Assembly: GCF_003663945.1 (NCBI RefSeq)
Contig: NZ_RCCH01000001.1
Coordinates: 62,001 to 126,000, forward strand
Reading direction: 5' to 3'
Source: Lacinutrix venerupis
GTDB lineage: Bacteria > Bacteroidota > Bacteroidia > Flavobacteriales > Flavobacteriaceae
DNA length: 64,000 nucleotides
Position numbers and translations under genes: made by a program. The notes under the pieces were generated by a model that did not search any database, was not told where the DNA came from, and was given only the letters and a program-made list of their open reading frames with translations. How positions within the stretch are numbered: position 1 is the first letter of the stretch; every line of letters begins with the position of its first letter. Below, in pieces: positions 1 through 64,000 of the stretch.

Positions 1-1
1 T

Positions 2-811
2 GAAGGTTTTTTATCTCGATTTATAAAAATTAAAATTAACCCAAAAGTCTTTTTGCAAGGAGCAGCAATAAATGCAGAAACTAATGGATTGATGAATGAT
101 GATTTAAGAGATCTTGGTTTATTACCTATAGCTTCTCCTTTTGGAGATGGAAAAACCGTTGATATAAGTGTATTTAACCTAGGAGGAACATCTAGTCTTG
201 GTGCTTTCGAAGATGATATAGTAGATTGGGTTTGGTTAGAATTTAGAGATGAAATGGATGTTTCTAATGTAATAAAAGGTACATCTGCATTATTACAACG
301 TGATGGAGATGTTGTTGCATTAGATGGCGTTTCGGATATAACTTTAGGTGTTGTTCCAAACAATTATTATATCGTTTTAAAACATAGAAATCACTTAGGT
401 GTTATGAGTGCAAATCCTGTTTCTGTTACAGAAACTGGTACAGCTATAAACTTCACCTCAAGCACAACAGCTACTTATGGTGCTAATGCTCAAATTGTTT
501 TATCAAATGGTGATTTGGCCTTATGGGCAGGAGATACTAATTCTAATGGTGAAATACGTTTTTCTGGTCCAGGTAACGACGCAAATATTATTAAAGATGA
601 AATATTAAACGATCCATTAAATGGATTTAATTCTGCTACCTATACATCTGTTGGTTATTTACTTATAGATGTAGATATGTCTGGAGGTGGACGTTTTTCT
701 GGCTCGGATAACGATAGCAATATTATTAAAGATAACGTATTACAGCATCCAGAGAATGGTTTTAACTCACCAACATTTACAATAAATACAACAATTCCTG
801 AGGGAAATTAA
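2..811 (+). CDS. C-terminal part of a large secreted/surface protein with two dockerin-like repeats (5' partial)
   Basis: The frame is open from the first bases of the window, so the true start lies upstream. The visible 269 residues begin with a KVFLQGA motif followed by a beta-rich region of about 130 residues, typical of large Bacteroidota adhesin/hemagglutinin-like proteins. The end carries two copies of a D-x-(D/N)-x-x-G...RFSG...NDxNIIKD...HP/DPxNGFNS unit at about nt 533-643 and 668-781. Each has acidic and asparagine residues spaced like a calcium-binding (dockerin/EF-hand-like) loop. The repeats are seen directly; calcium binding and surface location are inferred. No canonical T9SS sorting domain follows, but the next gene has one. 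The overall function is unknown. Confidence 0.8.
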   Translation, partial: EGFLSRFIKIKINPKVFLQGAAINAETNGLMNDDLRDLGLLPIASPFGDGKTVDISVFNLGGTSSLGAFEDDIVDWVWLEFRDEMDVSNVIKGTSALLQRDGDVVALDGVSDITLGVVPNNYYIVLKHRNHLGVMSANPVSVTETGTAINFTSSTTATYGANAQIVLSNGDLALWAGDTNSNGEIRFSGPGNDANIIKDEILNDPLNGFNSATYTSVGYLLIDVDMSGGGRFSGSDNDSNIIKDNVLQHPENGFNSPTFTINTTIPEGN

Positions 812-854
812 TTAACAAAAAATACTATTAATCAATTCAATAAAAACAAAAATC

Positions 855-1646
855 ATGAAAACTTTTTACTCAATTTTAGCATTACTATTTTTTTCGATTT
901 GTAATGCACAATCCTATACTTATGGTATAGTAAATACAGATAATTATAATTTTAAAATTGTAGCTATTCCAGATTTCGATGCAAGTACAGACGCATCAGA
1001 TATGGGTTTTACATTAACAATGCCAGCTGGTTCTGCAGATTTAATTAATGCTAATAGCTTGCTACCTGGACGTGTTTGGAGTTTGCAAGAATACGATGCA
1101 GCTTTTTTAACAAGTCAAGGTTTGGGAGATGGAAGTAGAGATGTTTTTCAATTTAACAATCCGCCAGGACAATCTTTAATTTCTCATGTAAGTGGTGAGC
1201 ATATAGATTTGGTTTCTTTTTCTGTTACAAATATGCCAATGACAGGCGAAATGACATTTTTAGACAATACAGATCCTGTTGCTGTAGGAGCATTAGGTGT
1301 TTTGGATAGTTTCTATAATTCTAATATAGACGCTACAACAACACAAGACTATTTTGCAGGTTACGAACCTGGATTAACCTCAATAATGTTTGATACTTTA
1401 AGCGTTGGAGAAGATGAAAAGATAGATTTAATAACAAAAGTTTTTCCTAATCCTACTAAAGATTCTATAACAATACAATCTAAAAAAACAATACACTTAG
1501 CTAAACTTTTTGATATAACAGGTAAACTAGTTATGGAGGTTAATAATCCTCTAACAATATCATTAAGTAGTTTGCCTTCTGGTGTTTATATATTGAAATT
1601 AGAAACAGAGTTATCTACGGCTATAAAGCGCATTATTAAAGAATAA
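855..1646 (+). CDS. Secreted protein with T9SS type A C-terminal sorting domain
   Basis: A 263-residue protein. An N-terminal signal peptide (about residues 1-18, ending CNAQ) directs Sec export. The last 70 residues, starting at VFPNPT and containing the pattern LFDITGKLV...LPSGVYILKL...KRIIKE, form a classic Bacteroidota type A sorting domain recognised by the type IX secretion system. The middle, about residues 20-190, is a probable beta-sandwich (YTYGIVNTDNYNFKIVAIPD) that I do not recognise as a named family. It lies 43 nt after the preceding surface protein and 23 nt before the next secreted gene, so the three are probably co-transcribed and displayed at the cell surface. The substrate or role is unknown. 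Confidence 0.85.
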   Translation: MKTFYSILALLFFSICNAQSYTYGIVNTDNYNFKIVAIPDFDASTDASDMGFTLTMPAGSADLINANSLLPGRVWSLQEYDAAFLTSQGLGDGSRDVFQFNNPPGQSLISHVSGEHIDLVSFSVTNMPMTGEMTFLDNTDPVAVGALGVLDSFYNSNIDATTTQDYFAGYEPGLTSIMFDTLSVGEDEKIDLITKVFPNPTKDSITIQSKKTIHLAKLFDITGKLVMEVNNPLTISLSSLPSGVYILKLETELSTAIKRIIKE

Positions 1647-1669
1647 TAAAAACAATAAAACTTACAATT

Positions 1670-2917
1670 ATGAATTATTTATATAAAATAACAACTATAT
1701 TAATATTTGGGTTTTCAGCATTATTTTCGATTGCCCACGCGCAAAGTATTAATTATAAAGCAGTAGTAAAAGATGGTAATGGTACTTTAATTTCTAACGA
1801 CCTTATCCAAGTACAATTTAATATTTTAAAAGGTGTAGCGCAAACTAATGTATATTCAGAAACCCATACACCTACAACAGATGATAATGGAATTATTATA
1901 GTTAATATTGGAGAAGGAACACCAACATCTGGTAGTCCTACTTATAATACTATAGATTGGGCAAGCGATTCTCATTTCTTACAAGTATTAATTAATATTG
2001 GTGATGGGCTTGTAGATATGGGAACAACAGAATTTAAAGCTGTGCCTTATGCAATTACTTCTGGAGATAAATCTTGGGAAAGTGAAATAGATAATGTACA
2101 CGTAATATCTAAAAATGTAGGTATTGGTACAAGTGCTCCAACCGAACTTTTAGAAATTAATGATGCAGATAGTGCAGGTATCAAACTCGTGGTTCCCTCT
2201 TTTAGTGATAGATCTAAAATTGAGTTTAGAAATGGTGCTGAAACAGGTTCACATAGTTTCTATAAAATTGAAAACCGAAATGATTTTTTAAGATTCGAAA
2301 TCGATTCTGATTTAACAACAGCAACAGGCTATGAAAATTTAATGACACTTTCTTATTTGGGATTAGGACTACAAAACGGAACAAGAATTAATGAGTTTTC
2401 TACGGATGGCACATTTGCAGATAATAGTGATAATAAAGTACCTACTGAACAGGCTGTAAAAGAATATGTAGATAGTGCGGTGTCTGCAAATGGTGAGAAA
2501 ACTATAATTATTCCTGCAGTAGCTTTTACATCTAACCAGTATTCTACACATGTTAATTATGTAAATTTTGGTGCGTTTGCCCAAAAAACATCGAGTAATG
2601 GTTTTCTAATTGCACCTTTAACTTTACCACAAGGAGCTACAGTTACTTCTATGACTTTTTATTTAAGAGATTCAAGTAATGCAAGTAATGTAAACTTAGA
2701 ATGTGCGGTATTATCTGGTTTTCAAACCGCATCAATATTTAGCTCGGTGCTTACTACATCAACCTTTGGTGGTTCAAGTTCAGGTATGACATTAACTCAT
2801 AATACGCCATTTACAATTGGAAGTAACAGACAATATATTATTAGAGTGAGGCCAACTTCTACTTGGGGAACAACAGATTTTGGTATTTGCAGCGTAAAAG
2901 TTACTTATGCTGAGTAA
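1670..2917 (+). CDS. Secreted protein with Bacteroidota surface N-domain and GIGT repeat-type middle
   Basis: A 415-residue protein with a signal peptide (cleavage near AHAQS, residue 25). Residues about 27-130 (INYKAVVKDGNG...YSETHTPTTDDNGIIIVNIG...VPYAIT) match a common N-terminal domain of large Bacteroidota surface proteins. This is followed by a VGIGTSAPTELLEI motif, as in tail-fibre-like and adhesin proteins, and by a long beta-rich C-terminal part. There is no evident T9SS sorting domain at the C-terminus. It follows the T9SS protein by 23 nt in the same orientation. The stop codon abuts the end of the convergent ribBA gene with no gap, leaving no room for an intergenic terminator. The function is unknown; an adhesin or structural surface role is an inference. 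Confidence 0.8.
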   Translation: MNYLYKITTILIFGFSALFSIAHAQSINYKAVVKDGNGTLISNDLIQVQFNILKGVAQTNVYSETHTPTTDDNGIIIVNIGEGTPTSGSPTYNTIDWASDSHFLQVLINIGDGLVDMGTTEFKAVPYAITSGDKSWESEIDNVHVISKNVGIGTSAPTELLEINDADSAGIKLVVPSFSDRSKIEFRNGAETGSHSFYKIENRNDFLRFEIDSDLTTATGYENLMTLSYLGLGLQNGTRINEFSTDGTFADNSDNKVPTEQAVKEYVDSAVSANGEKTIIIPAVAFTSNQYSTHVNYVNFGAFAQKTSSNGFLIAPLTLPQGATVTSMTFYLRDSSNASNVNLECAVLSGFQTASIFSSVLTTSTFGGSSSGMTLTHNTPFTIGSNRQYIIRVRPTSTWGTTDFGICSVKVTYAE

Positions 2918-4069
2918 TTAATAATTAACGTAATCTACAATCTCTAATCCGTAGCCAATCATCCCAACACGTTTGGTTTGTTGCGAGTTAGAGATTAATT
3001 TTAGTTTATGTATGTTTAAATCATGTAAAATTTGTGCTCCAATGCCAAAATCTTTGCTGTCCATAGCTATTGCTGGTGCTTTTGTAATTTGTCCTTCAGT
3101 TTGTTTTTCTTTTAAAATACTTAAACGTTTTAATAAATTTAAGGATTGCGATTGCTGATTTATAAACAAAATAGCACCTTTTCCTTCTTCGTTAATAACG
3201 CGAAACATATCATCCAATTTTTTATCTGCGTTATTAGTTAAAGTACCTAAAATATCATTATTTACTAATGTTGAATTTACACGAGTTAATACTGGTTCGT
3301 TTGTTGCCCAAGTACCTTTAGAAAGTGCTATATGTACTTGGTCGTTAGTTGTTTGTTGGTAGGCACGTAATCTATAACTCCCAAATCGAGTTTCAATATT
3401 AAAATCTTCTTTCTTTTCTATTAAAGAATCATGATCCATTCTATAAGCAACTAAATCTTCAATAGAAACTAGTTTTAAATCGAATTTTTTGGCAACTTCA
3501 ACAAGTTGTGGTAAACGAGCCATTGTGCCATCTTCGTTCATAATTTCAACAATAACACCAGCTGGTTCTAAGCCTGCTAATCGAGCAAAATCTATAGCTG
3601 CTTCTGTATGTCCTGTTCTACGTAATACGCCACCTTCTTTTGCTACTAAAGGAAATATATGTCCTGGTCTTGCTAAATCAAACGGTTTTGTGTTTTTATT
3701 AACTAAAGATTTTATTGTTAACGCGCGGTCACTTGCAGAAATACCTGTAGTTACACCTTGTCCTTTTAAATCTACAGAAACTGTAAACGCTGTTTCCATA
3801 GGATCTGTATTATTAGTAACCATCATATGTAAACCTAAATCTTTACAACGCTCCTCAGTCAAAGGTGTGCAAATTAAACCTCTTCCATGAGTTGCCATAA
3901 AATTTACCATTTCGGGAGTAACTAACTCTGCAGCAGCTAAAAAATCACCTTCGTTTTCTCTGTCTTCATCATCGACAACAATAATAATTTTACCGGCTTT
4001 AATATCGTTTATAGCCTCTTGTATTGTATTTAGTTTAAACTCCACTTTAGGTTCGGTTTTAGTAATCAT
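2918..4069 (-). CDS. ribBA: RibBA: 3,4-dihydroxy-2-butanone-4-phosphate synthase with degenerate GTP cyclohydrolase II-like domain
   Basis: A cytoplasmic riboflavin-biosynthesis enzyme of 383 residues. Residues 1 to about 208 are DHBP synthase (RibB), which makes 3,4-dihydroxy-2-butanone 4-phosphate from ribulose 5-phosphate. The acidic DDEDRENEGD loop (33-42) and the RPGHIFPL and RTGHTEAA segments are present. Residues about 224-383 have the length and position of GTP cyclohydrolase II (RibA). However, the zinc-cysteine motif expected after RVHSE is replaced by RVNSTLVNNDILGTLTNNAD with no cysteine, and the HRQEGRNIGL motif is replaced by INQQSQSLNL. RibB activity is therefore well supported, while RibA activity is probably lost and a separate ribA elsewhere is predicted. 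It is the last gene of the minus-strand tpx-dgkA-ftsK-lolA-lptF series. Confidence 0.9.
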   Translation of the reverse strand: MITKTEPKVEFKLNTIQEAINDIKAGKIIIVVDDEDRENEGDFLAAAELVTPEMVNFMATHGRGLICTPLTEERCKDLGLHMMVTNNTDPMETAFTVSVDLKGQGVTTGISASDRALTIKSLVNKNTKPFDLARPGHIFPLVAKEGGVLRRTGHTEAAIDFARLAGLEPAGVIVEIMNEDGTMARLPQLVEVAKKFDLKLVSIEDLVAYRMDHDSLIEKKEDFNIETRFGSYRLRAYQQTTNDQVHIALSKGTWATNEPVLTRVNSTLVNNDILGTLTNNADKKLDDMFRVINEEGKGAILFINQQSQSLNLLKRLSILKEKQTEGQITKAPAIAMDSKDFGIGAQILHDLNIHKLKLISNSQQTKRVGMIGYGLEIVDYVNY

Positions 4070-4176
4070 AGTTATGCTTTGTGCAACAAATATATTGCTT
4101 ATTTACGATTATTTTATTTGAATTGATATTTGATTTGTCTATTTCTTAATAGATAAAAAATAACTTAATAATTATA

Positions 4177-6666
4177 CTATTTTATTTTGCTTTTAATAAA
4201 GTAAAAAATACTTACTATAAAAGAAATAATACTTAGTTGAATTGCAGCTGAAGCAAATTGAGGTAGTTTATTATTGTTTAATACAAAATAGAGTATACAT
4301 AATACTACAGCTAAAACTGTTGTTGAAATTGAAAGTGTAGTAAAGCTCTTATTTAACGGTTGTATAACTGTTTTTTCTACAGCTTTAGATTTATTTTCTT
4401 TTTTTGAATAAACACTTATGTTATCCTTTTTTACTTTTGAAGATTTTATATAATAAAAAAGAGATACTATTAATGATATACAGCTTAATTGTATTGCAGC
4501 AGAAGCATACTGTGGTAATTTATTATTTGCAAATACAAAGTAAAGTACAAACATTACTATTGCTAGAATAACAGTGCTTACAGAAAATTTAATTAAAAGC
4601 TTACTCTCTTTATTAAGAGGAGTTTTAATTATTTTATTTTCTGTTTCAATATCTGTTTCTTTTGTAATGTTATTTTTAGTGTCAAATTCTATTGCGTGTA
4701 ATTCTTTTTTAATTTGAGATTTTTGAATAAAAAAGATTATAAAATATAAAGGAAGGCCAAAAACATAAAATAAAATACCGTTTATTCCATTATTCTTGTC
4801 TAAGTGCTTATATAAATTTGTATGCTTAGAAAATGATTGTGTTAAAGCAAATAGAAAAATTATAAATCCTATAATTCCAATAACAAAAAGTATATTTCCA
4901 ATAAGAGGAAAATTATTATTAATTAAAATTCTTCCTAATAATATTAAGCCAACACCAATAGCGTACATTATAAATGCCAGTTTAGAATCTTCTACATAAG
5001 CGTTTTTAAGTGCCTTAGCTTCTTCTAAAAAATCTTTATTTAAATGGCCTGCCATTTTAAGTTCCTGTCTTGTAATACCTCTAGAAGTTAATACTGAAAT
5101 AGCAGTATTTTTATGTTGTACTGTGTAATCGTGATCTCTGTAGTCTCTAACAATATCAATAAGTTTATTGTTTTCTAAATTTTTAAACAAAATATATTCA
5201 TTAGAATTTACATTAAAAACCTTTGTTGTAGACTCTATTTTTTTAGTTTTAATTTTAAAGAATTTTTTAAGTGGCTCTAGTATACCATCGGTTTCTAAAA
5301 GGCCACGATCTTTAGTAGCTCTACTTGTTAAATAGATACTTAAAGGAAGCATAATTAATGTGGAGAACCAAGAGGCTAAAACAGGATTAAAAGTACCATC
5401 TTTTGCACTGTTTTTTGCAAAAATTCCAATAAAGTGATAGCTTAAAAATATAACAATTGCAATAACCATTGGTAGTCCTAAACCTCCTTTTCTAATAAGT
5501 GCACCTAATGGAGCACCAACAAAAAATAGAATAATACAAGCAATAGCTAATGCAAATTTTTCATGCAAAGCCATTATATGTTTATTTAGTAGTATGGTTT
5601 TTACTTTAAAATTGTAATCTATCGCAGCAACTATTTGATTTGTACTATTTATAGAATTAATAGAATAGTCTAATAATTGTACTTTTTGTTTAGTATTATA
5701 TAAATCTAAAATGCTACCAGTATATGTTGTGTCTTTTTTTGTGTCTACAGAGATATTTATTGTAGCAGCATTAGTTCTATTATATAATGTGGTTCCAAAT
5801 TTATCGTATTCTTTTTTGTGTTCAACTATTAAAGAATCTGTGGTGTATTTTAAATCGTTAACAGTAAGCATAGAATACTTATTGTCTGTGTTTTTTTCGT
5901 TTAAATCTACCGCATTGAGTTGAGATAAATCTATATTCATTGTATATTCTTTAAATATACTTTTTACAAAAGGTTTTTTTTGTTTTTCTTTATGTTTATT
6001 TGGTGGAGTATCATCGTAATAATAACCATCAAAAAGGATTAGTTTTAGTACTTCAGAGTCTTCAGAGCTTACTAATTCTCCTGTTTCAGCAATTATTGTA
6101 ACATAATTTCCTGGTTTTTTAACTTGCCCTCTGTGTATAACTACATCTTCTAAAAATTGACCACGATCACCTGTTTTGTTTGCAACTCTTATATTAAAAT
6201 TATCACCAATTTGATTAAATTGACTTTTAGCAATCATCATTGCAGGTTTCATTTTGGCAATATTTTTTCGTAAATTAAAGCTTTCGTATTCTGCCTTTGG
6301 AATAATGTTATTACTAAAAAAGAAGGTTAGTATACTTAAAAACACTATAAAAACACTTAAACTAGCCATGGCACGTTGCAATGAAATACCTGTAGATTTC
6401 ATAGCTGCAAACTCATAGTTTTCGGCAAAATTTCCAAAAACCATTATAGATGCTAGCAGTATTGTAAGTGGTAAAATTAAAGGTATTAGTGTAGGAGTAA
6501 TGTAAAACAGAAATTTTAAAACTGTTATAACATCTAAATCTTTACCAGCTAATTCTTTAATATATAACCAAATAGCTTGTAATACAAAAATCAGCATGAG
6601 TATTATAAACACGCTGATAAAAGTTTTTAGATAAGAAGTTAATATGTATCTATCTAATATTTTCAC
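4177..6666 (-). CDS. LptF/LptG-family permease (YjgP/YjgQ) with long C-terminal membrane extension
   Basis: An inner-membrane component of the lipopolysaccharide export (Lpt) transporter. Residues 1 to about 455 hold the family core: TM1 at about 12-36, TMs at about 49-80 and 100-120, a periplasmic beta domain at about 140-350, and three more TMs at about 370-390, 397-416 and 430-448. N-terminal MKILDRYILTSYLKTF is typical. The usual family length is about 360 residues in Proteobacteria and 450-650 in Bacteroidota. Here 829 residues include a charged cytoplasmic stretch, additional TM pairs, and two near-identical 60-residue hairpins at the C-terminus (683-748 and 770-829). It is preceded by lolA with only 8 nt between, so lipoprotein and LPS trafficking genes are coupled. 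Whether it acts as LptF or LptG cannot be decided here. Confidence 0.88.
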   Translation of the reverse strand: MKILDRYILTSYLKTFISVFIILMLIFVLQAIWLYIKELAGKDLDVITVLKFLFYITPTLIPLILPLTILLASIMVFGNFAENYEFAAMKSTGISLQRAMASLSVFIVFLSILTFFFSNNIIPKAEYESFNLRKNIAKMKPAMMIAKSQFNQIGDNFNIRVANKTGDRGQFLEDVVIHRGQVKKPGNYVTIIAETGELVSSEDSEVLKLILFDGYYYDDTPPNKHKEKQKKPFVKSIFKEYTMNIDLSQLNAVDLNEKNTDNKYSMLTVNDLKYTTDSLIVEHKKEYDKFGTTLYNRTNAATINISVDTKKDTTYTGSILDLYNTKQKVQLLDYSINSINSTNQIVAAIDYNFKVKTILLNKHIMALHEKFALAIACIILFFVGAPLGALIRKGGLGLPMVIAIVIFLSYHFIGIFAKNSAKDGTFNPVLASWFSTLIMLPLSIYLTSRATKDRGLLETDGILEPLKKFFKIKTKKIESTTKVFNVNSNEYILFKNLENNKLIDIVRDYRDHDYTVQHKNTAISVLTSRGITRQELKMAGHLNKDFLEEAKALKNAYVEDSKLAFIMYAIGVGLILLGRILINNNFPLIGNILFVIGIIGFIIFLFALTQSFSKHTNLYKHLDKNNGINGILFYVFGLPLYFIIFFIQKSQIKKELHAIEFDTKNNITKETDIETENKIIKTPLNKESKLLIKFSVSTVILAIVMFVLYFVFANNKLPQYASAAIQLSCISLIVSLFYYIKSSKVKKDNISVYSKKENKSKAVEKTVIQPLNKSFTTLSISTTVLAVVLCILYFVLNNNKLPQFASAAIQLSIISFIVSIFYFIKSKIK
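4180..4359 (-). repeat. Second copy of duplicated TM-hairpin module in the LptF-like protein
   Basis: Residues 770-829 of the permease, starting PLNK and containing LYFVLNNNKLPQFASAAIQL. They match residues 683-742 (nt 4441-4620) almost position for position, including the loop NNKLPQ(F/Y)ASAAIQLS and the ending IVS(I/L)FY(F/Y)IKS. A spacer of about 27 residues rich in Lys/Glu separates the copies. This is an internal tandem duplication seen directly in the translation. Confidence 0.85.
4423..4620 (-). repeat. First copy of duplicated TM-hairpin module in the LptF-like protein
   Basis: Residues 683-748 of the permease: PLNK lead-in, a helix of about 20 hydrophobic residues, the loop ANNKLPQYASAAIQLS, a second helix, then a basic tail (IKSSKVKKD). 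Its partner copy is at nt 4180-4359. The two copies have diverged at the nucleotide level but keep the loop almost unchanged, which suggests the loop or the helix packing is under selection. Confidence 0.85.
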
Positions 6667-6674
6667 TAATACTA

Positions 6675-7316
6675 TTAATCTAATTTATTGATGAAGTAGT
6701 CATTGTACTTACTTTCGTCAAAAGTAAACAAGGTTTTCGATATAGGCTCGTTTGTTTTAAAAGAATTAACAGTAAGTGTTGTTTTTGTTCCGTTTTTTCC
6801 TATTTCAATAAGGTTATAAATATGTTTTGTCTCTGCGTCTATTCCTAAAAGAACATATTTCATACTAGCATTAGAGTCCATTGGCGTTAGTTTTACATAT
6901 TGTATCTTTCTTCCTTTTACATTTTGAACAATATCCATTTTGTAAGTAAAACCATTTTCGTAAAATGATAACATCTTACTTGGTGTAATTGTGTTTTCAT
7001 CTTCATCGTTATCTGAAGAAATAGTAACTTCTTCGTCTTCAGGACTAATAGTGTATAGTTTTTTTCCATCAAATATTCTTGTTACACCAAGAATATTTAA
7101 TTTGTATTTGTCACCATGCATTATAACATCACCACGCGTCTCTTGCTTAATATTCTCTGATGCATTATCTAAAACATATTTAAAATCTATAGCAATATTT
7201 TGATAACTTTTAACTTTTGTAGAAACTTCGTTTAAAAGTGTTTTTGCTTTTGCATCATTTTGAGCAAATGTTATACTAGAAATAATTAATGCTAATACTA
7301 ATAATATTTTTTTCAT
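6675..7316 (-). CDS. lolA: LolA-family outer-membrane lipoprotein carrier protein
   Basis: A periplasmic carrier of 213 residues that shuttles lipoproteins from the inner to the outer membrane. The signal peptide MKKILLVLALIISSITFAQ is clear. The body has the LolA pattern: an N-terminal helix (KAKTLLNEVSTKVKSYQNIAIDFKY), then strands including TRGDVIMHGDKYKL, RIFDGKKLYTISPED and GFTYKMDIVQ...RKIQYVKLTP. The length fits Bacteroidota LolA-like proteins. It lies between ftsK (16 nt upstream) and the LptF-like gene (8 nt downstream) in one operon, which supports a role in envelope assembly. Start chosen at the ATG that opens the signal peptide. Family assignment is confident; substrate range is not known. 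Confidence 0.88.
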   Translation of the reverse strand: MKKILLVLALIISSITFAQNDAKAKTLLNEVSTKVKSYQNIAIDFKYVLDNASENIKQETRGDVIMHGDKYKLNILGVTRIFDGKKLYTISPEDEEVTISSDNDEDENTITPSKMLSFYENGFTYKMDIVQNVKGRKIQYVKLTPMDSNASMKYVLLGIDAETKHIYNLIEIGKNGTKTTLTVNSFKTNEPISKTLFTFDESKYNDYFINKLD

Positions 7317-7332
7317 TTTTAAAATTTAAATT

Positions 7333-9744
7333 TTATTGACCTTCATTTTCTAATAATTGATCGAGAGCAATTAAATCTGGTACTAAAACTTGTCTTGCTT
7401 TACTTCCTTCAAAACCTCCAACAATGCCAGCAGCTTCTAATTGATCTATAATTCTACCTGCTCTATTATAACCTAATTTTAATTTACGTTGTAATAAAGA
7501 GGCTGAACCTTGTTGAGCTGTTACAATAATTTCGGCAGCATCCCTAAATAATTTATCTCTATCGTCTATATCTATATCAAGACTCGTGCCACCTTCTTCA
7601 CCAACGTATTCTGGTAGTAAATAAGCATCGGGATAAGCTTTTTGAGCACCTATAAAATCTACTATTTTTTCTACTTCTGGCGTATCTACAAAGGCACATT
7701 GTATTCTAATCATGTCGTTACCTTGTGTATATAGCATATCTCCACGACCTATAAGTTGGTCTGCTCCTCCAGCATCTAGAATGGTGCGCGAATCTATTTT
7801 ACTAGAAACTCTAAATGCTATTCTTGCTGGGAAGTTTGCTTTTATAATACCTGTAATTACATTAACCGATGGACGTTGCGTAGCAATAATTAAATGAATA
7901 CCAATAGCACGTGCAAGTTGTGCTAAACGTGCAACAGGAGTTTCAACTTCTTTTCCTGCAGTCATAATTAAATCTGCAAACTCATCAACAACTAATACTA
8001 TATATGGTAAAAACGCATGACCATCATTGGGGTTTAATTTTCGATCTTTAAATTTTTTGTTATACTCTACAATGTTTCTACATAATGCATTTTTAAGCAT
8101 TTCGTAGCGATTATCCATCTCAATACACAAAGAGTTAAGTGTATTAATAACTTTAGTATTATCTGTTATAATAGCTTCGGCTTCATCAGGAAGTTTTGCT
8201 AAATAATGTCTTTCTATTTTGTTAAATAAAGTAAGTTCTACTTTTTTAGGATCTACTAAAACAAATTTTACTTCAGCAGGATGTTTTTTGTAAAGTAAAG
8301 AAGTTAATACAGCATTTAAACCAACCGATTTTCCTTGACCTGTTGCACCGGCCATTAATAGGTGTGGCATCTTTGCTAAATCTATTACTAAAGTCTCGTT
8401 ACTAATGGTTTTACCAATAGCTATTGGTAAATGCATTTTAGTGTTTTGAAATTTTTGAGATGCAATTACAGAACGCATAGATACTATAGTGGCATTTGTA
8501 TTTGGTACCTCTATACCTATAGTTCCTTTTCCTGGAATTGGAGCAATAATTCTAATACCTAATGCTGATAGTGACAACGCAATGTCGTCTTCTAAATTTT
8601 TAATTTTTGAAATTCTTATTCCAGCTTCTGGTACAATTTCGTAAAGTGTAACTGTTGGTCCAATAGTGGCTTTAATACTTGCAATACCAATTTTATAATT
8701 ATTTAAGGTATCTACAATTTTATTTTTGTTTGCCTCAAGTTCTTCTTGGTTAATAGTTACGCCTTCGTTATCATATTTTTTTAATAAATCTAAAGGAGGA
8801 AATTGATAATTGCTTAATTCTAGAGTAGGATCAAATTGTCCAAAGTCGGCAACTAGTTTATCAGAAAGGTTGTCAATTTCAGATTTTTCTTCAACAACTT
8901 TTTCTACTTTAATTTCTATTTCTTCTTCCTCTTCTTTAGCAATTTCTATTTCAAAATTAGTTGATGGTTTTTCTTTTTCTTCAACAACTAATTCGGTAAT
9001 TTTTGAATGATTTGATATAGTTGGTTCTGTTTCTTCTTTAACATCGAAAGCTGTTTTTATAGCTTCAGCTTCTTCGGTTAAAGTATTATCAATAGGAACA
9101 CTACTTTCTTTTGAGGCGTCTTCAAATTCAGATTTTATATCTTTTTTTGCACTTTTAAATAATGCTGCAATACGTTCTGGAGTAAAACCAAATCTAATGG
9201 CTAAATAAGTTATAAGTCCAAAAATTAATAATAAAACAACACCTATTTTACCTATATAATCTTGAATAAAAATATTAAGCTCAAAACCAATTGTGCCGCT
9301 TAGAACTCCAGTTTGTGGAGCTAAAAAGCCAAGTAGTGTAGATGTCCATATAACTATAATGGTTCCCCAAAACCAATGCTTAAAAAGTTTTTCCTTTTTT
9401 AAATCTAAAAGAATATATATTCCAGATAAAAAAATTAATCCAGAAAAAATAAAGGAAGCAATACCAAATCCACGTTGTATAAATAAATCACTAATCCAAG
9501 CTCCGCTTTGGCTAGCCCAATTTTTTGTTTCAACTGCTCTAGATGGAAACTCACCTAAAACACTTTGGTCTGCTTTACCTGTAAATAAAAAAGATAAAAA
9601 AGCAATAAAAATTAAAACACCTAAAAGCACTAAAAGACTGCCAAAAATTAATTTTTGTTGACTTGTTAGCTTTAAGTTAGGCTTTTTTATGCTAAACTTT
9701 TTTTTAGTTGCTTTAGTTTTTGATTTAGATTTTGCTTTCGCCAT
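7333..9744 (-). CDS. ftsK: FtsK/SpoIIIE-family DNA translocase
   Basis: A septal DNA pump of 803 residues that moves chromosome ends out of the division plane and activates XerCD recombination at dif. The N-terminus is basic, with four TM helices (about 33-55, 92-112, 123-142 and 164-184). A short acidic linker at about 200-300 contains Glu-rich runs. The motor has Walker A GATGQGKS (466-473) and Walker B LVVDEF (583-588). The C-terminal winged-helix gamma domain (about 733-790, EIIVTAQQGSASLLQRKL, GYNRAGRIIDQLEAAG) reads KOPS sequences. The length is usual for non-proteobacterial FtsK. It is followed at 16 nt by lolA and preceded by dgkA with a 106-nt gap that may hold a promoter. Confidence 0.97.
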   Translation of the reverse strand: MAKAKSKSKTKATKKKFSIKKPNLKLTSQQKLIFGSLLVLLGVLIFIAFLSFLFTGKADQSVLGEFPSRAVETKNWASQSGAWISDLFIQRGFGIASFIFSGLIFLSGIYILLDLKKEKLFKHWFWGTIIVIWTSTLLGFLAPQTGVLSGTIGFELNIFIQDYIGKIGVVLLLIFGLITYLAIRFGFTPERIAALFKSAKKDIKSEFEDASKESSVPIDNTLTEEAEAIKTAFDVKEETEPTISNHSKITELVVEEKEKPSTNFEIEIAKEEEEEIEIKVEKVVEEKSEIDNLSDKLVADFGQFDPTLELSNYQFPPLDLLKKYDNEGVTINQEELEANKNKIVDTLNNYKIGIASIKATIGPTVTLYEIVPEAGIRISKIKNLEDDIALSLSALGIRIIAPIPGKGTIGIEVPNTNATIVSMRSVIASQKFQNTKMHLPIAIGKTISNETLVIDLAKMPHLLMAGATGQGKSVGLNAVLTSLLYKKHPAEVKFVLVDPKKVELTLFNKIERHYLAKLPDEAEAIITDNTKVINTLNSLCIEMDNRYEMLKNALCRNIVEYNKKFKDRKLNPNDGHAFLPYIVLVVDEFADLIMTAGKEVETPVARLAQLARAIGIHLIIATQRPSVNVITGIIKANFPARIAFRVSSKIDSRTILDAGGADQLIGRGDMLYTQGNDMIRIQCAFVDTPEVEKIVDFIGAQKAYPDAYLLPEYVGEEGGTSLDIDIDDRDKLFRDAAEIIVTAQQGSASLLQRKLKLGYNRAGRIIDQLEAAGIVGGFEGSKARQVLVPDLIALDQLLENEGQ

Positions 9745-9850
9745 TTTAGGATTTTAGATTGCGTAAAAATAAACAAATTCAATTTATTATTTTGATGAAT
9801 ACAATCTGTAATTAAAGATTTTATTAACGTAAATTTTATTTGCTTTTATT

Positions 9851-10222
9851 TTAAAAAATCTTTGGTAAATAAATAATACAACCTATTATTATAGCTGCGA
9901 TAGCAACAATAAAAACAGCACCTGCGGCTATGTCTTTAATTAAACCTATTTTAGGATGATGGTCTGGATGTATAAAGTTTGCTATTTCTTCAATAGCTGT
10001 ATTAACACCTTCAATTGCTAATATTAAAGCGATAACCAAAATTTGTATACACCATTCTGTGGCGGTAAGATTAAAGTAAATTCCGGCAATAGTCATTATA
10101 ACACCAATAAAAAATTGCACTTTTATACTGGCTTCTGTAGTAATTAATAGGTATGCGCCTTTAAAAGCGTAACCTAAGCTTTTAATTCTATTAACAACAA
10201 ATGAGTCTTTTTTTTTACTCAT
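9851..10222 (-). CDS. dgkA: Diacylglycerol kinase (DgkA family)
   Basis: A small integral-membrane kinase of 123 residues that phosphorylates diacylglycerol (or undecaprenol in some relatives) in the inner membrane. It has three predicted TM segments and the family signature EGVNTAIEEIANFIHPDHH, in which the two glutamates and the following Asp/His correspond to the metal/ATP-binding active site. Its start overlaps the end of tpx by 8 nt (ATGAGTAAA begins inside the tpx stop region), so the two are translationally coupled. The HPDHHPKIG stretch resembles the undecaprenol-kinase subfamily more than E. coli DgkA. The true lipid substrate is not decided by sequence. Confidence 0.93.
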   Translation of the reverse strand: MSKKKDSFVVNRIKSLGYAFKGAYLLITTEASIKVQFFIGVIMTIAGIYFNLTATEWCIQILVIALILAIEGVNTAIEEIANFIHPDHHPKIGLIKDIAAGAVFIVAIAAIIIGCIIYLPKIF

Positions 10223-10721
10223 CTAATAAGGCGTACAAAGAAGCTTTATAATTTGGTTCTTCTCCAATTTCTGGAACTTGTTCTGTATATTTTACAACAC
10301 CATTTTCGTCTAAAACAATTACACATCTAGAATGTAAACCTGCAAACGAACCAGAAGAAACTTCTAAGCCATAATTTTTTCCAAAACTTCCATCTTTAAA
10401 ATCAGATAACATTAATACATTATCTAAACCTTCGGCAGCGCAAAAACGAGCTTGTGCAAATGGTAAATCTCTAGAAATACATAATACTTTAGTATTATTC
10501 ATTTCAGCAGCTTCTTTATTAAACGATCTGGCAGATTGAGCGCAAACTCCAGTATCTACACTTGGGAAAATATTTAATAAAACCTTATGTCCTTTAAAAT
10601 CAGATAAGTTTTTTGTAGATAAATCACTTAATGTCAAAGTAAAATCAGGAGCTTTTTCTCCAATATTTGGTAAGCTTCCTAAAGTTTCAATTGGCTTTCC
10701 GCCTAATGTTATTGTTGCCAT
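10215..10721 (-). CDS. tpx: Thiol peroxidase (Tpx, atypical 2-Cys peroxiredoxin)
   Basis: A thiol peroxidase of 168 residues from the chosen start, MATITLGGKPIETLG. This equals the length of E. coli Tpx. An upstream in-frame ATG would add 20 unrelated residues and is rejected. The peroxidatic cysteine lies in NIFPSVDTGVCAQSARSF and the resolving cysteine in FAQARFCAAEGL, matching the Tpx arrangement. It reduces hydrogen and alkyl peroxides using thioredoxin, and is expected in the cytoplasm or periplasm; no signal peptide is seen here. It is first in the run tpx-dgkA and overlaps dgkA by 8 nt. A 200-base gap to the divergent fasciclin gene holds its promoter, but no convincing TAnnTTTG box was found for it. 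Confidence 0.95.
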   Translation of the reverse strand: MATITLGGKPIETLGSLPNIGEKAPDFTLTLSDLSTKNLSDFKGHKVLLNIFPSVDTGVCAQSARSFNKEAAEMNNTKVLCISRDLPFAQARFCAAEGLDNVLMLSDFKDGSFGKNYGLEVSSGSFAGLHSRCVIVLDENGVVKYTEQVPEIGEEPNYKASLYALLDE

Positions 10722-10933
10722 TTTTAATATTTTTTTGGTTTGATAAAAGTAGACATTCTTAAATAAATATATACTTAACAAAGTATTAATTTTTTTAACA
10801 AACGATTTCCTTATTTACAATATGTCAATTTAGTTAATTAATTGTTAAAGGCAATAAGTAAAAAAACCGTAGAGGAATTTTCAACGTTTATAAAGCAACT
10901 AAGAGTTTAAAAAAAACTTAAAAACTAAAAATT

Positions 10934-11554
10934 ATGAAAATCAAAAATTATTTAAAAACTGGAATATTTGCACTTTCTTTATTAATAACTGTTGGAGTAT
11001 TTGCACAAGAAAAAGTAATGAGAAAAGATGCTGTTAAGAAAATGAAGAAAGAGAAAATGATGAAAGAAAAAACCGTAATGGTTGGTGGAGCAGCAATGTA
11101 TCCTTCTAAAAACATTGTCGAAAATGCTGTAAATTCTGAAGATCATACAACATTGGTTGCGGCTGTAAAAGCTGCAGAATTGGTAGATGTGTTAGCAGGA
11201 GAAGGACCTTTTACCGTTTTTGCACCAACTAACGAAGCATTCGCAAAACTACCAGAAGGTACAGTAGACACTTTACTAAAACCAGAAAATAAAGAAGCAT
11301 TACAAACTGTTTTAACATACCACGTAGTTGAAGGAAAATGGAATACAAAAGAGGTTTTAAAAATGATTAAAAGAGGTAATGGAAAGGCCGAAATTAAAAC
11401 CGTAAGTGGAGGAACTATTACAGTTTGGTTAAAAGGAGAGGACATTTACATTTCAGATGCAAATGGAAATTCTGCAATGGTAACTATTGCTAATGTTAAT
11501 CAATCTAATGGTGTTATTCATGTAATTGATACAGTTTTATTACCTAAGTCTTAA
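10934..11554 (+). CDS. Secreted fasciclin (FAS1) domain protein
   Basis: A 206-residue exported protein. The signal peptide (about 1-24, ending VFAQ) is followed by an unusual Lys/Met-rich linker (VMRKDAVKKMKKEKMMKEK, about 28-46). A single FAS1 domain at about 58-203 has the H1 motif TVFAPTNEAFAKLPEGTVD, the YHVV motif and a C-terminal GVIHVIDTVLLP. FAS1 domains mediate adhesion or matrix interactions; in marine Flavobacteria single-domain FAS1 proteins are common with unproven roles. There is no lipobox. It is transcribed alone: a strong terminator follows at 11583. Location periplasmic or extracellular, no T9SS tail seen. Confidence 0.93.
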   Translation: MKIKNYLKTGIFALSLLITVGVFAQEKVMRKDAVKKMKKEKMMKEKTVMVGGAAMYPSKNIVENAVNSEDHTTLVAAVKAAELVDVLAGEGPFTVFAPTNEAFAKLPEGTVDTLLKPENKEALQTVLTYHVVEGKWNTKEVLKMIKRGNGKAEIKTVSGGTITVWLKGEDIYISDANGNSAMVTIANVNQSNGVIHVIDTVLLPKS

Positions 11555-11582
11555 TTTACTAGGGATTTATTAAGACGCTTAA

Positions 11583-11615
11583 AAAAGCCACTTCATTTAG
11601 AAGTGGCTTTTTTTA
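11583..11615 (+). terminator. Rho-independent terminator of the fasciclin gene
   Basis: Perfect 12-bp stem AAAAGCCACTTC / GAAGTGGCTTTT with a 5-nt loop followed by a T run, 28 nt after the stop codon. Confidence 0.9.
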
Positions 11616-11652
11616 TTTTTAATAACTTAGATTTATTAGTTTTTAAAAAACA

Positions 11653-11688
11653 ATAGTCTAAAACTATAATTAAATAGTAACAATCAAT
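11653..11688 (+). promoter_or_regulatory. Candidate OxyR operator upstream of katG
   Basis: Two consecutive 15-mers resemble the OxyR half-site ATAGnTnnnAnCTAT. The first, ATAGTCTAAAACTAT (11653-11667), matches 9 of the 10 fixed positions. The second, ATAGTAACAATCAAT (11674-11688), is weaker (missing the T after ATAGn and one T of CTAT). They are separated by 6 nt, one less than the E. coli consensus. A -7-like TAATTTTA (11700-11707) lies just downstream, so the site sits where an activator would contact RNA polymerase. The match is seen in sequence; OxyR binding is inferred. Confidence 0.5.
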
Positions 11689-11747
11689 TTTTTAAATCTT
11701 AATTTTAGGGGATATATAATTAATTTTATTCCGAATTAAAAAACTAA

Positions 11748-13988
<2,241 letters not shown>

Positions 13989-14008
13989 TTCAGGTTAACA
14001 TATAATTT

Positions 14009-14046
14009 AAAGGAATGTTTTTTACCTAAAATTCATTCCTTTTTTA
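14009..14046 (+). terminator. Terminator (possibly partial) after katG
   Basis: Hairpin AAGGAATG...CATTCCTT (8-bp stem, 16-nt loop) followed directly by TTTTTAT, 22 nt past the katG stop. The long AT loop makes it weak, so some readthrough into the ankyrin gene is plausible. Confidence 0.65.
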
Positions 14047-14097
14047 TTGTAAAAAATCATTTAAATGAACTTATTAAAGCTCTAAAAACATAAAAAA

Positions 14098-14568
14098 ATG
14101 GATAATATAGATAAAGTATTTAATAGTATTAGAAATAAAGATAACGCAACATTAAATACACTTTTAACCGAAAACCCAAAATTAGCAGAAGCTAAAGACC
14201 AACGTGGATTTACACCATTAATTTTGGCAACGTATTTTGATAACGAAGCTGCAACTAAAACTTTAATAAAACATAATGCACCAATAAACGACAAAGATGC
14301 TTCTGGTAACACTGCGTTAATAGGTGTTAGTTTTAAAGGAAATGTAGAATTTGCAAAACTTTTAATTGAAAATGGAGCTAATTTAGATGAAGTTAATAAT
14401 AATGGCACTACAGCGTTAACTTTTGCTACGCAATATGATAAAGTTGAGATTGTAAAATTATTACTTGACCATGGCGCAGATATTACTATAAAAGACAATG
14501 ACGGTAAAACTGCTTTAGATTACGCTCAAGATAAAAAGTTTACAGAAATAGTTTCTTTATTAAAATAA
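14098..14568 (+). CDS. Ankyrin-repeat protein next to katG (AnkB-like)
   Basis: A 156-residue protein built of about four ankyrin repeats (for example GFTPLILATYFDNEAATKTL, GNTALIGVSFKGNVEFAKLL, GTTALTFATQYDKVEIVKLL, GKTALDYAQDKKFTEIVSLL). No signal peptide or TM segment, so cytoplasmic. Ankyrin proteins encoded beside catalase genes are known: AnkB next to katB in Pseudomonas aeruginosa is needed for full catalase activity and is exported. Here the partner catalase KatG and this protein both appear cytoplasmic, so a chaperone or haem-protecting role for KatG is an inference from position. The 109-nt gap with a weak hairpin allows co-transcription. A bidirectional terminator follows. Confidence 0.85.
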   Translation: MDNIDKVFNSIRNKDNATLNTLLTENPKLAEAKDQRGFTPLILATYFDNEAATKTLIKHNAPINDKDASGNTALIGVSFKGNVEFAKLLIENGANLDEVNNNGTTALTFATQYDKVEIVKLLLDHGADITIKDNDGKTALDYAQDKKFTEIVSLLK

Positions 14569-14586
14569 TTAAAAAGATTGCATTAA

Positions 14587-14622
14587 AAAAAAAGACACTT
14601 TTATAGTAAAGTGTCTTTTTTT
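14587..14622. terminator. Bidirectional terminator between ankyrin gene and convergent hydrolase
   Basis: AAAGACACTTT / AAAGTGTCTTT 11-bp stem with a short loop, preceded by an A run and followed by a T run, so it can end transcription from both sides. Confidence 0.88.
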
Positions 14623-14646
14623 TTATTCGGATATTTTTTTTAATTC

Positions 14647-15642
14647 TTATTTTAAAAATTCAATTAATGGTTTTATAAAACTATCAAATTTTTCAATGTG
14701 TGGTAAATGCCCAACATTTTCAATTTCTACAAGCTTTGCATTTGGTATGGCTTTTTGTGTGGTTTTACCCAATTGGCTGTATAAACCCATTGTTTTTCTC
14801 ACCTCTTCGCTAACTAAAGGTTTTCCTAAAGCGGTACGATCTCTGGTTCCAATAATTAATAGAGTAGGAGCTGTTATGTTTTTAAACTCGTATACAACAG
14901 GTTGTGTAAAAATCATATCGTAAGTTAAGGCATTGTTCCAAGCAATAGTTTTATAGCTTGAATTTAAGGTCCAACCTGCTAATAAGTTTACCCATTGGTC
15001 GTATTCTGGTTTCCATTTATTATCGTAATAATTAACCAATTGGTATTTTTTAATGCCTTCGTAACTTTTTTTAAGCTCGTTTGCATACCACCATTCTACA
15101 GGTTTGTAAGGCACTTTTAGTTTCCAATCTTCTAAACCAATTGGGTTTTCTAAAATAAATTTATCGGTAGTTTCTGGATACATTAACGCAAACCTTGTGG
15201 CTAGCATGCCTCCCATAGAATGTCCTAAAACCGACGTTTTATTTACACCTAAAGTATCTAACAACGTTTTTGTGTTTTGTGCTAATTGCTGAAACGTGTA
15301 ATGGAAATGTTCTGGTTTACTAGATTTACCAAAACCAATTTGGTCTGGTACAATAACACGATAACCTTCTTTAGTTAATGCATCTATAGTTGTTTTCCAG
15401 TAAGCACCATTAAAGTTTTTACCATGAAATAATACAATGTTTTTACCATTGTAGTTTTCTGGTTTAACATCCATATACGCCATTTCTAAATCTTGGTTCT
15501 GTATATTTAATTGTAATGTTGACACCGCAAAAGGATATTGGTAATTAGATAATTGTATATCTAACCATTGCAATTCGTCTGTTTGTGCAACGCTTAATTG
15601 TGTTGCTATAATCACTAAAAAGAGTGTTATTATTTTTTTCAT
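14647..15642 (-). CDS. Exported alpha/beta-hydrolase fold protein
   Basis: A 331-residue hydrolase with signal peptide MKKIITLFLVIIATQLSVAQ; this ATG was chosen over an upstream one that would add 8 residues. The fold markers are the oxyanion region LFHGKNFNGAYW, the nucleophile elbow GHSMGGMLATRFAL, the acid in LLIIGTRDRTALG and the catalytic histidine in VGHLPHIEKF. The family covers esterases, haloperoxidases, epoxide hydrolases and proline iminopeptidases; substrate cannot be read from sequence. The signal peptide places it in the periplasm or outside. It is monocistronic: it shares a bidirectional terminator with the ankyrin gene and the upstream gene has its own terminator. Confidence 0.9.
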   Translation of the reverse strand: MKKIITLFLVIIATQLSVAQTDELQWLDIQLSNYQYPFAVSTLQLNIQNQDLEMAYMDVKPENYNGKNIVLFHGKNFNGAYWKTTIDALTKEGYRVIVPDQIGFGKSSKPEHFHYTFQQLAQNTKTLLDTLGVNKTSVLGHSMGGMLATRFALMYPETTDKFILENPIGLEDWKLKVPYKPVEWWYANELKKSYEGIKKYQLVNYYDNKWKPEYDQWVNLLAGWTLNSSYKTIAWNNALTYDMIFTQPVVYEFKNITAPTLLIIGTRDRTALGKPLVSEEVRKTMGLYSQLGKTTQKAIPNAKLVEIENVGHLPHIEKFDSFIKPLIEFLK

Positions 15643-15750
15643 GAATCTGTTTTTTATTATTAACAAAATTACCCAATTTAGTACATTGTTTACCTTAAAG
15701 ATTTGCTAAAGTTTGAAAGATTACTACTGCATTTTTAATTTTTTAAGTCG

Positions 15751-15785
15751 AAAAAAAAGCTACTGTAAATTTACAATAGCTTTTA
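15751..15785 (-). terminator. Terminator of the CPICMS membrane-protein gene
   Basis: Long stem AAAAGCTACTGTAAAT / TTTACAATAGCTTTT with one mismatch, which becomes a G-U pair on the minus-strand RNA, followed on the minus strand by eight Ts. Confidence 0.85.
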
Positions 15786-15796
15786 CTTTATTAATA

Positions 15797-16411
15797 TTAT
15801 TGAGGTCTGCTAGAAAATATCAACCAATTTACACAAGCTAAAATACAGGTGTTTGCAATGCCTAAATATACAATTGGCCAACTAAAACCAAACCAGTAAA
15901 TTATAGGAATCCAATAGGTGAAAATACTCCAAAACGACGACATACAAATAGGACATTGAATTATAGGTTTTCTTAAGTATTTATTCACTTTGTACTGTAT
16001 ATATTCTTTGTGAAATTGAATTCCAGTTTCCGATAAGGTTATCACAATATTAGGGTCAATACGTTTAATGCGTTCGTTTAATAAATTCATGAACGCTACA
16101 AAATCACTATCCTTTCTAGTTAAAAGTATTTCAGTATTAGAGGTTTTAAAATCTATTTCAGGTAGTTGTACACGAATTTTTTTAACTAGTGCTTCCAAAA
16201 AATCAGCTTTATAAAACACAATCTCTTTGGTAGATTTCATAACCCTTTTTTTAAATGGATATAAAATCATTTCACTATCATAATCCTTTCCGTTAGGCAT
16301 TTTTTCTGTTCCGCCTTTTGCCGAAATCCATACGCCAACCATGAATAGTGATTCTATTAAAAGGTAACCTAATGCTGCTAAAATGGTATAAAAATAAAAA
16401 CTTGCTTCCAT
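15797..16411 (-). CDS. Membrane protein with CPICMSSFW motif, unknown function
   Basis: A 204-residue protein not assigned to a named family. An N-terminal TM helix (about 8-30) is followed by a soluble domain of about 100 residues (DFLEALVKKI...FKTSNTEILLTRKDSDFVAFMNLLNERIKRI). The end has a CPICMSSFWSIF motif (about 153-164) immediately followed by two TM helices (about 160-200). The two cysteines and the surrounding motif resemble short membrane proteins found in Bacteroidota and phages, where a C-x-x-C at the membrane face may bind metal or form a disulfide. No neighbour gives a function. It has its own terminator. The minus-strand neighbour upstream (16496-16783) starts after an 84-nt gap. 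Confidence 0.7.
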   Translation of the reverse strand: MEASFYFYTILAALGYLLIESLFMVGVWISAKGGTEKMPNGKDYDSEMILYPFKKRVMKSTKEIVFYKADFLEALVKKIRVQLPEIDFKTSNTEILLTRKDSDFVAFMNLLNERIKRIDPNIVITLSETGIQFHKEYIQYKVNKYLRKPIIQCPICMSSFWSIFTYWIPIIYWFGFSWPIVYLGIANTCILACVNWLIFSSRPQ

Positions 16412-16495
16412 AATTTTAAATGTTTTAAAGATGAAAAAGAAGCCTTGTTTTAAACCAATAAAGCTTCTTTTGTAAACCTAGTAACCTGTTTGTAA

Positions 16496-16783
16496 TTAAG
16501 CTACTGTATAAATTCTTACCTCTGGATTTTCCTGTAAATACGGTTTTAAACCAGTTACCACATCGTTAGTAAATAAGGCTGTTGTTAAGTAATTTTGCGC
16601 ATCTTCTGTGGTTTTAAAACCATGTAACACTTGTACATCTTCATCTCTAATTAAAAGGTCTTTAGATGTTGCTCCTGTAACGGTTTCTAAAAATGGTGCT
16701 TTGTATTTGCTGTACACAGCTGCTGCGTTTGCTCTGTCTGCATCGTTTATTTTAAGACTGATTTCTAAATATGCTTTTGTCAT
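16496..16783 (-). CDS. Small dimeric alpha/beta-barrel-like protein (ABM-like)
   Basis: A soluble 95-residue protein (TKAYLEISLKINDADRANAAAVYSKYKAPFL...VLHGFKTTEDAQNYLTTALFTNDVVTGLKPYL). The size and alternation of strands and helices fit the ferredoxin-like dimeric alpha/beta barrel of antibiotic-biosynthesis-monooxygenase (ABM/DUF1330-type) proteins, but no catalytic signature is visible. It starts 21 nt after the stop of the SDR gene on the same strand, so the two are likely one transcript. Such small proteins often accompany oxidoreductases. Family assignment is tentative. Confidence 0.65.
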   Translation of the reverse strand: MTKAYLEISLKINDADRANAAAVYSKYKAPFLETVTGATSKDLLIRDEDVQVLHGFKTTEDAQNYLTTALFTNDVVTGLKPYLQENPEVRIYTVA

Positions 16784-16804
16784 TTTAATTTCTCTTAATT
16801 GTTA

Positions 16805-17563
16805 TTAATTTCTTCCTGCCATTACGCCTCCATCAATATCCCAAATTGCACCTGTAACCCAAGCGCTATCTTCGTATAATAAAAAGGCGATTGTTTTGGC
16901 AATGTCTTGTGATGTTCCTATGCGTCCAATAGGGTGAAAATCGTTAAAACCTTGTAAGGTTTCTTCAATTTTATCTTCTTCTATAAACGAACCATAAATT
17001 GGTGTTACTACTACTGCAGGAGATACTGCGTTTACACGAATATTACTTTCTGCCAACTCCATTGCTAAATGTTGTGTTAAGCTGTGTAAACCTGCTTTAG
17101 CCATAGAATATGCCGAAGATGGTGTGGCTTTTATAGCTTGTTTTGCCCACATAGATCCTATATTTACAATAGAACCACTACCATTGTTAGCCATTACTTT
17201 GGCTGCTTCTTGTGTGATAAAAAAAAATGCTTTGTTGAAATTATGGTAAATGTCGTAATCTGCTTCAGTATGCTCTAAAAAAGGTTTCGGACTAAAATAG
17301 CCTGCCGAATTCACCAAGTATTTTAAATTAGGTAGGTCTTTAGATACATTTGAAGCAAATGCTTTTACTTCATTCATATCAAAAAGATTTACTGCTTTGG
17401 TATTTACATTCCCAAAAGTAGCTAATTCTGTTTTTGCAGTGTCTAGATTTTTGTTAGCTCTACCAACAATAGTAACTTCAATACCTTTTTCAAGTAAAAG
17501 TTGTGCTGTGGCTTTTCCCATTCCGGTAGTTCCGCCAATAATAAGTGCTTGTGTTTTTTCCAT
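16805..17563 (-). CDS. Short-chain dehydrogenase/reductase (SDR)
   Basis: A NAD(P)-dependent oxidoreductase of 252 residues. [20 protein letters not shown] was taken as start because it opens the Rossmann fold; the longer frame adds 21 residues with no family match. The classical SDR markers are the cofactor motif GGTTGMGKA, the NSAGYF motif, the active-site Ser-Tyr-Lys in IGSMWAKQ...[10 protein letters not shown], and the C-terminal [12 protein letters not shown]. It reduces or oxidises an alcohol/ketone that cannot be named. An AraC-type regulator lies immediately upstream on the same strand with 84 nt between. The ABM-like gene follows, giving a probable regulator-controlled unit. Confidence 0.9.
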
Positions 17564-17647
17564 GATATACTTTTTTTTAATTACACTGCAAAGTTCAAGA
17601 TAACTCCAGTAGTATACGATGGACAAAAACGAAAAGGAATGGTACTT

Positions 17648-18550
17648 TTAGGAAACGGACTTCCTAAAGCCTAAAGGCGAGAGGTTTGTGTGTTTTTTGA
17701 AGTATTTTACAAAATACGACGGATCATCAAAACCCAAACGATAGCCAATTTGGTTCACGTTTAGTTCGGAATACAATAACAAACGTTGCGCTTCTAACAC
17801 AATACGTTCTTGTATTATTTGCGATGGTGTTTTGTTTAATTGCAAATTAGTAAGATCAGACAATGTTCTTGAAGATATAAATAACAGTTTAGCATATTCT
17901 GAAACCGAAAGTCCTTTGGTGTAATTTTCGTCTATAAGATTTATAAACTTTATAAGCTGTAATTTTTTATCGTCAAATAAAGTATTAGTTTGTTCTTCGG
18001 TTTGCTCGCAGGCTTGTTTTACACGTTGTATTTGTATAAGAAATGCTTTTAAATACGACTTTAATAATTCTTCTTTACCAAATTGGTCAGGATTATTAAA
18101 CTCGCGTTTTATTTGCGCAATATACTCTTCAAATATAATAGCAGTTGGCTTTTTTAAAGGACAAAGTGGTTGAAGGTACGGATTGTTAAAAAGGTTACAC
18201 TTTAAAAAAAAGTCGGTTTCATTGTCTTTTTGCACAATAAAAGTCTCATTAAAATGCAATAAAATACCTTGGTAATTAGTATTGTCATCAAAATAATGCA
18301 CTTGGTTTTTAGCGACAAACAAAATAGTATTATCGGTAACATTGTGTGTATTTAAATCTATAAAATGTTTTCCGTTACCTTGCTTAAACCAAATAACTTG
18401 AAAATAACTATGTATATGTGGTTTGGTAGTATGGCCTTTATGTTTGGTAATGTATTCGTTTAAATCGTGTATGGCTAATTGTGGCTTATCTGGTTGATGC
18501 CTGTTTAAATGATATTCAACAATTCTATTTTCGGTATTTGTATTTGCCAT
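17648..18550 (-). CDS. AraC-family transcriptional regulator
   Basis: A 300-residue activator. The N-terminal cupin-like sensing domain includes HIHSYFQVIWFKQGNGKHFID and LLHFNETFI (about 40-120). The C-terminal double helix-turn-helix lies at about 205-298: LSVSEYAKLLFISSRTLSDLT and INQIG-like NVNQIGYRLGFDDPSYFVKYFKKHTNLSPLGFRKS. The HIHSYFQ cupin segment is typical of regulators of small-molecule catabolism. It lies upstream of the SDR/ABM pair in the same orientation, so it probably controls them. The ligand is unknown. Confidence 0.93.
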   Translation of the reverse strand: MANTNTENRIVEYHLNRHQPDKPQLAIHDLNEYITKHKGHTTKPHIHSYFQVIWFKQGNGKHFIDLNTHNVTDNTILFVAKNQVHYFDDNTNYQGILLHFNETFIVQKDNETDFFLKCNLFNNPYLQPLCPLKKPTAIIFEEYIAQIKREFNNPDQFGKEELLKSYLKAFLIQIQRVKQACEQTEEQTNTLFDDKKLQLIKFINLIDENYTKGLSVSEYAKLLFISSRTLSDLTNLQLNKTPSQIIQERIVLEAQRLLLYSELNVNQIGYRLGFDDPSYFVKYFKKHTNLSPLGFRKSVS

Positions 18551-18669
18551 ACGTACAAAGTTACATATTTAATGGTGTGTGTTAGTCTCTTTTAGGATTG
18601 GTTGATTACAGTTTGGGATTTTATATTGTTTTGAGATTGGATTTTATTGAAGAGTTTTTTTAAGATTTA

Positions 18670-19188
18670 CTAATTTTTAGTTTCATATACCATATCTACT
18701 AATTTTAGTTCTTTATAGTAAGCATCCATTCTTGCATAAGCAGTTCCGTCTACTAATAAAATTACTACCAACATTGTAATTGTAGTAATACTAATTGCTC
18801 TCCATGTTGGTGTATTAATAAAAATAATTAATAGAGCTGCTGCAATAATTATAATTGGAATGGCTTTAAAAACAACAGTATTATATTCTTTAAGTGTGGC
18901 TTCTGCGCGAGTGATTTCAGATTTTACAAATGCTGGTGCATTAGTAGTGTATGCTGTTTTAAATTGATTAATTCTTGATTTATTAGTAAAAAACAAACCA
19001 ACTCCTATAGTTGTAAGTAGTATGCCTGCTACTAAGGTGGGAATAATATATGCTTTAGCGACATCTGTTTTTCCTAATTGCCAAAAACCAATACTTGCTG
19101 CAATAAATATGAGTCCAAACAGTATAAAAAAAGGTGTTGAAAATAGCTCGGCTTTTGCCCAATTTATTGATGTTTTTAATATATCCAT
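18670..19188 (-). CDS. Four-helix membrane protein, unknown function
   Basis: A 172-residue integral membrane protein with about four TM helices (about 18-38, 48-68, 105-125 and 130-150). Between helices 2 and 3 lies a soluble hairpin (NKSRINQFKTAYTTNAPAFVKSEITRAEATLKEYN). I do not recognise a characterised family. It starts 61 nt after the end of the second AraC regulator on the same strand, so it may be its target. No catalytic residues are evident. Confidence 0.7.
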   Translation of the reverse strand: MDILKTSINWAKAELFSTPFFILFGLIFIAASIGFWQLGKTDVAKAYIIPTLVAGILLTTIGVGLFFTNKSRINQFKTAYTTNAPAFVKSEITRAEATLKEYNTVVFKAIPIIIIAAALLIIFINTPTWRAISITTITMLVVILLVDGTAYARMDAYYKELKLVDMVYETKN

Positions 19189-19248
19189 ATTTTTAAATTA
19201 TTGTATTACTATTTTAATTTTCTATCGTTAGTTGGATTATTATAAAAA

Positions 19249-20160
19249 TTAATTCAGTTTATATAATTCTCTATATTTTGTTGGGCTAATGCCTTCCTTT
19301 TTTTTAAATAATCTTGAAAAATACTGTGGGTATTCAAATCCTAATTCAAAAGCAACATCCGAAATACTCTTATTAGGTTGTAATAAAATATGTTTTGCTT
19401 CATTAATTAAAATTAAATGTAAGTGTTCGGTTGTGGTTTTACCTGTTTCTTTCTTTAGCGTATCGCTTAAATAACGCTGTGAAACCGACATTTTATTTGC
19501 TATTTGTTCTATACTTGGAATGCCCTTGTCTTGTATTTGTCCAGATTCAAAATACGCTAATAATTGCGTGTTGAATTGTTCTAGCAAATTGGTTGATAAT
19601 TCTTTTCTGTTTAAAAATTGTCTTTCGTAAAAACGGTTAGCGTATTTTAAAAGTGTACTTAGTTGAGAGATTATTATTTCTTTACTAAATTCATCTTGAT
19701 TGTTTTGGTATTCAATTTCAATATTTTCTACAATAGACTCTATTTGTTTTTCTTCTTTTGGAGAAAGGTGTAACGCTTCGTTTACCGAATAAGAAAAGAA
19801 TCCATATTTTTTTATTTGAAGTGCTAATTCTGTTCCTTTTAAAAAATCTTCATGAAAATTTATAGAAAATCCTTTCTGTTCAAAAACAACACTACTATCC
19901 CATTGTAATACTTGTCTTGGTGCAATAAAAATTAAAGCACCATTTGTAAAATCGTAGTTTGTGCGTCCATAATTTAAATCGCCTTCCACATATTTTTTAA
20001 AACTTATGGAGTAGCAATCGTTAGTTATTGGCGGCGAGCTTTCTCTTGGGCAAGGTAGGTAGCCATCTCCTTTTGAGTTAAAAACACTCAACATAGGATG
20101 CTCTGGACTAGGCAGTTTTAGATAACTTAAATACGATGATAATGTTTTAAAATGTTGCAT
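19249..20160 (-). CDS. AraC-family transcriptional regulator
   Basis: A 303-residue regulator with an N-terminal sensing region (SPPITNDCYSISFKKYVEG...GALIFIAPRQVLQWD, about 40-110). A C-terminal AraC/XylS DNA-binding domain spans about 215-302 (PSIEQIANKMSVSQRYLSDTL and SISDVAFELGFEYPQYFSRLFKKKEGISPTKYRELYK). It sits between the four-helix membrane protein and the START-like/SDR pair, all on the minus strand, with 17 nt to the START-like gene upstream. The 303-residue type is common in Flavobacteria, often next to short-chain dehydrogenases. The inducer is unknown. Confidence 0.93.
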   Translation of the reverse strand: MQHFKTLSSYLSYLKLPSPEHPMLSVFNSKGDGYLPCPRESSPPITNDCYSISFKKYVEGDLNYGRTNYDFTNGALIFIAPRQVLQWDSSVVFEQKGFSINFHEDFLKGTELALQIKKYGFFSYSVNEALHLSPKEEKQIESIVENIEIEYQNNQDEFSKEIIISQLSTLLKYANRFYERQFLNRKELSTNLLEQFNTQLLAYFESGQIQDKGIPSIEQIANKMSVSQRYLSDTLKKETGKTTTEHLHLILINEAKHILLQPNKSISDVAFELGFEYPQYFSRLFKKKEGISPTKYRELYKLN

Positions 20161-20177
20161 ATTAATTTGCTAATATT

Positions 20178-20789
20178 TTAAGATTGACTTCTTGAACCTA
20201 ATTTACTAACTATTTTTATAGGACCTTTTGGAAACCAGGTTTTTATTAAAAATTTTGGAATATTCCCAACAGGAATATAATCTGCATTGTAGGTGATTTT
20301 TGTGGTTGTATTATTTATTTTTTCAAATTCATAAATTACTTTATAAGTGGTCATTCTTTCAACATCTGCATTATTATAATCACTCTGCGTAGCATTTGCA
20401 GTAAAAATAAGTTTATTTTCTTTTTTAGTGCGATTAAACTTAATTACTATATCGCTATCTGCTAATGGCCAAGGCGCATTAAAATAGTAGTAAGCTAGCC
20501 ATTCATTATCAGATATTTTTTTAATTTCTTTGGTTTCTGGTGTACTTTCTAAAAAAAACTTGTGATTAGAAGTATTTGAAAAATAAGTATCTAATTCATC
20601 TAAGGTTACATTTGCTGTCGTTTCAGCAATATAGTAAAAATGAGTGCCTTGCTCTTCTTTTACCAAATCGTACTTTACTTTAGATTTACCATCTTTAGAC
20701 TCTTTAATAGTCCAATTTCTATCTTGAGAGTTAACCAATAAGGAGGTTAATAATATAAATATTACACTAGTGAATTTTAATAAGCTCAT
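20178..20789 (-). CDS. Exported START/SRPBCC-like lipid-binding domain protein
   Basis: A 203-residue protein with signal peptide (about 1-21, ending LLVNSQ). The body has the START-domain pattern: helix with TLDELDTYFSNTSNHKFFLESTPET, strand EWLAYYYFNAPWPLADSD (an APWP.DRD-like START motif), and C-terminal helix region PKFLIKTWFPKGPIKIVSKLG. START/SRPBCC folds bind lipids or sterol-like hydrophobic molecules in a cavity; here the location would be periplasmic. It follows the SDR gene by 33 nt and precedes the AraC gene by 17 nt, suggesting one transcript that handles a hydrophobic substrate. Ligand unknown. Confidence 0.78.
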   Translation of the reverse strand: MSLLKFTSVIFILLTSLLVNSQDRNWTIKESKDGKSKVKYDLVKEEQGTHFYYIAETTANVTLDELDTYFSNTSNHKFFLESTPETKEIKKISDNEWLAYYYFNAPWPLADSDIVIKFNRTKKENKLIFTANATQSDYNNADVERMTTYKVIYEFEKINNTTTKITYNADYIPVGNIPKFLIKTWFPKGPIKIVSKLGSRSQS

Positions 20790-20822
20790 TACTTTTTTAT
20801 TTTAGTTGTTTAATATCTAGGT

Positions 20823-21773
20823 TTAAAAATTCCACTTAAAACCTGCTGCTTTTTCTGATATATTCCAAAGTTTAGAGGCAACAGTTTTATTTTTAGCGTG
20901 TGGTTCTAATTTATGAGCGTCAACCGGTCCTGTCCAATTATTTCTGCCTGTTGGACCGTAAAATTTACTTTGGTCTAAATTTTCTTCTGTAGCACACATT
21001 AATTGAGGATAGGCACCTTTTTTTGCAGATTGAACCAATGGTGATAATTTCATAATTTGCCACACAAAGCGTGTTAATAAACTTCCGCTTGTTTTAATTA
21101 AAGATGTTCTTGAAGCACCTGGATGACAAGCGTATGCTTTAACATGCGTTATATTTGCGGCTTTTAACTTGTCTTGAAGTTCGTAAACAGTCATAATTTG
21201 TGCTAGTTTACTTTGGCTATAAGCATCATTAGGTGTGTAATTTTCTTCCCAATTTAAATCATCAAATTTTATAGTTTTAATGCCCATATTATATCCCATA
21301 CTTCCTACAGTTACAATTCTTCCTTTTGATTTTTCAATAAGAGGAAATAATAAAGCTTGAAGCGTGAAATTTCCAAAATGATTTGTTCCCATTTGGCTTT
21401 CCCAACCATCTACAGTAAGTGTTCGTTTTGGTACTTGCGCAATTGCGGCATTGCAAATTAATGCATCTATTTTTGGTACAGTTTTAATTACTTCTTGTGC
21501 AGCTTTTTTTACAGAAGCTTGTACAGATAAATCCATTTTTATGGATATTACATTTATATTATTGCCTAGTTCTTTTTTTAAGGTAGCAATGGTGTTTTCT
21601 ACTTTTTTAGGATTTCTATTAAGCATAATAACTTTAGCTCCTTTAGATAACAATATTTTTGCTGCCTCAAATCCTGTACCACTTGTAGTGCCTGTTATTA
21701 CATATACTTTGCTACTTAAGTCTCCAATTCTGTTTGGAGTCCAGCCTTTTTTTTCAAATTGATTTGTATTCAT
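20823..21773 (-). CDS. Short-chain dehydrogenase (retinol-dehydrogenase/protochlorophyllide-reductase-like)
   Basis: A 316-residue NAD(P)-dependent SDR. The cofactor motif TGTTSGTGFEAAK is at about 29-41, the CNAAIAQ motif at about 108, and the active-site YSQSKLAQIM supplies Tyr and Lys. The extended C-terminal region (LMCATEENLDQSKFYGPTGRNNW) is seen in the WWOX/retinol-dehydrogenase-like subgroup. It is the first gene of the minus-strand run SDR - START-like - AraC - membrane protein. The gap upstream to the LysR terminator is about 120 nt. The substrate is probably a hydrophobic alcohol or ketone, given the START-like neighbour; this is an inference. Confidence 0.88.
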   Translation of the reverse strand: MNTNQFEKKGWTPNRIGDLSSKVYVITGTTSGTGFEAAKILLSKGAKVIMLNRNPKKVENTIATLKKELGNNINVISIKMDLSVQASVKKAAQEVIKTVPKIDALICNAAIAQVPKRTLTVDGWESQMGTNHFGNFTLQALLFPLIEKSKGRIVTVGSMGYNMGIKTIKFDDLNWEENYTPNDAYSQSKLAQIMTVYELQDKLKAANITHVKAYACHPGASRTSLIKTSGSLLTRFVWQIMKLSPLVQSAKKGAYPQLMCATEENLDQSKFYGPTGRNNWTGPVDAHKLEPHAKNKTVASKLWNISEKAAGFKWNF

Positions 21774-21896
21774 TTATTACTTATTTTTTTGTTTAAAAGA
21801 ATAATACAAAGGTCGGATAGGATAGGAGTAAAGTTCTTATACACATTTTCGAATGTTGTATACTTTTTGGTTTTTGTATGTTTTTAAATTTTACTT

Positions 21897-21933
21897 ATAA
21901 AAAAACCACCTAGTTTTCGCTAAGTGGTTTTAA
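21897..21933 (-). terminator. Terminator downstream of the LysR gene
   Basis: Stem AAACCACCTAG / CTAAGTGGTTT with one mismatch and loop TTTTCG, flanked on the left by an A run, which gives the U tract on the minus-strand transcript. It lies 100 nt after the LysR stop. The 260-nt gap 21774-22033 holds nothing else recognisable. Confidence 0.75.
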
Positions 21934-22033
21934 GTTTTACTTTTTATAAATATTACAAAAAGTCCGCATTCATTTTATTGATTAATGTAAAAGGTTTAAT
22001 GCTATTTAAAGTTTTTGGATAGTAATTTATTGT

Positions 22034-22915
22034 CTAATAGATGCTTGTGTCCATGTGTTTTGCACAGTCTATAACTTTTTCAATAGTTTTATTAACTTCA
22101 TTTTTTCGCCAATGCATATATAAATCTATAGTTTGGTCTAAATCTATAAAACGTACATTATTAAAATTTGAATGTTTAAAAGAATTTGGTAGAATAGAAA
22201 TACCGAGTCCTTTAGACACAAGATTTAAAATCATACCACCAAAATCTGATTCGATGCTAATTTTAGGTTCAAAACCTAATTGATTGAATAAGTTGCGTAA
22301 TAAAGACGAAAAAAATGTGGTTTGATGCAAACCAGTAATTATAAAGTTTTCCTTTTGCAATTTATCAATATTATTAATAGAATTTTTATCTAGCCAATGG
22401 TTGCTAGGTACAGCAATACAAATAGGCTCGGTAGAAAGTTTTATAGTTTGGATATTTGTATGCTGTATATTATCGCGACTAAAGGCAATATCTGTATCGT
22501 AGTTTAGCAGTAGTTTTTGGTGGTTTTCATCGGTAAGCTCTGCTAATTCTAGCTTTAGATCAGGTAGATTAGTTTTAATTATTTCTAAAAAATTGGGTAG
22601 AAAACTAAAGGTTATAGAACCTGGATAGGAGATAGATACATGTCCTGTATCTCCTTGATCTATTTTTTTTGCTTGACGCTGTATTTGGTCTAATTCACTC
22701 ATAATTTTGCTCCACTGCTGTTGCAAGAATTTACCAGCATCGGTTAGTTTTACGTTTCTTTTGTTTCTTTCAAAAAGTGAAAAACCCAATTCGTCTTCTA
22801 AAGCTTGAATTTGTCTTGTTAATGAGGATTGTGAGATAAACATTTTTTCGGCAGTGTTCCAAAAATGAAGCTCTTTGGCTAAAACTAAAAAGTATTTTAT
22901 TTGTTGTGTTGTCAT
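22034..22915 (-). CDS. LysR-family transcriptional regulator
   Basis: A 293-residue regulator from the chosen start MTTQQIKYFLVLAKELHF, the standard LysR opening; an in-frame ATG 19 codons earlier lies across its own promoter boxes and is rejected. The winged HTH (about 3-62) is typical: ISQSSLTRQIQALEDELGFSLFERNKRNVKLTDAG. The substrate-binding domain (about 90-290) follows. It is divergent from the LysE-type exporter, the classic LysR-target arrangement. A 17-bp palindrome with the LysR T-N11-A pattern lies between its ATG and its -7 box. Confidence 0.93.
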   Translation of the reverse strand: MTTQQIKYFLVLAKELHFWNTAEKMFISQSSLTRQIQALEDELGFSLFERNKRNVKLTDAGKFLQQQWSKIMSELDQIQRQAKKIDQGDTGHVSISYPGSITFSFLPNFLEIIKTNLPDLKLELAELTDENHQKLLLNYDTDIAFSRDNIQHTNIQTIKLSTEPICIAVPSNHWLDKNSINNIDKLQKENFIITGLHQTTFFSSLLRNLFNQLGFEPKISIESDFGGMILNLVSKGLGISILPNSFKHSNFNNVRFIDLDQTIDLYMHWRKNEVNKTIEKVIDCAKHMDTSIY

Positions 22916-22919
22916 AACT

Positions 22920-22936
22920 AATGCGTTTTTTGCATT
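22920..22936. promoter_or_regulatory. Candidate LysR operator (T-N11-A palindrome)
   Basis: AATGC-N7-GCATT, a perfect 5-bp dyad containing T-N11-A, in the divergent promoter region between the LysR start and the LysE exporter. It lies downstream of the LysR -7 box, a position suited to autorepression. Confidence 0.45.
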
Positions 22937-22943
22937 ACTGAAA

Positions 22944-22972
22944 CAAAAATATGTATTTTTTAGCAGTTTCAA
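22944..22972 (-). promoter_or_regulatory. Bacteroidota-type promoter of the LysR gene
   Basis: On the minus strand TTG (22970-22972), 18-nt spacer, TATTTTTG (22944-22951), a full match to the -7 consensus TAnnTTTG, about 30 nt upstream of the LysR start codon. Confidence 0.55.
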
Positions 22973-23021
22973 TCCTAGTTTCTTTGTGTAATATTTTTTA
23001 TAACCCGTAAACTGAAATAGT

Positions 23022-23648
23022 ATGTTAGGAATTGAAAATTTTATAACCTTTATAGTTACTGCTTTATTATTTATAATGACACCAGGAATTGATACGGTTT
23101 TTGTATTAAATAAATCTATTGGTCAAGGTCGTAAATCTGGAATAGTGTCAGCAATGGGCATTAATACAGGTATTTTAACGCATACGTTTTTGTCTGCAAT
23201 TGGTTTAACGGTTTTAATTGCAAAATCTGCAATAGCCTTTATGGTGATAAAGTATATTGGTGCAGCTTATTTGGTCTATATTGGTGTGAAAAAGTATACG
23301 GATTCTTCAGTTTTATTTACAGAAAACACGATAAGTGAAGTTAAAAACAGCTCTAAAAACGACTTTTGGTCTGGATTTTTTACAAATTCTTTAAATCCTA
23401 AAGTTGCATTATTCTTTTTGGCATTTTTTCCGCAGTTTATTACACCTTCAAAATTAGAAGATCCTATTCCTTTTGTTTTATTGGGTGTTACGTTTGCAAT
23501 AATTGGTGTGATTTGGTATGTGATTTTGACCTTGTTTGCTAGTACGTTTTCAACTAAAATTAAAGGCAATCCAAACTCAGGGATTTGGCTTAATAAAATA
23601 AGCGGATTTGTGTTTGTGTTAATGGGATTACAAATTGCATTTGGATAA
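23022..23648 (+). CDS. LysE/RhtB-family amino-acid exporter
   Basis: A 208-residue inner-membrane exporter with about six TM helices. The family opening FIVTALLFIMTPGIDTVFVLNKSIGQGRKSGI carries the conserved TPGPD-like motif (here TPGID) after TM1, and GIWLNKISGFVFVLMGLQIAF ends the last helix. LysE/RhtB proteins export amino acids or small metabolites. It diverges from a LysR regulator with a 106-nt shared control region, and such pairs are usually regulator plus target. A bidirectional terminator follows 15 nt after the stop. Substrate not determined. Confidence 0.92.
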   Translation: MLGIENFITFIVTALLFIMTPGIDTVFVLNKSIGQGRKSGIVSAMGINTGILTHTFLSAIGLTVLIAKSAIAFMVIKYIGAAYLVYIGVKKYTDSSVLFTENTISEVKNSSKNDFWSGFFTNSLNPKVALFFLAFFPQFITPSKLEDPIPFVLLGVTFAIIGVIWYVILTLFASTFSTKIKGNPNSGIWLNKISGFVFVLMGLQIAFG

Positions 23649-23662
23649 GAAAATAAATAGAA

Positions 23663-23700
23663 ACAAAAAACCACTAAGCTTTCGCAAAGTGGTTTTTTTA
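23663..23700. terminator. Bidirectional terminator between LysE and the thioredoxin operon
   Basis: AAAAAACCACT / AGTGGTTTTTT stem with loop AAGCTTTCGCAA, A run before and T run after. It ends the plus-strand exporter and the minus-strand peroxiredoxin operon. It resembles the hairpin at 21897 in sequence. Confidence 0.88.
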
Positions 23701-23721
23701 TTAAATTTAATTGTATTAAAT

Positions 23722-23979
23722 CTATTTATCAATAGAACCTAAAACACGTTTCATAAAGTTATTTACGGCTTCCTTTTTTGGTGTACCTTCTTTAATCATT
23801 TTGTTAACTTCAATTGCACCATACATATTAGAGATTAATTCTCCAATTACGTCTAATTCTTCATCTTTAAGAGAAGGAACTTCGGTTAAGGCTTCTAGAG
23901 TTTCAATAGTTTCAACAATGTAGTCTTCATCATTGTCTTCTATAAATTGAGCTAAATGTTTTATTACTGGTAATTTCAT
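23722..23979 (-). CDS. Small acidic protein of the peroxiredoxin-thioredoxin operon
   Basis: An 85-residue soluble, mostly helical protein (KLPVIKHLAQFIEDNDEDYIVETIETLEALTEVPSLKDEELDVIGELISNMYGAIEVNKMI). From memory it resembles a flavobacterial family annotated DUF6952, but I could not check this. It is the last gene of an operon peroxiredoxin - thioredoxin - this gene, starting 47 nt after the thioredoxin stop. No cysteine is present, so it does not take part directly in thiol exchange. A regulatory or accessory role in peroxide defence is inferred only from position. Confidence 0.8.
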   Translation of the reverse strand: MKLPVIKHLAQFIEDNDEDYIVETIETLEALTEVPSLKDEELDVIGELISNMYGAIEVNKMIKEGTPKKEAVNNFMKRVLGSIDK

Positions 23980-24026
23980 TGATAATTGTATTTATTTTTC
24001 GCTTTAACGAAAAACGGATCTTTAAA

Positions 24027-24335
24027 TTAAGCGACTTCGTTTACTAATTCTTTTAAAACGTCGAATTTATTTGTTTGTGTTTGGTTTACAAAATCTCCAT
24101 TTTTAAAAGTAGCAAACGTAGGTAAATTATCTACTGTTGCTAATTTTCTAGATTCCGGAAATTTTTCCGCGTCAGCGATAACAAATGTTATATTTTCTAA
24201 CTCACTAGCTAATTTCTTAACTTTTGGTTTCATAATACGACAGTTACCACACCAAGTTGCAGAATATTGCACAACTACTGTATCGTTAGCTGCAATTATT
24301 TCGCTTAAATTGTCTTGACTTAATTCTTGAACCAT
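24027..24335 (-). CDS. Thioredoxin-family protein with CGNC active site
   Basis: A 102-residue cytoplasmic thioredoxin. The active site is WCGNC (within YSATWCGNCRIMKP), where canonical thioredoxin has WCGPC; the cis-proline loop is present as NLPTFATFKNG. The Asn-for-Pro change is expected to shift redox potential toward a more oxidising value, as known for CxxC variants. It lies 7 nt after the peroxiredoxin stop, so it is very likely that enzyme's dedicated reductant. Same operon as the 85-residue acidic protein. Confidence 0.93.
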   Translation of the reverse strand: MVQELSQDNLSEIIAANDTVVVQYSATWCGNCRIMKPKVKKLASELENITFVIADAEKFPESRKLATVDNLPTFATFKNGDFVNQTQTNKFDVLKELVNEVA

Positions 24336-24342
24336 GATTTTT

Positions 24343-24987
24343 TTAGTTTACGTGGTTTGCTAAGTACTCTGCAGTACCTAATCTATTTGCACTCATTGCG
24401 TCTTTACCTTCTTCCCAGTTTGCAGGACAAACTTCACCTTTTTCTTGTACGTGAGTTAAAGCATCGATAATACGTAAAAATTCGTTTACGTTTCTACCTA
24501 TTGGCATATTGTTTACACCTTCGTGTTGTACAATACCATCTTCGTCTATTACGTAAGTAGCTCTATAAGTTACATTGTCACCTTCTACTGTTACAACTCC
24601 AGTTTCTTCGTTGTACTTTTCGTTAGTGATGTCTAAAATACCTAAAGTAGAAGCAAGGTTACGGTTAGAATCTGCTAATATTGGGTATGTAACACCTTCA
24701 ATTCCACCATTATCTTTTGGTGTATTTAACCAAGCAAAGTGTACTTCTGGAGTGTCGCAAGAAGCGCCAATTACAATTGTATTTCTTTTTGCAAATTCTT
24801 CTTTTGCAGCTTCAAAAGCATGTAATTCTGTTGGGCAAACAAAAGTGAAATCTTTTGGGTACCAGAATAATAATACTTTCTTTTTGTTATTTTTTGCTTC
24901 TTCAAGAACGTTTAATTTAAAGGTGTCACCCATTTCGTTCATTGCGTCTACATTTAAATCTGGAAATTGTTTTCCTACTATTGCCAT
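24343..24987 (-). CDS. 2-Cys peroxiredoxin (AhpC/Prx1-type)
   Basis: A 214-residue peroxidase. The peroxidatic cysteine is in PKDFTFVCPTELHAFE (about residues 43-58) and the resolving cysteine in KGEVCPANWEEG near residue 190, as in typical 2-Cys peroxiredoxins. It reduces hydrogen peroxide and organic peroxides and is expected in the cytoplasm. It is first in an operon with a CGNC thioredoxin 7 nt downstream. A strong candidate promoter (TTG-N19-TATCTTTG) lies 42-71 nt upstream of the ATG. I name it by type rather than as ahpC because no AhpF is adjacent. Confidence 0.95.
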   Translation of the reverse strand: MAIVGKQFPDLNVDAMNEMGDTFKLNVLEEAKNNKKKVLLFWYPKDFTFVCPTELHAFEAAKEEFAKRNTIVIGASCDTPEVHFAWLNTPKDNGGIEGVTYPILADSNRNLASTLGILDITNEKYNEETGVVTVEGDNVTYRATYVIDEDGIVQHEGVNNMPIGRNVNEFLRIIDALTHVQEKGEVCPANWEEGKDAMSANRLGTAEYLANHVN

Positions 24988-25028
24988 TTGTTAAAGTTTA
25001 TTAATTATTAGATTCATTTTTGAGTTTG

Positions 25029-25058
25029 CAAAGATAGAGGTGAAGACTAAAAAAACAA
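25029..25058 (-). promoter_or_regulatory. Bacteroidota-type promoter of the peroxiredoxin operon
   Basis: On the minus strand TTG (25056-25058), exactly 19-nt spacer, TATCTTTG (25029-25036): both boxes match the Bacteroidota consensus. The transcript would start about 35 nt before the ATG. The -33 box sits inside the T tract of the upstream nhaC terminator. Confidence 0.65.
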
Positions 25059-25087
25059 GCCTTATAAAATTTTTTAATCTTATAAGG
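25049..25087 (-). terminator. Terminator of the NhaC antiporter gene
   Basis: CCTTATAA / TTATAAGG stem with a 12-nt loop; on the minus strand it is followed by CTTG and seven Ts. It overlaps the -33 region of the next gene's promoter. Confidence 0.75.
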
Positions 25088-25132
25088 TTATAGTTTTTAG
25101 TTATTGTATTTTTTAAATAAAATAGATATTTC

Positions 25133-26617
25133 TTATTTAGAAGATAGTTGTTTTATTTTAATAGAGAAAGCTGCAAATAATAAGGTCATAAATGGACTTA
25201 GCCAGTTAAAAATGGCGTAAAAGAAATAATCTGCAACAGGTACACCTAAAACACCAGATTGGTATGCACCACAAGTATTCCATGGTACTAATACAGATGT
25301 TACGGTTCCCGAGTCTTCTAAAGTTCTACTTAAATTTTCTGGCGCAAGATTTTTTTCTTCGTATGCTTTTTTAAACATTTTTCCAGGTACTACTAGTGCT
25401 AAATATTGGTCTGATGCTGTTACATTTAAAGCTAAACAACTAGCTACAGTGCTGGCAAATAAACCAAAAGTTGTAGAAGCTAAACTAAGTAATGCTCTAC
25501 TAATTCTAGATAATGCGCCAATAGCATCCATAACGCCACCAAATACCATAGCACAAATAATTAACCAAATGGTACCAAGCATTCCAGACATGCCTCCAGC
25601 TGAAAATAAATCGTTTAATTCTTCGCTTGAAGTTTCTACAGCAACATCTACGGTCATAGCATTCATAACTCCTTTGTATGCCGATTGAAAGGTTAAACTA
25701 TCTGCTCCAGCAATTGTTTTTACTATTTCTGGTTGTGCAATTATAGCTGCAATCCCGCCTAAAAGAGTGCCTACAAGTAAAGCAACTAATGGTGGAGTTT
25801 TTTTAATAATTAAAAAGATAACTACTATTGGTACAATAAATAACCAAGGTGTAATATTAAATGCACCACTAATGGCATTTAACTTGTCTGATATATCTGG
25901 TGTTCCAGTAGTATCTATGTTTAAACCAATAATTATAAAAACAATTAAAGTTACAATTATGGTAGGTACTGTTGTGTACGCCATGTATTTAATATGCGAA
26001 AATAAACTAGCTCCAGCCATAGCAGGTGCAAGGTTTGTTGTGTCACTAAGCGGTGACATTTTATCACCAAAATAGGCGCCAGATAAAACAGCTCCAGCTG
26101 TCATACCTAAAGATATGCCAAGCGTTTCACCAATACCAATTAATGCAATACCTACGGTTGCAGAAGTGGTCCAGGAACTACCTGTAGCGATAGAAATTAT
26201 AGCACAAATTATTACAGATGCTGCTAGAAATATAGTTGGATTTAAAATTTGTAACCCATAGTAAATCATGGTAGGAATAATGCCACTAATTAACCATGTG
26301 CCGGCAAGTGCACCAACCATAAGTAATATTAATAATGCACCAGAGGTTGATTTTACATTCTCTGCGACTTCATCTAACATTTGTTTGTAAGATACTTTAT
26401 TGTAAAAACCTACAACGGCTGCAACGGCTGCTCCTAAAAGTAGAATAAATTGGTTACTGCCACTTAAAGCATCATCTCCATAAACAAAAAATACATTGTA
26501 AAATAACATAACAACTAAAGCTATTACAGGAATTAATGCTTCCCAAATGTTTAATTCTCTGTTTTCAATAATATTTTCGTCTTGTGGTACTGATGGTTTA
26601 ATATTTTGGCTTTCCAT
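25133..26617 (-). CDS. nhaC: NhaC-family Na+/H+ antiporter
   Basis: An inner-membrane antiporter of 494 residues with about 11-12 TM helices. The family pattern is seen in ATGSSWTTSATVGIALIGIGETLGI, the GAYFGDKMSPLSDTTNLAPA motif (conserved charged and polar residues in the ion path) and the C-terminal DSGTVTSVLVPWNTCGAYQ. It exchanges cytoplasmic sodium for protons, useful in a marine bacterium; some NhaC relatives exchange malate/lactate instead. It is monocistronic, between its own terminator (25049) and the terminator of the upstream gene (26687). Confidence 0.93.
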   Translation of the reverse strand: MESQNIKPSVPQDENIIENRELNIWEALIPVIALVVMLFYNVFFVYGDDALSGSNQFILLLGAAVAAVVGFYNKVSYKQMLDEVAENVKSTSGALLILLMVGALAGTWLISGIIPTMIYYGLQILNPTIFLAASVIICAIISIATGSSWTTSATVGIALIGIGETLGISLGMTAGAVLSGAYFGDKMSPLSDTTNLAPAMAGASLFSHIKYMAYTTVPTIIVTLIVFIIIGLNIDTTGTPDISDKLNAISGAFNITPWLFIVPIVVIFLIIKKTPPLVALLVGTLLGGIAAIIAQPEIVKTIAGADSLTFQSAYKGVMNAMTVDVAVETSSEELNDLFSAGGMSGMLGTIWLIICAMVFGGVMDAIGALSRISRALLSLASTTFGLFASTVASCLALNVTASDQYLALVVPGKMFKKAYEEKNLAPENLSRTLEDSGTVTSVLVPWNTCGAYQSGVLGVPVADYFFYAIFNWLSPFMTLLFAAFSIKIKQLSSK

Positions 26618-26686
26618 TTAGTATTACTATTAGTTTAATTTTAATTGAATGTAATGTTACGATTTTGTACGATGTTATGCAAATAG

Positions 26687-26720
26687 AAAAAAGGCTTGAA
26701 ATGCTTCAAGCCTTTTATTT
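26687..26720 (-). terminator. Terminator of the PLP sulfur-amino-acid enzyme gene
   Basis: Perfect 12-bp stem AAAAGGCTTGAA / TTCAAGCCTTTT with tetraloop ATGC; T run on the minus strand side. Lies 22 nt past the stop. Confidence 0.9.
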
Positions 26721-26741
26721 TTTATTAAGAGATTTATTTTT

Positions 26742-27956
26742 TTAAACCAATTCTGGCTTAAGTATTTCTAAATCAATCATGCAGGTTTTCATCATATTAA
26801 ATGTACGTTCAATATCTGCATCTAATCCTATAGAAAAACGTATTAAACCGTCGCTTAATCCCATTTCGGCTTGTTCTTCTTCAGGTATTTCAGAAGATGT
26901 TGATGTTCCTGGAGCAGAAAATAAAGTTTTGTAAAAGCCTAAACTTACGGCTAAATAACCTAAGTTTCTTTCTTGCATTAGTTCCATTAAGGCATTTGCT
27001 TTATCTAATGAGCCAACATCTATAGTTAGCATACCGCCAAATCCATATTTATCATTCATCATAGATTTAAATATATCATGAGAAGGATGAGATGCTAAGC
27101 CAGGATATACAGTCTTTAAACCTAAATCTTGAAACTTTTCGGCTAAAAAAGTAGCATTATGGCTATGTTGTTGCATTCTAATGTGTAATGTTCTTAAGTT
27201 TTTTAAAACTGAAGCAGCACGAAGGCTATCCATAGTAGAACCTAATAACATACAAGCACCATCATTTACACTTCTTAAATCGTTTATAAATTCTTGAGTA
27301 CCGCAAATAACACCGCCAACAGTATCGCTAGATCCATTAATAAACTTTGTTAAACTGTGTATTACAACATCTGCACCTAATTTGGCAGGAGAGATAGATA
27401 ATGGAGAAAACGTGTTATCTACTACTAATTTTAAATTATATTTTTTTGCAAGTTTGGCTAAACCAGCAATATCTGCAACTTCTAACAGAGGATTACTAAC
27501 AGATTCGCAATACAATACTTTTGTGTTTTTTGTTATAGCTGCTTCAACTATATCAAGTTTGGTAATATCTACAAACGATGTCGAGACATTAAAGCGAGGT
27601 GCAAAGTTCTTTAAAAAAGCATAAGTTCCGCCATAAATTGTTCTGCTTGAAACAACATGATCTCCAGCACCACATAATTGCATTATTACAGGTGTAATTG
27701 CTCCCATTCCAGAAGCTGTTACATTTGCTGTTTCTGTACCTTCCATAGCTGCAAGCGCTTCGCCTAAATATAAGTTAGAAGGAGTAGAGTGACGAGAGTA
27801 TAAATAACAACCATCTGCATTGCCTTCAAAAGTATCAAACATTGTTTTGGCAGAAAGAAAAGTGTAAGTTGAAGAGTCTGAAATAGAAGGATTTACTCCT
27901 CCAAATTCACCAAAATATTGTAAGTCTTGGATGTTGTTTGCTGGTTTAAATTTCAT
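26742..27956 (-). CDS. PLP-dependent trans-sulfuration enzyme (methionine gamma-lyase / cystathionine gamma-synthase/lyase family)
   Basis: A 404-residue Cys/Met-metabolism PLP enzyme. The PLP-binding lysine is in VVIHSLTKFINGSSD. Other family marks are YSRHSTPSNLYLGEALAAMEGTE, SRTIYGGTYAF and KNLRTLHIRMQQHS. In bacterial methionine gamma-lyase the YGGT position is YGCT (Cys116), so that catalytic cysteine is missing here; by sequence it could be a lyase or a synthase. It diverges from an Lrp/AsnC regulator, the layout of mdeA-mdeR in Pseudomonas putida, which favours amino-acid catabolism under Lrp control. Monocistronic with its own terminator. Confidence 0.88.
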   Translation of the reverse strand: MKFKPANNIQDLQYFGEFGGVNPSISDSSTYTFLSAKTMFDTFEGNADGCYLYSRHSTPSNLYLGEALAAMEGTETANVTASGMGAITPVIMQLCGAGDHVVSSRTIYGGTYAFLKNFAPRFNVSTSFVDITKLDIVEAAITKNTKVLYCESVSNPLLEVADIAGLAKLAKKYNLKLVVDNTFSPLSISPAKLGADVVIHSLTKFINGSSDTVGGVICGTQEFINDLRSVNDGACMLLGSTMDSLRAASVLKNLRTLHIRMQQHSHNATFLAEKFQDLGLKTVYPGLASHPSHDIFKSMMNDKYGFGGMLTIDVGSLDKANALMELMQERNLGYLAVSLGFYKTLFSAPGTSTSSEIPEEEQAEMGLSDGLIRFSIGLDADIERTFNMMKTCMIDLEILKPELV

Positions 27957-28045
27957 AATTTTATAACTATAATGTTAGGGTATGTGATTATTATTATGTA
28001 AAATTGAAATAAATTAGATTAATAATCAATATATGCTTATAAATT

Positions 28046-28060
28046 TAGTTTTTAAAACTA
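28046..28060. promoter_or_regulatory. Palindromic site in the divergent lyase/AsnC control region
   Basis: TAGTTTT-T-AAAACTA, a perfect 15-bp palindrome in the 178-bp gap between the divergent genes. AT-rich palindromes of this size are typical Lrp/AsnC binding sites. Nearby partial copies (CTTATAAATTTAG, TATATAAGTTTA) suggest several phased sites. Binding is inferred. Confidence 0.4.
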
Positions 28061-28134
28061 TATAAGTTTATTTTTTTAGTTTTTATTAATTTATAATTAT
28101 TAAATTTATAACTTAAACTGAAAATTTTTCGATA

Positions 28135-28593
28135 ATGACTTTTGACGCCATAGATTCTAAATTAATTAAATTACTTCAAGAAGATTGTAAACAAACAAAT
28201 AAAGAACTTTCTAATAAGTTAAATTTATCTATAACAGCAGTTTACGAGCGTATTAAAAAGCTTGAAAATAATGGAGTAATAGATAAATATGTGGCGCTTA
28301 TAAAAAAAGAAGCTATAGAAAAGTCTTTTGTAGCTTTTTGTCATATAAAATTAACTCAGCATTCTCAAGAATATGTTATTCAGTTTGAGAAAGAAGTAAC
28401 AAAACTTGAAGAGGTTTTAGAGTGTTTTCATATAAGTGGTGATTACGATTATTTGCTTAAAGTTTTAGTTAAGGATATGGAGGCCTTTAGAGAATTTATG
28501 GTAAATAAGCTTACTAATATTAACCATATAGGTAGTACGCATAGTATGTTTATGATTAATGAAGTAAAACATACAACAGCAATTTCTATTTAA
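28135..28593 (+). CDS. Lrp/AsnC-family transcriptional regulator
   Basis: A 152-residue feast/famine regulator. The N-terminal HTH (about 5-55: IDSKLIKLLQEDCKQTNKELSNKLNLSITAVYERIKKLENNGVI) precedes the RAM ligand-binding domain (about 65-150; LEEVLECFHISGDYDYLLKVLVKDMEAF). The GDYDYLL motif is the usual ligand-loop signature. It diverges from the PLP lyase and likely regulates both itself and that gene, sensing an amino acid. It lies only 4 nt before the CPBP gene start, so the two may be co-transcribed. Confidence 0.95.
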   Translation: MTFDAIDSKLIKLLQEDCKQTNKELSNKLNLSITAVYERIKKLENNGVIDKYVALIKKEAIEKSFVAFCHIKLTQHSQEYVIQFEKEVTKLEEVLECFHISGDYDYLLKVLVKDMEAFREFMVNKLTNINHIGSTHSMFMINEVKHTTAISI

Positions 28594-28597
28594 AACA

Positions 28598-29227
28598 ATG
28601 TTGCAATCAACTAGATATAAGCTTATAGAATTTTTTACAATATTTGTTGTAATTCCTGTGAGTTTTACATTAAGTTTTTCCTTTTGGATTAAGGCTGTTA
28701 TTGCAATTATAGGCTTTGTTTATATAATATATGTGCTTTTAAACATTGAGAAAAATAAATTTAAAATAGCAAAAGACTTAAAGTGGAAACTCTTTTTCAA
28801 AATTACAATAATTAAGCTAATTGTTATAACTATGCTTACTATTGCATTTGTTTACTTTTTTGATAAAGAAAACCTTTTTAAAGTTGTTATTAATAAGCCT
28901 ATAATGTGGTTAATATTGTTATTTGTTTACTCTATTTTTTCTGTTTATCCGCAGGAGTTAATTTATAGAACCTTTTATTTTCAACGTTACGAAAGTTTAT
29001 TTCATAATAAAAAACTATTCATTTTTATTAATGCTATTTTGTTTTCATTGGCGCATTTATTTTTTAAAAACACCTTGGTAATAATACTTACATTTTTTGG
29101 AGGATTACTTTTTGCATTTACTTATAAAAAAACAAAATCTACGCTTTTAGTATCTATAGAACATGCTATTTATGGATGTTGGTTGTTTACCGTTGGAATG
29201 GGAGAGATGTTAGGTTTTCCTAGTTAA
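28598..29227 (+). CDS. CPBP-family membrane protease (CAAX-like)
   Basis: A 209-residue membrane protein with about six TM helices. The CPBP/Abi family motifs are visible as PQELIYRTFYFQRY (family EExxxR, first Glu here Gln), FSLAHLFF (FxxxH) and a last conserved His in SIEHAIYGCW. These build a metal-dependent intramembrane peptidase related to Rce1. The Gln substitution makes catalysis less certain. It begins 4 nt after the AsnC stop. The substrate is unknown. Confidence 0.85.
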   Translation: MLQSTRYKLIEFFTIFVVIPVSFTLSFSFWIKAVIAIIGFVYIIYVLLNIEKNKFKIAKDLKWKLFFKITIIKLIVITMLTIAFVYFFDKENLFKVVINKPIMWLILLFVYSIFSVYPQELIYRTFYFQRYESLFHNKKLFIFINAILFSLAHLFFKNTLVIILTFFGGLLFAFTYKKTKSTLLVSIEHAIYGCWLFTVGMGEMLGFPS

Positions 29228-29300
29228 AGCTTTAGAGTACGCTATAAATTTTTTTAGCTCTATTAAAATTACTATTTTGTTCGTGCTATTACAATTACGT

Positions 29301-30071
29301 ATGAAATATCATGATATAAAAGAGATTTATAAATCCATTTTTAAATCTTACAGTAAACCATCTTTAGAAACTCACATTAAAAAAATAATAGAACTCGATA
29401 AATTTCTTCCTTACAGTTCTACTTATTTCTGCATTACAAACACTCAAGAATTAAAGTTTGAATATATAAGCAAAAATTTTAATGCCTGTTTAGGTTTTGA
29501 TGCAGAAGATTTAAAAGCTAAGGGCATGAAATATTTTTGGAGTTTAATACACCCAGAAGATATAGAAGTATGGTTAGCTGCATTAAACCATTTAATGGAG
29601 TTTACACTTTCTGAAATTTCTGAAAATGACAGAGCTAGTTCTAATTACACTTGGAATTATAGATTAAAAAACGCACAAGGCAATTATGTAAATATTATAC
29701 AAAATACAACGCCTTTAGCATTTGATGCTAGTATGAAGCCAATTATTGGTTTAGCACATTACACTGTTTTGTCCGATAATATTAAAATGCCAGTTACTGC
29801 AACAGCAAAACTTTTAAATAAACAAAACGAATACGAAACCATATATTATAATAACTTTTCACAAAAATTATTACAATCTGGAATAAGTAATAGAGAACGC
29901 GATGTTATAAGATTATTAGTTTTAAATTACTCAAGTAAAGAAATTTCAAACCTACTAAATATTAGTTCGCATACCGTAGATACACATAGACGTAATATTT
30001 TGAAAAAACTTAAAATATCTTCAACAGGAGAGTTAATAGGAATGCTAAAATTAAATAAAACTTTAATTTAA
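29301..30071 (+). CDS. PAS-like sensor domain fused to LuxR-type HTH regulator
   Basis: A 256-residue one-component regulator. The ATG at 29301 (MKYHDIKEIYKS) was chosen over a TTG 8 codons earlier. The middle (about 45-170) looks like a PAS domain: FCITNTQELKFEYISKNFNACLGFDAEDL, FWSLIHPEDIEVW and YRLKNAQGNYVNIIQNT...AHYTVL. The C-terminus (about 192-253) is a GerE/LuxR HTH: SNRERDVIRLLVLNYSSKEI and HTVDTHRRNILKKL. It has no receiver domain, so it is not a classical two-component response regulator. Soluble, cytoplasmic. Targets unknown. A strong terminator follows at 30155. Confidence 0.88.
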   Translation: MKYHDIKEIYKSIFKSYSKPSLETHIKKIIELDKFLPYSSTYFCITNTQELKFEYISKNFNACLGFDAEDLKAKGMKYFWSLIHPEDIEVWLAALNHLMEFTLSEISENDRASSNYTWNYRLKNAQGNYVNIIQNTTPLAFDASMKPIIGLAHYTVLSDNIKMPVTATAKLLNKQNEYETIYYNNFSQKLLQSGISNRERDVIRLLVLNYSSKEISNLLNISSHTVDTHRRNILKKLKISSTGELIGMLKLNKTLI

Positions 30072-30154
30072 GTTTAAAATACTCAAATTGAGTATTGTGG
30101 CTTTTTTAAAATTTAATTTACTTCGCATTGCTATTAATCAATTCTATTTATATT

Positions 30155-30195
30155 AAAGCCTGGTTTAGATGTATTTTTAAATTAGGCTTTTTTGT
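30155..30195 (+). terminator. Terminator of the PAS-LuxR gene
   Basis: AAAGCCTGGTTTA pairs over 13 bp (two G-U) with TAAATTAGGCTTT around a 10-nt loop, followed by TTTGTTTTT. Confidence 0.75.
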
Positions 30196-30234
30196 TTTTA
30201 ATTAGTTTATTTTTGTCTGTATTATTATACATTT

Positions 30235-30804
30235 ATGGCATTAAAAAACACTTTCTTTCTATTTCTTTTTACTACAATTTGTTTCTCACAAAATATAGAT
30301 AAACCATCCTTTTTTGGTATAAAGGCAGGAGTAAACTCATCAACAATATCAGGTGATTTTTCTAAAGACTTTAATTCTCGATTTAGTTTTCACATTGGCT
30401 TAACTGGAGAGATTGAAATTAATGAAAAATTACAATTAGCTCCAGAAATATTATTTTCATCCATAGGTGCGGAAAACGTAGTATTAAATTATATCTCTGT
30501 ACCTTTAAGTTTAAAGTTTTATCCAGCATCTAATTTTTATTTAGAAACCGGGCCGCAGGCAGCTTTTTCTGTGGGAGCCGTAAGAACTGTTGGTTCTAGT
30601 AGCATTGATAATGATATACCTAATATTAATCAAACAGATTTTGGTCTTAATGTTGGTATGGGTTTTAAAACAGATTCTAGATTTATTATTGGATTTAGGT
30701 ATTATTTCGGCTTGTCTAATTTAAATAAGGAACAAGGTTTTGTAAGTTATAGTAATCAGAATAGGGTTTTTCAATTTTCTATGGCCTATTTATTCAAAAA
30801 TTAG
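30235..30804 (+). CDS. Outer-membrane beta-barrel protein (PorT/OmpW-like size)
   Basis: A 189-residue protein with a signal peptide (about 1-18, ending CFSQ). Its alternating strands end each beta hairpin with aromatic residues (FGIKAGVNSSTISGDF, LQLAPEILFSS, FYLETGPQAAFSVGA, DFGLNVGMGFKTD, FIIGFRYYFGL, QFSMAYLFKN). This is the outer-membrane beta-barrel fold of the Bacteroidota porin-family/PorT type, with about eight strands. It probably spans the outer membrane; its role is unknown. Monocistronic. Confidence 0.88.
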   Translation: MALKNTFFLFLFTTICFSQNIDKPSFFGIKAGVNSSTISGDFSKDFNSRFSFHIGLTGEIEINEKLQLAPEILFSSIGAENVVLNYISVPLSLKFYPASNFYLETGPQAAFSVGAVRTVGSSSIDNDIPNINQTDFGLNVGMGFKTDSRFIIGFRYYFGLSNLNKEQGFVSYSNQNRVFQFSMAYLFKN

Positions 30805-30838
30805 GTTAAACTCTTTAGTAGATAATCTTACAAAATTG

Positions 30839-30846
30839 TATTTTTG
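30839..30846 (+). promoter_or_regulatory. Candidate -7 box upstream of lpdA
   Basis: TATTTTTG matches TAnnTTTG, 59 nt before the lpdA ATG; no TTG lies at the usual -33 distance. Confidence 0.35.
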
Positions 30847-30905
30847 TAATTATAATGTCGTTCCTTATTTATATAGGAATCTTATTAATAAAATAAAATC
30901 TTTTT

Positions 30906-32306
30906 ATGAGTAAATATGATGTAGCCATAATAGGCTCAGGACCTGGAGGATATGTAGCAGCTATTCGTTGTGCACAACTAGGCATGAAAACAGCAATAAT
31001 TGAAAAATATTCTACCTTAGGAGGTACTTGCTTAAATGTTGGTTGTATTCCAAGTAAAGCATTATTAAGCTCTTCGCATCATTACGAAGAAGCAACAAAA
31101 CATTTCGAGGAGCATGGTATAGAAATTCCTGGCGATATTAAAGTAAATCTTGAAAAAATGATTGGTCGTAAACAAGCAGTTGTAGACCAAACTACTGGAG
31201 GAATAGATTTTTTAATGAAAAAAAACAACATCGATGTTTTTACAGGTGTTGGTAGTTTTAAAGATGCTACACATATTAAAATAGAAGGAGAAGAGAGTAC
31301 AGAAATAGAAGCTAAATATAGCATCATAGCAACAGGATCTAAACCTTCTAATTTACCATTTATAACTATAGATAAAGAACGTGTAATTACTTCTACCGAA
31401 GCTTTAAAACTTAAAGAAATACCAAAACATTTAGTTATTATTGGTGGTGGTGTAATAGGTTTAGAGCTAGGTCAAGTATACCGTAGATTAGGTTCAGAAG
31501 TTACTGTTGTAGAATATATGGACAGAATTATACCTACAATGGATGCTGGCTTGTCTAAAGAATTAAATAAAGTTTTTAAGAAAGCCAAATGTAAAATGTT
31601 ATTATCTCACAAAGTAGAAGCTGTAGAGCGTAATGGAGACGAGGTAATTATTAAAGCAAAAGACAAAAAAGGAGCAGATGTAGAAATTAAAGGAGACTAT
31701 TGTTTAGTTTCTGTAGGACGTCGCCCTTATACCGATGGTTTAAACGCAGAAGCAGCAGGAGTAAAAATTAACGATAGAGGACAAGTAGAAGTAAATGAAC
31801 ATTTACAAACTTCTGCAAGTAATATCTATGCTATTGGAGATGTTATAAAAGGAGCAATGTTAGCTCATAAAGCTGAAGAAGAAGGAGTTTTTGTAGCCGA
31901 AACATTAGCAGGACAGAAACCACATATCGACTATAACTTAATTCCAGGTGTTGTATACACATGGCCAGAAGTAGCGGCAGTTGGTAAAACTGAAGAAGAA
32001 TTAAAAGAAGAAAAAGTAGCTTATAAAGTTGGCCAATTTCCTTTTAGAGCATTAGGAAGAGCTAGAGCAAGTGGAGATATTGATGGATTTGTAAAAATCC
32101 TTGCAGATGAAAAAACAGACGAAGTTCTTGGTGTACATATGATTGGTGCACGTTGTGCAGACTTAATTGCAGAAGCCGTTGTTGCTATGGAATTTAGAGC
32201 AAGTGCCGAAGATATTTCACGTATGTCTCATGCACATCCAACATTTGCAGAAGCAGTAAAAGAAGCCGCTTTAGCTGCTACTGAAGATCGTGCTTTGCAC
32301 GTATAA
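30906..32306 (+). CDS. lpdA: Dihydrolipoyl dehydrogenase (E3)
   Basis: A flavoprotein of 466 residues that reoxidises dihydrolipoamide in the pyruvate and 2-oxoglutarate dehydrogenase and glycine cleavage complexes. It shows the FAD-binding GSGPGGYVAA motif (10-19), the redox-active disulfide GGTCLNVGCIPSKALL, the NAD-binding GGGVIGLELG, and the C-terminal interface HAHPTFAEAVKEAAL with the active-site His-Pro and Glu. Full length. Cytoplasmic. It stands alone between a separate promoter and its own terminator at 32345. Confidence 0.98.
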   Translation: MSKYDVAIIGSGPGGYVAAIRCAQLGMKTAIIEKYSTLGGTCLNVGCIPSKALLSSSHHYEEATKHFEEHGIEIPGDIKVNLEKMIGRKQAVVDQTTGGIDFLMKKNNIDVFTGVGSFKDATHIKIEGEESTEIEAKYSIIATGSKPSNLPFITIDKERVITSTEALKLKEIPKHLVIIGGGVIGLELGQVYRRLGSEVTVVEYMDRIIPTMDAGLSKELNKVFKKAKCKMLLSHKVEAVERNGDEVIIKAKDKKGADVEIKGDYCLVSVGRRPYTDGLNAEAAGVKINDRGQVEVNEHLQTSASNIYAIGDVIKGAMLAHKAEEEGVFVAETLAGQKPHIDYNLIPGVVYTWPEVAAVGKTEEELKEEKVAYKVGQFPFRALGRARASGDIDGFVKILADEKTDEVLGVHMIGARCADLIAEAVVAMEFRASAEDISRMSHAHPTFAEAVKEAALAATEDRALHV

Positions 32307-32344
32307 TATGCTATATTAAGCTAAGAATAACTTATATATTTAAA

Positions 32345-32376
32345 AAAAACGAGTTCAATTTGAACTCGTTTTTTTA
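32345..32376 (+). terminator. Terminator of lpdA
   Basis: AAAAACGAGTTCAA...TTGAACTCGTTTTT, about 14 bp of perfect dyad around one base with T run, 38 nt after the lpdA stop. Confidence 0.92.
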
Positions 32377-32472
32377 TTTTAAAATGTTAAAAAAACAATC
32401 GTTTTATCGTTTTTATTTGTTTTTAAACGAGTTTTGTGTATTTTTAATATCCCAAACTTAAACTATTAACAA

Positions 32473-33048
32473 ATGAAAATCACCTACTTAACCTTTGTCT
32501 TTTGCCTATTTTTATCTTTTTCTAATTCTCAAAATAATAACACAAAAATTGTTAAAGATTTTATAGAGAATTTTAATAAAAAAGACTCTATAGCAACACT
32601 AGATGCATTGCATAAAAATTTTGCAGAGTATTGGAATACATTACAAGTCTATAAAAATAAAAAAGAGTACTCTAATTATTACTCATGGAGTTCTGTAATG
32701 CAAGATTATGAAGAAATAGAAATTATTAGTGATACTAAAAATAAAATAGTTGTAAACTCTACTTATTATTCAGATTTAGATAAACTATTAGGAAAACTAC
32801 CATATAAAAGCAAAAAAACGTTTATACTTTCCAAAGGAAAAATTTTAAAGATAATTAGTGAACGTAATAAAGGCTACACAGCTTATCAAAATAAAAGAAA
32901 AAGTGCGTACATAAATTTTAAAAATTGGTTATCCAGAAATCATAATTTAAAGCGTAATGATTTTAAAATGAATAGAAATGACGCTTTAAAAATGAGAAAA
33001 ATTGTTTTAGAATATATGTCTAAAGACGAAATTGTGGACAGAGATTAG
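32473..33048 (+). CDS. Exported protein of unknown function
   Basis: A 191-residue protein with a signal peptide (about 1-19, ending SNSQ). The body is lysine- and asparagine-rich with a possible SnoaL/NTF2-like start (KIVKDFIENFNKKDSIATLDALHKNFAEYW), which resembles nuclear-transport-factor-2-like small domains. No catalytic residues can be named. It is transcribed alone between lpdA and a convergent gene. Family assignment is tentative. Confidence 0.7.
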   Translation: MKITYLTFVFCLFLSFSNSQNNNTKIVKDFIENFNKKDSIATLDALHKNFAEYWNTLQVYKNKKEYSNYYSWSSVMQDYEEIEIISDTKNKIVVNSTYYSDLDKLLGKLPYKSKKTFILSKGKILKIISERNKGYTAYQNKRKSAYINFKNWLSRNHNLKRNDFKMNRNDALKMRKIVLEYMSKDEIVDRD

Positions 33049-33122
33049 TATCACACAACATATAATTGCAAGCTATAAATTTAAAAATAACTGGAGTTTA
33101 AGTGTTTTTATTAAGATATAAC

Positions 33123-33713
33123 TTATAATTCTTTTATTAAATCTCTTATTCTAAGTCTGTTACTGTAATCGTGTTCGTTTAAGTCTCTTACAAAACAATA
33201 TGGACTAATACTTTCTTCTTTTACTTTTTTTGTTAATTCTTCAACTGTAAACGGTCCAAACTCTTTAGATTTTTCGATGTAATAAAATTCATGATCGTAA
33301 ATTAAACTAGTAGCCTTATTTTTATATTTATTATGAAGAAATTGTTGGACATCTTCTAATGAGTTTAAGGATTCAGAATAACTACTTTCATTAATAAAAA
33401 TGGCATAATCATCTGTTTTAATTTTAGTTAAAACCAAAACGTCATCATCTTTAAAATAAGCTTTTACAGAGGTTTCTCCGTCTTCAGTTACTATAGAGAA
33501 TGTGTTTTTTGCTTCAATACACCAAGATGTTTCTGTAGTTGTTTTACTTTCTGAAATTTGTAGGGTATTTTCATCTTTAAAAACATAAATAGCTTTCTTT
33601 TTAGATATACCATTTACCAAAACCCAATTTTGATTTAAAAATAAATCATCATAATGTGTTTCATGATGAAAAGGTTTTAAGTTGGGTAATAAATTAAAAA
33701 TTGAAGCAGACAT
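33123..33713 (-). CDS. Protein with C-terminal GYF_2 (DUF4339-like) domain
   Basis: A soluble 196-residue protein. The C-terminus (about 146-180: YYIEKSKEFGPFTVEELTKKV, then SISPYCFVRD) matches the GYF_2/DUF4339 pattern (GPF/S..EL...G.I.....V), a small domain thought to bind peptides. The N-terminal 110 residues are beta-rich (NQNWVLVNGISKKKAIYVFK...DTLQIS) with no family I recognise. Cytoplasmic, no TM. Monocistronic. The role is unknown, perhaps protein-protein interaction. Confidence 0.75.
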   Translation of the reverse strand: MSASIFNLLPNLKPFHHETHYDDLFLNQNWVLVNGISKKKAIYVFKDENTLQISESKTTTETSWCIEAKNTFSIVTEDGETSVKAYFKDDDVLVLTKIKTDDYAIFINESSYSESLNSLEDVQQFLHNKYKNKATSLIYDHEFYYIEKSKEFGPFTVEELTKKVKEESISPYCFVRDLNEHDYSNRLRIRDLIKEL

Positions 33714-33838
33714 TAATTAGTTTTTACAGCGTTTTAATATTAACGAAATACTAAAGATAATATTTTATCTCGAAACAAATTGAATTAGAATGCTCTACAA
33801 AAAATAATTATTTAAATTTTTAACAATTTTAATGTAAA

Positions 33839-35194
33839 TTATTTTCTTTTGTTACGCTTGTTATAATTTTTATCACCGCGTGTTTTTGGCTTTTTGTATT
33901 TAGCTGCAATTTTAAATTTATAAGAACCGCCTAAATTTTCTTTAGAATTTTTTTCAGATTTTTCATGAAAAGCTGGTCCTGGAGCATCTTCATCTTTTTT
34001 GCGTTTATGCGGGTTGTTACGTTCTTTAATTTGTGGTCTTTCTTCCTCAATTAACTCTGTAGAAATTTCTACTTGAGCAGGTAACTCTTCAATATCTATA
34101 GTCATTTGCATTAAAGATTCAATATCTTCAATGGCGTGGTTATCTTTATCTGTAGTAAAAACATGAGAGTGTCCTTCACGTTCTGCACGACCAGTTCTAC
34201 CAATTCTGTGCATATAATTTTCAGGAAAATCTGGTGTATCAAAGTTAATAACATGAGATACATTGTCTATATCTAAACCACGTGCCATAACATCTGTAGC
34301 TACTAATATTCTATTAATACCTTCGCGAAACTGCTCGATACTTCGTAGTCTATAGTTTTGTGTTTTATTAGAGTGGATTACACAAAGCTCATCGTTATAA
34401 TCTTCTGCTAAAGCCTCAAAAAGGCGATCGGCCATTTTTTTGTAAGCAACAAAAATTAAAACTTTATTATAAGTTTCTTCGTCTTGAAGTAAATGCTTTA
34501 ATAAATTTAATTTTGTATAAAAATTAGGAACTTTATAGCGTGTTTGCTTTATGTTTTCTAAAGGAGTTCCAGAAGTTGCAATAGATACTTTTTGCGGAGA
34601 TTTAAAGAAATCTTTAATTAAATCGTCTACATCATTAGTCATAGTCGCAGAAAACATAATGTTTTGACGACGTTCTGGTAATAAATCGAAAATATTAATG
34701 AGTTGATGTCTAAACCCTAAGTCCAGCATAACATCGACTTCATCAATAATTAACTTTTGTATAGATTTTAATTGTAATACATGGCTTAAAGCTAAATCGT
34801 ATAAACGTCCAGGAGTTGCTACTAAAATATCAATACCTTGAGCAATAGCTTGCTTTTGTGTATTAATATTAGTACCTCCATAAACACCTAAAACTCGAGT
34901 ATTAATGTATTTTGTTAATTTTTCAATTTCATCTACTACTTGTACTACAAGTTCTCGCGTTGGAACTAAAACTAAAACTCTAGGATTATCTTGCTTAGAA
35001 AATGGTAAATTTTTAAGTACAGGAAGCATATAGGCAAACGTTTTACCAGTTCCTGTTTGTGCAATTCCAACCATATCTTTACCGCTGGCAACAACGTTAA
35101 AAGCTTCGGCTTGAATAGGAGTTGGCGTTGAAAAGCCTAAATCGTCAAGCGCATTATATAATGGTGTATTTAAGTTTAAATCTCTAAAAGTCAA
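33839..35194 (-). CDS. DEAD-box ATP-dependent RNA helicase (motif II DEVD)
   Basis: A 451-residue RNA helicase. Markers in order: Q motif, motif I AQTGTGKT, Ia PTRELVVQV, TPGRL, motif II DEVD (instead of DEAD), SATM, then HRIGRTGR, and a basic Lys/Arg-rich C-terminal tail (about 400-451) for RNA binding. TTG at 35192-35194 is chosen as start: it yields LTFRDLNLNTPLYNAL, where family members begin. The in-frame ATG at 35224 overlaps the -7 box CAAAATTA (35213-35220, TAATTTTG on the minus strand), so it would lie upstream of the transcript. It remodels ribosomal or mRNA structure. Head-to-tail with the aldose-epimerase-like gene upstream. Confidence 0.9.
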   Translation of the reverse strand: MTFRDLNLNTPLYNALDDLGFSTPTPIQAEAFNVVASGKDMVGIAQTGTGKTFAYMLPVLKNLPFSKQDNPRVLVLVPTRELVVQVVDEIEKLTKYINTRVLGVYGGTNINTQKQAIAQGIDILVATPGRLYDLALSHVLQLKSIQKLIIDEVDVMLDLGFRHQLINIFDLLPERRQNIMFSATMTNDVDDLIKDFFKSPQKVSIATSGTPLENIKQTRYKVPNFYTKLNLLKHLLQDEETYNKVLIFVAYKKMADRLFEALAEDYNDELCVIHSNKTQNYRLRSIEQFREGINRILVATDVMARGLDIDNVSHVINFDTPDFPENYMHRIGRTGRAEREGHSHVFTTDKDNHAIEDIESLMQMTIDIEELPAQVEISTELIEEERPQIKERNNPHKRKKDEDAPGPAFHEKSEKNSKENLGGSYKFKIAAKYKKPKTRGDKNYNKRNKRK

Positions 35195-35212
35195 AATGTA
35201 TAATTTAAGTGG

Positions 35213-35220
35213 CAAAATTA
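35213..35220 (-). promoter_or_regulatory. -7 box deciding the helicase start
   Basis: TAATTTTG on the minus strand matches TAnnTTTG. With a start of transcription 6-8 nt on, it precedes the TTG start by a short leader and overlaps the alternative ATG. Confidence 0.4.
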
Positions 35221-35235
35221 CCATTTATATTTTGT

Positions 35236-36126
35236 TTACCCTAAATGATGCTCATGTATTTGTATGCTATAATTTGCAGTAAAAGTTTCATTTTCAGGTA
35301 ATTTAATAATGCCTTCTTTTTCTTCTAGAATTTGTGTTGTGTTTTCAGAATCTGCTATGCCTAACCAAGGTTCTATACATACATAAGGAGCATTTGGTTT
35401 TGCCCAAATACCTAAATAGCTAAAATCTTTAAAACTTACATTAAGTATTTCGCCATGTAAATCGCTTACCAGCGCTACTTTTCTAGATTTTAAATCTTTA
35501 AAAATTAGAGCATCTTCATTAAATAAATTTGGTGTTAATTGTATACTATTTTTAGTGTTAAAAATAGGCTTTGTTTTGTTGGTAACTAATCCGCTTTGTA
35601 AATTAAGTATATAGGTTTTAGAGGTTTCTTGGGTTTCAAAAACCAAATTATAGTCTGAATAGTTTTCATCTTTATACAAAGGACATTTAAATGCTGGGTG
35701 TCCTCCAACCGAAAAATAGATAGTGTTATTGTCTAAGTTTTTTATACAATATTCAATATCTAAAACATTGTCAATTAAAGTGTAGATTATAATAAACTCA
35801 AATTTAAATGGATAAACTTTTAATAAATCGTCATTATATATTAAGCTAAAAACAAGGCTGTTTTCAGTTTGTTTTAAAAGTTTTATATTTTTATTGTTTC
35901 TTACAAAACCGTGTTTTTCTAAACTGTATGTTTTATTATCATACAAATAACTATCGTTTTTTAGAGCTCCAATAATTGGAAATAAATTTGGTGCATAACT
36001 ACCCCAAACATCTGGGTTTGCATTCCACATAAATTCATTATTATTTTTTACAGCAGCTATTTCGCAAAGTTCTGCACCTTTAGGTTTTACCTTAATTTTT
36101 AAAATACTATTAGATAATTCGAACAT
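35236..36126 (-). CDS. Aldose 1-epimerase family protein
   Basis: A 296-residue galactose-mutarotase-fold enzyme. The catalytic-type histidine lies in SVGGHPAFKCPLY and the acid in YVCIEPWLGIADSE, both in the family's positions. The family interconverts alpha and beta anomers of hexoses or their 6-phosphates (the LacX/YeaD subgroup includes uncharacterised members). No signal peptide, so cytoplasmic. It lies 41 nt before the helicase start and is divergent from pabB. Substrate unknown. Confidence 0.9.
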   Translation of the reverse strand: MFELSNSILKIKVKPKGAELCEIAAVKNNNEFMWNANPDVWGSYAPNLFPIIGALKNDSYLYDNKTYSLEKHGFVRNNKNIKLLKQTENSLVFSLIYNDDLLKVYPFKFEFIIIYTLIDNVLDIEYCIKNLDNNTIYFSVGGHPAFKCPLYKDENYSDYNLVFETQETSKTYILNLQSGLVTNKTKPIFNTKNSIQLTPNLFNEDALIFKDLKSRKVALVSDLHGEILNVSFKDFSYLGIWAKPNAPYVCIEPWLGIADSENTTQILEEKEGIIKLPENETFTANYSIQIHEHHLG

Positions 36127-36202
36127 AATTTTTGTATAATCTCATTACTAAATTAATCGTTTTTTTGTCAATTCTGCTTAACTTTACAAAACATTTTTTA
36201 GA

Positions 36203-37504
36203 TTGAGAACAATACAAAAACATAAACTAACTCATCCTGAGGCATTCAAGCAAAATCTATTGTCTTGGGCGCAACAATACGACGATGTAGTTTGGTTAGA
36301 CTCTAATAACCATAACCAAAAGTACTCTAATTACGATGCTGTTTTGGCGGTAGATGCTTTTACTGCTATACAAACAGATTATTATAATGCTTTCGATAAA
36401 TTAAAAGAATATTATACCACAACTAACGATTGGATATTTGGTTACTTAACTTATGATTTAAAAAATGATATTGAGGCTTTGCACTCAAATAATGACGATG
36501 GTTTAGCATTCCCAGATTTGTTTTTTTTTCAACCTAAAAAAGTGTTTTTTATTAAAGGAAGCACAGTTGAAATTCATTATTTAAAGGCTGTAGATGATGA
36601 GTTGGAAGATGATTTTAAGGCAATAAATTTTCAGGAAACAAAGTATGAGAATATATTAAATGATAGTGAGAACTCTATTAAAATAAAATTAAAAATCCAT
36701 AAGGACGAGTATTTTAATAAGGTAACACAAGTATTATCTCACATCCACAGAGGCGATATTTATGAAGCTAATTTTTGTCAAGAATTTTATGCAGAAGACT
36801 TTAAAATAGAACCTTTAGAAACTTACAATAAGCTTAATAAAATTTCAAATGCTCCATTTTCTACATTTTTAAAAGTTAGAGATAATTATTTACTATCTGC
36901 TTCTCCAGAACGGTACATTAAAAAAGAAGGTTGTAAAGTTATTTCTCAACCTATAAAAGGTACTGCCAAACGCGATAAAGATTATAAATTAGATGCCATT
37001 TTAAAAGAAAATTTGCTAAATAACGAAAAGGAAAGAAGCGAAAATATTATGATTGTAGATTTGGTTAGAAACGATCTTTCTCAAACAGCAACTAGAGGTA
37101 GTGTAAAAGTAGAAGAGTTGTGTAAAATATACAGTTTCGATCAAGTACATCAAATGATTTCTACAGTGGTATCGCAGGTTAAAGACAGTACAAACCCGAT
37201 AGATATTATTAAAACAACTTTTCCTATGGGAAGCATGACTGGTGCACCAAAAATTTCAGCTATGAAAATTATTGAAGAATTAGAGGAAACCAAACGTGGC
37301 TTATATTCTGGAAGTGTAGGTTATATTTCACCTCAAGGAGATTTCGATTTTAATGTTGTTATAAGAAGTATTTTGTATAACGAAACAAAGCAATATGTAT
37401 CGTATTCCGTTGGTGGAGCTATTACAGCAAAAAGCACTCCGTTAAGCGAATATGAAGAATGTTTAATTAAAGCAAAAGCCATGCGTGAGGTTTTAGAAAA
37501 TTAA
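36203..37504 (+). CDS. pabB: Aminodeoxychorismate synthase component I (PabB)
   Basis: A 433-residue chorismate-utilising enzyme that makes 4-amino-4-deoxychorismate for folate. It starts at TTG (36203): an in-frame TAA lies at 36179 and no ATG is nearby. The C-terminal catalytic domain carries [39 protein letters not shown] and [19 protein letters not shown]. The Lys in PIKGT is the hallmark of PabB; anthranilate synthase (TrpE) has Ala there. No pabA or pabC is adjacent. It is divergent from the aldose-epimerase-like gene and 89 nt before tilS. Confidence 0.93.
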
Positions 37505-37593
37505 AAATAAGATTTAAAAAAGGTTAAATCTCACGAGTCTTAAAACCATCACAATTCGTTTTAAAAATTATTCAAAAAACGTACATTTACGGT

Positions 37594-38910
37594 GTGCAAA
37601 AACACTTTCAAAAATATTTAAACAATCATTTCAGTTTTCTAAAAGAAAAAAAAGTATTAATCGCCATTTCTGGAGGATTAGATAGTGTTGTGCTTACACA
37701 TTTATGTAAGGCAGAAAATTTAAACATCTCTTTAGCACATTGTAATTTTAACCTTCGAGATTTAGAAAGTAATGAAGATGAAGCCTTTGTTTTAAATTTA
37801 GCGCAAACATTAAATTTAGAGGTTTTTACTCAACATTTTAACACAACAAGCTACGCTCAAGAAAATAACTTGTCCATACAAATGGCAGCAAGAACTTTGC
37901 GCTATAATTGGTTTCAAGACTTGACAGAGCGTTTAAATTTCGATTATATTTTAACAGCGCATCATGCCGATGATAATTTAGAAACCTTTCTTATAAATTT
38001 AACAAGAGGAACAGGTTTGTCTGGTTTAACAGGTATTCCAGAAACTAATGGAAACATTGTAAGACCACTGTTAAAGTTTTCAAGAGAGCGTATAGAGAAT
38101 TTTGCAAAACAAGAAAATATTAAATGGAGAGAAGATAGTAGTAATGCTTCAACCAAATATTTAAGAAACAAATTACGACACGAAATTATTCCAAAATTAA
38201 AGGAAACAAATCCTAAATTGCTTCAAAATTTCGATAATACTTTAGAGCATTTAAAAGATGCTTCAAGTATTATAGAAAGTAGTGTTAATTCCGTTTTAAA
38301 ACAAGCCATAAGTAGCGCAGAGAATGGAGAGGTTGTTTACGAAATTTCAGAACTTAGTAAACTAAAAAACAAAAAAGCTTACTTAGTAGAAATCTTTAAA
38401 CCATATGGATTTACAGCTTTTAATGATATTGAAACTTTATTATCTGCACAAAGTGGGAAACAGATTTTTTCTGAAACACATAGGTTAATAAAAGACAGAA
38501 CACAAATAATTTTAACAGCATTACCTGTTCAACAAGACGATAAAATATTTACAATTACACAAGACGTTAAGGATATTACATTACAAAACGGTATTTTATT
38601 TTTTGATAAAGTAAAAGAAGTTAAAAAAGCGTTTAATAATGAAATATTTGTAGATGAAGAAACACTAACTTATCCGCTTACTGTACGAAAGTGGCAAGAT
38701 GGTGACTACTTTTATCCATTAGGAGGTAATGGAAAAAAGAAATTAAGTAAATACTTTAAAGATGAAAAACTATCTTTGTTAGATAAAGAAAAATGTTTTC
38801 TATTGTGTAATGCAAATAAAGTTGTTTGGGTTATAAATTATCGTGCAGATGAGCGTTTTAAAGTAACCGAAAACACTAAAAAAATATTAAAAATATCATT
38901 TAAAAAATGA
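37594..38910 (+). CDS. tilS: tRNA(Ile)-lysidine synthetase (TilS)
   Basis: A 438-residue enzyme that converts cytidine-34 of tRNA-Ile(CAU) to lysidine so it reads AUA. GTG start (37594). The PP-loop ATP-binding motif SGGLDSVVL is at about 26-34, a conserved HHADDNLET lies further on, and the C-terminal TilS domains (about 210-438) end VRKWQDGDYFYPLGGNGKKKL. Cytoplasmic. The stop overlaps the dsbD-type gene start by 4 nt (ATGA), so the two are translationally coupled. Length fits the family. Confidence 0.96.
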   Translation: MQKHFQKYLNNHFSFLKEKKVLIAISGGLDSVVLTHLCKAENLNISLAHCNFNLRDLESNEDEAFVLNLAQTLNLEVFTQHFNTTSYAQENNLSIQMAARTLRYNWFQDLTERLNFDYILTAHHADDNLETFLINLTRGTGLSGLTGIPETNGNIVRPLLKFSRERIENFAKQENIKWREDSSNASTKYLRNKLRHEIIPKLKETNPKLLQNFDNTLEHLKDASSIIESSVNSVLKQAISSAENGEVVYEISELSKLKNKKAYLVEIFKPYGFTAFNDIETLLSAQSGKQIFSETHRLIKDRTQIILTALPVQQDDKIFTITQDVKDITLQNGILFFDKVKEVKKAFNNEIFVDEETLTYPLTVRKWQDGDYFYPLGGNGKKKLSKYFKDEKLSLLDKEKCFLLCNANKVVWVINYRADERFKVTENTKKILKISFKK

Positions 38911-41270
38911 AGAAAATCTTAGCTTTTTTATTCGTAATATTTTCAATGCAAACCATGTTTGCTCAATTATTAGAGCCTGTAAAATGGAATGGTAAAGTTG
39001 AAAAACTATCAGAAAACGAATATAATTTAATTTACGAAGCAAAAATTGATGATCATTGGCATTTGTATTCTCAAAATTTACCAGAAGGAGGAGCAATACC
39101 AACAGAGTTTATTTACAATGAAAATCAATTATCAAAAGATTTTGAATTGTTAGGTAAAACAACAGAGAGTAAAAGTATTACAAAGTTTGATAAAGTCTTT
39201 GAAATGGATTTAACATTTTTTGACAATCAAGCTACATTTACTCAAAAAATAAAAGTTTTAAATCAAGATTTAACTAGTATAGAAGCAGAAATTAGTTATC
39301 AAGCCTGCGATGATGCAAAATGTATTTTTGAAAGTAAAGTTGTAGAATTTAAGCTTAAAGAAAATAAAAAACAAGAAAGTAAAATTTTAGATCCAGTAAA
39401 ATGGACATCGACTGCTTATTCTTTAGGGAATAATGAGTTTGAGATTGTTTACACAGCAGTTTTAGATAATAATTGGCATATATATTCTCAAAATAATAAG
39501 GATCCAATGGGTCCAATACCTACAGAATTTGAATTTAAAAACGATAATAAAGACTACAAGTTAATAGGAGAAGTAAAAGAATCTAAAAGTATTAAGAAGT
39601 TTGAAAAAGCTTTCGATATGGATGTAAAATACTTTTCTGGTGAAGCTACGTTTACACAAAGAATTAAAGTATTAAATTTAGACATTAAATCAATAAAAGC
39701 AGAAGTTTATTATCAAGCTTGCGATGACGAAAAATGTCTAGCTCCAGCGTTTTTCGATTTAGAAACAAGTTTAGCAAATGCAACACCAAAAGAAGCATCA
39801 CCTATAGAAACTACTTCAACAAATGGAGGTAATAAAGGTTTATGGAGTATCTTTTTTATAGCCTTTTTATCAGGCTTTGCTGCGCTGTTAACACCATGTG
39901 TTTTCCCAATGATACCTATGACGGTAAGCTTCTTTACCAAACAAAGTAAATCTAAAGCAGCAGGTATTAAAAACGCTATTATTTATGGGTTGTGCATAAT
40001 CGTAATTTATGTACTTTTAGGTAGTGCAGTAACAGGAATTTTTGGTGCAGATGCTTTAAATGCATTAGCTACAAATGTTTGGTTTAATATTATTTTCTTT
40101 ATTCTATTAGTAGTATTTGCGTTTTCATTTTTAGGAGCTTTTGAGATTATGTTGCCTAACTCTTGGGCAAATAAAGTAGATTCTCAAGCCAATAGAGGCG
40201 GCATGATTGGTATTTTCTTTATGGCTTTGGCCTTAGCAATTGTATCTTTTTCTTGTACAGGACCAATTGTAGGTACACTATTGGTAGAAGCTGCTTCAAA
40301 AGGAGGTTTAGCTCCAATTATTGGTATGCTTGGTTTTTCTTTAGCAATAGCATTACCTTTTGCTTTATTTGCAGCATTTCCAGGTTGGTTAAATTCTTTA
40401 CCAAAATCTGGAGGATGGTTAAATACAGTAAAAGTTGTATTAGGATTTTTAGAACTTGCATTAGCATTTAAATTTTTATCGCAAGCAGATTTAGTTTTAC
40501 AAATGCACCTGTTAGAACGAGAAGTATTTATAGCAATTTGGATTGCTATTTTTGGAACATTGGCACTTTATCTTTTTGGTAAAATTCAATTGCCACACGA
40601 TTCTCCATTAACACACATTTCTGTTGGTAGATTAAGTCTAGGATTAGTAGTATTATCTTTTACAATATATATGATTCCTGGTCTTTGGGGAGCACCATTA
40701 AATTTAATAAGTGCCTTTCCGCCACCTTTAGATTATAGTGAGTCTCCATACGGTGTTGGGTACTCTAAAACAGGTGGAGGCGTTGTAGGCTCTAATCATA
40801 GAGACTTGCCAGAAGGAGCTCATTTATTAGCTCCACACGATATTTTAGCATTTAACGATTACGATTTAGGTTTAGCTTATGCCAAAAAAGTAAACAAACC
40901 AGTAATGATTGATTTTACAGGTTGGGCTTGTGTAAATTGTAGAAAAATGGAACAAAATGTATGGCCGAAACCAGAAATTTTAAGTGCTCTAAAAAATGAT
41001 GTTGTTTTAATTTCTCTTTATGTGGATGATAAAAGGCCACTTGAAGACAACGAGGTAATAGACTCCAAACTTAGAGAAGGCAAAAAGCTAAAATATATAG
41101 GACAGAAATGGAGTGAATTTCAAACTATAAAGTACAAATCTAATACTCAACCGTATTATGTTTTAATGGATCATAAAGAAGAAAACCTAATAACTCCAGT
41201 TGCATATACTCCAGATGCAAACGAATACCTTAATTGGTTAAAAACAGGTATTTCAAATTTTAAAAATTAA
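38907..41270 (+). CDS. dsbD: DsbD-type thiol:disulfide interchange protein with doubled N-terminal domain
   Basis: An inner-membrane electron carrier of 787 residues that passes reducing power from cytoplasmic thioredoxin to the periplasm. Signal peptide 1-20. Two tandem N-terminal DsbD-alpha-like domains occupy about 21-150 and 161-288, each ending in a C-x4-C pair (QACDDAKC, Cys134/139; QACDDEKC, Cys272/277). The membrane domain (about 312-600, eight TMs) has cysteines in LLTPCVFPM and SFSCTGPIVG. The C-terminal thioredoxin domain has CVNC (675-678). One N-domain is usual; two are unusual. It overlaps tilS by 4 nt. Confidence 0.93.
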   Translation: MKKILAFLFVIFSMQTMFAQLLEPVKWNGKVEKLSENEYNLIYEAKIDDHWHLYSQNLPEGGAIPTEFIYNENQLSKDFELLGKTTESKSITKFDKVFEMDLTFFDNQATFTQKIKVLNQDLTSIEAEISYQACDDAKCIFESKVVEFKLKENKKQESKILDPVKWTSTAYSLGNNEFEIVYTAVLDNNWHIYSQNNKDPMGPIPTEFEFKNDNKDYKLIGEVKESKSIKKFEKAFDMDVKYFSGEATFTQRIKVLNLDIKSIKAEVYYQACDDEKCLAPAFFDLETSLANATPKEASPIETTSTNGGNKGLWSIFFIAFLSGFAALLTPCVFPMIPMTVSFFTKQSKSKAAGIKNAIIYGLCIIVIYVLLGSAVTGIFGADALNALATNVWFNIIFFILLVVFAFSFLGAFEIMLPNSWANKVDSQANRGGMIGIFFMALALAIVSFSCTGPIVGTLLVEAASKGGLAPIIGMLGFSLAIALPFALFAAFPGWLNSLPKSGGWLNTVKVVLGFLELALAFKFLSQADLVLQMHLLEREVFIAIWIAIFGTLALYLFGKIQLPHDSPLTHISVGRLSLGLVVLSFTIYMIPGLWGAPLNLISAFPPPLDYSESPYGVGYSKTGGGVVGSNHRDLPEGAHLLAPHDILAFNDYDLGLAYAKKVNKPVMIDFTGWACVNCRKMEQNVWPKPEILSALKNDVVLISLYVDDKRPLEDNEVIDSKLREGKKLKYIGQKWSEFQTIKYKSNTQPYYVLMDHKEENLITPVAYTPDANEYLNWLKTGISNFKN
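38967..39356 (+). repeat. DsbD-alpha-like domain, first copy
   Basis: Residues about 21-150, opening LLEPVKWNGKVEKL and ending at the QACDDAKC pair. It shares HWHLYSQN, IPTEF, ESKSI.KF.K.F.MD and ATFTQ.IKVLN with the second copy. Confidence 0.85.
39387..39770 (+). repeat. DsbD-alpha-like domain, second copy
   Basis: Residues about 161-288, opening LDPVKWTSTAYSL and containing NWHIYSQN, IPTEFEF, ESKSIKKFEKAFDMD, ATFTQRIKVLN and QACDDEKC. The identity is spread over the whole length, which indicates tandem duplication of the domain. Confidence 0.85.
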
Positions 41271-41314
41271 TTAAACTCTTGTAAAACCAAGAGTTTATAA
41301 AGACAAGTTTACAA

Positions 41315-41352
41315 AAAGGAATCTAAAAATATATAGTAGATTCCTTTTTTGC
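41315..41352 (+). terminator. Terminator of the tilS-dsbD operon
   Basis: AGGAATCT / AGATTCCT stem with a 13-nt loop, then TTTTTT, about 45 nt after the dsbD stop. Confidence 0.82.
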
Positions 41353-41386
41353 ATATTTAATATTTTAGTATAAACATTATAGTAAT

Positions 41387-43009
41387 ATGAAACTTCAAGG
41401 TAACATAGTAGATATACAAAAGCAGCGTATATATAAAGGTGAAATAATAATAGAAAGCGGAAAAATTGTTGCTATAACAGAAAAAAACCATAGCAATAAC
41501 AACTATATTTTACCAGGTTTTATAGATGCTCATATACATATAGAAAGCTCTATGTTGGTACCAAGTGAGTTTGCCAAACTTGCTGTGTGTCATGGAACTG
41601 TTTCAACAGTAAGTGATCCTCATGAAATAGTAAATGTACTTGGTGTTAAAGGTGTAGAATTTATGATTGATAACGGAAAGCAAACACCATTTAAGTTTAA
41701 TTTTGGAGCACCGTCTTGCGTTCCTGCAACTAGTTTTGAATCTGCTGGAGCTGTAATAGATAGTGAAGCTATAAAAACATTAATGGCAAATCCCGATATA
41801 AAATATCTTGCCGAAATGATGAATTATCCTGGAGTACTATTTGATGACGAAGAAGTACTTAAAAAAATAGCTTGGGCAAAACATAATAATAAACCTATTG
41901 ATGGTCATGCACCTGGACTAAGAGGAGACGATATTACTAAATACATTGCTGCAGGTATTTCTACAGATCATGAATGTTTTACTTATAACGAAGCCTTAGA
42001 AAAGCTTCAAAAAGGAATGAAAGTTATTATTCGCGAAGGAAGTGCTGCAAAAAACTTTAATGCTTTAATAGATTTATTACCAGAACATTTTGAAAATATG
42101 ATGTTTTGTAGTGACGATAAGCATCCAGACGATTTGCTTTTAGGTCACATTAATCAGTTATGCGCCAGAGCAGTTGCAAGAGGATTAGATGTTTTTAAGG
42201 TGCTACAAGTTGCATGTTTAAATCCTGTAAACCATTATAATTTAGATGTAGGTACTTTACAAATTGGAGATGACGCAGATTGTATTATTGTAGAAGATTT
42301 AAAACACTTTAAAACATTGCAAACCTATATTAATGGTGAGTTGGTTTACGACTTTGGTAAAGTAAATATTAAAGATGTCACTTTTAAAAATTTAAATAAT
42401 TTTAATTGTAATAAAAAAGAAGTTTCAGATTTTAGGTTTGAATCTTCAGCACAAAAAATTCGTGTAATAGAATGTAATGATGGAGAGTTAGTAACCAATG
42501 AGATTATTGCAGACAGTCTTATTAAAAACGGAAACTTAATCTCTAATACAGACAACGATGTTTTAAAAATGACGGTTGTAAACCGTTATAATAATGCAAA
42601 ACCAGCAATTGCTTTTATAAAAAACTTTGGATTAAAAGAAGGAGCAATAGCAAGTTCTGTTGGTCACGATTCACATAATATTATTGCAGTTGGAGTAGAT
42701 GATGCTTCCATTTGTAAAGCAGTAAATGCTATTGTTAACGCTAAAGGTGGAATATGTGCAATTAGCACTTCCAGAGAGAAAACTGTAGCGCTACCAGTTG
42801 CGGGAATAATGAGCGATAAAGATGGCGAAACTATTGGTAAACAGTATGCTCAACTCGATAAAATGGCAAAGCAAATGGGTAGTAAACTTAATGCACCTTA
42901 TATGTCATTATCTTTTATGGCTTTGTTGGTGATTCCTGCTTTAAAGTTGAGTGATAAAGGTTTATTTAACGGTAAAAATTTTAAGTTTACAAAACTAGAA
43001 GTAAGCTAA
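41387..43009 (+). CDS. ade: Adenine deaminase
   Basis: A 540-residue amidohydrolase that converts adenine to hypoxanthine and ammonia (purine salvage). Metal ligands are in [14 protein letters not shown]; later [10 protein letters not shown] and [12 protein letters not shown] carry further ligands and acids. The C-terminal half (about 390-540) is the adenine-deaminase-specific second part ([35 protein letters not shown]). Full length for the family. Cytoplasmic. The stop codon is immediately followed by the ATG of the YheT-type hydrolase, so the two are co-transcribed. Confidence 0.96.
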
Positions 43010-43969
43010 ATGCCTATACTAAGCACAACATATAAGCCTAAATTTATATTTAGAAATGGACATATTTCTACTATATATTCTGGACTTTTAAGAAAAGTAG
43101 ATGGTATAACTCAAAAACGAGAACGAATTACATTACCAGATAACGATTTTTTAGACTTAGATTGGAGTTATGCAAAACAGAAAACAAACAAACTGTTAAT
43201 TGTTTTACACGGTTTAGAAGGAAATGCCCAACGCCATTATATGTTAGGCTCTGCTAAATTGGCAAATAAAAATAATATAGATGCTGTTTGTGTTAATTTT
43301 AGAGGTTGTAGTGGAGAAGTTAATACTAATTTTCAATCGTATCATTCTGGTAAAACCGATGATTTAGCTTCGGTAATAAAACATATAACACATCAATTTA
43401 ATTACGATACTATTTTTTTAAACGGTTTTAGTCTTGGTGGAAACGTAATATTAAAATACTTAGGAGAAAATAATCAAATTCCAAAAGCAGTAAAAGGAGC
43501 AGTTACGGTTTCAGTTCCTGTATATTTAAAAGGTTCTTTAAAGCGTTTAATGTCTAAAGAGAATTATTTTTATTCTAATAAATTTTTAAAAGATTTAAGG
43601 TATAAGCTAAAGGAAAAACACAAACTATTTCCAGAGAATATTAATGATGAAGATTTAAAATCTGTAAAAACGCTTCAGGATTTTGATGATATTTATACCT
43701 CAAGAGCGCATGGTTTTATTGATGCCTTCGATTATTATAAAAAATCGAGTAGTCTTCAATTTTTAAAAAACATAAAAACACCAACATTGTTAATTAATGC
43801 ACAAAATGATTCTTTCCTATCTAAAGAATGTTACCCAATAGAAGCTGCAAAAGAAAATAAATATTTACATTTAGAAATGCCTAAATATGGTGGGCACGTA
43901 GGATTTTATGACATTAACAATATTTATTACTCCGAAAAAAGAATGCTTGAGTTTATACGAGAATTATAA
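43010..43969 (+). CDS. YheT-type alpha/beta hydrolase
   Basis: A 319-residue alpha/beta-hydrolase of the YheT/ABHD1-3 group. Motifs: LHGLEGNAQRHYMLGSA (oxyanion), VNFRGCSGE, nucleophile elbow NGFSLGGNVILKYLGE, and C-terminal NAQNDSFL with the histidine in YGGHVGFYD. The group includes lipid/phospholipid hydrolases; substrate unknown. No signal peptide. Its ATG directly follows the ade stop with no gap. Transcription may end in the 124-nt gap before comM, where no strong hairpin is seen. Confidence 0.9.
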   Translation: MPILSTTYKPKFIFRNGHISTIYSGLLRKVDGITQKRERITLPDNDFLDLDWSYAKQKTNKLLIVLHGLEGNAQRHYMLGSAKLANKNNIDAVCVNFRGCSGEVNTNFQSYHSGKTDDLASVIKHITHQFNYDTIFLNGFSLGGNVILKYLGENNQIPKAVKGAVTVSVPVYLKGSLKRLMSKENYFYSNKFLKDLRYKLKEKHKLFPENINDEDLKSVKTLQDFDDIYTSRAHGFIDAFDYYKKSSSLQFLKNIKTPTLLINAQNDSFLSKECYPIEAAKENKYLHLEMPKYGGHVGFYDINNIYYSEKRMLEFIREL

Positions 43970-44093
43970 ATTTATATAGTACCTAAATTACTTTATTAAC
44001 AATTTAAAATAGTTGTAATTACTAGTTTAAATCTTTCAACTATAATAGATTGGAAGAATTTTCCTTACATTTAGTACCTAAACCAACCATTTT

Positions 44094-45632
44094 ATGCTTA
44101 AAAAAGTTTTCGCAAGTGCTGTATTTGGCGTTGAAGCTTCCACAATAACTGTGGAAGTAAATGTAGATTCAGGAATAGGTTATCATCTTGTCGGGCTTCC
44201 AGATAATGCTATAAAAGAAAGTAATTATCGTATTGCTGCAGCATTACAAAATAATGGATATAAAATTCCTGGAAAAAAAATTACTATAAATATGGCGCCT
44301 GCCGATTTACGTAAAGAAGGATCTGCTTACGATTTAACTTTAGCTGTAGGTATTCTTGCTGCATCAAAACAAATACAAGCAAATAACTTAGAAGAGTATT
44401 TAATTATGGGAGAATTATCTCTCGATGGTAGTTTACAGCCTATAAAAGGTGCATTGCCAATAGCAATAAAAGCTAAAGAAGAAGGTTTTAAAGGTTTTAT
44501 TTTACCAAAACAAAATGCAAAAGAAGCTGCTATTGTAAACGATTTAAAAGTTTACGGTATTGAAAATATTAAACAGGTTATTAATTTTTTTGATAAAGGA
44601 GAAGAGATAGAGCAAACCATAATTAATACACGCGAAGAATTTTATAAAAATTTAGATTATCCAGATTTTGATTTTGCAGATGTTAAAGGTCAAGAAGGAA
44701 TAAAACGTTGTATGGAAATTGCAGCAGCTGGCGGACATAATATAATTTTGGTTGGTCCTCCAGGAGCTGGAAAAACAATGCTAGCAAAACGTTTACCAAG
44801 TATTTTACCACCAATGTCTTTAAAAGAAGCTTTAGAAACCACTAAAATACATTCTGTAGTTGGGCGAGTAAAAGCAGATTCTGGATTAATGGCACAAAGG
44901 CCTTTTAGAAGTCCACACCATACAATTTCTAACGTCGCTTTAGTTGGTGGCGGAAGTTATCCGCAACCTGGTGAAATTTCGTTATGCCATAATGGTGTTT
45001 TATTTTTAGACGAGTTGCCAGAATTTAAACGAGAAGTTCTTGAGGTCATGCGACAGCCATTAGAAGACAGAGAAGTTACTATTTCTAGAGCAAAATTTAC
45101 TGTTACCTATCCTTCTTCTTTTATGCTGGTAGCTAGCATGAATCCAAGCCCGAGTGGTTATTTTAACGATCCAGACTCTCCTGTAACCTCAAGTCCTGCA
45201 GAAATGCAACGCTATTTAAGCAAAATTTCTGGACCTTTATTAGACAGAATAGACATACATATAGAAGTAACTCCTGTACCATTTGAAAAATTATCCGATG
45301 AGCGTAAAGGAGAAGCATCTATAGATATTAGAAAACGTGTAACTAAAGCAAGAGAAATACAAACAGAGCGCTTTAAAGACTCAGAAACAGTACATTATAA
45401 TGCACAAATGCATGTAAAACATATTAGAGCTCATTGCAAACTAGATGATGCTTCTAAAACGCTATTAAAAACAGCTATGGAACGTTTAAACCTTTCGGCT
45501 AGAGCATACGATCGAATATTAAAAGTATCTAGAACAATTGCCGATTTAGAAGGTAAAAAACAAATAAACGGAAGCCATATTAGTGAAGCCATTCAATACA
45601 GAAGCTTAGATAGAGAAGGCTGGCTAGGCTAA
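44094..45632 (+). CDS. comM: YifB/ComM-family AAA ATPase (Mg-chelatase-like)
   Basis: A 512-residue protein of the ComM/YifB family. The N-terminal Lon-substrate-binding-like domain (about 1-170) is followed by a Mg-chelatase-like AAA domain with Walker [17 protein letters not shown], Walker [10 protein letters not shown] and the sensor region [11 protein letters not shown]-terminal helical domain ([21 protein letters not shown]) closes it. In Vibrio and Haemophilus ComM is a hexameric helicase that promotes branch migration in natural transformation; the homologue here is likely a similar DNA-recombination helicase. Cytoplasmic. Full length. Confidence 0.95.
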
Positions 45633-45712
45633 ACTAAACGATAATTTTTATAGAACATTATATTAATATTTCCTTTAAATTTTAAAATCACAAAAAACTT
45701 AACTAACAAATT

Positions 45713-46075
45713 ATGCCTAAACCAAAAGGAATGATTACAGCTGTAAAAGCTAAAGAATTAAACGATAATTGGACAAATTTAAGAGCCGATGCCAATGAAA
45801 CTGCTGCAGGTAAACCAGACAACCGCTCATCATGGTATTCACTAGAAGATATGGAAAATTTTCTAAAGCAAATTAAAGAAGATAACTCTAATGTAAATGG
45901 AGTACGTTTTTATTTAGGAGTTGAAACAACAGAAGAAGATAAAAAAGGTTTAACAACAATTTTTATGGTTCCAACCAAAGATGATGGTAAAGGTAATAAC
46001 CAAGATATACCAGAAGCAGATGGTATGGATAGAGGTGCAGTAGGTGTACCTCCTAATCAGGGATATCCAAATTAA
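45713..46075 (+). CDS. RSSW-domain protein, cytoplasmic copy (module 1, gene A)
   Basis: A soluble 120-residue protein without signal peptide or TM helix; I do not recognise a named family. It has a conserved core DNRSSWYSLEDMENFL (36-51), the strand motif RFYLG (65-69) and TTIFMVPT (81-88), then a Gly/Pro/Asn-rich tail ending GYPN. The same core and order occur in the gene at 46928-47434. It lies 80 nt after comM and 6 nt before a multi-TM gene, and this pair is repeated immediately downstream. A sensor or small-molecule-binding role is inferred only from the histidine kinase further on. Confidence 0.8.
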   Translation: MPKPKGMITAVKAKELNDNWTNLRADANETAAGKPDNRSSWYSLEDMENFLKQIKEDNSNVNGVRFYLGVETTEEDKKGLTTIFMVPTKDDGKGNNQDIPEADGMDRGAVGVPPNQGYPN

Positions 46076-46081
46076 ACAGAT

Positions 46082-46789
46082 TTGGATTTTTTTTTAATAA
46101 ATAACTATATTCTTATAATAAAACTACTTATTATAGCAGCAGTAATTGCTGGGATTTTATCTTATAAAAAATTTAAAAACACTCCAGTTACTTTCTTTAT
46201 TAAAATTTTAATTGGTTTATTAATTATAGAGTATGTTGGCAGTTATCCATTATATTATAATACATTTAATTTTTTAAAGCCAATTTACAATTCAATATTT
46301 AGAAAAAATTATTGGTGGTTTACTATTGCATACGATATAGTTGTTATTATTTTATTTTCAATTTTTTATCAAAAAATACTAGTTAGTCTAAAATTTAAAA
46401 GAATTTTAAAGTATGCTACGTGGGTGTTTGCAGTTGTTTCTTTTTGTTATGCAGCTTTAAATTTAGAGGCTTTATTTAACCAATTATTACCTGTTGTTCA
46501 AATTTTTGGAGCACTTATAATATTGCTTTGTTGTATTCTATATTTTTTAGAGTTGTTATTAAATAATCGTATAATATATTTTTTTAAATCTATATATTTT
46601 TACATTACCATCGGTATATTTTTGTGGTGGATAATAATTACTCCTTTAGTTTTTTTCGATTTGTATTTTAATAATTCAGATTGGAATTTTATATTCTTGC
46701 AATGGCAAATTTATTTGTTTGTAAACTTTCTTATGTATACACTTTTTATAATAGGTTTTATAGTCTCGGAACCAGAAAAAATTACTTAA
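46082..46789 (+). CDS. Roughly seven-helix membrane protein (module 1, gene B)
   Basis: A 235-residue integral membrane protein with about seven TM helices; soluble loops are short. TTG start (46082), 6 nt after gene A's stop; no ATG is usable. It has a KNYWWF motif before the third helix and ends YFYITIGIFLWWIIITPLVF, DLYFNNSDW, LQWQIYLF, GFIVS. The same motifs occur in the gene at 47442. The shape recalls uncharacterised 7TM proteins often found beside histidine kinases in Bacteroidota, from memory. It probably acts as membrane receptor or partner of gene A; this is inferred. Confidence 0.8.
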   Translation: MDFFLINNYILIIKLLIIAAVIAGILSYKKFKNTPVTFFIKILIGLLIIEYVGSYPLYYNTFNFLKPIYNSIFRKNYWWFTIAYDIVVIILFSIFYQKILVSLKFKRILKYATWVFAVVSFCYAALNLEALFNQLLPVVQIFGALIILLCCILYFLELLLNNRIIYFFKSIYFYITIGIFLWWIIITPLVFFDLYFNNSDWNFIFLQWQIYLFVNFLMYTLFIIGFIVSEPEKIT

Positions 46790-46927
46790 TCATTTTTTTT
46801 TGTTACTTTTAGTGCGCTATTAACTTATAAAACTAAATTCATCATGTAATCTTGTATTTATTCTTAACAATACAAATTAAAAATTAGTAAAATTCTTTTG
46901 CTAAATCTAACCTTAAAAAAACTAAAA

Positions 46928-47434
46928 ATGAAAAACTTATTTACCTTAGTATTAGGCTTAATTATTGGAGCATTAATAATGTATTTTTTTTGCTGTAAAA
47001 CAGAAAATTTAGGTGCAGTTGAAATAACAAAACCTAGAGGAGTAATAACACCATCAGAAGCCGCTATTTTAGACGAACAATACAACTCTAGACATACGCT
47101 TATTAGCGATTCAATAGTAGATCGTTCAGATAATCGCTCATCTTGGTGGTCTTTAGAAGATATAAGAAACTATTTAGATTATGCCGAAAACCAAAGTAGA
47201 GAATTAGGTTACACTATGGATGGTTTACGTGTATATTTAGGTGCTTATAAAACCGAAAATGGAGTAGTAGGTTACACAACTATGTTTATGGTGCCAACAT
47301 CTAGTGAAATTGAGCAGGATTCTATAAAAGGAGGTTCGGCAAGAAGAGCTGGTAACGGTGGAGATATCCCAGGTGGAGATCCTTTAAATATGGGACAGAA
47401 TGGTACACCTCCAGGAGGAAACTATCCTCAGTAA
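46928..47434 (+). CDS. RSSW-domain protein, membrane-anchored copy (module 2, gene A')
   Basis: A 168-residue paralogue of the protein at 45713. ATG at 46928 opens a TM/signal-anchor (MKNLFTLVLGLIIGALIMYFF), in place of the soluble N-terminus of copy 1; a frame start 10 codons upstream is rejected. The core follows: KPRGVITPSEA, DNRSSWWSLED (68-78), RVYLG (101-105), TTMFMVPT (117-124), and a Gly/Pro/Asn-rich tail ending NYPQ. FCC after the helix does not form a lipobox. It is 7 nt before gene B'. A periplasmic domain anchored in the inner membrane is predicted; function unknown. Confidence 0.82.
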   Translation: MKNLFTLVLGLIIGALIMYFFCCKTENLGAVEITKPRGVITPSEAAILDEQYNSRHTLISDSIVDRSDNRSSWWSLEDIRNYLDYAENQSRELGYTMDGLRVYLGAYKTENGVVGYTTMFMVPTSSEIEQDSIKGGSARRAGNGGDIPGGDPLNMGQNGTPPGGNYPQ

Positions 47435-47441
47435 AACTTAG

Positions 47442-48170
47442 ATGGAATCATTTATTCAAAATAATTTTGGTAATATTACAAAAGGAGTAGAAATTATAGC
47501 AGCTGTTACAGGTATTTTTTGTTATAAAAAATATAAAGGTACAGCTGCAATATTTTTTATTTATTTTTTACTATATGCAGTATTTGTTGAAAATTTTGGC
47601 AATTATACAAAGCTAATTAATAATAATTTTTTTCATTCATTTTTAAATAGTTTAAAAAATACTGTATTTGTAAAAAATTATTGGTGGTATCAAATTTTTT
47701 GGATTATAGGAGCTCCAATTTTTTTTTCATTTTATTTTTTTAAAATTTCAAACAGTTTAACTATTAAAAAATATATAAAAATACTCACTTTTCTTTTTAT
47801 TATATTTTCTTTCTTTTTATTAATTTTTAATTGGAATTCTCTTAAATACGGATTTATTAAAATAATAGATTTACTTAGTTTAGCTTTAATACTATTTTTA
47901 GTTTTTAGTTATTATTTTGAACTTTTAAAATCTAACCAGATACTATATTTTTATAGATCAATTAGTTTTTATATAAGTATTGGTGTTTTATTATTTTGGT
48001 TAATAATAACGCCTATGACATTTTATGAGATTTATTTTTATGATGCTGATTGGGAGTTTATAGTTTTAAAATGGCAAATATATCTATTTGCAATAGTGTT
48101 TATGTATACCACATTTACTTTAGGTTTAATAGTCTCTAAAACAAAGCAATATAAATCAATTAAAAAATAA
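47442..48170 (+). CDS. Roughly seven-helix membrane protein (module 2, gene B')
   Basis: A 242-residue paralogue of the protein at 46082, same length and topology (about seven TMs). Shared motifs: KNYWWY, SFYISIGVLLFWLIITPMTF, EIYFYDADWEF, LKWQIYLFA, LGLIVS. ATG start 7 nt after the A' stop. The histidine kinase gene begins 93 nt downstream in the same direction. The pair A'-B' repeats the pair A-B in order, spacing and protein type, which shows a duplicated two-gene unit rather than chance neighbours. Function unknown. Confidence 0.82.
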   Translation: MESFIQNNFGNITKGVEIIAAVTGIFCYKKYKGTAAIFFIYFLLYAVFVENFGNYTKLINNNFFHSFLNSLKNTVFVKNYWWYQIFWIIGAPIFFSFYFFKISNSLTIKKYIKILTFLFIIFSFFLLIFNWNSLKYGFIKIIDLLSLALILFLVFSYYFELLKSNQILYFYRSISFYISIGVLLFWLIITPMTFYEIYFYDADWEFIVLKWQIYLFAIVFMYTTFTLGLIVSKTKQYKSIKK

Positions 48171-48263
48171 ATAAATTTTTACTAGAACTATTAAAATAAA
48201 TACTTAAGCACAAATTTTTGCTAATATTTAATTTACCAAGAGAATATAAAATAAAACCTAAAA

Positions 48264-49103
48264 ATGAGTAATCAACTATTTGTTTATATAATATTTCAAG
48301 AGCTAAAAAAAACTACAGCGGCAGAACGTTATTTGCTAATTTACATGATTGGTGTTTTAGTTATAGTTACCTCATTAATAATATTATTTTTTATAATATT
48401 TCAAAAAAGAAAAAATAAATTATTATTAGATAAAATTAAACAACAACAAGCTTTTGATGCAGAACTTTCCAATGCACAAACAGAAATACAAGAACAAACT
48501 CTAAAAAACATAGGTTGGGAGCTACACGATAACGTAGGACAAATGTTAGCAGCAGCAAGTATGCAAATGAACATTTTAAAAACCATGATTGGAGATGATA
48601 TAAAGGAAAACTTTTCTGAGGCTGCAAGTACCGTTAAAGAGAGTTTAAAAGAAGTAAGAATGTTATCTCGAAGTTTAAATAACGAAGTGATTTTAAATAT
48701 TGGTTTCGAGCAATCTATTGAAAATGAATTAAATAGATTAAAGAAAATGAAATTTTCCACAGCAAAACTACTTGTAAAAGGAGAAATAATTCCATTCGAA
48801 AATAAAAAGCACGAAATAATAGTATTTAGAATTCTTCAAGAATTTTTTTCGAACACCGTAAAATATTCAGAAGCTAAAAATCTAATTGTTAAATTAGACT
48901 ACTCAAACAATTACCTTAATATTATTGCTAGCGACGATGGTAAAGGTTTCGATATGGATTCGGTAAAAAAAGGTTCAGGATTATTAAACATGAAAAGCCG
49001 TGCAGAATTAATTAATACCACTTACAATTTAACTTCTAAAGTTGGTGAAGGCACAAAACTAGAATTAAAATATCCTTTTAATAATAAAACTGAATTCTCT
49101 TAA
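48264..49103 (+). CDS. Histidine kinase (HisKA_3/NarX type) without sensor domain
   Basis: A 279-residue kinase. One TM helix (about 23-45) is followed by a coiled linker (about 50-80). The DHp domain is of the NarX/DegS type: phospho-acceptor His in GWELHDNVGQM (His88). The CA domain has N box ILQEFFSNTVKYSEA (about 191-205), G1 DDGKGF (224-229) and G2 GSGLLNM. No periplasmic or PAS sensor domain is present, so another protein should supply the signal. The two 7TM genes just upstream are the obvious candidates. No response regulator adjoins; NarL-type partners elsewhere are expected. The locus is A-B-A'-B'-kinase. Confidence 0.93.
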   Translation: MSNQLFVYIIFQELKKTTAAERYLLIYMIGVLVIVTSLIILFFIIFQKRKNKLLLDKIKQQQAFDAELSNAQTEIQEQTLKNIGWELHDNVGQMLAAASMQMNILKTMIGDDIKENFSEAASTVKESLKEVRMLSRSLNNEVILNIGFEQSIENELNRLKKMKFSTAKLLVKGEIIPFENKKHEIIVFRILQEFFSNTVKYSEAKNLIVKLDYSNNYLNIIASDDGKGFDMDSVKKGSGLLNMKSRAELINTTYNLTSKVGEGTKLELKYPFNNKTEFS

Positions 49104-49176
49104 TACCTTTAAATTTTTAGAATATTAAAAGTATAATTTATCTAAAAAAACTATGCACGCATAATAAATTAATAGT

Positions 49177-49184
49177 TATATTTG
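49177..49184 (+). promoter_or_regulatory. Candidate -7 box of the nitronate-monooxygenase-like gene
   Basis: TATATTTG matches TAnnTTTG, 18 nt before the chosen ATG; no -33 TTG at the right distance. It suggests a short leader and a transcript separate from the kinase. Confidence 0.35.
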
Positions 49185-49202
49185 TTTAAACAATATTTTA
49201 AA

Positions 49203-50150
49203 ATGCAAACTAAACTCACACAAATTCTAAATATAAAATATCCAATAATTCAAGCACCAATGTTTTTGGTTTCTAATGTAGCAATGGTTACAGAAGCAAT
49301 GAAAGGAGGAATTGCAGGTTGTATACCAGCGCTTAATTATAGAACATTAGAAGAGTTAAGAGATGCAATAAAACAATTAAAAGCAAATAAAGTAGAAGGA
49401 GGATCTTTTGGCTTTAATTTAATTGTAAATAAATCTAACCCAAAATATAAAGCACAATTAGAAGTGATTTGTAATGAAGGTTGCGATTTTATTATAACCT
49501 CTTTAGGTAGTCCAGAAGAAACAATAAAACAAGCACATAAAGCAGGAATTAAAGTGTTTTGTGATGTTACAGATTTGCGTTTTGCAAAAAAAGTAGAAAG
49601 TCTTGGTGCAGATGCTGCCATTGCAGTTAATAACGAAGCAGGAGGTCACAGAGGTAATTTATCTCCGCAAGAATTAACAAACCAATTAAGTAAAGCATTA
49701 AGTATTCCTGTAATATCAGCTGGAGGTGTTGGTTGTAAAGCAGATATAGATAAAATGTTAAGTTATGGAGCAGAAGGAGTTAGCGTAGGAAGTCCATTTA
49801 TAGCATCTGTAGAAGCTAATGTAACAGACGAGTATAAGCAAGCTTGTGTAGATTATGGTGCAAAAGATATTATAATGACACAGCGAATTTCTGGAACACC
49901 TTGTACTGTTATTAATACACCATACGTACAGAAAATTGGCACTAAAGAATCTTGGATAGAATCTCTTTTAAACAAAAATAAAAAACTTAAAAAGTGGGTT
50001 AAAATGATTCGTTTCTCAATAGGAATGAAAGCCACAGAAAAAGCAGCTAAAAAAGCCACCTACAAAACGGTTTGGGTTGCAGGACCAAGTATAGAACATA
50101 CAAAAGCCATTTTACCGGTAAAAGCTATTATAGCTAAGTTGGTTAATTAA
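49203..50150 (+). CDS. Nitronate monooxygenase / 2-nitropropane dioxygenase family
   Basis: A 315-residue FMN-dependent TIM-barrel enzyme. ATG at 49203 (MQTKLTQILNIKYPIIQAPM) is the family start; the earlier ATG adds 7 unrelated residues and overlaps the -7 box. Family motifs: YPIIQAPMFLVSN, NEAGGHRGN and the phosphate-binding SAGGVGCKADIDKMLSYGAEGVSVGSPFIAS. The family oxidises alkyl nitronates such as 3-nitropropionate or propionate-3-nitronate, or acts as FabK-like enoyl reductase in other branches; substrate undecided. It is placed after the kinase and is not obviously part of the module locus. Confidence 0.9.
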   Translation: MQTKLTQILNIKYPIIQAPMFLVSNVAMVTEAMKGGIAGCIPALNYRTLEELRDAIKQLKANKVEGGSFGFNLIVNKSNPKYKAQLEVICNEGCDFIITSLGSPEETIKQAHKAGIKVFCDVTDLRFAKKVESLGADAAIAVNNEAGGHRGNLSPQELTNQLSKALSIPVISAGGVGCKADIDKMLSYGAEGVSVGSPFIASVEANVTDEYKQACVDYGAKDIIMTQRISGTPCTVINTPYVQKIGTKESWIESLLNKNKKLKKWVKMIRFSIGMKATEKAAKKATYKTVWVAGPSIEHTKAILPVKAIIAKLVN

Positions 50151-50238
50151 TTTCTTTAAGTTAAAAACACAACGTAAAAAACAAGCTTTCTTTTTGTATT
50201 ATTTTTTATTTTGTAGCTAGAGAAACCTCTAATAAAAA

Positions 50239-51510
50239 ATGAAAAAAATAGGAATTGGTATTATAGTTTTAGTGGCAATATTTATATCGCTACTTTATTG
50301 GTCGTTGTCTAGTACAGAAAAAACTTTTAAAAAAGGAGAACTTTTAAATATTAATAATATTGAAACTATTAATTTTAAAAGTATAGATTCTGTTTTAATT
50401 TCTGCAAGTACATTATATAAGGCTAATAATATTAAAACGCTCATGCAAGGCGAACAATATAGAAGAGCATGGGAAGCACCTATAAAAGTGCCAGTAGTTT
50501 TTTTAGATTCTTTAAAAGGCGGTTTAAAAATTTTAAAAGAAGGAGGAGGAAAGCAAACACACTCTATAAAACTGCTCTCTAAAAATGGAACTAAATATAC
50601 TTTAAGAGGAATTAATAAAGATCCAAAAAAATTAATTCCAGAATTTGCAAAAACCTTTGGGTTAGAAAATATTATTGTCGATGGAATTTCTGCACAACAT
50701 CCCTATGGTTCTATTTTATCTGCAGCATTAGCAAAACAAGCTAAAATACTAAGTACAGAACCTCAAGTTGTGTTTGTTCCTAAACAAGAAGCGTTAGGAA
50801 CATTTAATTTAAAATATGGAAACCGTTTGTATCTTTTAGAATATGAAACAGAAGGAGAAACAAACTGGACAAATTATAAAAATGTAAGCGAAATTGTAGA
50901 AACAGATAATTTACAAGAACTAAAACTAAAATCTCAAAACAGTATTGTAATTGACAAATCAGTTTTAATTCGTGTTCGCTTATTCGATTTTTTAATTGGA
51001 GATTGGGACAGGCATGCAAAACAATATGGATGGATTTTACAAAAAAACAATAATAATTACACAGCAATACCACTGGCAGGAGATAGAGACAATGCTTTTT
51101 TTAAAAGTGAAGGACTAATTCCTTCCATTTTATCTAATAAATATGTTATTCCAGAATTACAAGATTTTGAAAAAGAAATCGATTTTTTACCAGGATTAGT
51201 ATATCCTTTCGATAGGTATTTTCTTTTCAACACAAATGAAGATATATTTATAACTGAAGCAAAAAATCTTCAAGAATTATTAACCGACGATGTGCTAAAT
51301 AAAGCGCTAAATGTTTGGCCTAAAAACATTAGAGCGTTAGATGGACAAGATATTATTAACACCATTAAAGCAAGACGCACAGACTTAGTCGACTATGCTA
51401 AGGCATTTAAAAAAATAATAGACGAAAAAGGTTTACTAACCGAAGCATTAAAAGGCTCTGAAGATTTAGCCTTACCAAAGGAACTCCTGCAATGTTTTGA
51501 TTGTAATTAA
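50239..51510 (+). CDS. Membrane-anchored protein with FAM20-like kinase-fold motifs
   Basis: A 423-residue protein with one N-terminal signal-anchor (about 4-22); the body is predicted periplasmic. The middle has the motif set LRGINKDPKKLIP (about 122-134), QHPYGS (154-159), then RLFDFLIGDWDRHAKQYGW (247-265) and IPLAGDRDNAFF (277-288). The GDWDRH and DRDNAF elements resemble the catalytic loop and metal-binding DR/DxD region of FAM20/HipA-like kinases. In Bacteroidota a similar domain, from memory, is fused to calcineurin-like phosphoesterases; here it is alone. Kinase activity in the periplasm is an inference. The stop is followed by the repeat-bounded segment at 51541. Confidence 0.7.
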   Translation: MKKIGIGIIVLVAIFISLLYWSLSSTEKTFKKGELLNINNIETINFKSIDSVLISASTLYKANNIKTLMQGEQYRRAWEAPIKVPVVFLDSLKGGLKILKEGGGKQTHSIKLLSKNGTKYTLRGINKDPKKLIPEFAKTFGLENIIVDGISAQHPYGSILSAALAKQAKILSTEPQVVFVPKQEALGTFNLKYGNRLYLLEYETEGETNWTNYKNVSEIVETDNLQELKLKSQNSIVIDKSVLIRVRLFDFLIGDWDRHAKQYGWILQKNNNNYTAIPLAGDRDNAFFKSEGLIPSILSNKYVIPELQDFEKEIDFLPGLVYPFDRYFLFNTNEDIFITEAKNLQELLTDDVLNKALNVWPKNIRALDGQDIINTIKARRTDLVDYAKAFKKIIDEKGLLTEALKGSEDLALPKELLQCFDCN

Positions 51511-51649
51511 GATTTTACTTTCTCAAATCATTAAGCTAACTTTGTTTAACGTCTGTTATAAAACATTAAAACGATTTCATATCAAGGCGGAACATTGTCA
51601 TTCATTGCGGAACGCACTCTAAATCTGAATTTAAAAACAACTCGTTATT

Positions 51650-51841
51650 ATGAAAAAAATTATTCTAATTATCATTGCTTTATTTTGGATTTCAAGTTTA
51701 GCTGTTTTAATAATTTCATTAACTGATTTATATTCAGAAAATATTTTTAAAGAACATCGCCTAATTGTTGTAATCGGATTTATTACAATAACTGGACTTT
51801 TAAAACCAATTTATAATTCAGTAATCAAAGAAAATAAATAA
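51650..51841 (+). CDS. Small membrane protein (63 residues) inside the repeat-bounded segment
   Basis: A short ORF of 63 residues: MKKIILIIIALFWISSLAVL, then a charged hinge (TDLYSENIFKEHR) and a second helix LIVVIGFITITGLLKPIY. Two TM helices give it a hairpin shape. It is the only ORF between the inverted repeats, which makes it the likely cargo. No family recognised. A role cannot be given; confidence that it is translated is moderate, based on its clean hydrophobic pattern and ATG. Confidence 0.55.
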   Translation: MKKIILIIIALFWISSLAVLIISLTDLYSENIFKEHRLIVVIGFITITGLLKPIYNSVIKENK

Positions 51842-51930
51842 TCGGATTTTATCACTCAAACGGATTTCAAAAAGTTTGCGGAACTGAAAAACGACTGACC
51901 AAAACTGTAAGAAAAAAAATAACGAAATGG

Positions 51931-52057
51931 CAACACCGTATATAAAAAAATGCTAGTTTTATACTAAACCAATGTTAGTTGCTCGTTTGCTAGCTTCTGA
52001 TTTTCCTTCGGAAAATCCTCGCTCACAAAACCGCAACTAACCATACACAAACACGTT
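51931..52057. repeat. Nested palindromic non-coding element
   Basis: Two complementary arm pairs nest around a hairpin tip: TTAGTTGC (51975-51982) with GCAACTAA (52033-52040), and GATTTTCC (51999-52006) with GGAAAATC (52010-52017), loop TTC. It is bounded by AACACCGTAT on the left and ATACACAAACACGTT on the right. From memory, very similar sequences recur in flavobacterial genomes between genes. It fills the gap between the 63-residue ORF and the esterase; no gene is in it. Confidence 0.7.
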
Positions 52058-52081
52058 AAACAAACTTTCTAAAAACACCAA

Positions 52082-52714
52082 CTAAACCAATCCATTAATA
52101 ATATCAACATTTACAACATGCTTTCCATTAAAAGGAATAATGTTTACATCTTTTCCAAACAACTCATATGCACGACTTGTTTCGTAAGCAATACGTTCTT
52201 CATTTAAATATTCATCTTCAGTACCATAAATTAAAGATACTTTCGCTTTTAAATGTTTAAAATCGTTAGCAACTAACTCCTTTGGTATTCCGCCAGAATG
52301 TAAAACTAATTGCGTACAATGTAATTGTCTGTTTTTTATATAACGAGTTGCTACACTAACACCTTGAGAATAACCTAAAACAATAAGATTTATATGGTTA
52401 GGTATTTTTTCTTCAGCTAAAACAGCATCAAAATAACTCATTATATTTTCTGTTTCAGTTAAAGTATTTTCTTTAGTTAACCAGCTGGCACCAACATGCT
52501 TAAAACCTTTTTGGTAATATAAACTTGGTGCTTGTGGTGCTATTATATAGTTTTCTTCAGTATTTAAATTTTTAAAATATTTAATAAAATATTTACTTAA
52601 ATAGCCCATACCATGGCAAACAAACCAAACGTTTTTAGTTTTTTCTGTAAGTTTATTTAAAGTAGAATAAGGTTTTGTAGTAGTGTAAAATATTTCCTTT
52701 TGGGTAGATTGCAT
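52082..52714 (-). CDS. Alpha/beta-hydrolase (carboxylesterase/phospholipase-like)
   Basis: A 210-residue cytoplasmic hydrolase of the carboxylesterase/phospholipase (Abhydrolase_2-like) group. Motifs: VCHGMGYLS (oxyanion region), the nucleophile elbow VLGYSQGVSVATR, the acid in LIYGTEDEYLNE and a final His in FNGKHVVN. It is divergent from the menaquinone operon, with 48 nt between the start codons, in which the men promoter boxes overlap this gene's start region. MenH (SHCHC synthase) is also an alpha/beta hydrolase and is missing from the cluster; this gene lacks the usual MenH features, so such a role is only a hypothesis. Confidence 0.85.
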   Translation of the reverse strand: MQSTQKEIFYTTTKPYSTLNKLTEKTKNVWFVCHGMGYLSKYFIKYFKNLNTEENYIIAPQAPSLYYQKGFKHVGASWLTKENTLTETENIMSYFDAVLAEEKIPNHINLIVLGYSQGVSVATRYIKNRQLHCTQLVLHSGGIPKELVANDFKHLKAKVSLIYGTEDEYLNEERIAYETSRAYELFGKDVNIIPFNGKHVVNVDIINGLV

Positions 52715-52738
52715 TGCGTGTTTTGTTTCGTATTTTTG
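52709..52738 (+). promoter_or_regulatory. Bacteroidota-type promoter of the menaquinone operon
   Basis: TTG (52709-52711), 19-nt spacer, TATTTTTG (52731-52738): both boxes fit the Bacteroidota consensus. The start of transcription is predicted about 18 nt before the menI-like ATG. The -33 box overlaps the beginning of the divergent esterase gene. Confidence 0.55.
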
Positions 52739-52762
52739 AAGCTATAAAAATACAGTAAATAG

Positions 52763-53188
52763 ATGACTCTTACTAAAACCGAAATGCTAGCTCAAGCAAA
52801 TAGTGCAAGTAAAAATACCTTGATGGAAACATTAGATATAGAAATGATAGATTTTGGTGAAGATTTTCTTGTTGCAAGAATGCCTGTAACACCTAAGGTG
52901 CATCAGCCAGACGGTGTTTTACATGGCGGAGCAACCGCAGCATTGGCAGAAAGTGTAGGTAGTTTTGCATCTCATATTTTTACAGATACAGAAAATATGT
53001 TTGTGCGTGGTTTAGAAATTACGGCAAACCATTTAAAAAGTATAAAAGAAGGATTTGTTTACGCAAAAGCCACCTTTTTACATAAAGGCAGAACCACACA
53101 ATTATTAGATATTAGGGTAACAGATGAGGCCGATAATTTAATTTCTATTTGTAGACTTTCTACAATTTCATTACCCAAAAAAAAGTAG
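52763..53188 (+). CDS. menI: Hotdog-fold thioesterase, probable DHNA-CoA hydrolase (MenI/YdiI-like)
   Basis: A 141-residue hotdog thioesterase. The segment ARMPVTPKVHQPDGVLHGG and following ALAESVGS closely match E. coli YdiI/MenI, whose catalytic Glu lies in LAESIGS. MenI hydrolyses 1,4-dihydroxy-2-naphthoyl-CoA to DHNA, the step between MenB and MenA. Its place as first gene of the menF-menD operon, with 3 nt to menF, supports this. The wider PaaI/EntH family includes other thioesterases, so substrate is inferred from context. Cytoplasmic. Confidence 0.85.
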   Translation: MTLTKTEMLAQANSASKNTLMETLDIEMIDFGEDFLVARMPVTPKVHQPDGVLHGGATAALAESVGSFASHIFTDTENMFVRGLEITANHLKSIKEGFVYAKATFLHKGRTTQLLDIRVTDEADNLISICRLSTISLPKKK

Positions 53189-53191
53189 TAA

Positions 53192-54307
53192 ATGTCTCAA
53201 GAAGAGTTTTTAAAATCTGCTCAAAATCAATTTGACGATGCTTTACCATTTGTAATATATCGAAAACCAAATACTTTGGTTGTAAAAGGTTTGTTTCAAA
53301 ATAACGATACAGTTTACACTTCAGAAAATTTAACAGAAAATGGTTTCGTGTTTTCGCCTTTTAATTCAGAGAAAAAAACAGTTTTAATTCCTTTTTTAGA
53401 GTCTGTAGCACTTCAATCTAATTTTATAGATCTTAAACCTGAAGAATATTCTAATAAAATAGAATTAGAAACTTTACCTCAAACAAAAAGTTTTCATATT
53501 AATCTTGTTGAAAAAGCAATACAAGCTATAAAAAGCAACCACTTAACAAAGGTTGTAATTTCTAGAGAAGAAGAATTTTTACTTAAAGAAAGTAATCCTA
53601 TACAATTATTTAAAAGACTATTATCACATTATAAATCTGCATTTGTATATTGTTGGTATCACCCAAAAATAGGCTTATGGTTAGGCGCTACTCCAGAAAC
53701 TCTACTAACAGTAACAGGTAATAGATTTACCACAATGGCATTAGCAGGAACACAAAAGTATGCAGATAATTTAAAACCTGTTTGGCAGCCAAAAGAAAAG
53801 GAAGAACAACAATTAGTAACTAATTTTATAGTAGATAATTTAAATAAGTTAGTTAGTAGCTTAAAAGTATTAGATGTAGAGACTGTAAAGGCAGGAAAAT
53901 TATTGCATTTACAAACTAAAATATCTGGAACTTTAAATTCTAATTTAAAATTGGTAGTTAATGCTTTACATCCTACACCAGCCGTTTGTGGTCTGCCTAA
54001 AGAAAAGTCCAAAAAGTTTATTTTGGAAAACGAAAATTATAATCGTGAGTTTTACACCGGTTTTTTAGGAGAAATAAATAATAAAGAAAAAACATCAAGA
54101 AATACTAACCGTAGAAATGTTGAAAATAACGTTTATACATCTATAAAAACAGTAACAAATTTATATGTAAATTTACGTTGTATGCAATTAACAGATGTTA
54201 AAGCAAAACTTTATGTTGGAGGCGGAATAACAAAAGATTCTGTTCCAGTAGATGAGTGGGAAGAAACTGTAAATAAAGCTCAAACAATGAAAAAGGTCTT
54301 ATTTTAA
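53192..54307 (+). CDS. menF: Isochorismate synthase (MenF)
   Basis: A 371-residue chorismate-utilising enzyme that isomerises chorismate to isochorismate, first step of menaquinone synthesis. Family motifs: KVVISREEEFLL, GLWLGATPETLL, TMALAGTQ, the PTPAVCGLPKEKS loop, NREFYTGFLGE and NLRCMQL. These separate it from pabB at 36203 (which has PIKGT). It lacks the long N-terminal region of TrpE. It starts 3 nt after menI and is followed 39 nt later by menD. Confidence 0.93.
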   Translation: MSQEEFLKSAQNQFDDALPFVIYRKPNTLVVKGLFQNNDTVYTSENLTENGFVFSPFNSEKKTVLIPFLESVALQSNFIDLKPEEYSNKIELETLPQTKSFHINLVEKAIQAIKSNHLTKVVISREEEFLLKESNPIQLFKRLLSHYKSAFVYCWYHPKIGLWLGATPETLLTVTGNRFTTMALAGTQKYADNLKPVWQPKEKEEQQLVTNFIVDNLNKLVSSLKVLDVETVKAGKLLHLQTKISGTLNSNLKLVVNALHPTPAVCGLPKEKSKKFILENENYNREFYTGFLGEINNKEKTSRNTNRRNVENNVYTSIKTVTNLYVNLRCMQLTDVKAKLYVGGGITKDSVPVDEWEETVNKAQTMKKVLF

Positions 54308-54330
54308 TTCTATTTAAAAAGCCTATTTTG

Positions 54331-54338
54331 TATTTTTG
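54331..54338 (+). promoter_or_regulatory. Candidate internal -7 box before menD
   Basis: TATTTTTG matches TAnnTTTG 8 nt before the menD ATG; no -33 TTG at 19 nt. It could give a nearly leaderless menD transcript. Confidence 0.3.
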
Positions 54339-54346
54339 TACCTTAG

Positions 54347-56095
54347 ATGAAACATCCAAAAATTCCACTCGCTCAAACCGTTGTTCAGCTTTGTAAAGCT
54401 AAAAATATACAACATATTGTATTATCTCCTGGTAGCCGAAATGCACCATTAACTATAGGTTTTACACACGATCCTTTTTTTAAATGTTATAGTATTGTAG
54501 ACGAGAGGTGTGCTGCTTTTTTTGCATTAGGTATTGCTCAGCAAATACAAAAACCAGTTGCTGTTGTTTGTACTTCGGGAAGTGCTTTGTTAAATTATTA
54601 TCCTGCTATTGCAGAGGCGTTTTATAGTAATATTCCTGTAGTTGTTTTAAGTGCAGACCGACCAAAGTATTTAATAGGAATAGGTGATGGGCAAACAATA
54701 AATCAAGAGAATATTTATAAAAATCATATTTTATATTCTGCAAATTTAAAAGAAGATTTAGCTGAAGATAATGCACTGCAAAAAGAGAAGTTACCAATAT
54801 TAAAAAATACTGATAAAAAATCTCTAAACTATACAGTTTTACAGGAAAAAATACAGGAATATAATGAAGAAGAGATAAATAAGGCTATAAATATTTCTGT
54901 TTCACAAAAAGGACCAGTACATATAAATATTCCGTTTAATGAGCCTTTATACGATATAGTAGATGAACCATCGGTAAACCCAAAAGCGTTTTCTTTAGAG
55001 AAAAAGGAAAATATAATAGAAGATTTAAGTAGTTATATTTCGCTCTGGAATTCTTCAAAACGTAAGTTAGTTTTAGTAGGTGTAAACCAGCCCAATACAG
55101 TAGAACAAAAATATTTAGACATTTTAGCGCAAGATGATAGCGTTTTAGTACTTACCGAAACAACTTCAAATATTCATCACGAACGTTTTATTCCAGGAAT
55201 AGATAAATTAATAGCAGCTTTAAATACTCAAGAACTTAATCAATTAAAACCAGATATACTATTAACTTTTGGAGGATTGGTAGTATCTAAAAAAATTAAA
55301 AAATTCTTACGCGATTGTAATTTAAAAGCACATTGGCATATTGGAGAGCATAATGCAAACGATACTTTTTTTGCATTGCAAAAAGTGTTTTCTGCACCTA
55401 TAAATACATTTTTTAAAACGTTTTTACCCTTAACAAATAAAGTAGAAGGTAATTACAATGCTTTATGGTTAGAAGCCTTTAATAGTAGAAGAGAAAATCA
55501 TGAAAAATATATAAAAAATATACCTTTTAGTGATTTTAAAGCTTTCGACATAATATTAAAAGCCGTCCCAAATCATTCTCAATTACAAGTAGGAAATAGT
55601 TCTGCTATTAGATACATGCAACTTTTCGATTTAAAAAATGATATAAATGTTTTTTGTAACAGAGGAACAAGTGGTATAGATGGTAGTACAAGTACAGCAA
55701 TAGGTGCAGCTTTAGCATCTAAGCAGCAAACTACTTTTATAACAGGCGACTTAAGTTTCTTTTACGATAGTAATGCCTTATGGAATAATTATATTCCAAA
55801 TAATTTTAGAATTATAGTTGTTAATAATGGAGGAGGAGGTATTTTTAGAATTCTTCCAGGCCATAAAAACACTACTAATTTTGATACTTTTTTCGAAACA
55901 AAACACAAGCTCACATCAAAGCAATTATGCAATATGTATGGTATAAATTATGCCAAAGCAACAAACGAAAGAGAGCTGTCTATAGCGTTAGATAATTTTT
56001 ATAGCGAAACAAGACAACCAAAATTGTTAGAAGTATTTACACCTAGTACAAAAAACGATGATATCCTTCTTAATTATTTTAAAGCAATAAAGTAA
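54347..56095 (+). CDS. menD: 2-Succinyl-5-enolpyruvyl-6-hydroxy-3-cyclohexene-1-carboxylate synthase (MenD)
   Basis: A 582-residue ThDP-dependent enzyme that adds 2-oxoglutarate-derived succinic semialdehyde to isochorismate. Motifs: LSPGSRNAPLT and DERCAAFFALGIAQ at the N-terminus (Glu of the ThDP site), CTSGSALLNYYPA, then GTSGIDGS and GDLSFFYDSNALWN in the C-terminal ThDP domain with the GD..N metal-binding pattern. Full length. Cytoplasmic. Third gene of the menI-menF-menD operon. Confidence 0.97.
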   Translation: MKHPKIPLAQTVVQLCKAKNIQHIVLSPGSRNAPLTIGFTHDPFFKCYSIVDERCAAFFALGIAQQIQKPVAVVCTSGSALLNYYPAIAEAFYSNIPVVVLSADRPKYLIGIGDGQTINQENIYKNHILYSANLKEDLAEDNALQKEKLPILKNTDKKSLNYTVLQEKIQEYNEEEINKAINISVSQKGPVHINIPFNEPLYDIVDEPSVNPKAFSLEKKENIIEDLSSYISLWNSSKRKLVLVGVNQPNTVEQKYLDILAQDDSVLVLTETTSNIHHERFIPGIDKLIAALNTQELNQLKPDILLTFGGLVVSKKIKKFLRDCNLKAHWHIGEHNANDTFFALQKVFSAPINTFFKTFLPLTNKVEGNYNALWLEAFNSRRENHEKYIKNIPFSDFKAFDIILKAVPNHSQLQVGNSSAIRYMQLFDLKNDINVFCNRGTSGIDGSTSTAIGAALASKQQTTFITGDLSFFYDSNALWNNYIPNNFRIIVVNNGGGGIFRILPGHKNTTNFDTFFETKHKLTSKQLCNMYGINYAKATNERELSIALDNFYSETRQPKLLEVFTPSTKNDDILLNYFKAIK

Positions 56096-56215
56096 TTAAC
56101 CGATAGTTTTTTCCGTTTATCGATAGTTTAATAATTTTTTGTTTAGCCATTAATTTTATTGGTTTAAAAAAAACGTATATTTAAAAAGAAATTAATACAA
56201 CTTAAAACTAAAATT

Positions 56216-56557
56216 ATGAGCAAAAGAGACGATTTGATAGCTAAGTATGCTGCAGATTTAAAAGACAAATGTGGTACAACTCCAGATATGGATTTTTTAA
56301 CAAAAGTTACAATTGGTTGTGGACCTTCTATTTACAATAAAGACGCGGCAACAGTATCTGGTTCGGATCAAAGCGAGTTAGATACAGTAAAAAACAATTT
56401 TTTAATCAAAAAATTAGGTTTAAGCGATTCTGCAGATTTAGATAAAGCTATAGATTCTGTAATGGAAACTTATGGGCGTTCTAATAAAAATAAATATAGA
56501 GCAGTTGTTTACTATTTACTAGCTAAACATTTTAAAAAAGAATCTGTTTACAAATAG
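56216..56557 (+). CDS. DUF2853-family protein
   Basis: A soluble 113-residue helical protein (SKRDDLIAKYAADLKDKCG, then SDQSELDTVKNNFLIKKLGL and KYRAVVYYLLAKHF). It matches the DUF2853 family known in Bacteroidota and Proteobacteria, whose function is unknown. It lies 120 nt after menD and has its own terminator at 56579. No link to quinone synthesis other than position. Cytoplasmic. Confidence 0.88.
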   Translation: MSKRDDLIAKYAADLKDKCGTTPDMDFLTKVTIGCGPSIYNKDAATVSGSDQSELDTVKNNFLIKKLGLSDSADLDKAIDSVMETYGRSNKNKYRAVVYYLLAKHFKKESVYK

Positions 56558-56578
56558 ATTTTTTTTCAATAAAATTCT

Positions 56579-56614
56579 AAAAGCACTATAATATATTTGT
56601 AGTGCTTTTTTTTG
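56579..56614 (+). terminator. Terminator after the DUF2853 gene
   Basis: AAAAGCACTA / TAGTGCTTTT stem with an 11-nt loop and a following T run, about 20 nt past the stop. Confidence 0.88.
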
Positions 56615-56688
56615 TAAATTATTTTAGAATTTTAATAATATAAATTCACTTTATTAAATAAAAGAAAATATATAACTATTAATATTAG

Positions 56689-56696
56689 TACTTTTG
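56689..56696 (+). promoter_or_regulatory. -7 box directly before the S1-domain gene (leaderless start)
   Basis: TACTTTTG fits TAnnTTTG and ends 4 nt before the ATG at 56701, so the transcript would begin at or next to the start codon. Confidence 0.45.
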
Positions 56697-56700
56697 CAAT

Positions 56701-57531
56701 ATGATAAATATAGGAGAATTTAATACGTTAGAAATACTTAGAGATACCGAGCCAGGTATGTTTTTGGGAGATGAAGAAGGTAATGAAGTTTTATTACCTA
56801 ATCGTTATGTTGAAGACGTTTTTAAAGTTGGTGATGACGTAGAAGTGTTTATTTATTTAGACAATAACGAACGTATGGTTGCAGTAACAGACGAACCATA
56901 TATTACTAAAGGAGAATTTGCTGTTTTAAGATGTAATGCAGTAAACGATTTTGGCGCTTTTCTTGATTGGGGAATGGTAAAAGAATTATTTTGCCCATTT
57001 AAAGAACAAGCTTTTCCTATGAAAAAAGGAGGTTGGTATTTAGTGCATTGCTATTTAGATGAAAAAAGCGAAAGATTAGTTGCCACAAGTAAAACTAATA
57101 GGTTTTTAAGTAACGAGCAACTAACCGTTAGTGAGTTTGAAGAGGTAGATTTAATAGTGTCGCATCCTAGTGATTTTGGTATGAATGTAATTGTAAATAA
57201 TAAACATACTGGCTTAATTTTTAAAGATAATATCTTTCAAGAATTAAGTATTGGTGACCATATTAAAGGTATTGTTAAAAAAATACGTCCTGGTAATAAA
57301 TTAGATATTACTTTAGGCCAAATAGGATATAGAAATATAGAGCCTAATGCAAAAAAAATCTTAGAAGTATTAGAAGATAATTCGGGATTCTTACCATTGC
57401 ACGATAAATCTTCACCAGAAGCAATTAGAGAAACTTTAGAAATGAGCAAAAAAAACTTTAAAAAAGCTATTGGTACACTTTATAAGCAAAAGCAAATTAC
57501 TATAGAAAATGAAGGTATTCGTTTAGTTTAA
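56701..57531 (+). CDS. CvfB-like protein with S1-type RNA-binding domains
   Basis: A 276-residue protein of the CvfB/YitL family. It consists of three S1-like OB domains (about 1-65, 70-140 and 145-215: GEFAVLRCNAVNDFGAFLDWG, GDHIKGIVKKIRPGNKLDITLG) and a C-terminal winged helix (about 220-276: SSPEAIRETLEMSKKNFKKAIGTLYKQ). CvfB in Staphylococcus is an RNA-binding virulence regulator; in Bacteroidota its role is unknown. Cytoplasmic. A -7 box sits 4 nt before the ATG, so it may be translated from a leaderless mRNA. Confidence 0.9.
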   Translation: MINIGEFNTLEILRDTEPGMFLGDEEGNEVLLPNRYVEDVFKVGDDVEVFIYLDNNERMVAVTDEPYITKGEFAVLRCNAVNDFGAFLDWGMVKELFCPFKEQAFPMKKGGWYLVHCYLDEKSERLVATSKTNRFLSNEQLTVSEFEEVDLIVSHPSDFGMNVIVNNKHTGLIFKDNIFQELSIGDHIKGIVKKIRPGNKLDITLGQIGYRNIEPNAKKILEVLEDNSGFLPLHDKSSPEAIRETLEMSKKNFKKAIGTLYKQKQITIENEGIRLV

Positions 57532-57544
57532 ATTTTCTCTTAAA

Positions 57545-57586
57545 CTAAAAAAAGCTGTTTTGTTAGTTAAAACAAAAACAGCTTTC
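57545..57586 (-). terminator. Hairpin between CvfB-like gene and convergent STAS-like gene
   Basis: AAAGCTGTTTTGTT pairs with AACAAAAACAGCTTT; on the minus strand it is followed by seven Ts. It ends transcripts of the minus gene at 57779, 190 nt past that stop; the intervening 57590-57778 holds nothing else seen. Confidence 0.65.
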
Positions 57587-57778
57587 TACTAAAATAGATT
57601 TAAGGGTTATATATAGTAGTTATTATACAATTATTATAAATGTGTTGTCTTTTATAGTTTTTAATTAATACTTAATCTAAAAACAATTAGTTTCTTGATT
57701 TTTAGTTGGTTATATTTTTTAACTGCTAACCATTTTTTTAATAGAATAACAGTTTTTGCTAGTTTAGTTTAGGAAACT

Positions 57779-58195
57779 TTATGCGCTTAAATTTTTTAAA
57801 TTCTTTGATTTCCATAAAAAAACATCATTTAAATTATCTGTAACGTAATATGGTTTTTTAATAAAATGTTTTTCTATTTGGGCATTCATTTCATCAAAAT
57901 AATTATTATAAATAATAGCAACAAAAGATTCGACATTTTCTAAAGATTTGCAGTAGTTAGCAAAATCTATTGGGGATACCGAGTATTTATTAATTCTATT
58001 AGAAACGTGACTAAAAGGTTTCCCTTTATAAAAAGAATTAGTAATTTTTAGTAACTTTTGAGTATTAGATAAATCTAAATGAGCACCTTCATTAACTTCT
58101 GAGACTGCCATATTTTCAAAAAAATAAAAATTGCCAATGTCAAGATGATGGGTTTCAACCACTTTTTTATAATAAGGAGAGTCGGTTATTTTCAT
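57779..58195 (-). CDS. STAS/SpoIIAA-like protein, unknown function
   Basis: A soluble 138-residue protein (GNFYFFENMAVSEVNEGAHLDL, HVSNRINKYSVSPIDFANYCK, VAIIYNNYFDEMNAQIEKHF). The strand-helix pattern resembles flavobacterial SpoIIAA/STAS-like proteins with the ISNRIN.YS motif; no phosphorylatable serine can be pointed to. It is inserted on the minus strand inside the menaquinone cluster, between the CvfB-like gene and menB. Function unknown. Confidence 0.7.
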   Translation of the reverse strand: MKITDSPYYKKVVETHHLDIGNFYFFENMAVSEVNEGAHLDLSNTQKLLKITNSFYKGKPFSHVSNRINKYSVSPIDFANYCKSLENVESFVAIIYNNYFDEMNAQIEKHFIKKPYYVTDNLNDVFLWKSKNLKNLSA

Positions 58196-58393
58196 TTTAA
58201 AGAAATTTATAGATTAATAACAATACAAATGTATTTTTAAGCTTTAAAATTCTACTTTTTTAATAATTATTAATCACCATTAAGGTTTAAGTGTAATTTT
58301 ATAATGTTTAAAAACAATAAAAGAAAGTTTTTTCTTACGTAAATTTCAATTTATTTATAAGATTTTAAATTATAGTATTGATATTCAAAAAGT

Positions 58394-58401
58394 TATATTT
58401 G
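58394..58401 (+). promoter_or_regulatory. Candidate -7 box upstream of menB
   Basis: TATATTTG, a full TAnnTTTG match, about 80 nt before the menB ATG; the nearest TTG is only 13 nt upstream, too close for the usual -33. The 285-nt gap 58196-58480 holds no gene. Confidence 0.35.
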
Positions 58402-58480
58402 TTAATTAATTATGTAATTAAACGAGTGCTTAGACTACGTAAAATTATGTATTTTTAAAAAATTTTGAATAATACATATT

Positions 58481-59320
58481 ATGAGTGAAATAAAATGGGT
58501 TAAAGCCAAAGACTACGAAGATATAACATACAATAAAAGTAATGGTGTTGCTAGAATTGCCTTTAATAGACCAAATGTAAGAAACGCATTTAGACCAAAA
58601 ACAACAAAAGAATTGTATGATGCATTTTACGATGCTCAAGAAGATACAAATATTGGTGTTGTTTTATTATCTGCAGAAGGTCCATCTACTAAAGATGGAA
58701 TTTACTCTTTTTGTTCTGGAGGAGACCAAAAAGCTCGTGGACATCAAGGTTATGTAGGAGAAGATGGTTACCATAGATTAAATATTTTAGAAGTACAGCG
58801 TCTTATTCGCTTTATGCCTAAAGCAGTAATTGCTGTTGTACCAGGTTGGGCAGTTGGTGGCGGACATAGTTTACATGTGGTTTGCGATTTAACTTTAGCG
58901 AGTAAAGAGCATGCTATATTTAAACAAACAGATGCAGATGTAACAAGTTTTGATGGAGGTTATGGGTCTGCATATTTAGCTAAAATGGTAGGTCAAAAAA
59001 AGGCTAGAGAAATTTTCTTTTTAGGCCGAAATTATTCTGCACAAGAAGCATACGAAATGGGTATGGTTAATGCTGTTATTCCTCACGAAGAATTAGAAAC
59101 TACAGCCTACCAATGGGCTCAAGAAATTTTAGCAAAATCTCCAACATCTATAAAAATGCTTAAATTCGCAATGAATTTAACAGATGATGGAATGGTTGGA
59201 CAACAAGTATTTGCTGGAGAAGCAACACGTTTAGCATACATGACAGATGAGGCTAAAGAAGGTAGAGATGCTTTTCTAGAAAAAAGAAAGCCTAATTTCC
59301 CAAAACAGTGGATTCCATAA
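58481..59320 (+). CDS. menB: 1,4-Dihydroxy-2-naphthoyl-CoA synthase (MenB)
   Basis: A 279-residue crotonase-fold enzyme that cyclises o-succinylbenzoyl-CoA to DHNA-CoA. Motifs: ARIAFNRPNVRNAFRP, FCSGGDQKARGHQGYVG (MenB-specific), GWAVGGGHSLHVVCDLT (oxyanion hole), then TDADVTSFDGGYGSAYLAKMVGQKKA. Full length. First of the menB-menA-menC-CPBP-menE series. menA begins 9 nt later. Confidence 0.97.
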   Translation: MSEIKWVKAKDYEDITYNKSNGVARIAFNRPNVRNAFRPKTTKELYDAFYDAQEDTNIGVVLLSAEGPSTKDGIYSFCSGGDQKARGHQGYVGEDGYHRLNILEVQRLIRFMPKAVIAVVPGWAVGGGHSLHVVCDLTLASKEHAIFKQTDADVTSFDGGYGSAYLAKMVGQKKAREIFFLGRNYSAQEAYEMGMVNAVIPHEELETTAYQWAQEILAKSPTSIKMLKFAMNLTDDGMVGQQVFAGEATRLAYMTDEAKEGRDAFLEKRKPNFPKQWIP

Positions 59321-59329
59321 AATATATTA

Positions 59330-60232
59330 ATGAAGAATATTACAAATTGGTTATCTGCAATTAGGTTAAGAACATTGCCACTTTCTCTTGCAGGTATCAT
59401 TGTTGCAGGATGTCTAGCAGAATATAATGGTTTTTTTAGTTGGCAAATATTTTTATTAGCAATTGCTACAACTATTAGTTTTCAAATATTATCCAATCTA
59501 GCAAACGATTATGGTGATGCAGAAAAAGGAACAGATAATGAAGATAGAATAGGACCAGAACGTGCAATACAAAGTGGAAATATTTCTCCTAAAAAAATGC
59601 TTCATGCTATACAAATAAACATCTTAATTAGTATAGGTCTTACAGTGGGACTAATAATCTCTGCTTTTGGCTCAAAACACTTATTGCTAGCAATATTGTT
59701 TCTTGGTATAGCTGTATTTGCTTTAAGATCTGCAATTAAATATACAATGGGTAGTAAAGCTTATGGTTATAGAGGATTAGGAGATGTTTATGTGTTTTTA
59801 TTTTTTGGAATTGTTAGTGTATTAGGATGTTATATATTATTTGCAAAACAAATAGATCATGTTACATTTTTACCAGCAATTTCTATAGGTTTATTTAGTG
59901 CAGGTGTTTTAAATTTAAACAATATGAGGGATATTGAAAGCGATTTAAAAAGTAATAAAATAACTACAGCTGTTAAATTAGGAAAAATTAAAGCTAAAAA
60001 ATATCATAATTTTTTAATAATTACAGCTATTATCACTTCATTTATATTTGGAATATTATATTATGTTTCAGTATTTAACTTAATCTTTTTTGTAGCATAT
60101 ATTCCATTAATACTACATTTAAAAAGAGTTAATAATATTACTAATTTAAAAGATTTTGATCCTGAATTAAAAAAATTGGCATTATCAACAGTGCTTTTTG
60201 CTTTATTATTAGGTATCGGACATTTATTGTAA
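59330..60232 (+). CDS. menA: 1,4-Dihydroxy-2-naphthoate polyprenyltransferase (MenA)
   Basis: A 300-residue UbiA-fold membrane enzyme with about eight or nine TMs that attaches a polyprenyl chain to DHNA, giving demethylmenaquinone. The first Asp-rich motif NDYGDAEKGTDNEDRIGPERAI and the second, NNMRDIESD, bind the Mg-diphosphate. Located in the inner membrane. It begins 9 nt after menB; menC follows 96 nt later. The methyltransferase MenG/UbiE is not in the window. Confidence 0.96.
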   Translation: MKNITNWLSAIRLRTLPLSLAGIIVAGCLAEYNGFFSWQIFLLAIATTISFQILSNLANDYGDAEKGTDNEDRIGPERAIQSGNISPKKMLHAIQINILISIGLTVGLIISAFGSKHLLLAILFLGIAVFALRSAIKYTMGSKAYGYRGLGDVYVFLFFGIVSVLGCYILFAKQIDHVTFLPAISIGLFSAGVLNLNNMRDIESDLKSNKITTAVKLGKIKAKKYHNFLIITAIITSFIFGILYYVSVFNLIFFVAYIPLILHLKRVNNITNLKDFDPELKKLALSTVLFALLLGIGHLL

Positions 60233-60328
60233 AACATTTACTTTATATATTAAATACCATTAGTTATAATGGTGTATATTAATGTATAAATTAAATAATA
60301 GCTTTATTTTTCTAATTATTAAAAGTAA

Positions 60329-61369
60329 ATGAAGGCAACCTATCAAAAATATATTCTCAATTTTAAACAGCCTAGCGGTACATCTAGAGGTATTTTAAAA
60401 ACTAAAGAAACATGGTTTTTAATTATTGAAGACAAAAATAATTATGGCATTGGCGAATGTGGTATTTTAAGAGGATTGTCTGTAGATGACAGACCAGATT
60501 ACGAAGCTCAACTTAAGTATACTTGTAAAAACATAGATAAAGGATTAATGTTTTTATTAGATAAAAATATTGAGTTTCCAAGTATACAAATTGGTTTAGA
60601 AATGGCTTTTAAATCTTATAATGCTGAAGATAACTTTAACTTATTTCCTTCTAAATTTACAGAAAATGAAGCATCAATCCCTATAAATGGACTCATTTGG
60701 ATGGGTGATGAAGCTTTTATGAAACAACAAATTCAAGATAAAATTAAAGCCGGTTTTAAATGCATAAAGCTTAAAATTGGTGCAATAGATTTTGAGACAG
60801 AGTTAGGTTTATTAAAAGGGATAAGAAATCATTTTAGTGAAACTGATATAGAATTACGTGTCGATGCTAATGGAGCTTTTAGTCCAGAACATGCTTTAGA
60901 AAAATTAAAGAAACTTAGTGAGTTTAAACTACATTCTATAGAGCAACCTATTAAGCCAAAACAATACCACGAAATGGCTAAATTATGCGAGGAAACTCCA
61001 TTGCCAATAGCGCTAGACGAAGAATTAATAGGCGTATTTTCAATAAATAAAAAGCACACATTATTACAAACAATTAAACCACAATATATTATTTTAAAAC
61101 CTAGCTTTATAGGTGGTTTTTCAGGTAGCGATGAGTGGATAAGTATCGCAGAAAAACAAAATATAGGTTGGTGGATAACAAGTGCTTTAGAGAGCAATGT
61201 TGGTTTAAGTGCAATTGCCCAATACACATATTTAAAGCAAAATAAAATGCCTCAAGGTTTAGGCACTGGAAGTTTATTTACTAACAACTTTCAATCACCT
61301 CTAAATGTAACTAATGGTACTTTAGAATACAATAATAGTAATAATAATAAATGGAATTTTAAGTTATAA
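60329..61369 (+). CDS. menC: o-Succinylbenzoate synthase (MenC)
   Basis: A 346-residue enolase-superfamily enzyme that dehydrates SHCHC to o-succinylbenzoate. Catalytic lysine in FKCIKLKIGAI, metal ligands Asp in LRVDANGAFS, Glu in SIEQPIKP, and Asp in ALDEELIG, and a C-terminal Lys in QYIILKPSFIGGF. Full length. Cytoplasmic. The CPBP protease gene starts 2 nt after its stop, and menE follows that gene, so they are one transcript. Confidence 0.95.
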   Translation: MKATYQKYILNFKQPSGTSRGILKTKETWFLIIEDKNNYGIGECGILRGLSVDDRPDYEAQLKYTCKNIDKGLMFLLDKNIEFPSIQIGLEMAFKSYNAEDNFNLFPSKFTENEASIPINGLIWMGDEAFMKQQIQDKIKAGFKCIKLKIGAIDFETELGLLKGIRNHFSETDIELRVDANGAFSPEHALEKLKKLSEFKLHSIEQPIKPKQYHEMAKLCEETPLPIALDEELIGVFSINKKHTLLQTIKPQYIILKPSFIGGFSGSDEWISIAEKQNIGWWITSALESNVGLSAIAQYTYLKQNKMPQGLGTGSLFTNNFQSPLNVTNGTLEYNNSNNNKWNFKL

Positions 61370-61371
61370 AA

Positions 61372-62328
61372 ATGAATTATATACAACAAGTTTTTAAAGT
61401 TAAACATGATTTTTGGAGATATATAGTAGGATCTGTAATTGTTATAATAGCTTCAGTTATTGGTCAAATTCCTTTTACATTAGCTGCACTATTTAAAGCA
61501 ATGAAAAGCGGTGGTTCTGTTTTTGAAATGACAGAATCAGATTTAATGACAATTTTAGAACCAAACCTAAATTTATTTTTATTGTTACTTTCTTTTGGGT
61601 TTGCTTTGGTAGCATTATTTATTGTTGTTAAATATTTACACCAACAAACTATTAAAGAGTTAACTACAGCTAGAAAAAAAATAGATTTTAAACGCATTTT
61701 GTTTGCCTTTTTCTTTTGGGGTATTATATCGTCTGGAATGGTTTTATTAGACTATTATTCAGCACCCGAAGATTATGTTTGGAATTTTGAATTAAAACGT
61801 TTTTTAATTTTAGTAGTAATTGCAATACTTTTAATACCTATTCAAACAAGTACAGAAGAATATATTTTTAGAGGTTATTTAATGCAAGGTTTTGGAGCTT
61901 TGGCTAAAAACAGGTGGTTTCCATTAGTATTAACTTCTTTAATATTTGGTGGTATGCATGTTTTTAATCCCGAAGTAAGTAAGTTAGGTTACACTGTAAT
62001 GGTATATTATATTGGTACCGGTTTTTTTTTAGGAATTATTACACTTATGGACGAAGGTATGGAGCTAGCATTGGGTTTTCATGCAGCAAATAATTTATTT
62101 GGAGCATTATTAGTTTCGGCAGATTGGACAGTATTACAAACACATTCTATACTTAAAGATGTATCAGATCCAGGAATTGGATTTTATGATATTGTTTTAC
62201 CAGTATTTATAATTTTTCCAATCTTCATTCTAATTTTTGCTAAAGTTTATAAATGGAAAAACTGGAACCAAAAACTATTTGGTAAAATAGAAGAACCTGT
62301 TAAAGAAAACTATAAAATTTTAGACTAA
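61372..62328 (+). CDS. CPBP-family membrane protease inside the men operon
   Basis: A 318-residue membrane protein with about eight TMs. The CPBP motifs are complete: STEEYIFRGYLMQGFG (EE...R), LIFGGMHVFNPE (FGxxH) and ALGFHAANNLFGAL (H..NN), so it is probably an active intramembrane metalloprotease, unlike the Gln variant at 28598. It is placed between menC (2 nt) and menE (1 nt), so it is co-translated with quinone genes. It may process a membrane protein, or its place may be chance. No link to quinone chemistry is known. Confidence 0.9.
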   Translation: MNYIQQVFKVKHDFWRYIVGSVIVIIASVIGQIPFTLAALFKAMKSGGSVFEMTESDLMTILEPNLNLFLLLLSFGFALVALFIVVKYLHQQTIKELTTARKKIDFKRILFAFFFWGIISSGMVLLDYYSAPEDYVWNFELKRFLILVVIAILLIPIQTSTEEYIFRGYLMQGFGALAKNRWFPLVLTSLIFGGMHVFNPEVSKLGYTVMVYYIGTGFFLGIITLMDEGMELALGFHAANNLFGALLVSADWTVLQTHSILKDVSDPGIGFYDIVLPVFIIFPIFILIFAKVYKWKNWNQKLFGKIEEPVKENYKILD

Positions 62329-62329
62329 A

Positions 62330-63415
62330 TTGATTCCACACTATAGTAAAATACATAGTAATTTTAAGTTCAATGGGAAAAAATATACTTCTAATGAGCT
62401 TAAAGAACTTAGTGAAACCTTAATAAATTCGGATAAAGAATTTAAAAATCATATAGGAAATTTTTTAAAAGATTGGCTTAACGATAAGGAGAGTATAAAT
62501 TTAAAAACTTCAGGATCTACAGGTAAACCTAAAACAATCACTTTTAGCAAACAAAGAATGGTTAATTCTGCTTTTGCAACAAAATCTTTTTTTAAATTAC
62601 AACCAGGAGACAAAGCTTTATTATGCTTACCAGCACATTATATTGCAGGTAAAATGATGTTAGTTCGTGCAATGCTCACTGGTTTAGAGTTAGATTGTAT
62701 AGAACCTAAAATAAAATTAAAAATAAATCAATCTAAAACATACCATTTTTCTGCTATGGTACCTTTACAGTTAAAAGCAAATTTAGATATTGTTTCCAAT
62801 ATAAAAACACTAATAATTGGTGGAGCAAAGGTTTCAGAAAATTTAATATTTAAAATACAAGATTTAAAAACTACAATATTCGAAACTTATGGTATGACTG
62901 AGACTGTTTCGCATATTGCAGTTAAGCAACTTAACAATTTCTTGCCTAATATTTCTCAAAGTAAAGCATTTAAAGCATTACCATCTATTACACTAACTAC
63001 TACTAATAATAATTGCTTAATAATTAACGCACCACTTTTATCAGACTCTGAAATTATAACAAACGATGTTGTTAAATTACATTCTAACAAAACTTTTGAG
63101 TGGTTAGGTAGAGCAGATAATATTATAAATTCTGGTGGAGTTAAAGTGTTTCCTGAGCAGGTAGAAAACAAGCTAAGTAATAAAATTAACAGACGCTTTT
63201 TTATAGCTTCAGAAAAAGACGATATTTTAGGAGAACGTGTAATTATTGTTGTTGAAGGAGAAGAGATTGTTTTTAAAGATACTATGTTTAACGATTTAGA
63301 AAATTATTCTAAACCCAAAAAAATCTATTTTATAAATAAGTTTTTAGAAACTTCTTCAGGTAAAATTCAACGTAAAAAAACATTACAGTTATTAAAAAGT
63401 AGCTTCAAATTGTAA
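62330..63415 (+). CDS. menE: o-Succinylbenzoate-CoA ligase (MenE), short form
   Basis: A 361-residue ANL-superfamily ligase that activates o-succinylbenzoate with ATP and CoA. Starts at TTG (62330), one base after the previous stop. Motifs: TSGSTGKPKTITFSK (P-loop), ETYGMTETVSHIA, GRADNIINSGGVKVFPEQVE, and TSSGKIQRKKT (C-terminal Lys). It is shorter than E. coli (about 451) or Bacillus (about 486) MenE, mainly at the N-terminus, as in other Bacteroidota. Last gene of the men series. Confidence 0.93.
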   Translation: MIPHYSKIHSNFKFNGKKYTSNELKELSETLINSDKEFKNHIGNFLKDWLNDKESINLKTSGSTGKPKTITFSKQRMVNSAFATKSFFKLQPGDKALLCLPAHYIAGKMMLVRAMLTGLELDCIEPKIKLKINQSKTYHFSAMVPLQLKANLDIVSNIKTLIIGGAKVSENLIFKIQDLKTTIFETYGMTETVSHIAVKQLNNFLPNISQSKAFKALPSITLTTTNNNCLIINAPLLSDSEIITNDVVKLHSNKTFEWLGRADNIINSGGVKVFPEQVENKLSNKINRRFFIASEKDDILGERVIIVVEGEEIVFKDTMFNDLENYSKPKKIYFINKFLETSSGKIQRKKTLQLLKSSFKL

Positions 63416-63458
63416 CAATCTAATTAAAGGTTGGACTAATGTATAAAAATTAATAATT

Positions 63459-64000
63459 ATGAATTTTATAAAACGTGTATTCTCTACAGTAATTGGAATA
63501 TTTGTATTTCTATTTATCTGTTTTGGTTTTCTAATAATTATAGGAATGCTTTTTGGCTCATCTTCAAAAGAGGCTGTGGTTGTTAAAGACAATTCTATTT
63601 TAGAGCTTAAACTCGATTTTCCAATAAAAGATTATGCAGCAAAAACAACTTTTAAAGAATATCCATTTTTAGATACAGACGAAAAAAATGGCCTTTTCGA
63701 TTTAATTTATGCCATAGATTATGCCGCTACAGATGCTAAAATTAAAGGAATCTCTATAGATAATAATTTTATTATGGCAGGTGTTTCGCAAACAAAAGCA
63801 TTAAGAGATGCTCTTGTAAGATTTAAAGAATCGGGAAAATTTATAATGTCTTATGGAGATATTTATTCTCAAAAAGATTACTATTTAAATTCTGTAGCAG
63901 ATACGTTATTTTTAAATCCTGTTGGTTTAATTGAGTTTAAAGGATTATCTACAGAGCGTTTATATTTTAAAGATTTTCAAGAAAAATCTGGAATAAAAAT
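63459..64000 (+). CDS. sppA: Signal peptide peptidase SppA (3' partial)
   Basis: The first 180 codons of a large S49-type protease cut by the window end. It opens MNFIKRVFSTVIGIFVFLFI, one TM helix (about 10-32), followed by the SppA N-terminal domain (LELKLDFPIKDYAA, IKGISIDNNFIMAG, KFIMSYGDIYSQKDYYLNSVADTLFLNPVG). SppA degrades cleaved signal peptides in the inner membrane. It lies 43 nt after menE; the intervening stretch holds no gene. The catalytic Ser and Lys lie partly outside the window, so full activity cannot be checked. Confidence 0.9.
   Translation, partial: MNFIKRVFSTVIGIFVFLFICFGFLIIIGMLFGSSSKEAVVVKDNSILELKLDFPIKDYAAKTTFKEYPFLDTDEKNGLFDLIYAIDYAATDAKIKGISIDNNFIMAGVSQTKALRDALVRFKESGKFIMSYGDIYSQKDYYLNSVADTLFLNPVGLIEFKGLSTERLYFKDFQEKSGIK

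Follow-up and report, generated by a model that had tools for sequence, protein, structure and literature searches.

Conserved two-gene modules upstream of a HisKA_3 histidine kinase lacking a sensor domain in Lacinutrix venerupis and other Flavobacteriaceae

Results

Organization of the locus

Five co-oriented genes, designated A, B, A′, B′ and the kinase gene, were called between positions 45713 and 49103 of the window, by which is meant the whole 64,000-nucleotide stretch of Lacinutrix venerupis DNA that was analysed. The features are as follows:

45713..46075, forward strand: gene A, 120 aa, ATG start; soluble form of the A family, without signal or membrane anchor, carrying a DNRSSW motif and a conserved C-terminal GxPPxxxYP(N/Q) tail
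46082..46789, forward strand: gene B, 235 aa, TTG start; seven-helix membrane protein, first copy
46928..47434, forward strand: gene A′, 168 aa, ATG start; member of the A family with an N-terminal membrane anchor
47442..48170, forward strand: gene B′, 242 aa; seven-helix membrane protein, second copy, N-out/C-in by charge bias
48264..49103, forward strand: kinase gene, 279 aa; HisKA_3 and HATPase_c domains, one membrane helix, catalytic residues kept, without a sensor domain or an adjacent response regulator

An in-frame stop lies 9 nt upstream of the ATG of A, and for A′ an alternative in-frame TTG start is possible at 46898. The duplicated A-B and A′-B′ layout followed by a kinase, as set out in an earlier note on this DNA, was reproduced in its coordinates, gene order and spacings (6 nt between A and B, 7 nt between A′ and B′, 93 nt between B′ and the kinase). 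The absence of a response regulator beside the kinase was likewise confirmed, the next gene beyond it being of the nitronate-monooxygenase type. A Bacteroidetes-type promoter pattern found no match at the A-B-A′-B′-kinase locus. Elsewhere in the window, positions 29277-30071 encode a protein whose DNA-binding end is of the GerE (LuxR) type, whose front is PAS-like as judged by eye and which has no receiver domain; its gene adjoins those of a CPBP-type membrane protease, an Lrp-type regulator and a PLP enzyme, a trio that lies directly 5′ of A-B-kinase in many relatives.

The A and B families

A and A′ share 36% identity over 135 columns (E 2e-26) and B and B′ 41% over 236 columns (E 2e-48). 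Searches of all four against Pfam and NCBIfam matched no family, and a comparison of Pfam with the members of the A and B alignments gave no consistent family match; weak matches of single members to unrelated Pfam families were taken as chance since they were inconsistent across the alignment. Both families are undescribed, in that neither database holds any named match; the earlier note had raised the possibility of an undescribed signalling system. The A-B module family is defined here by adjacent profile matches to A and B with A upstream of B, an arrangement that is present in the window.

The seven or so transmembrane segments expected of B were confirmed by a confident AlphaFold2 model with seven membrane helices (pLDDT 92.4, pTM 0.89), and charge bias gives an N-out/C-in orientation for 68/68 sequences. 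The solved structures nearest to this model were GPCRs and rhodopsins (Foldseek best E 0.3; VIA-align Z 11-12.5, rmsd 4.7, 227 aligned, against a background of ~13 for helical bundles); such a Z is usual for any helical bundle, and neither a resemblance beyond the general arrangement of the helices nor a retinal site is claimed. A sequence search of the PDB found no relative of B. In the A protein the anchor is followed by a small domain made up of two helices and one beta hairpin; neither a known fold nor a solved relative was found for it.

Anchored, lipoprotein and soluble forms all occur within the A family, many A proteins being lipoproteins, and one soluble and one anchored form were seen together in 8 of the 13 loci that carry two or more A genes; both assignments follow simple hydrophobicity and lipobox rules and are approximate. 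The window itself has a soluble A and an anchored A′, the expected cellular placement of which differs. With soluble and anchored or lipidated forms of one domain, a single simple ligand-binding role for A is hard to reconcile.

Tandem copies per locus range from one to five for B and from one to three for A. A recent tandem duplication was considered as the origin of the two modules in the window and rejected, as B and B′ sit in separate supported groups of the B tree, the former beside those of L042, L050 and L037, which belong to other genera, and the latter with another set; the duplication is therefore older than the genus.

Domains and class of the kinase

Matches above the curated Pfam cut-offs were obtained for HisKA_3 (6e-11; 43.1 bits against 24) and HATPase_c (3e-8; 34.4 bits against 26.4), and beyond these and a single hydrophobic segment nothing else was detected, which confirms a kinase with one transmembrane helix and no sensor domain. 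Residues H88, N197, G226, G228 and G239 are invariant, and the H, N and G boxes are invariant or nearly so among related kinases that lack a linked regulator. With both domains above their cut-offs and the phospho-His and N/G boxes present, the protein is a member of the HisKA_3 (NarL-partner) histidine kinases. It had been termed NarX-type, but the best NCBIfam model was UhpB (8e-25; 87.5 bits against a cut-off of 408), ahead of LiaS (4e-20; 72 against 450) and NarX (5e-11; 42 against 578), with NarQ at 56 bits against 553. All of these scores fall far under the cut-offs, and the kinase was rejected as an equivalog of any of the four.

Linkage and co-occurrence across the Flavobacteriaceae

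In profile searches of 199 Flavobacteriaceae genomes A and B were each detected in 123, and the two sets of genomes are identical (Fisher p about 6e-57, uncorrected for phylogeny). The kinase subfamily was present in 99 of the 199, and all but one of these also carried A/B (98/99), the exception being a fragmented assembly. B lies directly 5′ of at least 113 of the 128 kinase copies. All 40 sampled loci, one per genome, contain A or an A-like gene, at least one B and the kinase, arranged as just listed or with interleaved copies of A and B; the A-like gene of one locus (L069) was recognised by clustering. In a further set, made up of 80 loci of named genomes, B directly precedes the kinase in 80/80 and A is present in 76/80, the kinase start in the other four lying <1.4 kb from the edge of the stored stretch. 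The called frames at the B-kinase junction overlap or are at most 10 nt apart in 50/58 cases, and a gap as wide as the 93 nt seen in the window is unusual. Among loci L037-L076 three or more kinds of gene neighbourhood precede the module (comM; Lrp/CPBP; NRAMP-type and pxpA-type genes), and the downstream neighbours are mostly constant (RluA-type and panB-type genes) and are absent from the window.

A-B and the kinase form a conserved operon, and the link to the kinase proposed in the earlier note, that A-B modules stand consistently beside a HisKA_3 kinase, is well supported. That note had also named two patterns that would speak for an accident of position, and one of these, a kinase that usually adjoins other genes, is contradicted by the linkage described above. 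Co-evolution specific to individual A-B pairs was not seen, in that the A-based and B-based pairings agreed for 9/21 locus pairs and the partial correlation vanishes inside the regulator-less clade. One genome (G034) has A-B on contig C2 and the kinase on contig C3, possibly a natural unlinked pair.

The other pattern, A-B modules that are widespread without a kinase, was found in part. The kinase subfamily is missing from 25 of the 123 A/B genomes, and among 14 loci inspected from such genomes, 12 (L180-L190, L192) have A-B between rho and rpsT/proS with no adjoining kinase, A being a lipoprotein at most of them, whilst in the other two, from two genomes (L175, L191), a LytS-type kinase (His_kinase PF06580) and a LytTR regulator come after A-B. 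The task of the kinase-free, rho-linked modules may need no kinase, or a distant one may be used. At some of the rho-linked loci a gene for a large secreted lipoprotein (~690 aa) lies beside B. In a sample of 395 genomes from across the phylum B was found in 44, of which 21 belong to other families. The partial occurrence without the kinase thus points to a portable A-B and not to an accidental linkage, and the pairing with two classes of kinase or with none suggests that A-B stays constant while the kinase can be exchanged.

The missing response regulator

A NarL regulator gene lies directly 3′ of the kinase in 69 of the 128 copies but never among the 50 that most resemble the kinase of the window. 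The description of the kinase as an orphan therefore holds for this clade only, as the operon of related clades is A-B-kinase-NarL regulator. By gene adjacency the window kinase is not part of a complete two-component system, no response regulator gene being present beside it or beside any member of its clade on a maximum-likelihood tree built from 71 kinases. The presence of the regulator requires one change on this tree (support 100/99), all regulator-less kinases falling in one strongly supported group. The regulator was probably lost once in the window's clade, the choice of loss over gain depending on a midpoint root placed among regulator-bearing kinases.

Regulators of the linked type are absent altogether from the genomes of 50/59 regulator-less kinases. 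The earlier note had suggested looking for a NarL-type regulator elsewhere in the genome; NarL regulators were present, among them one that follows a retropepsin-type gene on contig C8, but a regulator of the linked type was not found in the window's genome, the best match (40% identity) belonging to a second operon described below. Another is an orphan NarL regulator (L120:5662-6288, contig C7) between dnaG-, nadE- and gldB-type genes, its counterpart beside nadE/gldB being present in 150/199 genomes of the family. This orphan and the regulator of the second operon are candidate partners of the kinase. As a module-specific partner the nadE/gldB regulator was rejected: it occurs in 56/58 genomes whose kinase lacks a linked regulator, yet 37/75 genomes without A, B or kinase have it as well, and its co-occurrence does not, therefore, single it out. 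The regulator of the second operon was rejected as an obligate partner, since no match at 1e-25 was obtained in G091, a genome of the same genus, and it is thus not universal.

The second operon (contig C3, locus L122) has the order A″-B″-kinase-regulator, as in the related A-B-kinase-regulator operons. As single sequences A″ and B″ have diverged too far to be clearly detected, but a comparison of alignment with alignment related B″ relatives to B relatives (91.6% probability, P 8e-7) and A″ relatives to A relatives (87.6%, P 3.5e-6), which suggests that the operon plan is older than the window's clade. This operon (L122:5093-8336) is divergent from one or two phage tail collar genes (PF07484, tested in L122), which were also seen by eye at L160, L161, L168 and L170 in several genera and are a possible target of the second operon.

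Discussion

We regard it as probable that A-B-kinase is a multi-component signalling operon in which A-B supply the sensing of the kinase in trans, and in which the loss of the regulator on a single occasion has left the kinase to act on an unlinked one. Under this proposal B, with seven helices and its N-terminus outside, would together with A provide the sensing part that the kinase itself is without. The A-B complex would sense a change within or outside the inner membrane and pass the signal on via contacts of B with the single membrane helix of the kinase, its input setting the balance of kinase and phosphatase activity. The ancestral operon would have been A-B-kinase-NarL regulator and, following the loss of the regulator gene in the window's clade, the kinase, catalytically intact by its conserved residues, would now pass phosphate to a regulator encoded elsewhere. 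Control in trans, the contact between B and the kinase, its direction and the signal are suggested by gene order, co-occurrence, topology and the analogues named below; the role of A and the partner regulator we likewise infer.

The system belongs to a known class, that of two-component systems with accessory membrane proteins. In UhpC-UhpB-UhpA, UhpC is a 12-helix transporter-like receptor which acts in trans on a HisKA_3 kinase, UhpB, that has a large membrane part of its own. A multi-helix partner in trans is common to both systems and the window kinase has UhpB as its best NCBIfam match (8e-25); here, however, the kinase has one helix and B has seven. In sensory rhodopsin-transducer pairs a separate seven-helix, N-out protein signals to the membrane helix of its partner. 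B shares with these and other heptahelical receptors its seven helices, its external N-terminus and the presumed role of a distinct protein that acts on the membrane helix of its partner, but no sequence relation to them was found and the structural Z lies within the range of helical bundles.

The closest parallel in its list of parts is SaePQ-SaeRS of Staphylococcus aureus (PMC5083920), where a small lipoprotein or anchored protein, a multi-helix membrane protein, a kinase with a minimal outer part and a regulator share one operon. SaeQ, however, has four helices and B seven, and the gene order is P-Q-R-S as opposed to A-B-kinase-regulator; here, moreover, a HisKA_3 kinase goes with a NarL regulator that is absent in the window's clade, A-B is amplified and A is partly soluble. 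For A and B of the window Pfam and NCBIfam gave no family match. LiaFSR of Bacillus subtilis (PMC7191749) has in common with the present system a sensor-less, HisKA_3-type kinase (LiaS model 4e-20, below its cut-off), an accessory membrane protein and a NarL regulator, but two accessory proteins are found here in place of LiaF, neither of which matches any Pfam or NCBIfam family (a result that bears on LiaF only if these libraries hold a LiaF model). The best reading is that A-B would act as a trans-acting receptor or modulator of a sensor-less kinase in the manner of SaePQ-SaeRS, LiaFSR and UhpC-UhpB, with no sequence-family match. A search of the open-access literature, with most subscription journals outside its scope, found no paper describing an A-B-kinase system.

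The main rival to sensing by A-B, which we think rather unlikely, is a kinase that itself senses the state of the membrane via its short outer segment and single helix, A-B serving only to tune it, e.g., as a feedback inhibitor or phosphatase activator. The sae system, with the same list of parts, lends weight to such an arrangement: in a complex with SaeS, SaePQ induce the phosphatase activity of that kinase whilst being dispensable for activation (PMC5083920), and LiaF is an inhibitor of LiaRS (PMC7191749). A tuning role fits less well with the distribution of the genes, in that 25 of 123 A/B genomes are without the kinase as opposed to 1 of 99 kinase genomes without A/B, or with the pairing of A-B with a LytS-type kinase, which makes A-B look like the constant part.

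We give much less credence to A-B as a non-sensory complex that serves the envelope or transport and whose genes merely share a transcript with the kinase, which would control them or be controlled by what they make. The kinase-free modules at the rho-proS locus and the many lipoproteins among the A proteins could be explained in this way; two classes of kinase directly after A-B, in the same order, often overlapping and in many genera, argue against it. That the whole arrangement is an accident of position is exceedingly improbable: although upstream neighbours vary (comM, a CPBP protease, pxpA-type genes), B is linked to the kinase at every one of the 80 named and 40 sampled loci, in dozens of genera and whatever the upstream context, and this explanation was rejected.

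Returning to the preferred reading, of sensing by A-B in trans, a bolder form may be put forward tentatively, namely that A-B is a free-standing seven-helix receptor with a small modulator, able to plug in trans into HisKA_3 or LytS kinases much as a serpentine receptor works with different effectors, and that in a large clade of the Flavobacteriaceae it drives a kinase whose own regulator gave way to an unlinked one. Two unnamed families, found together in most of the Flavobacteriaceae sampled (123/199), are tied to a kinase that has no sensor of its own, which offers a concrete instance, open to experiment, of a kinase that draws its input from membrane proteins distinct from itself. A whole clade has kept this kinase with intact catalytic residues after the loss of the linked regulator and, as this loss appears as a single change on the tree, a comparison of sister genera that have or lack the regulator would put the rewiring of a two-component system to a direct test.
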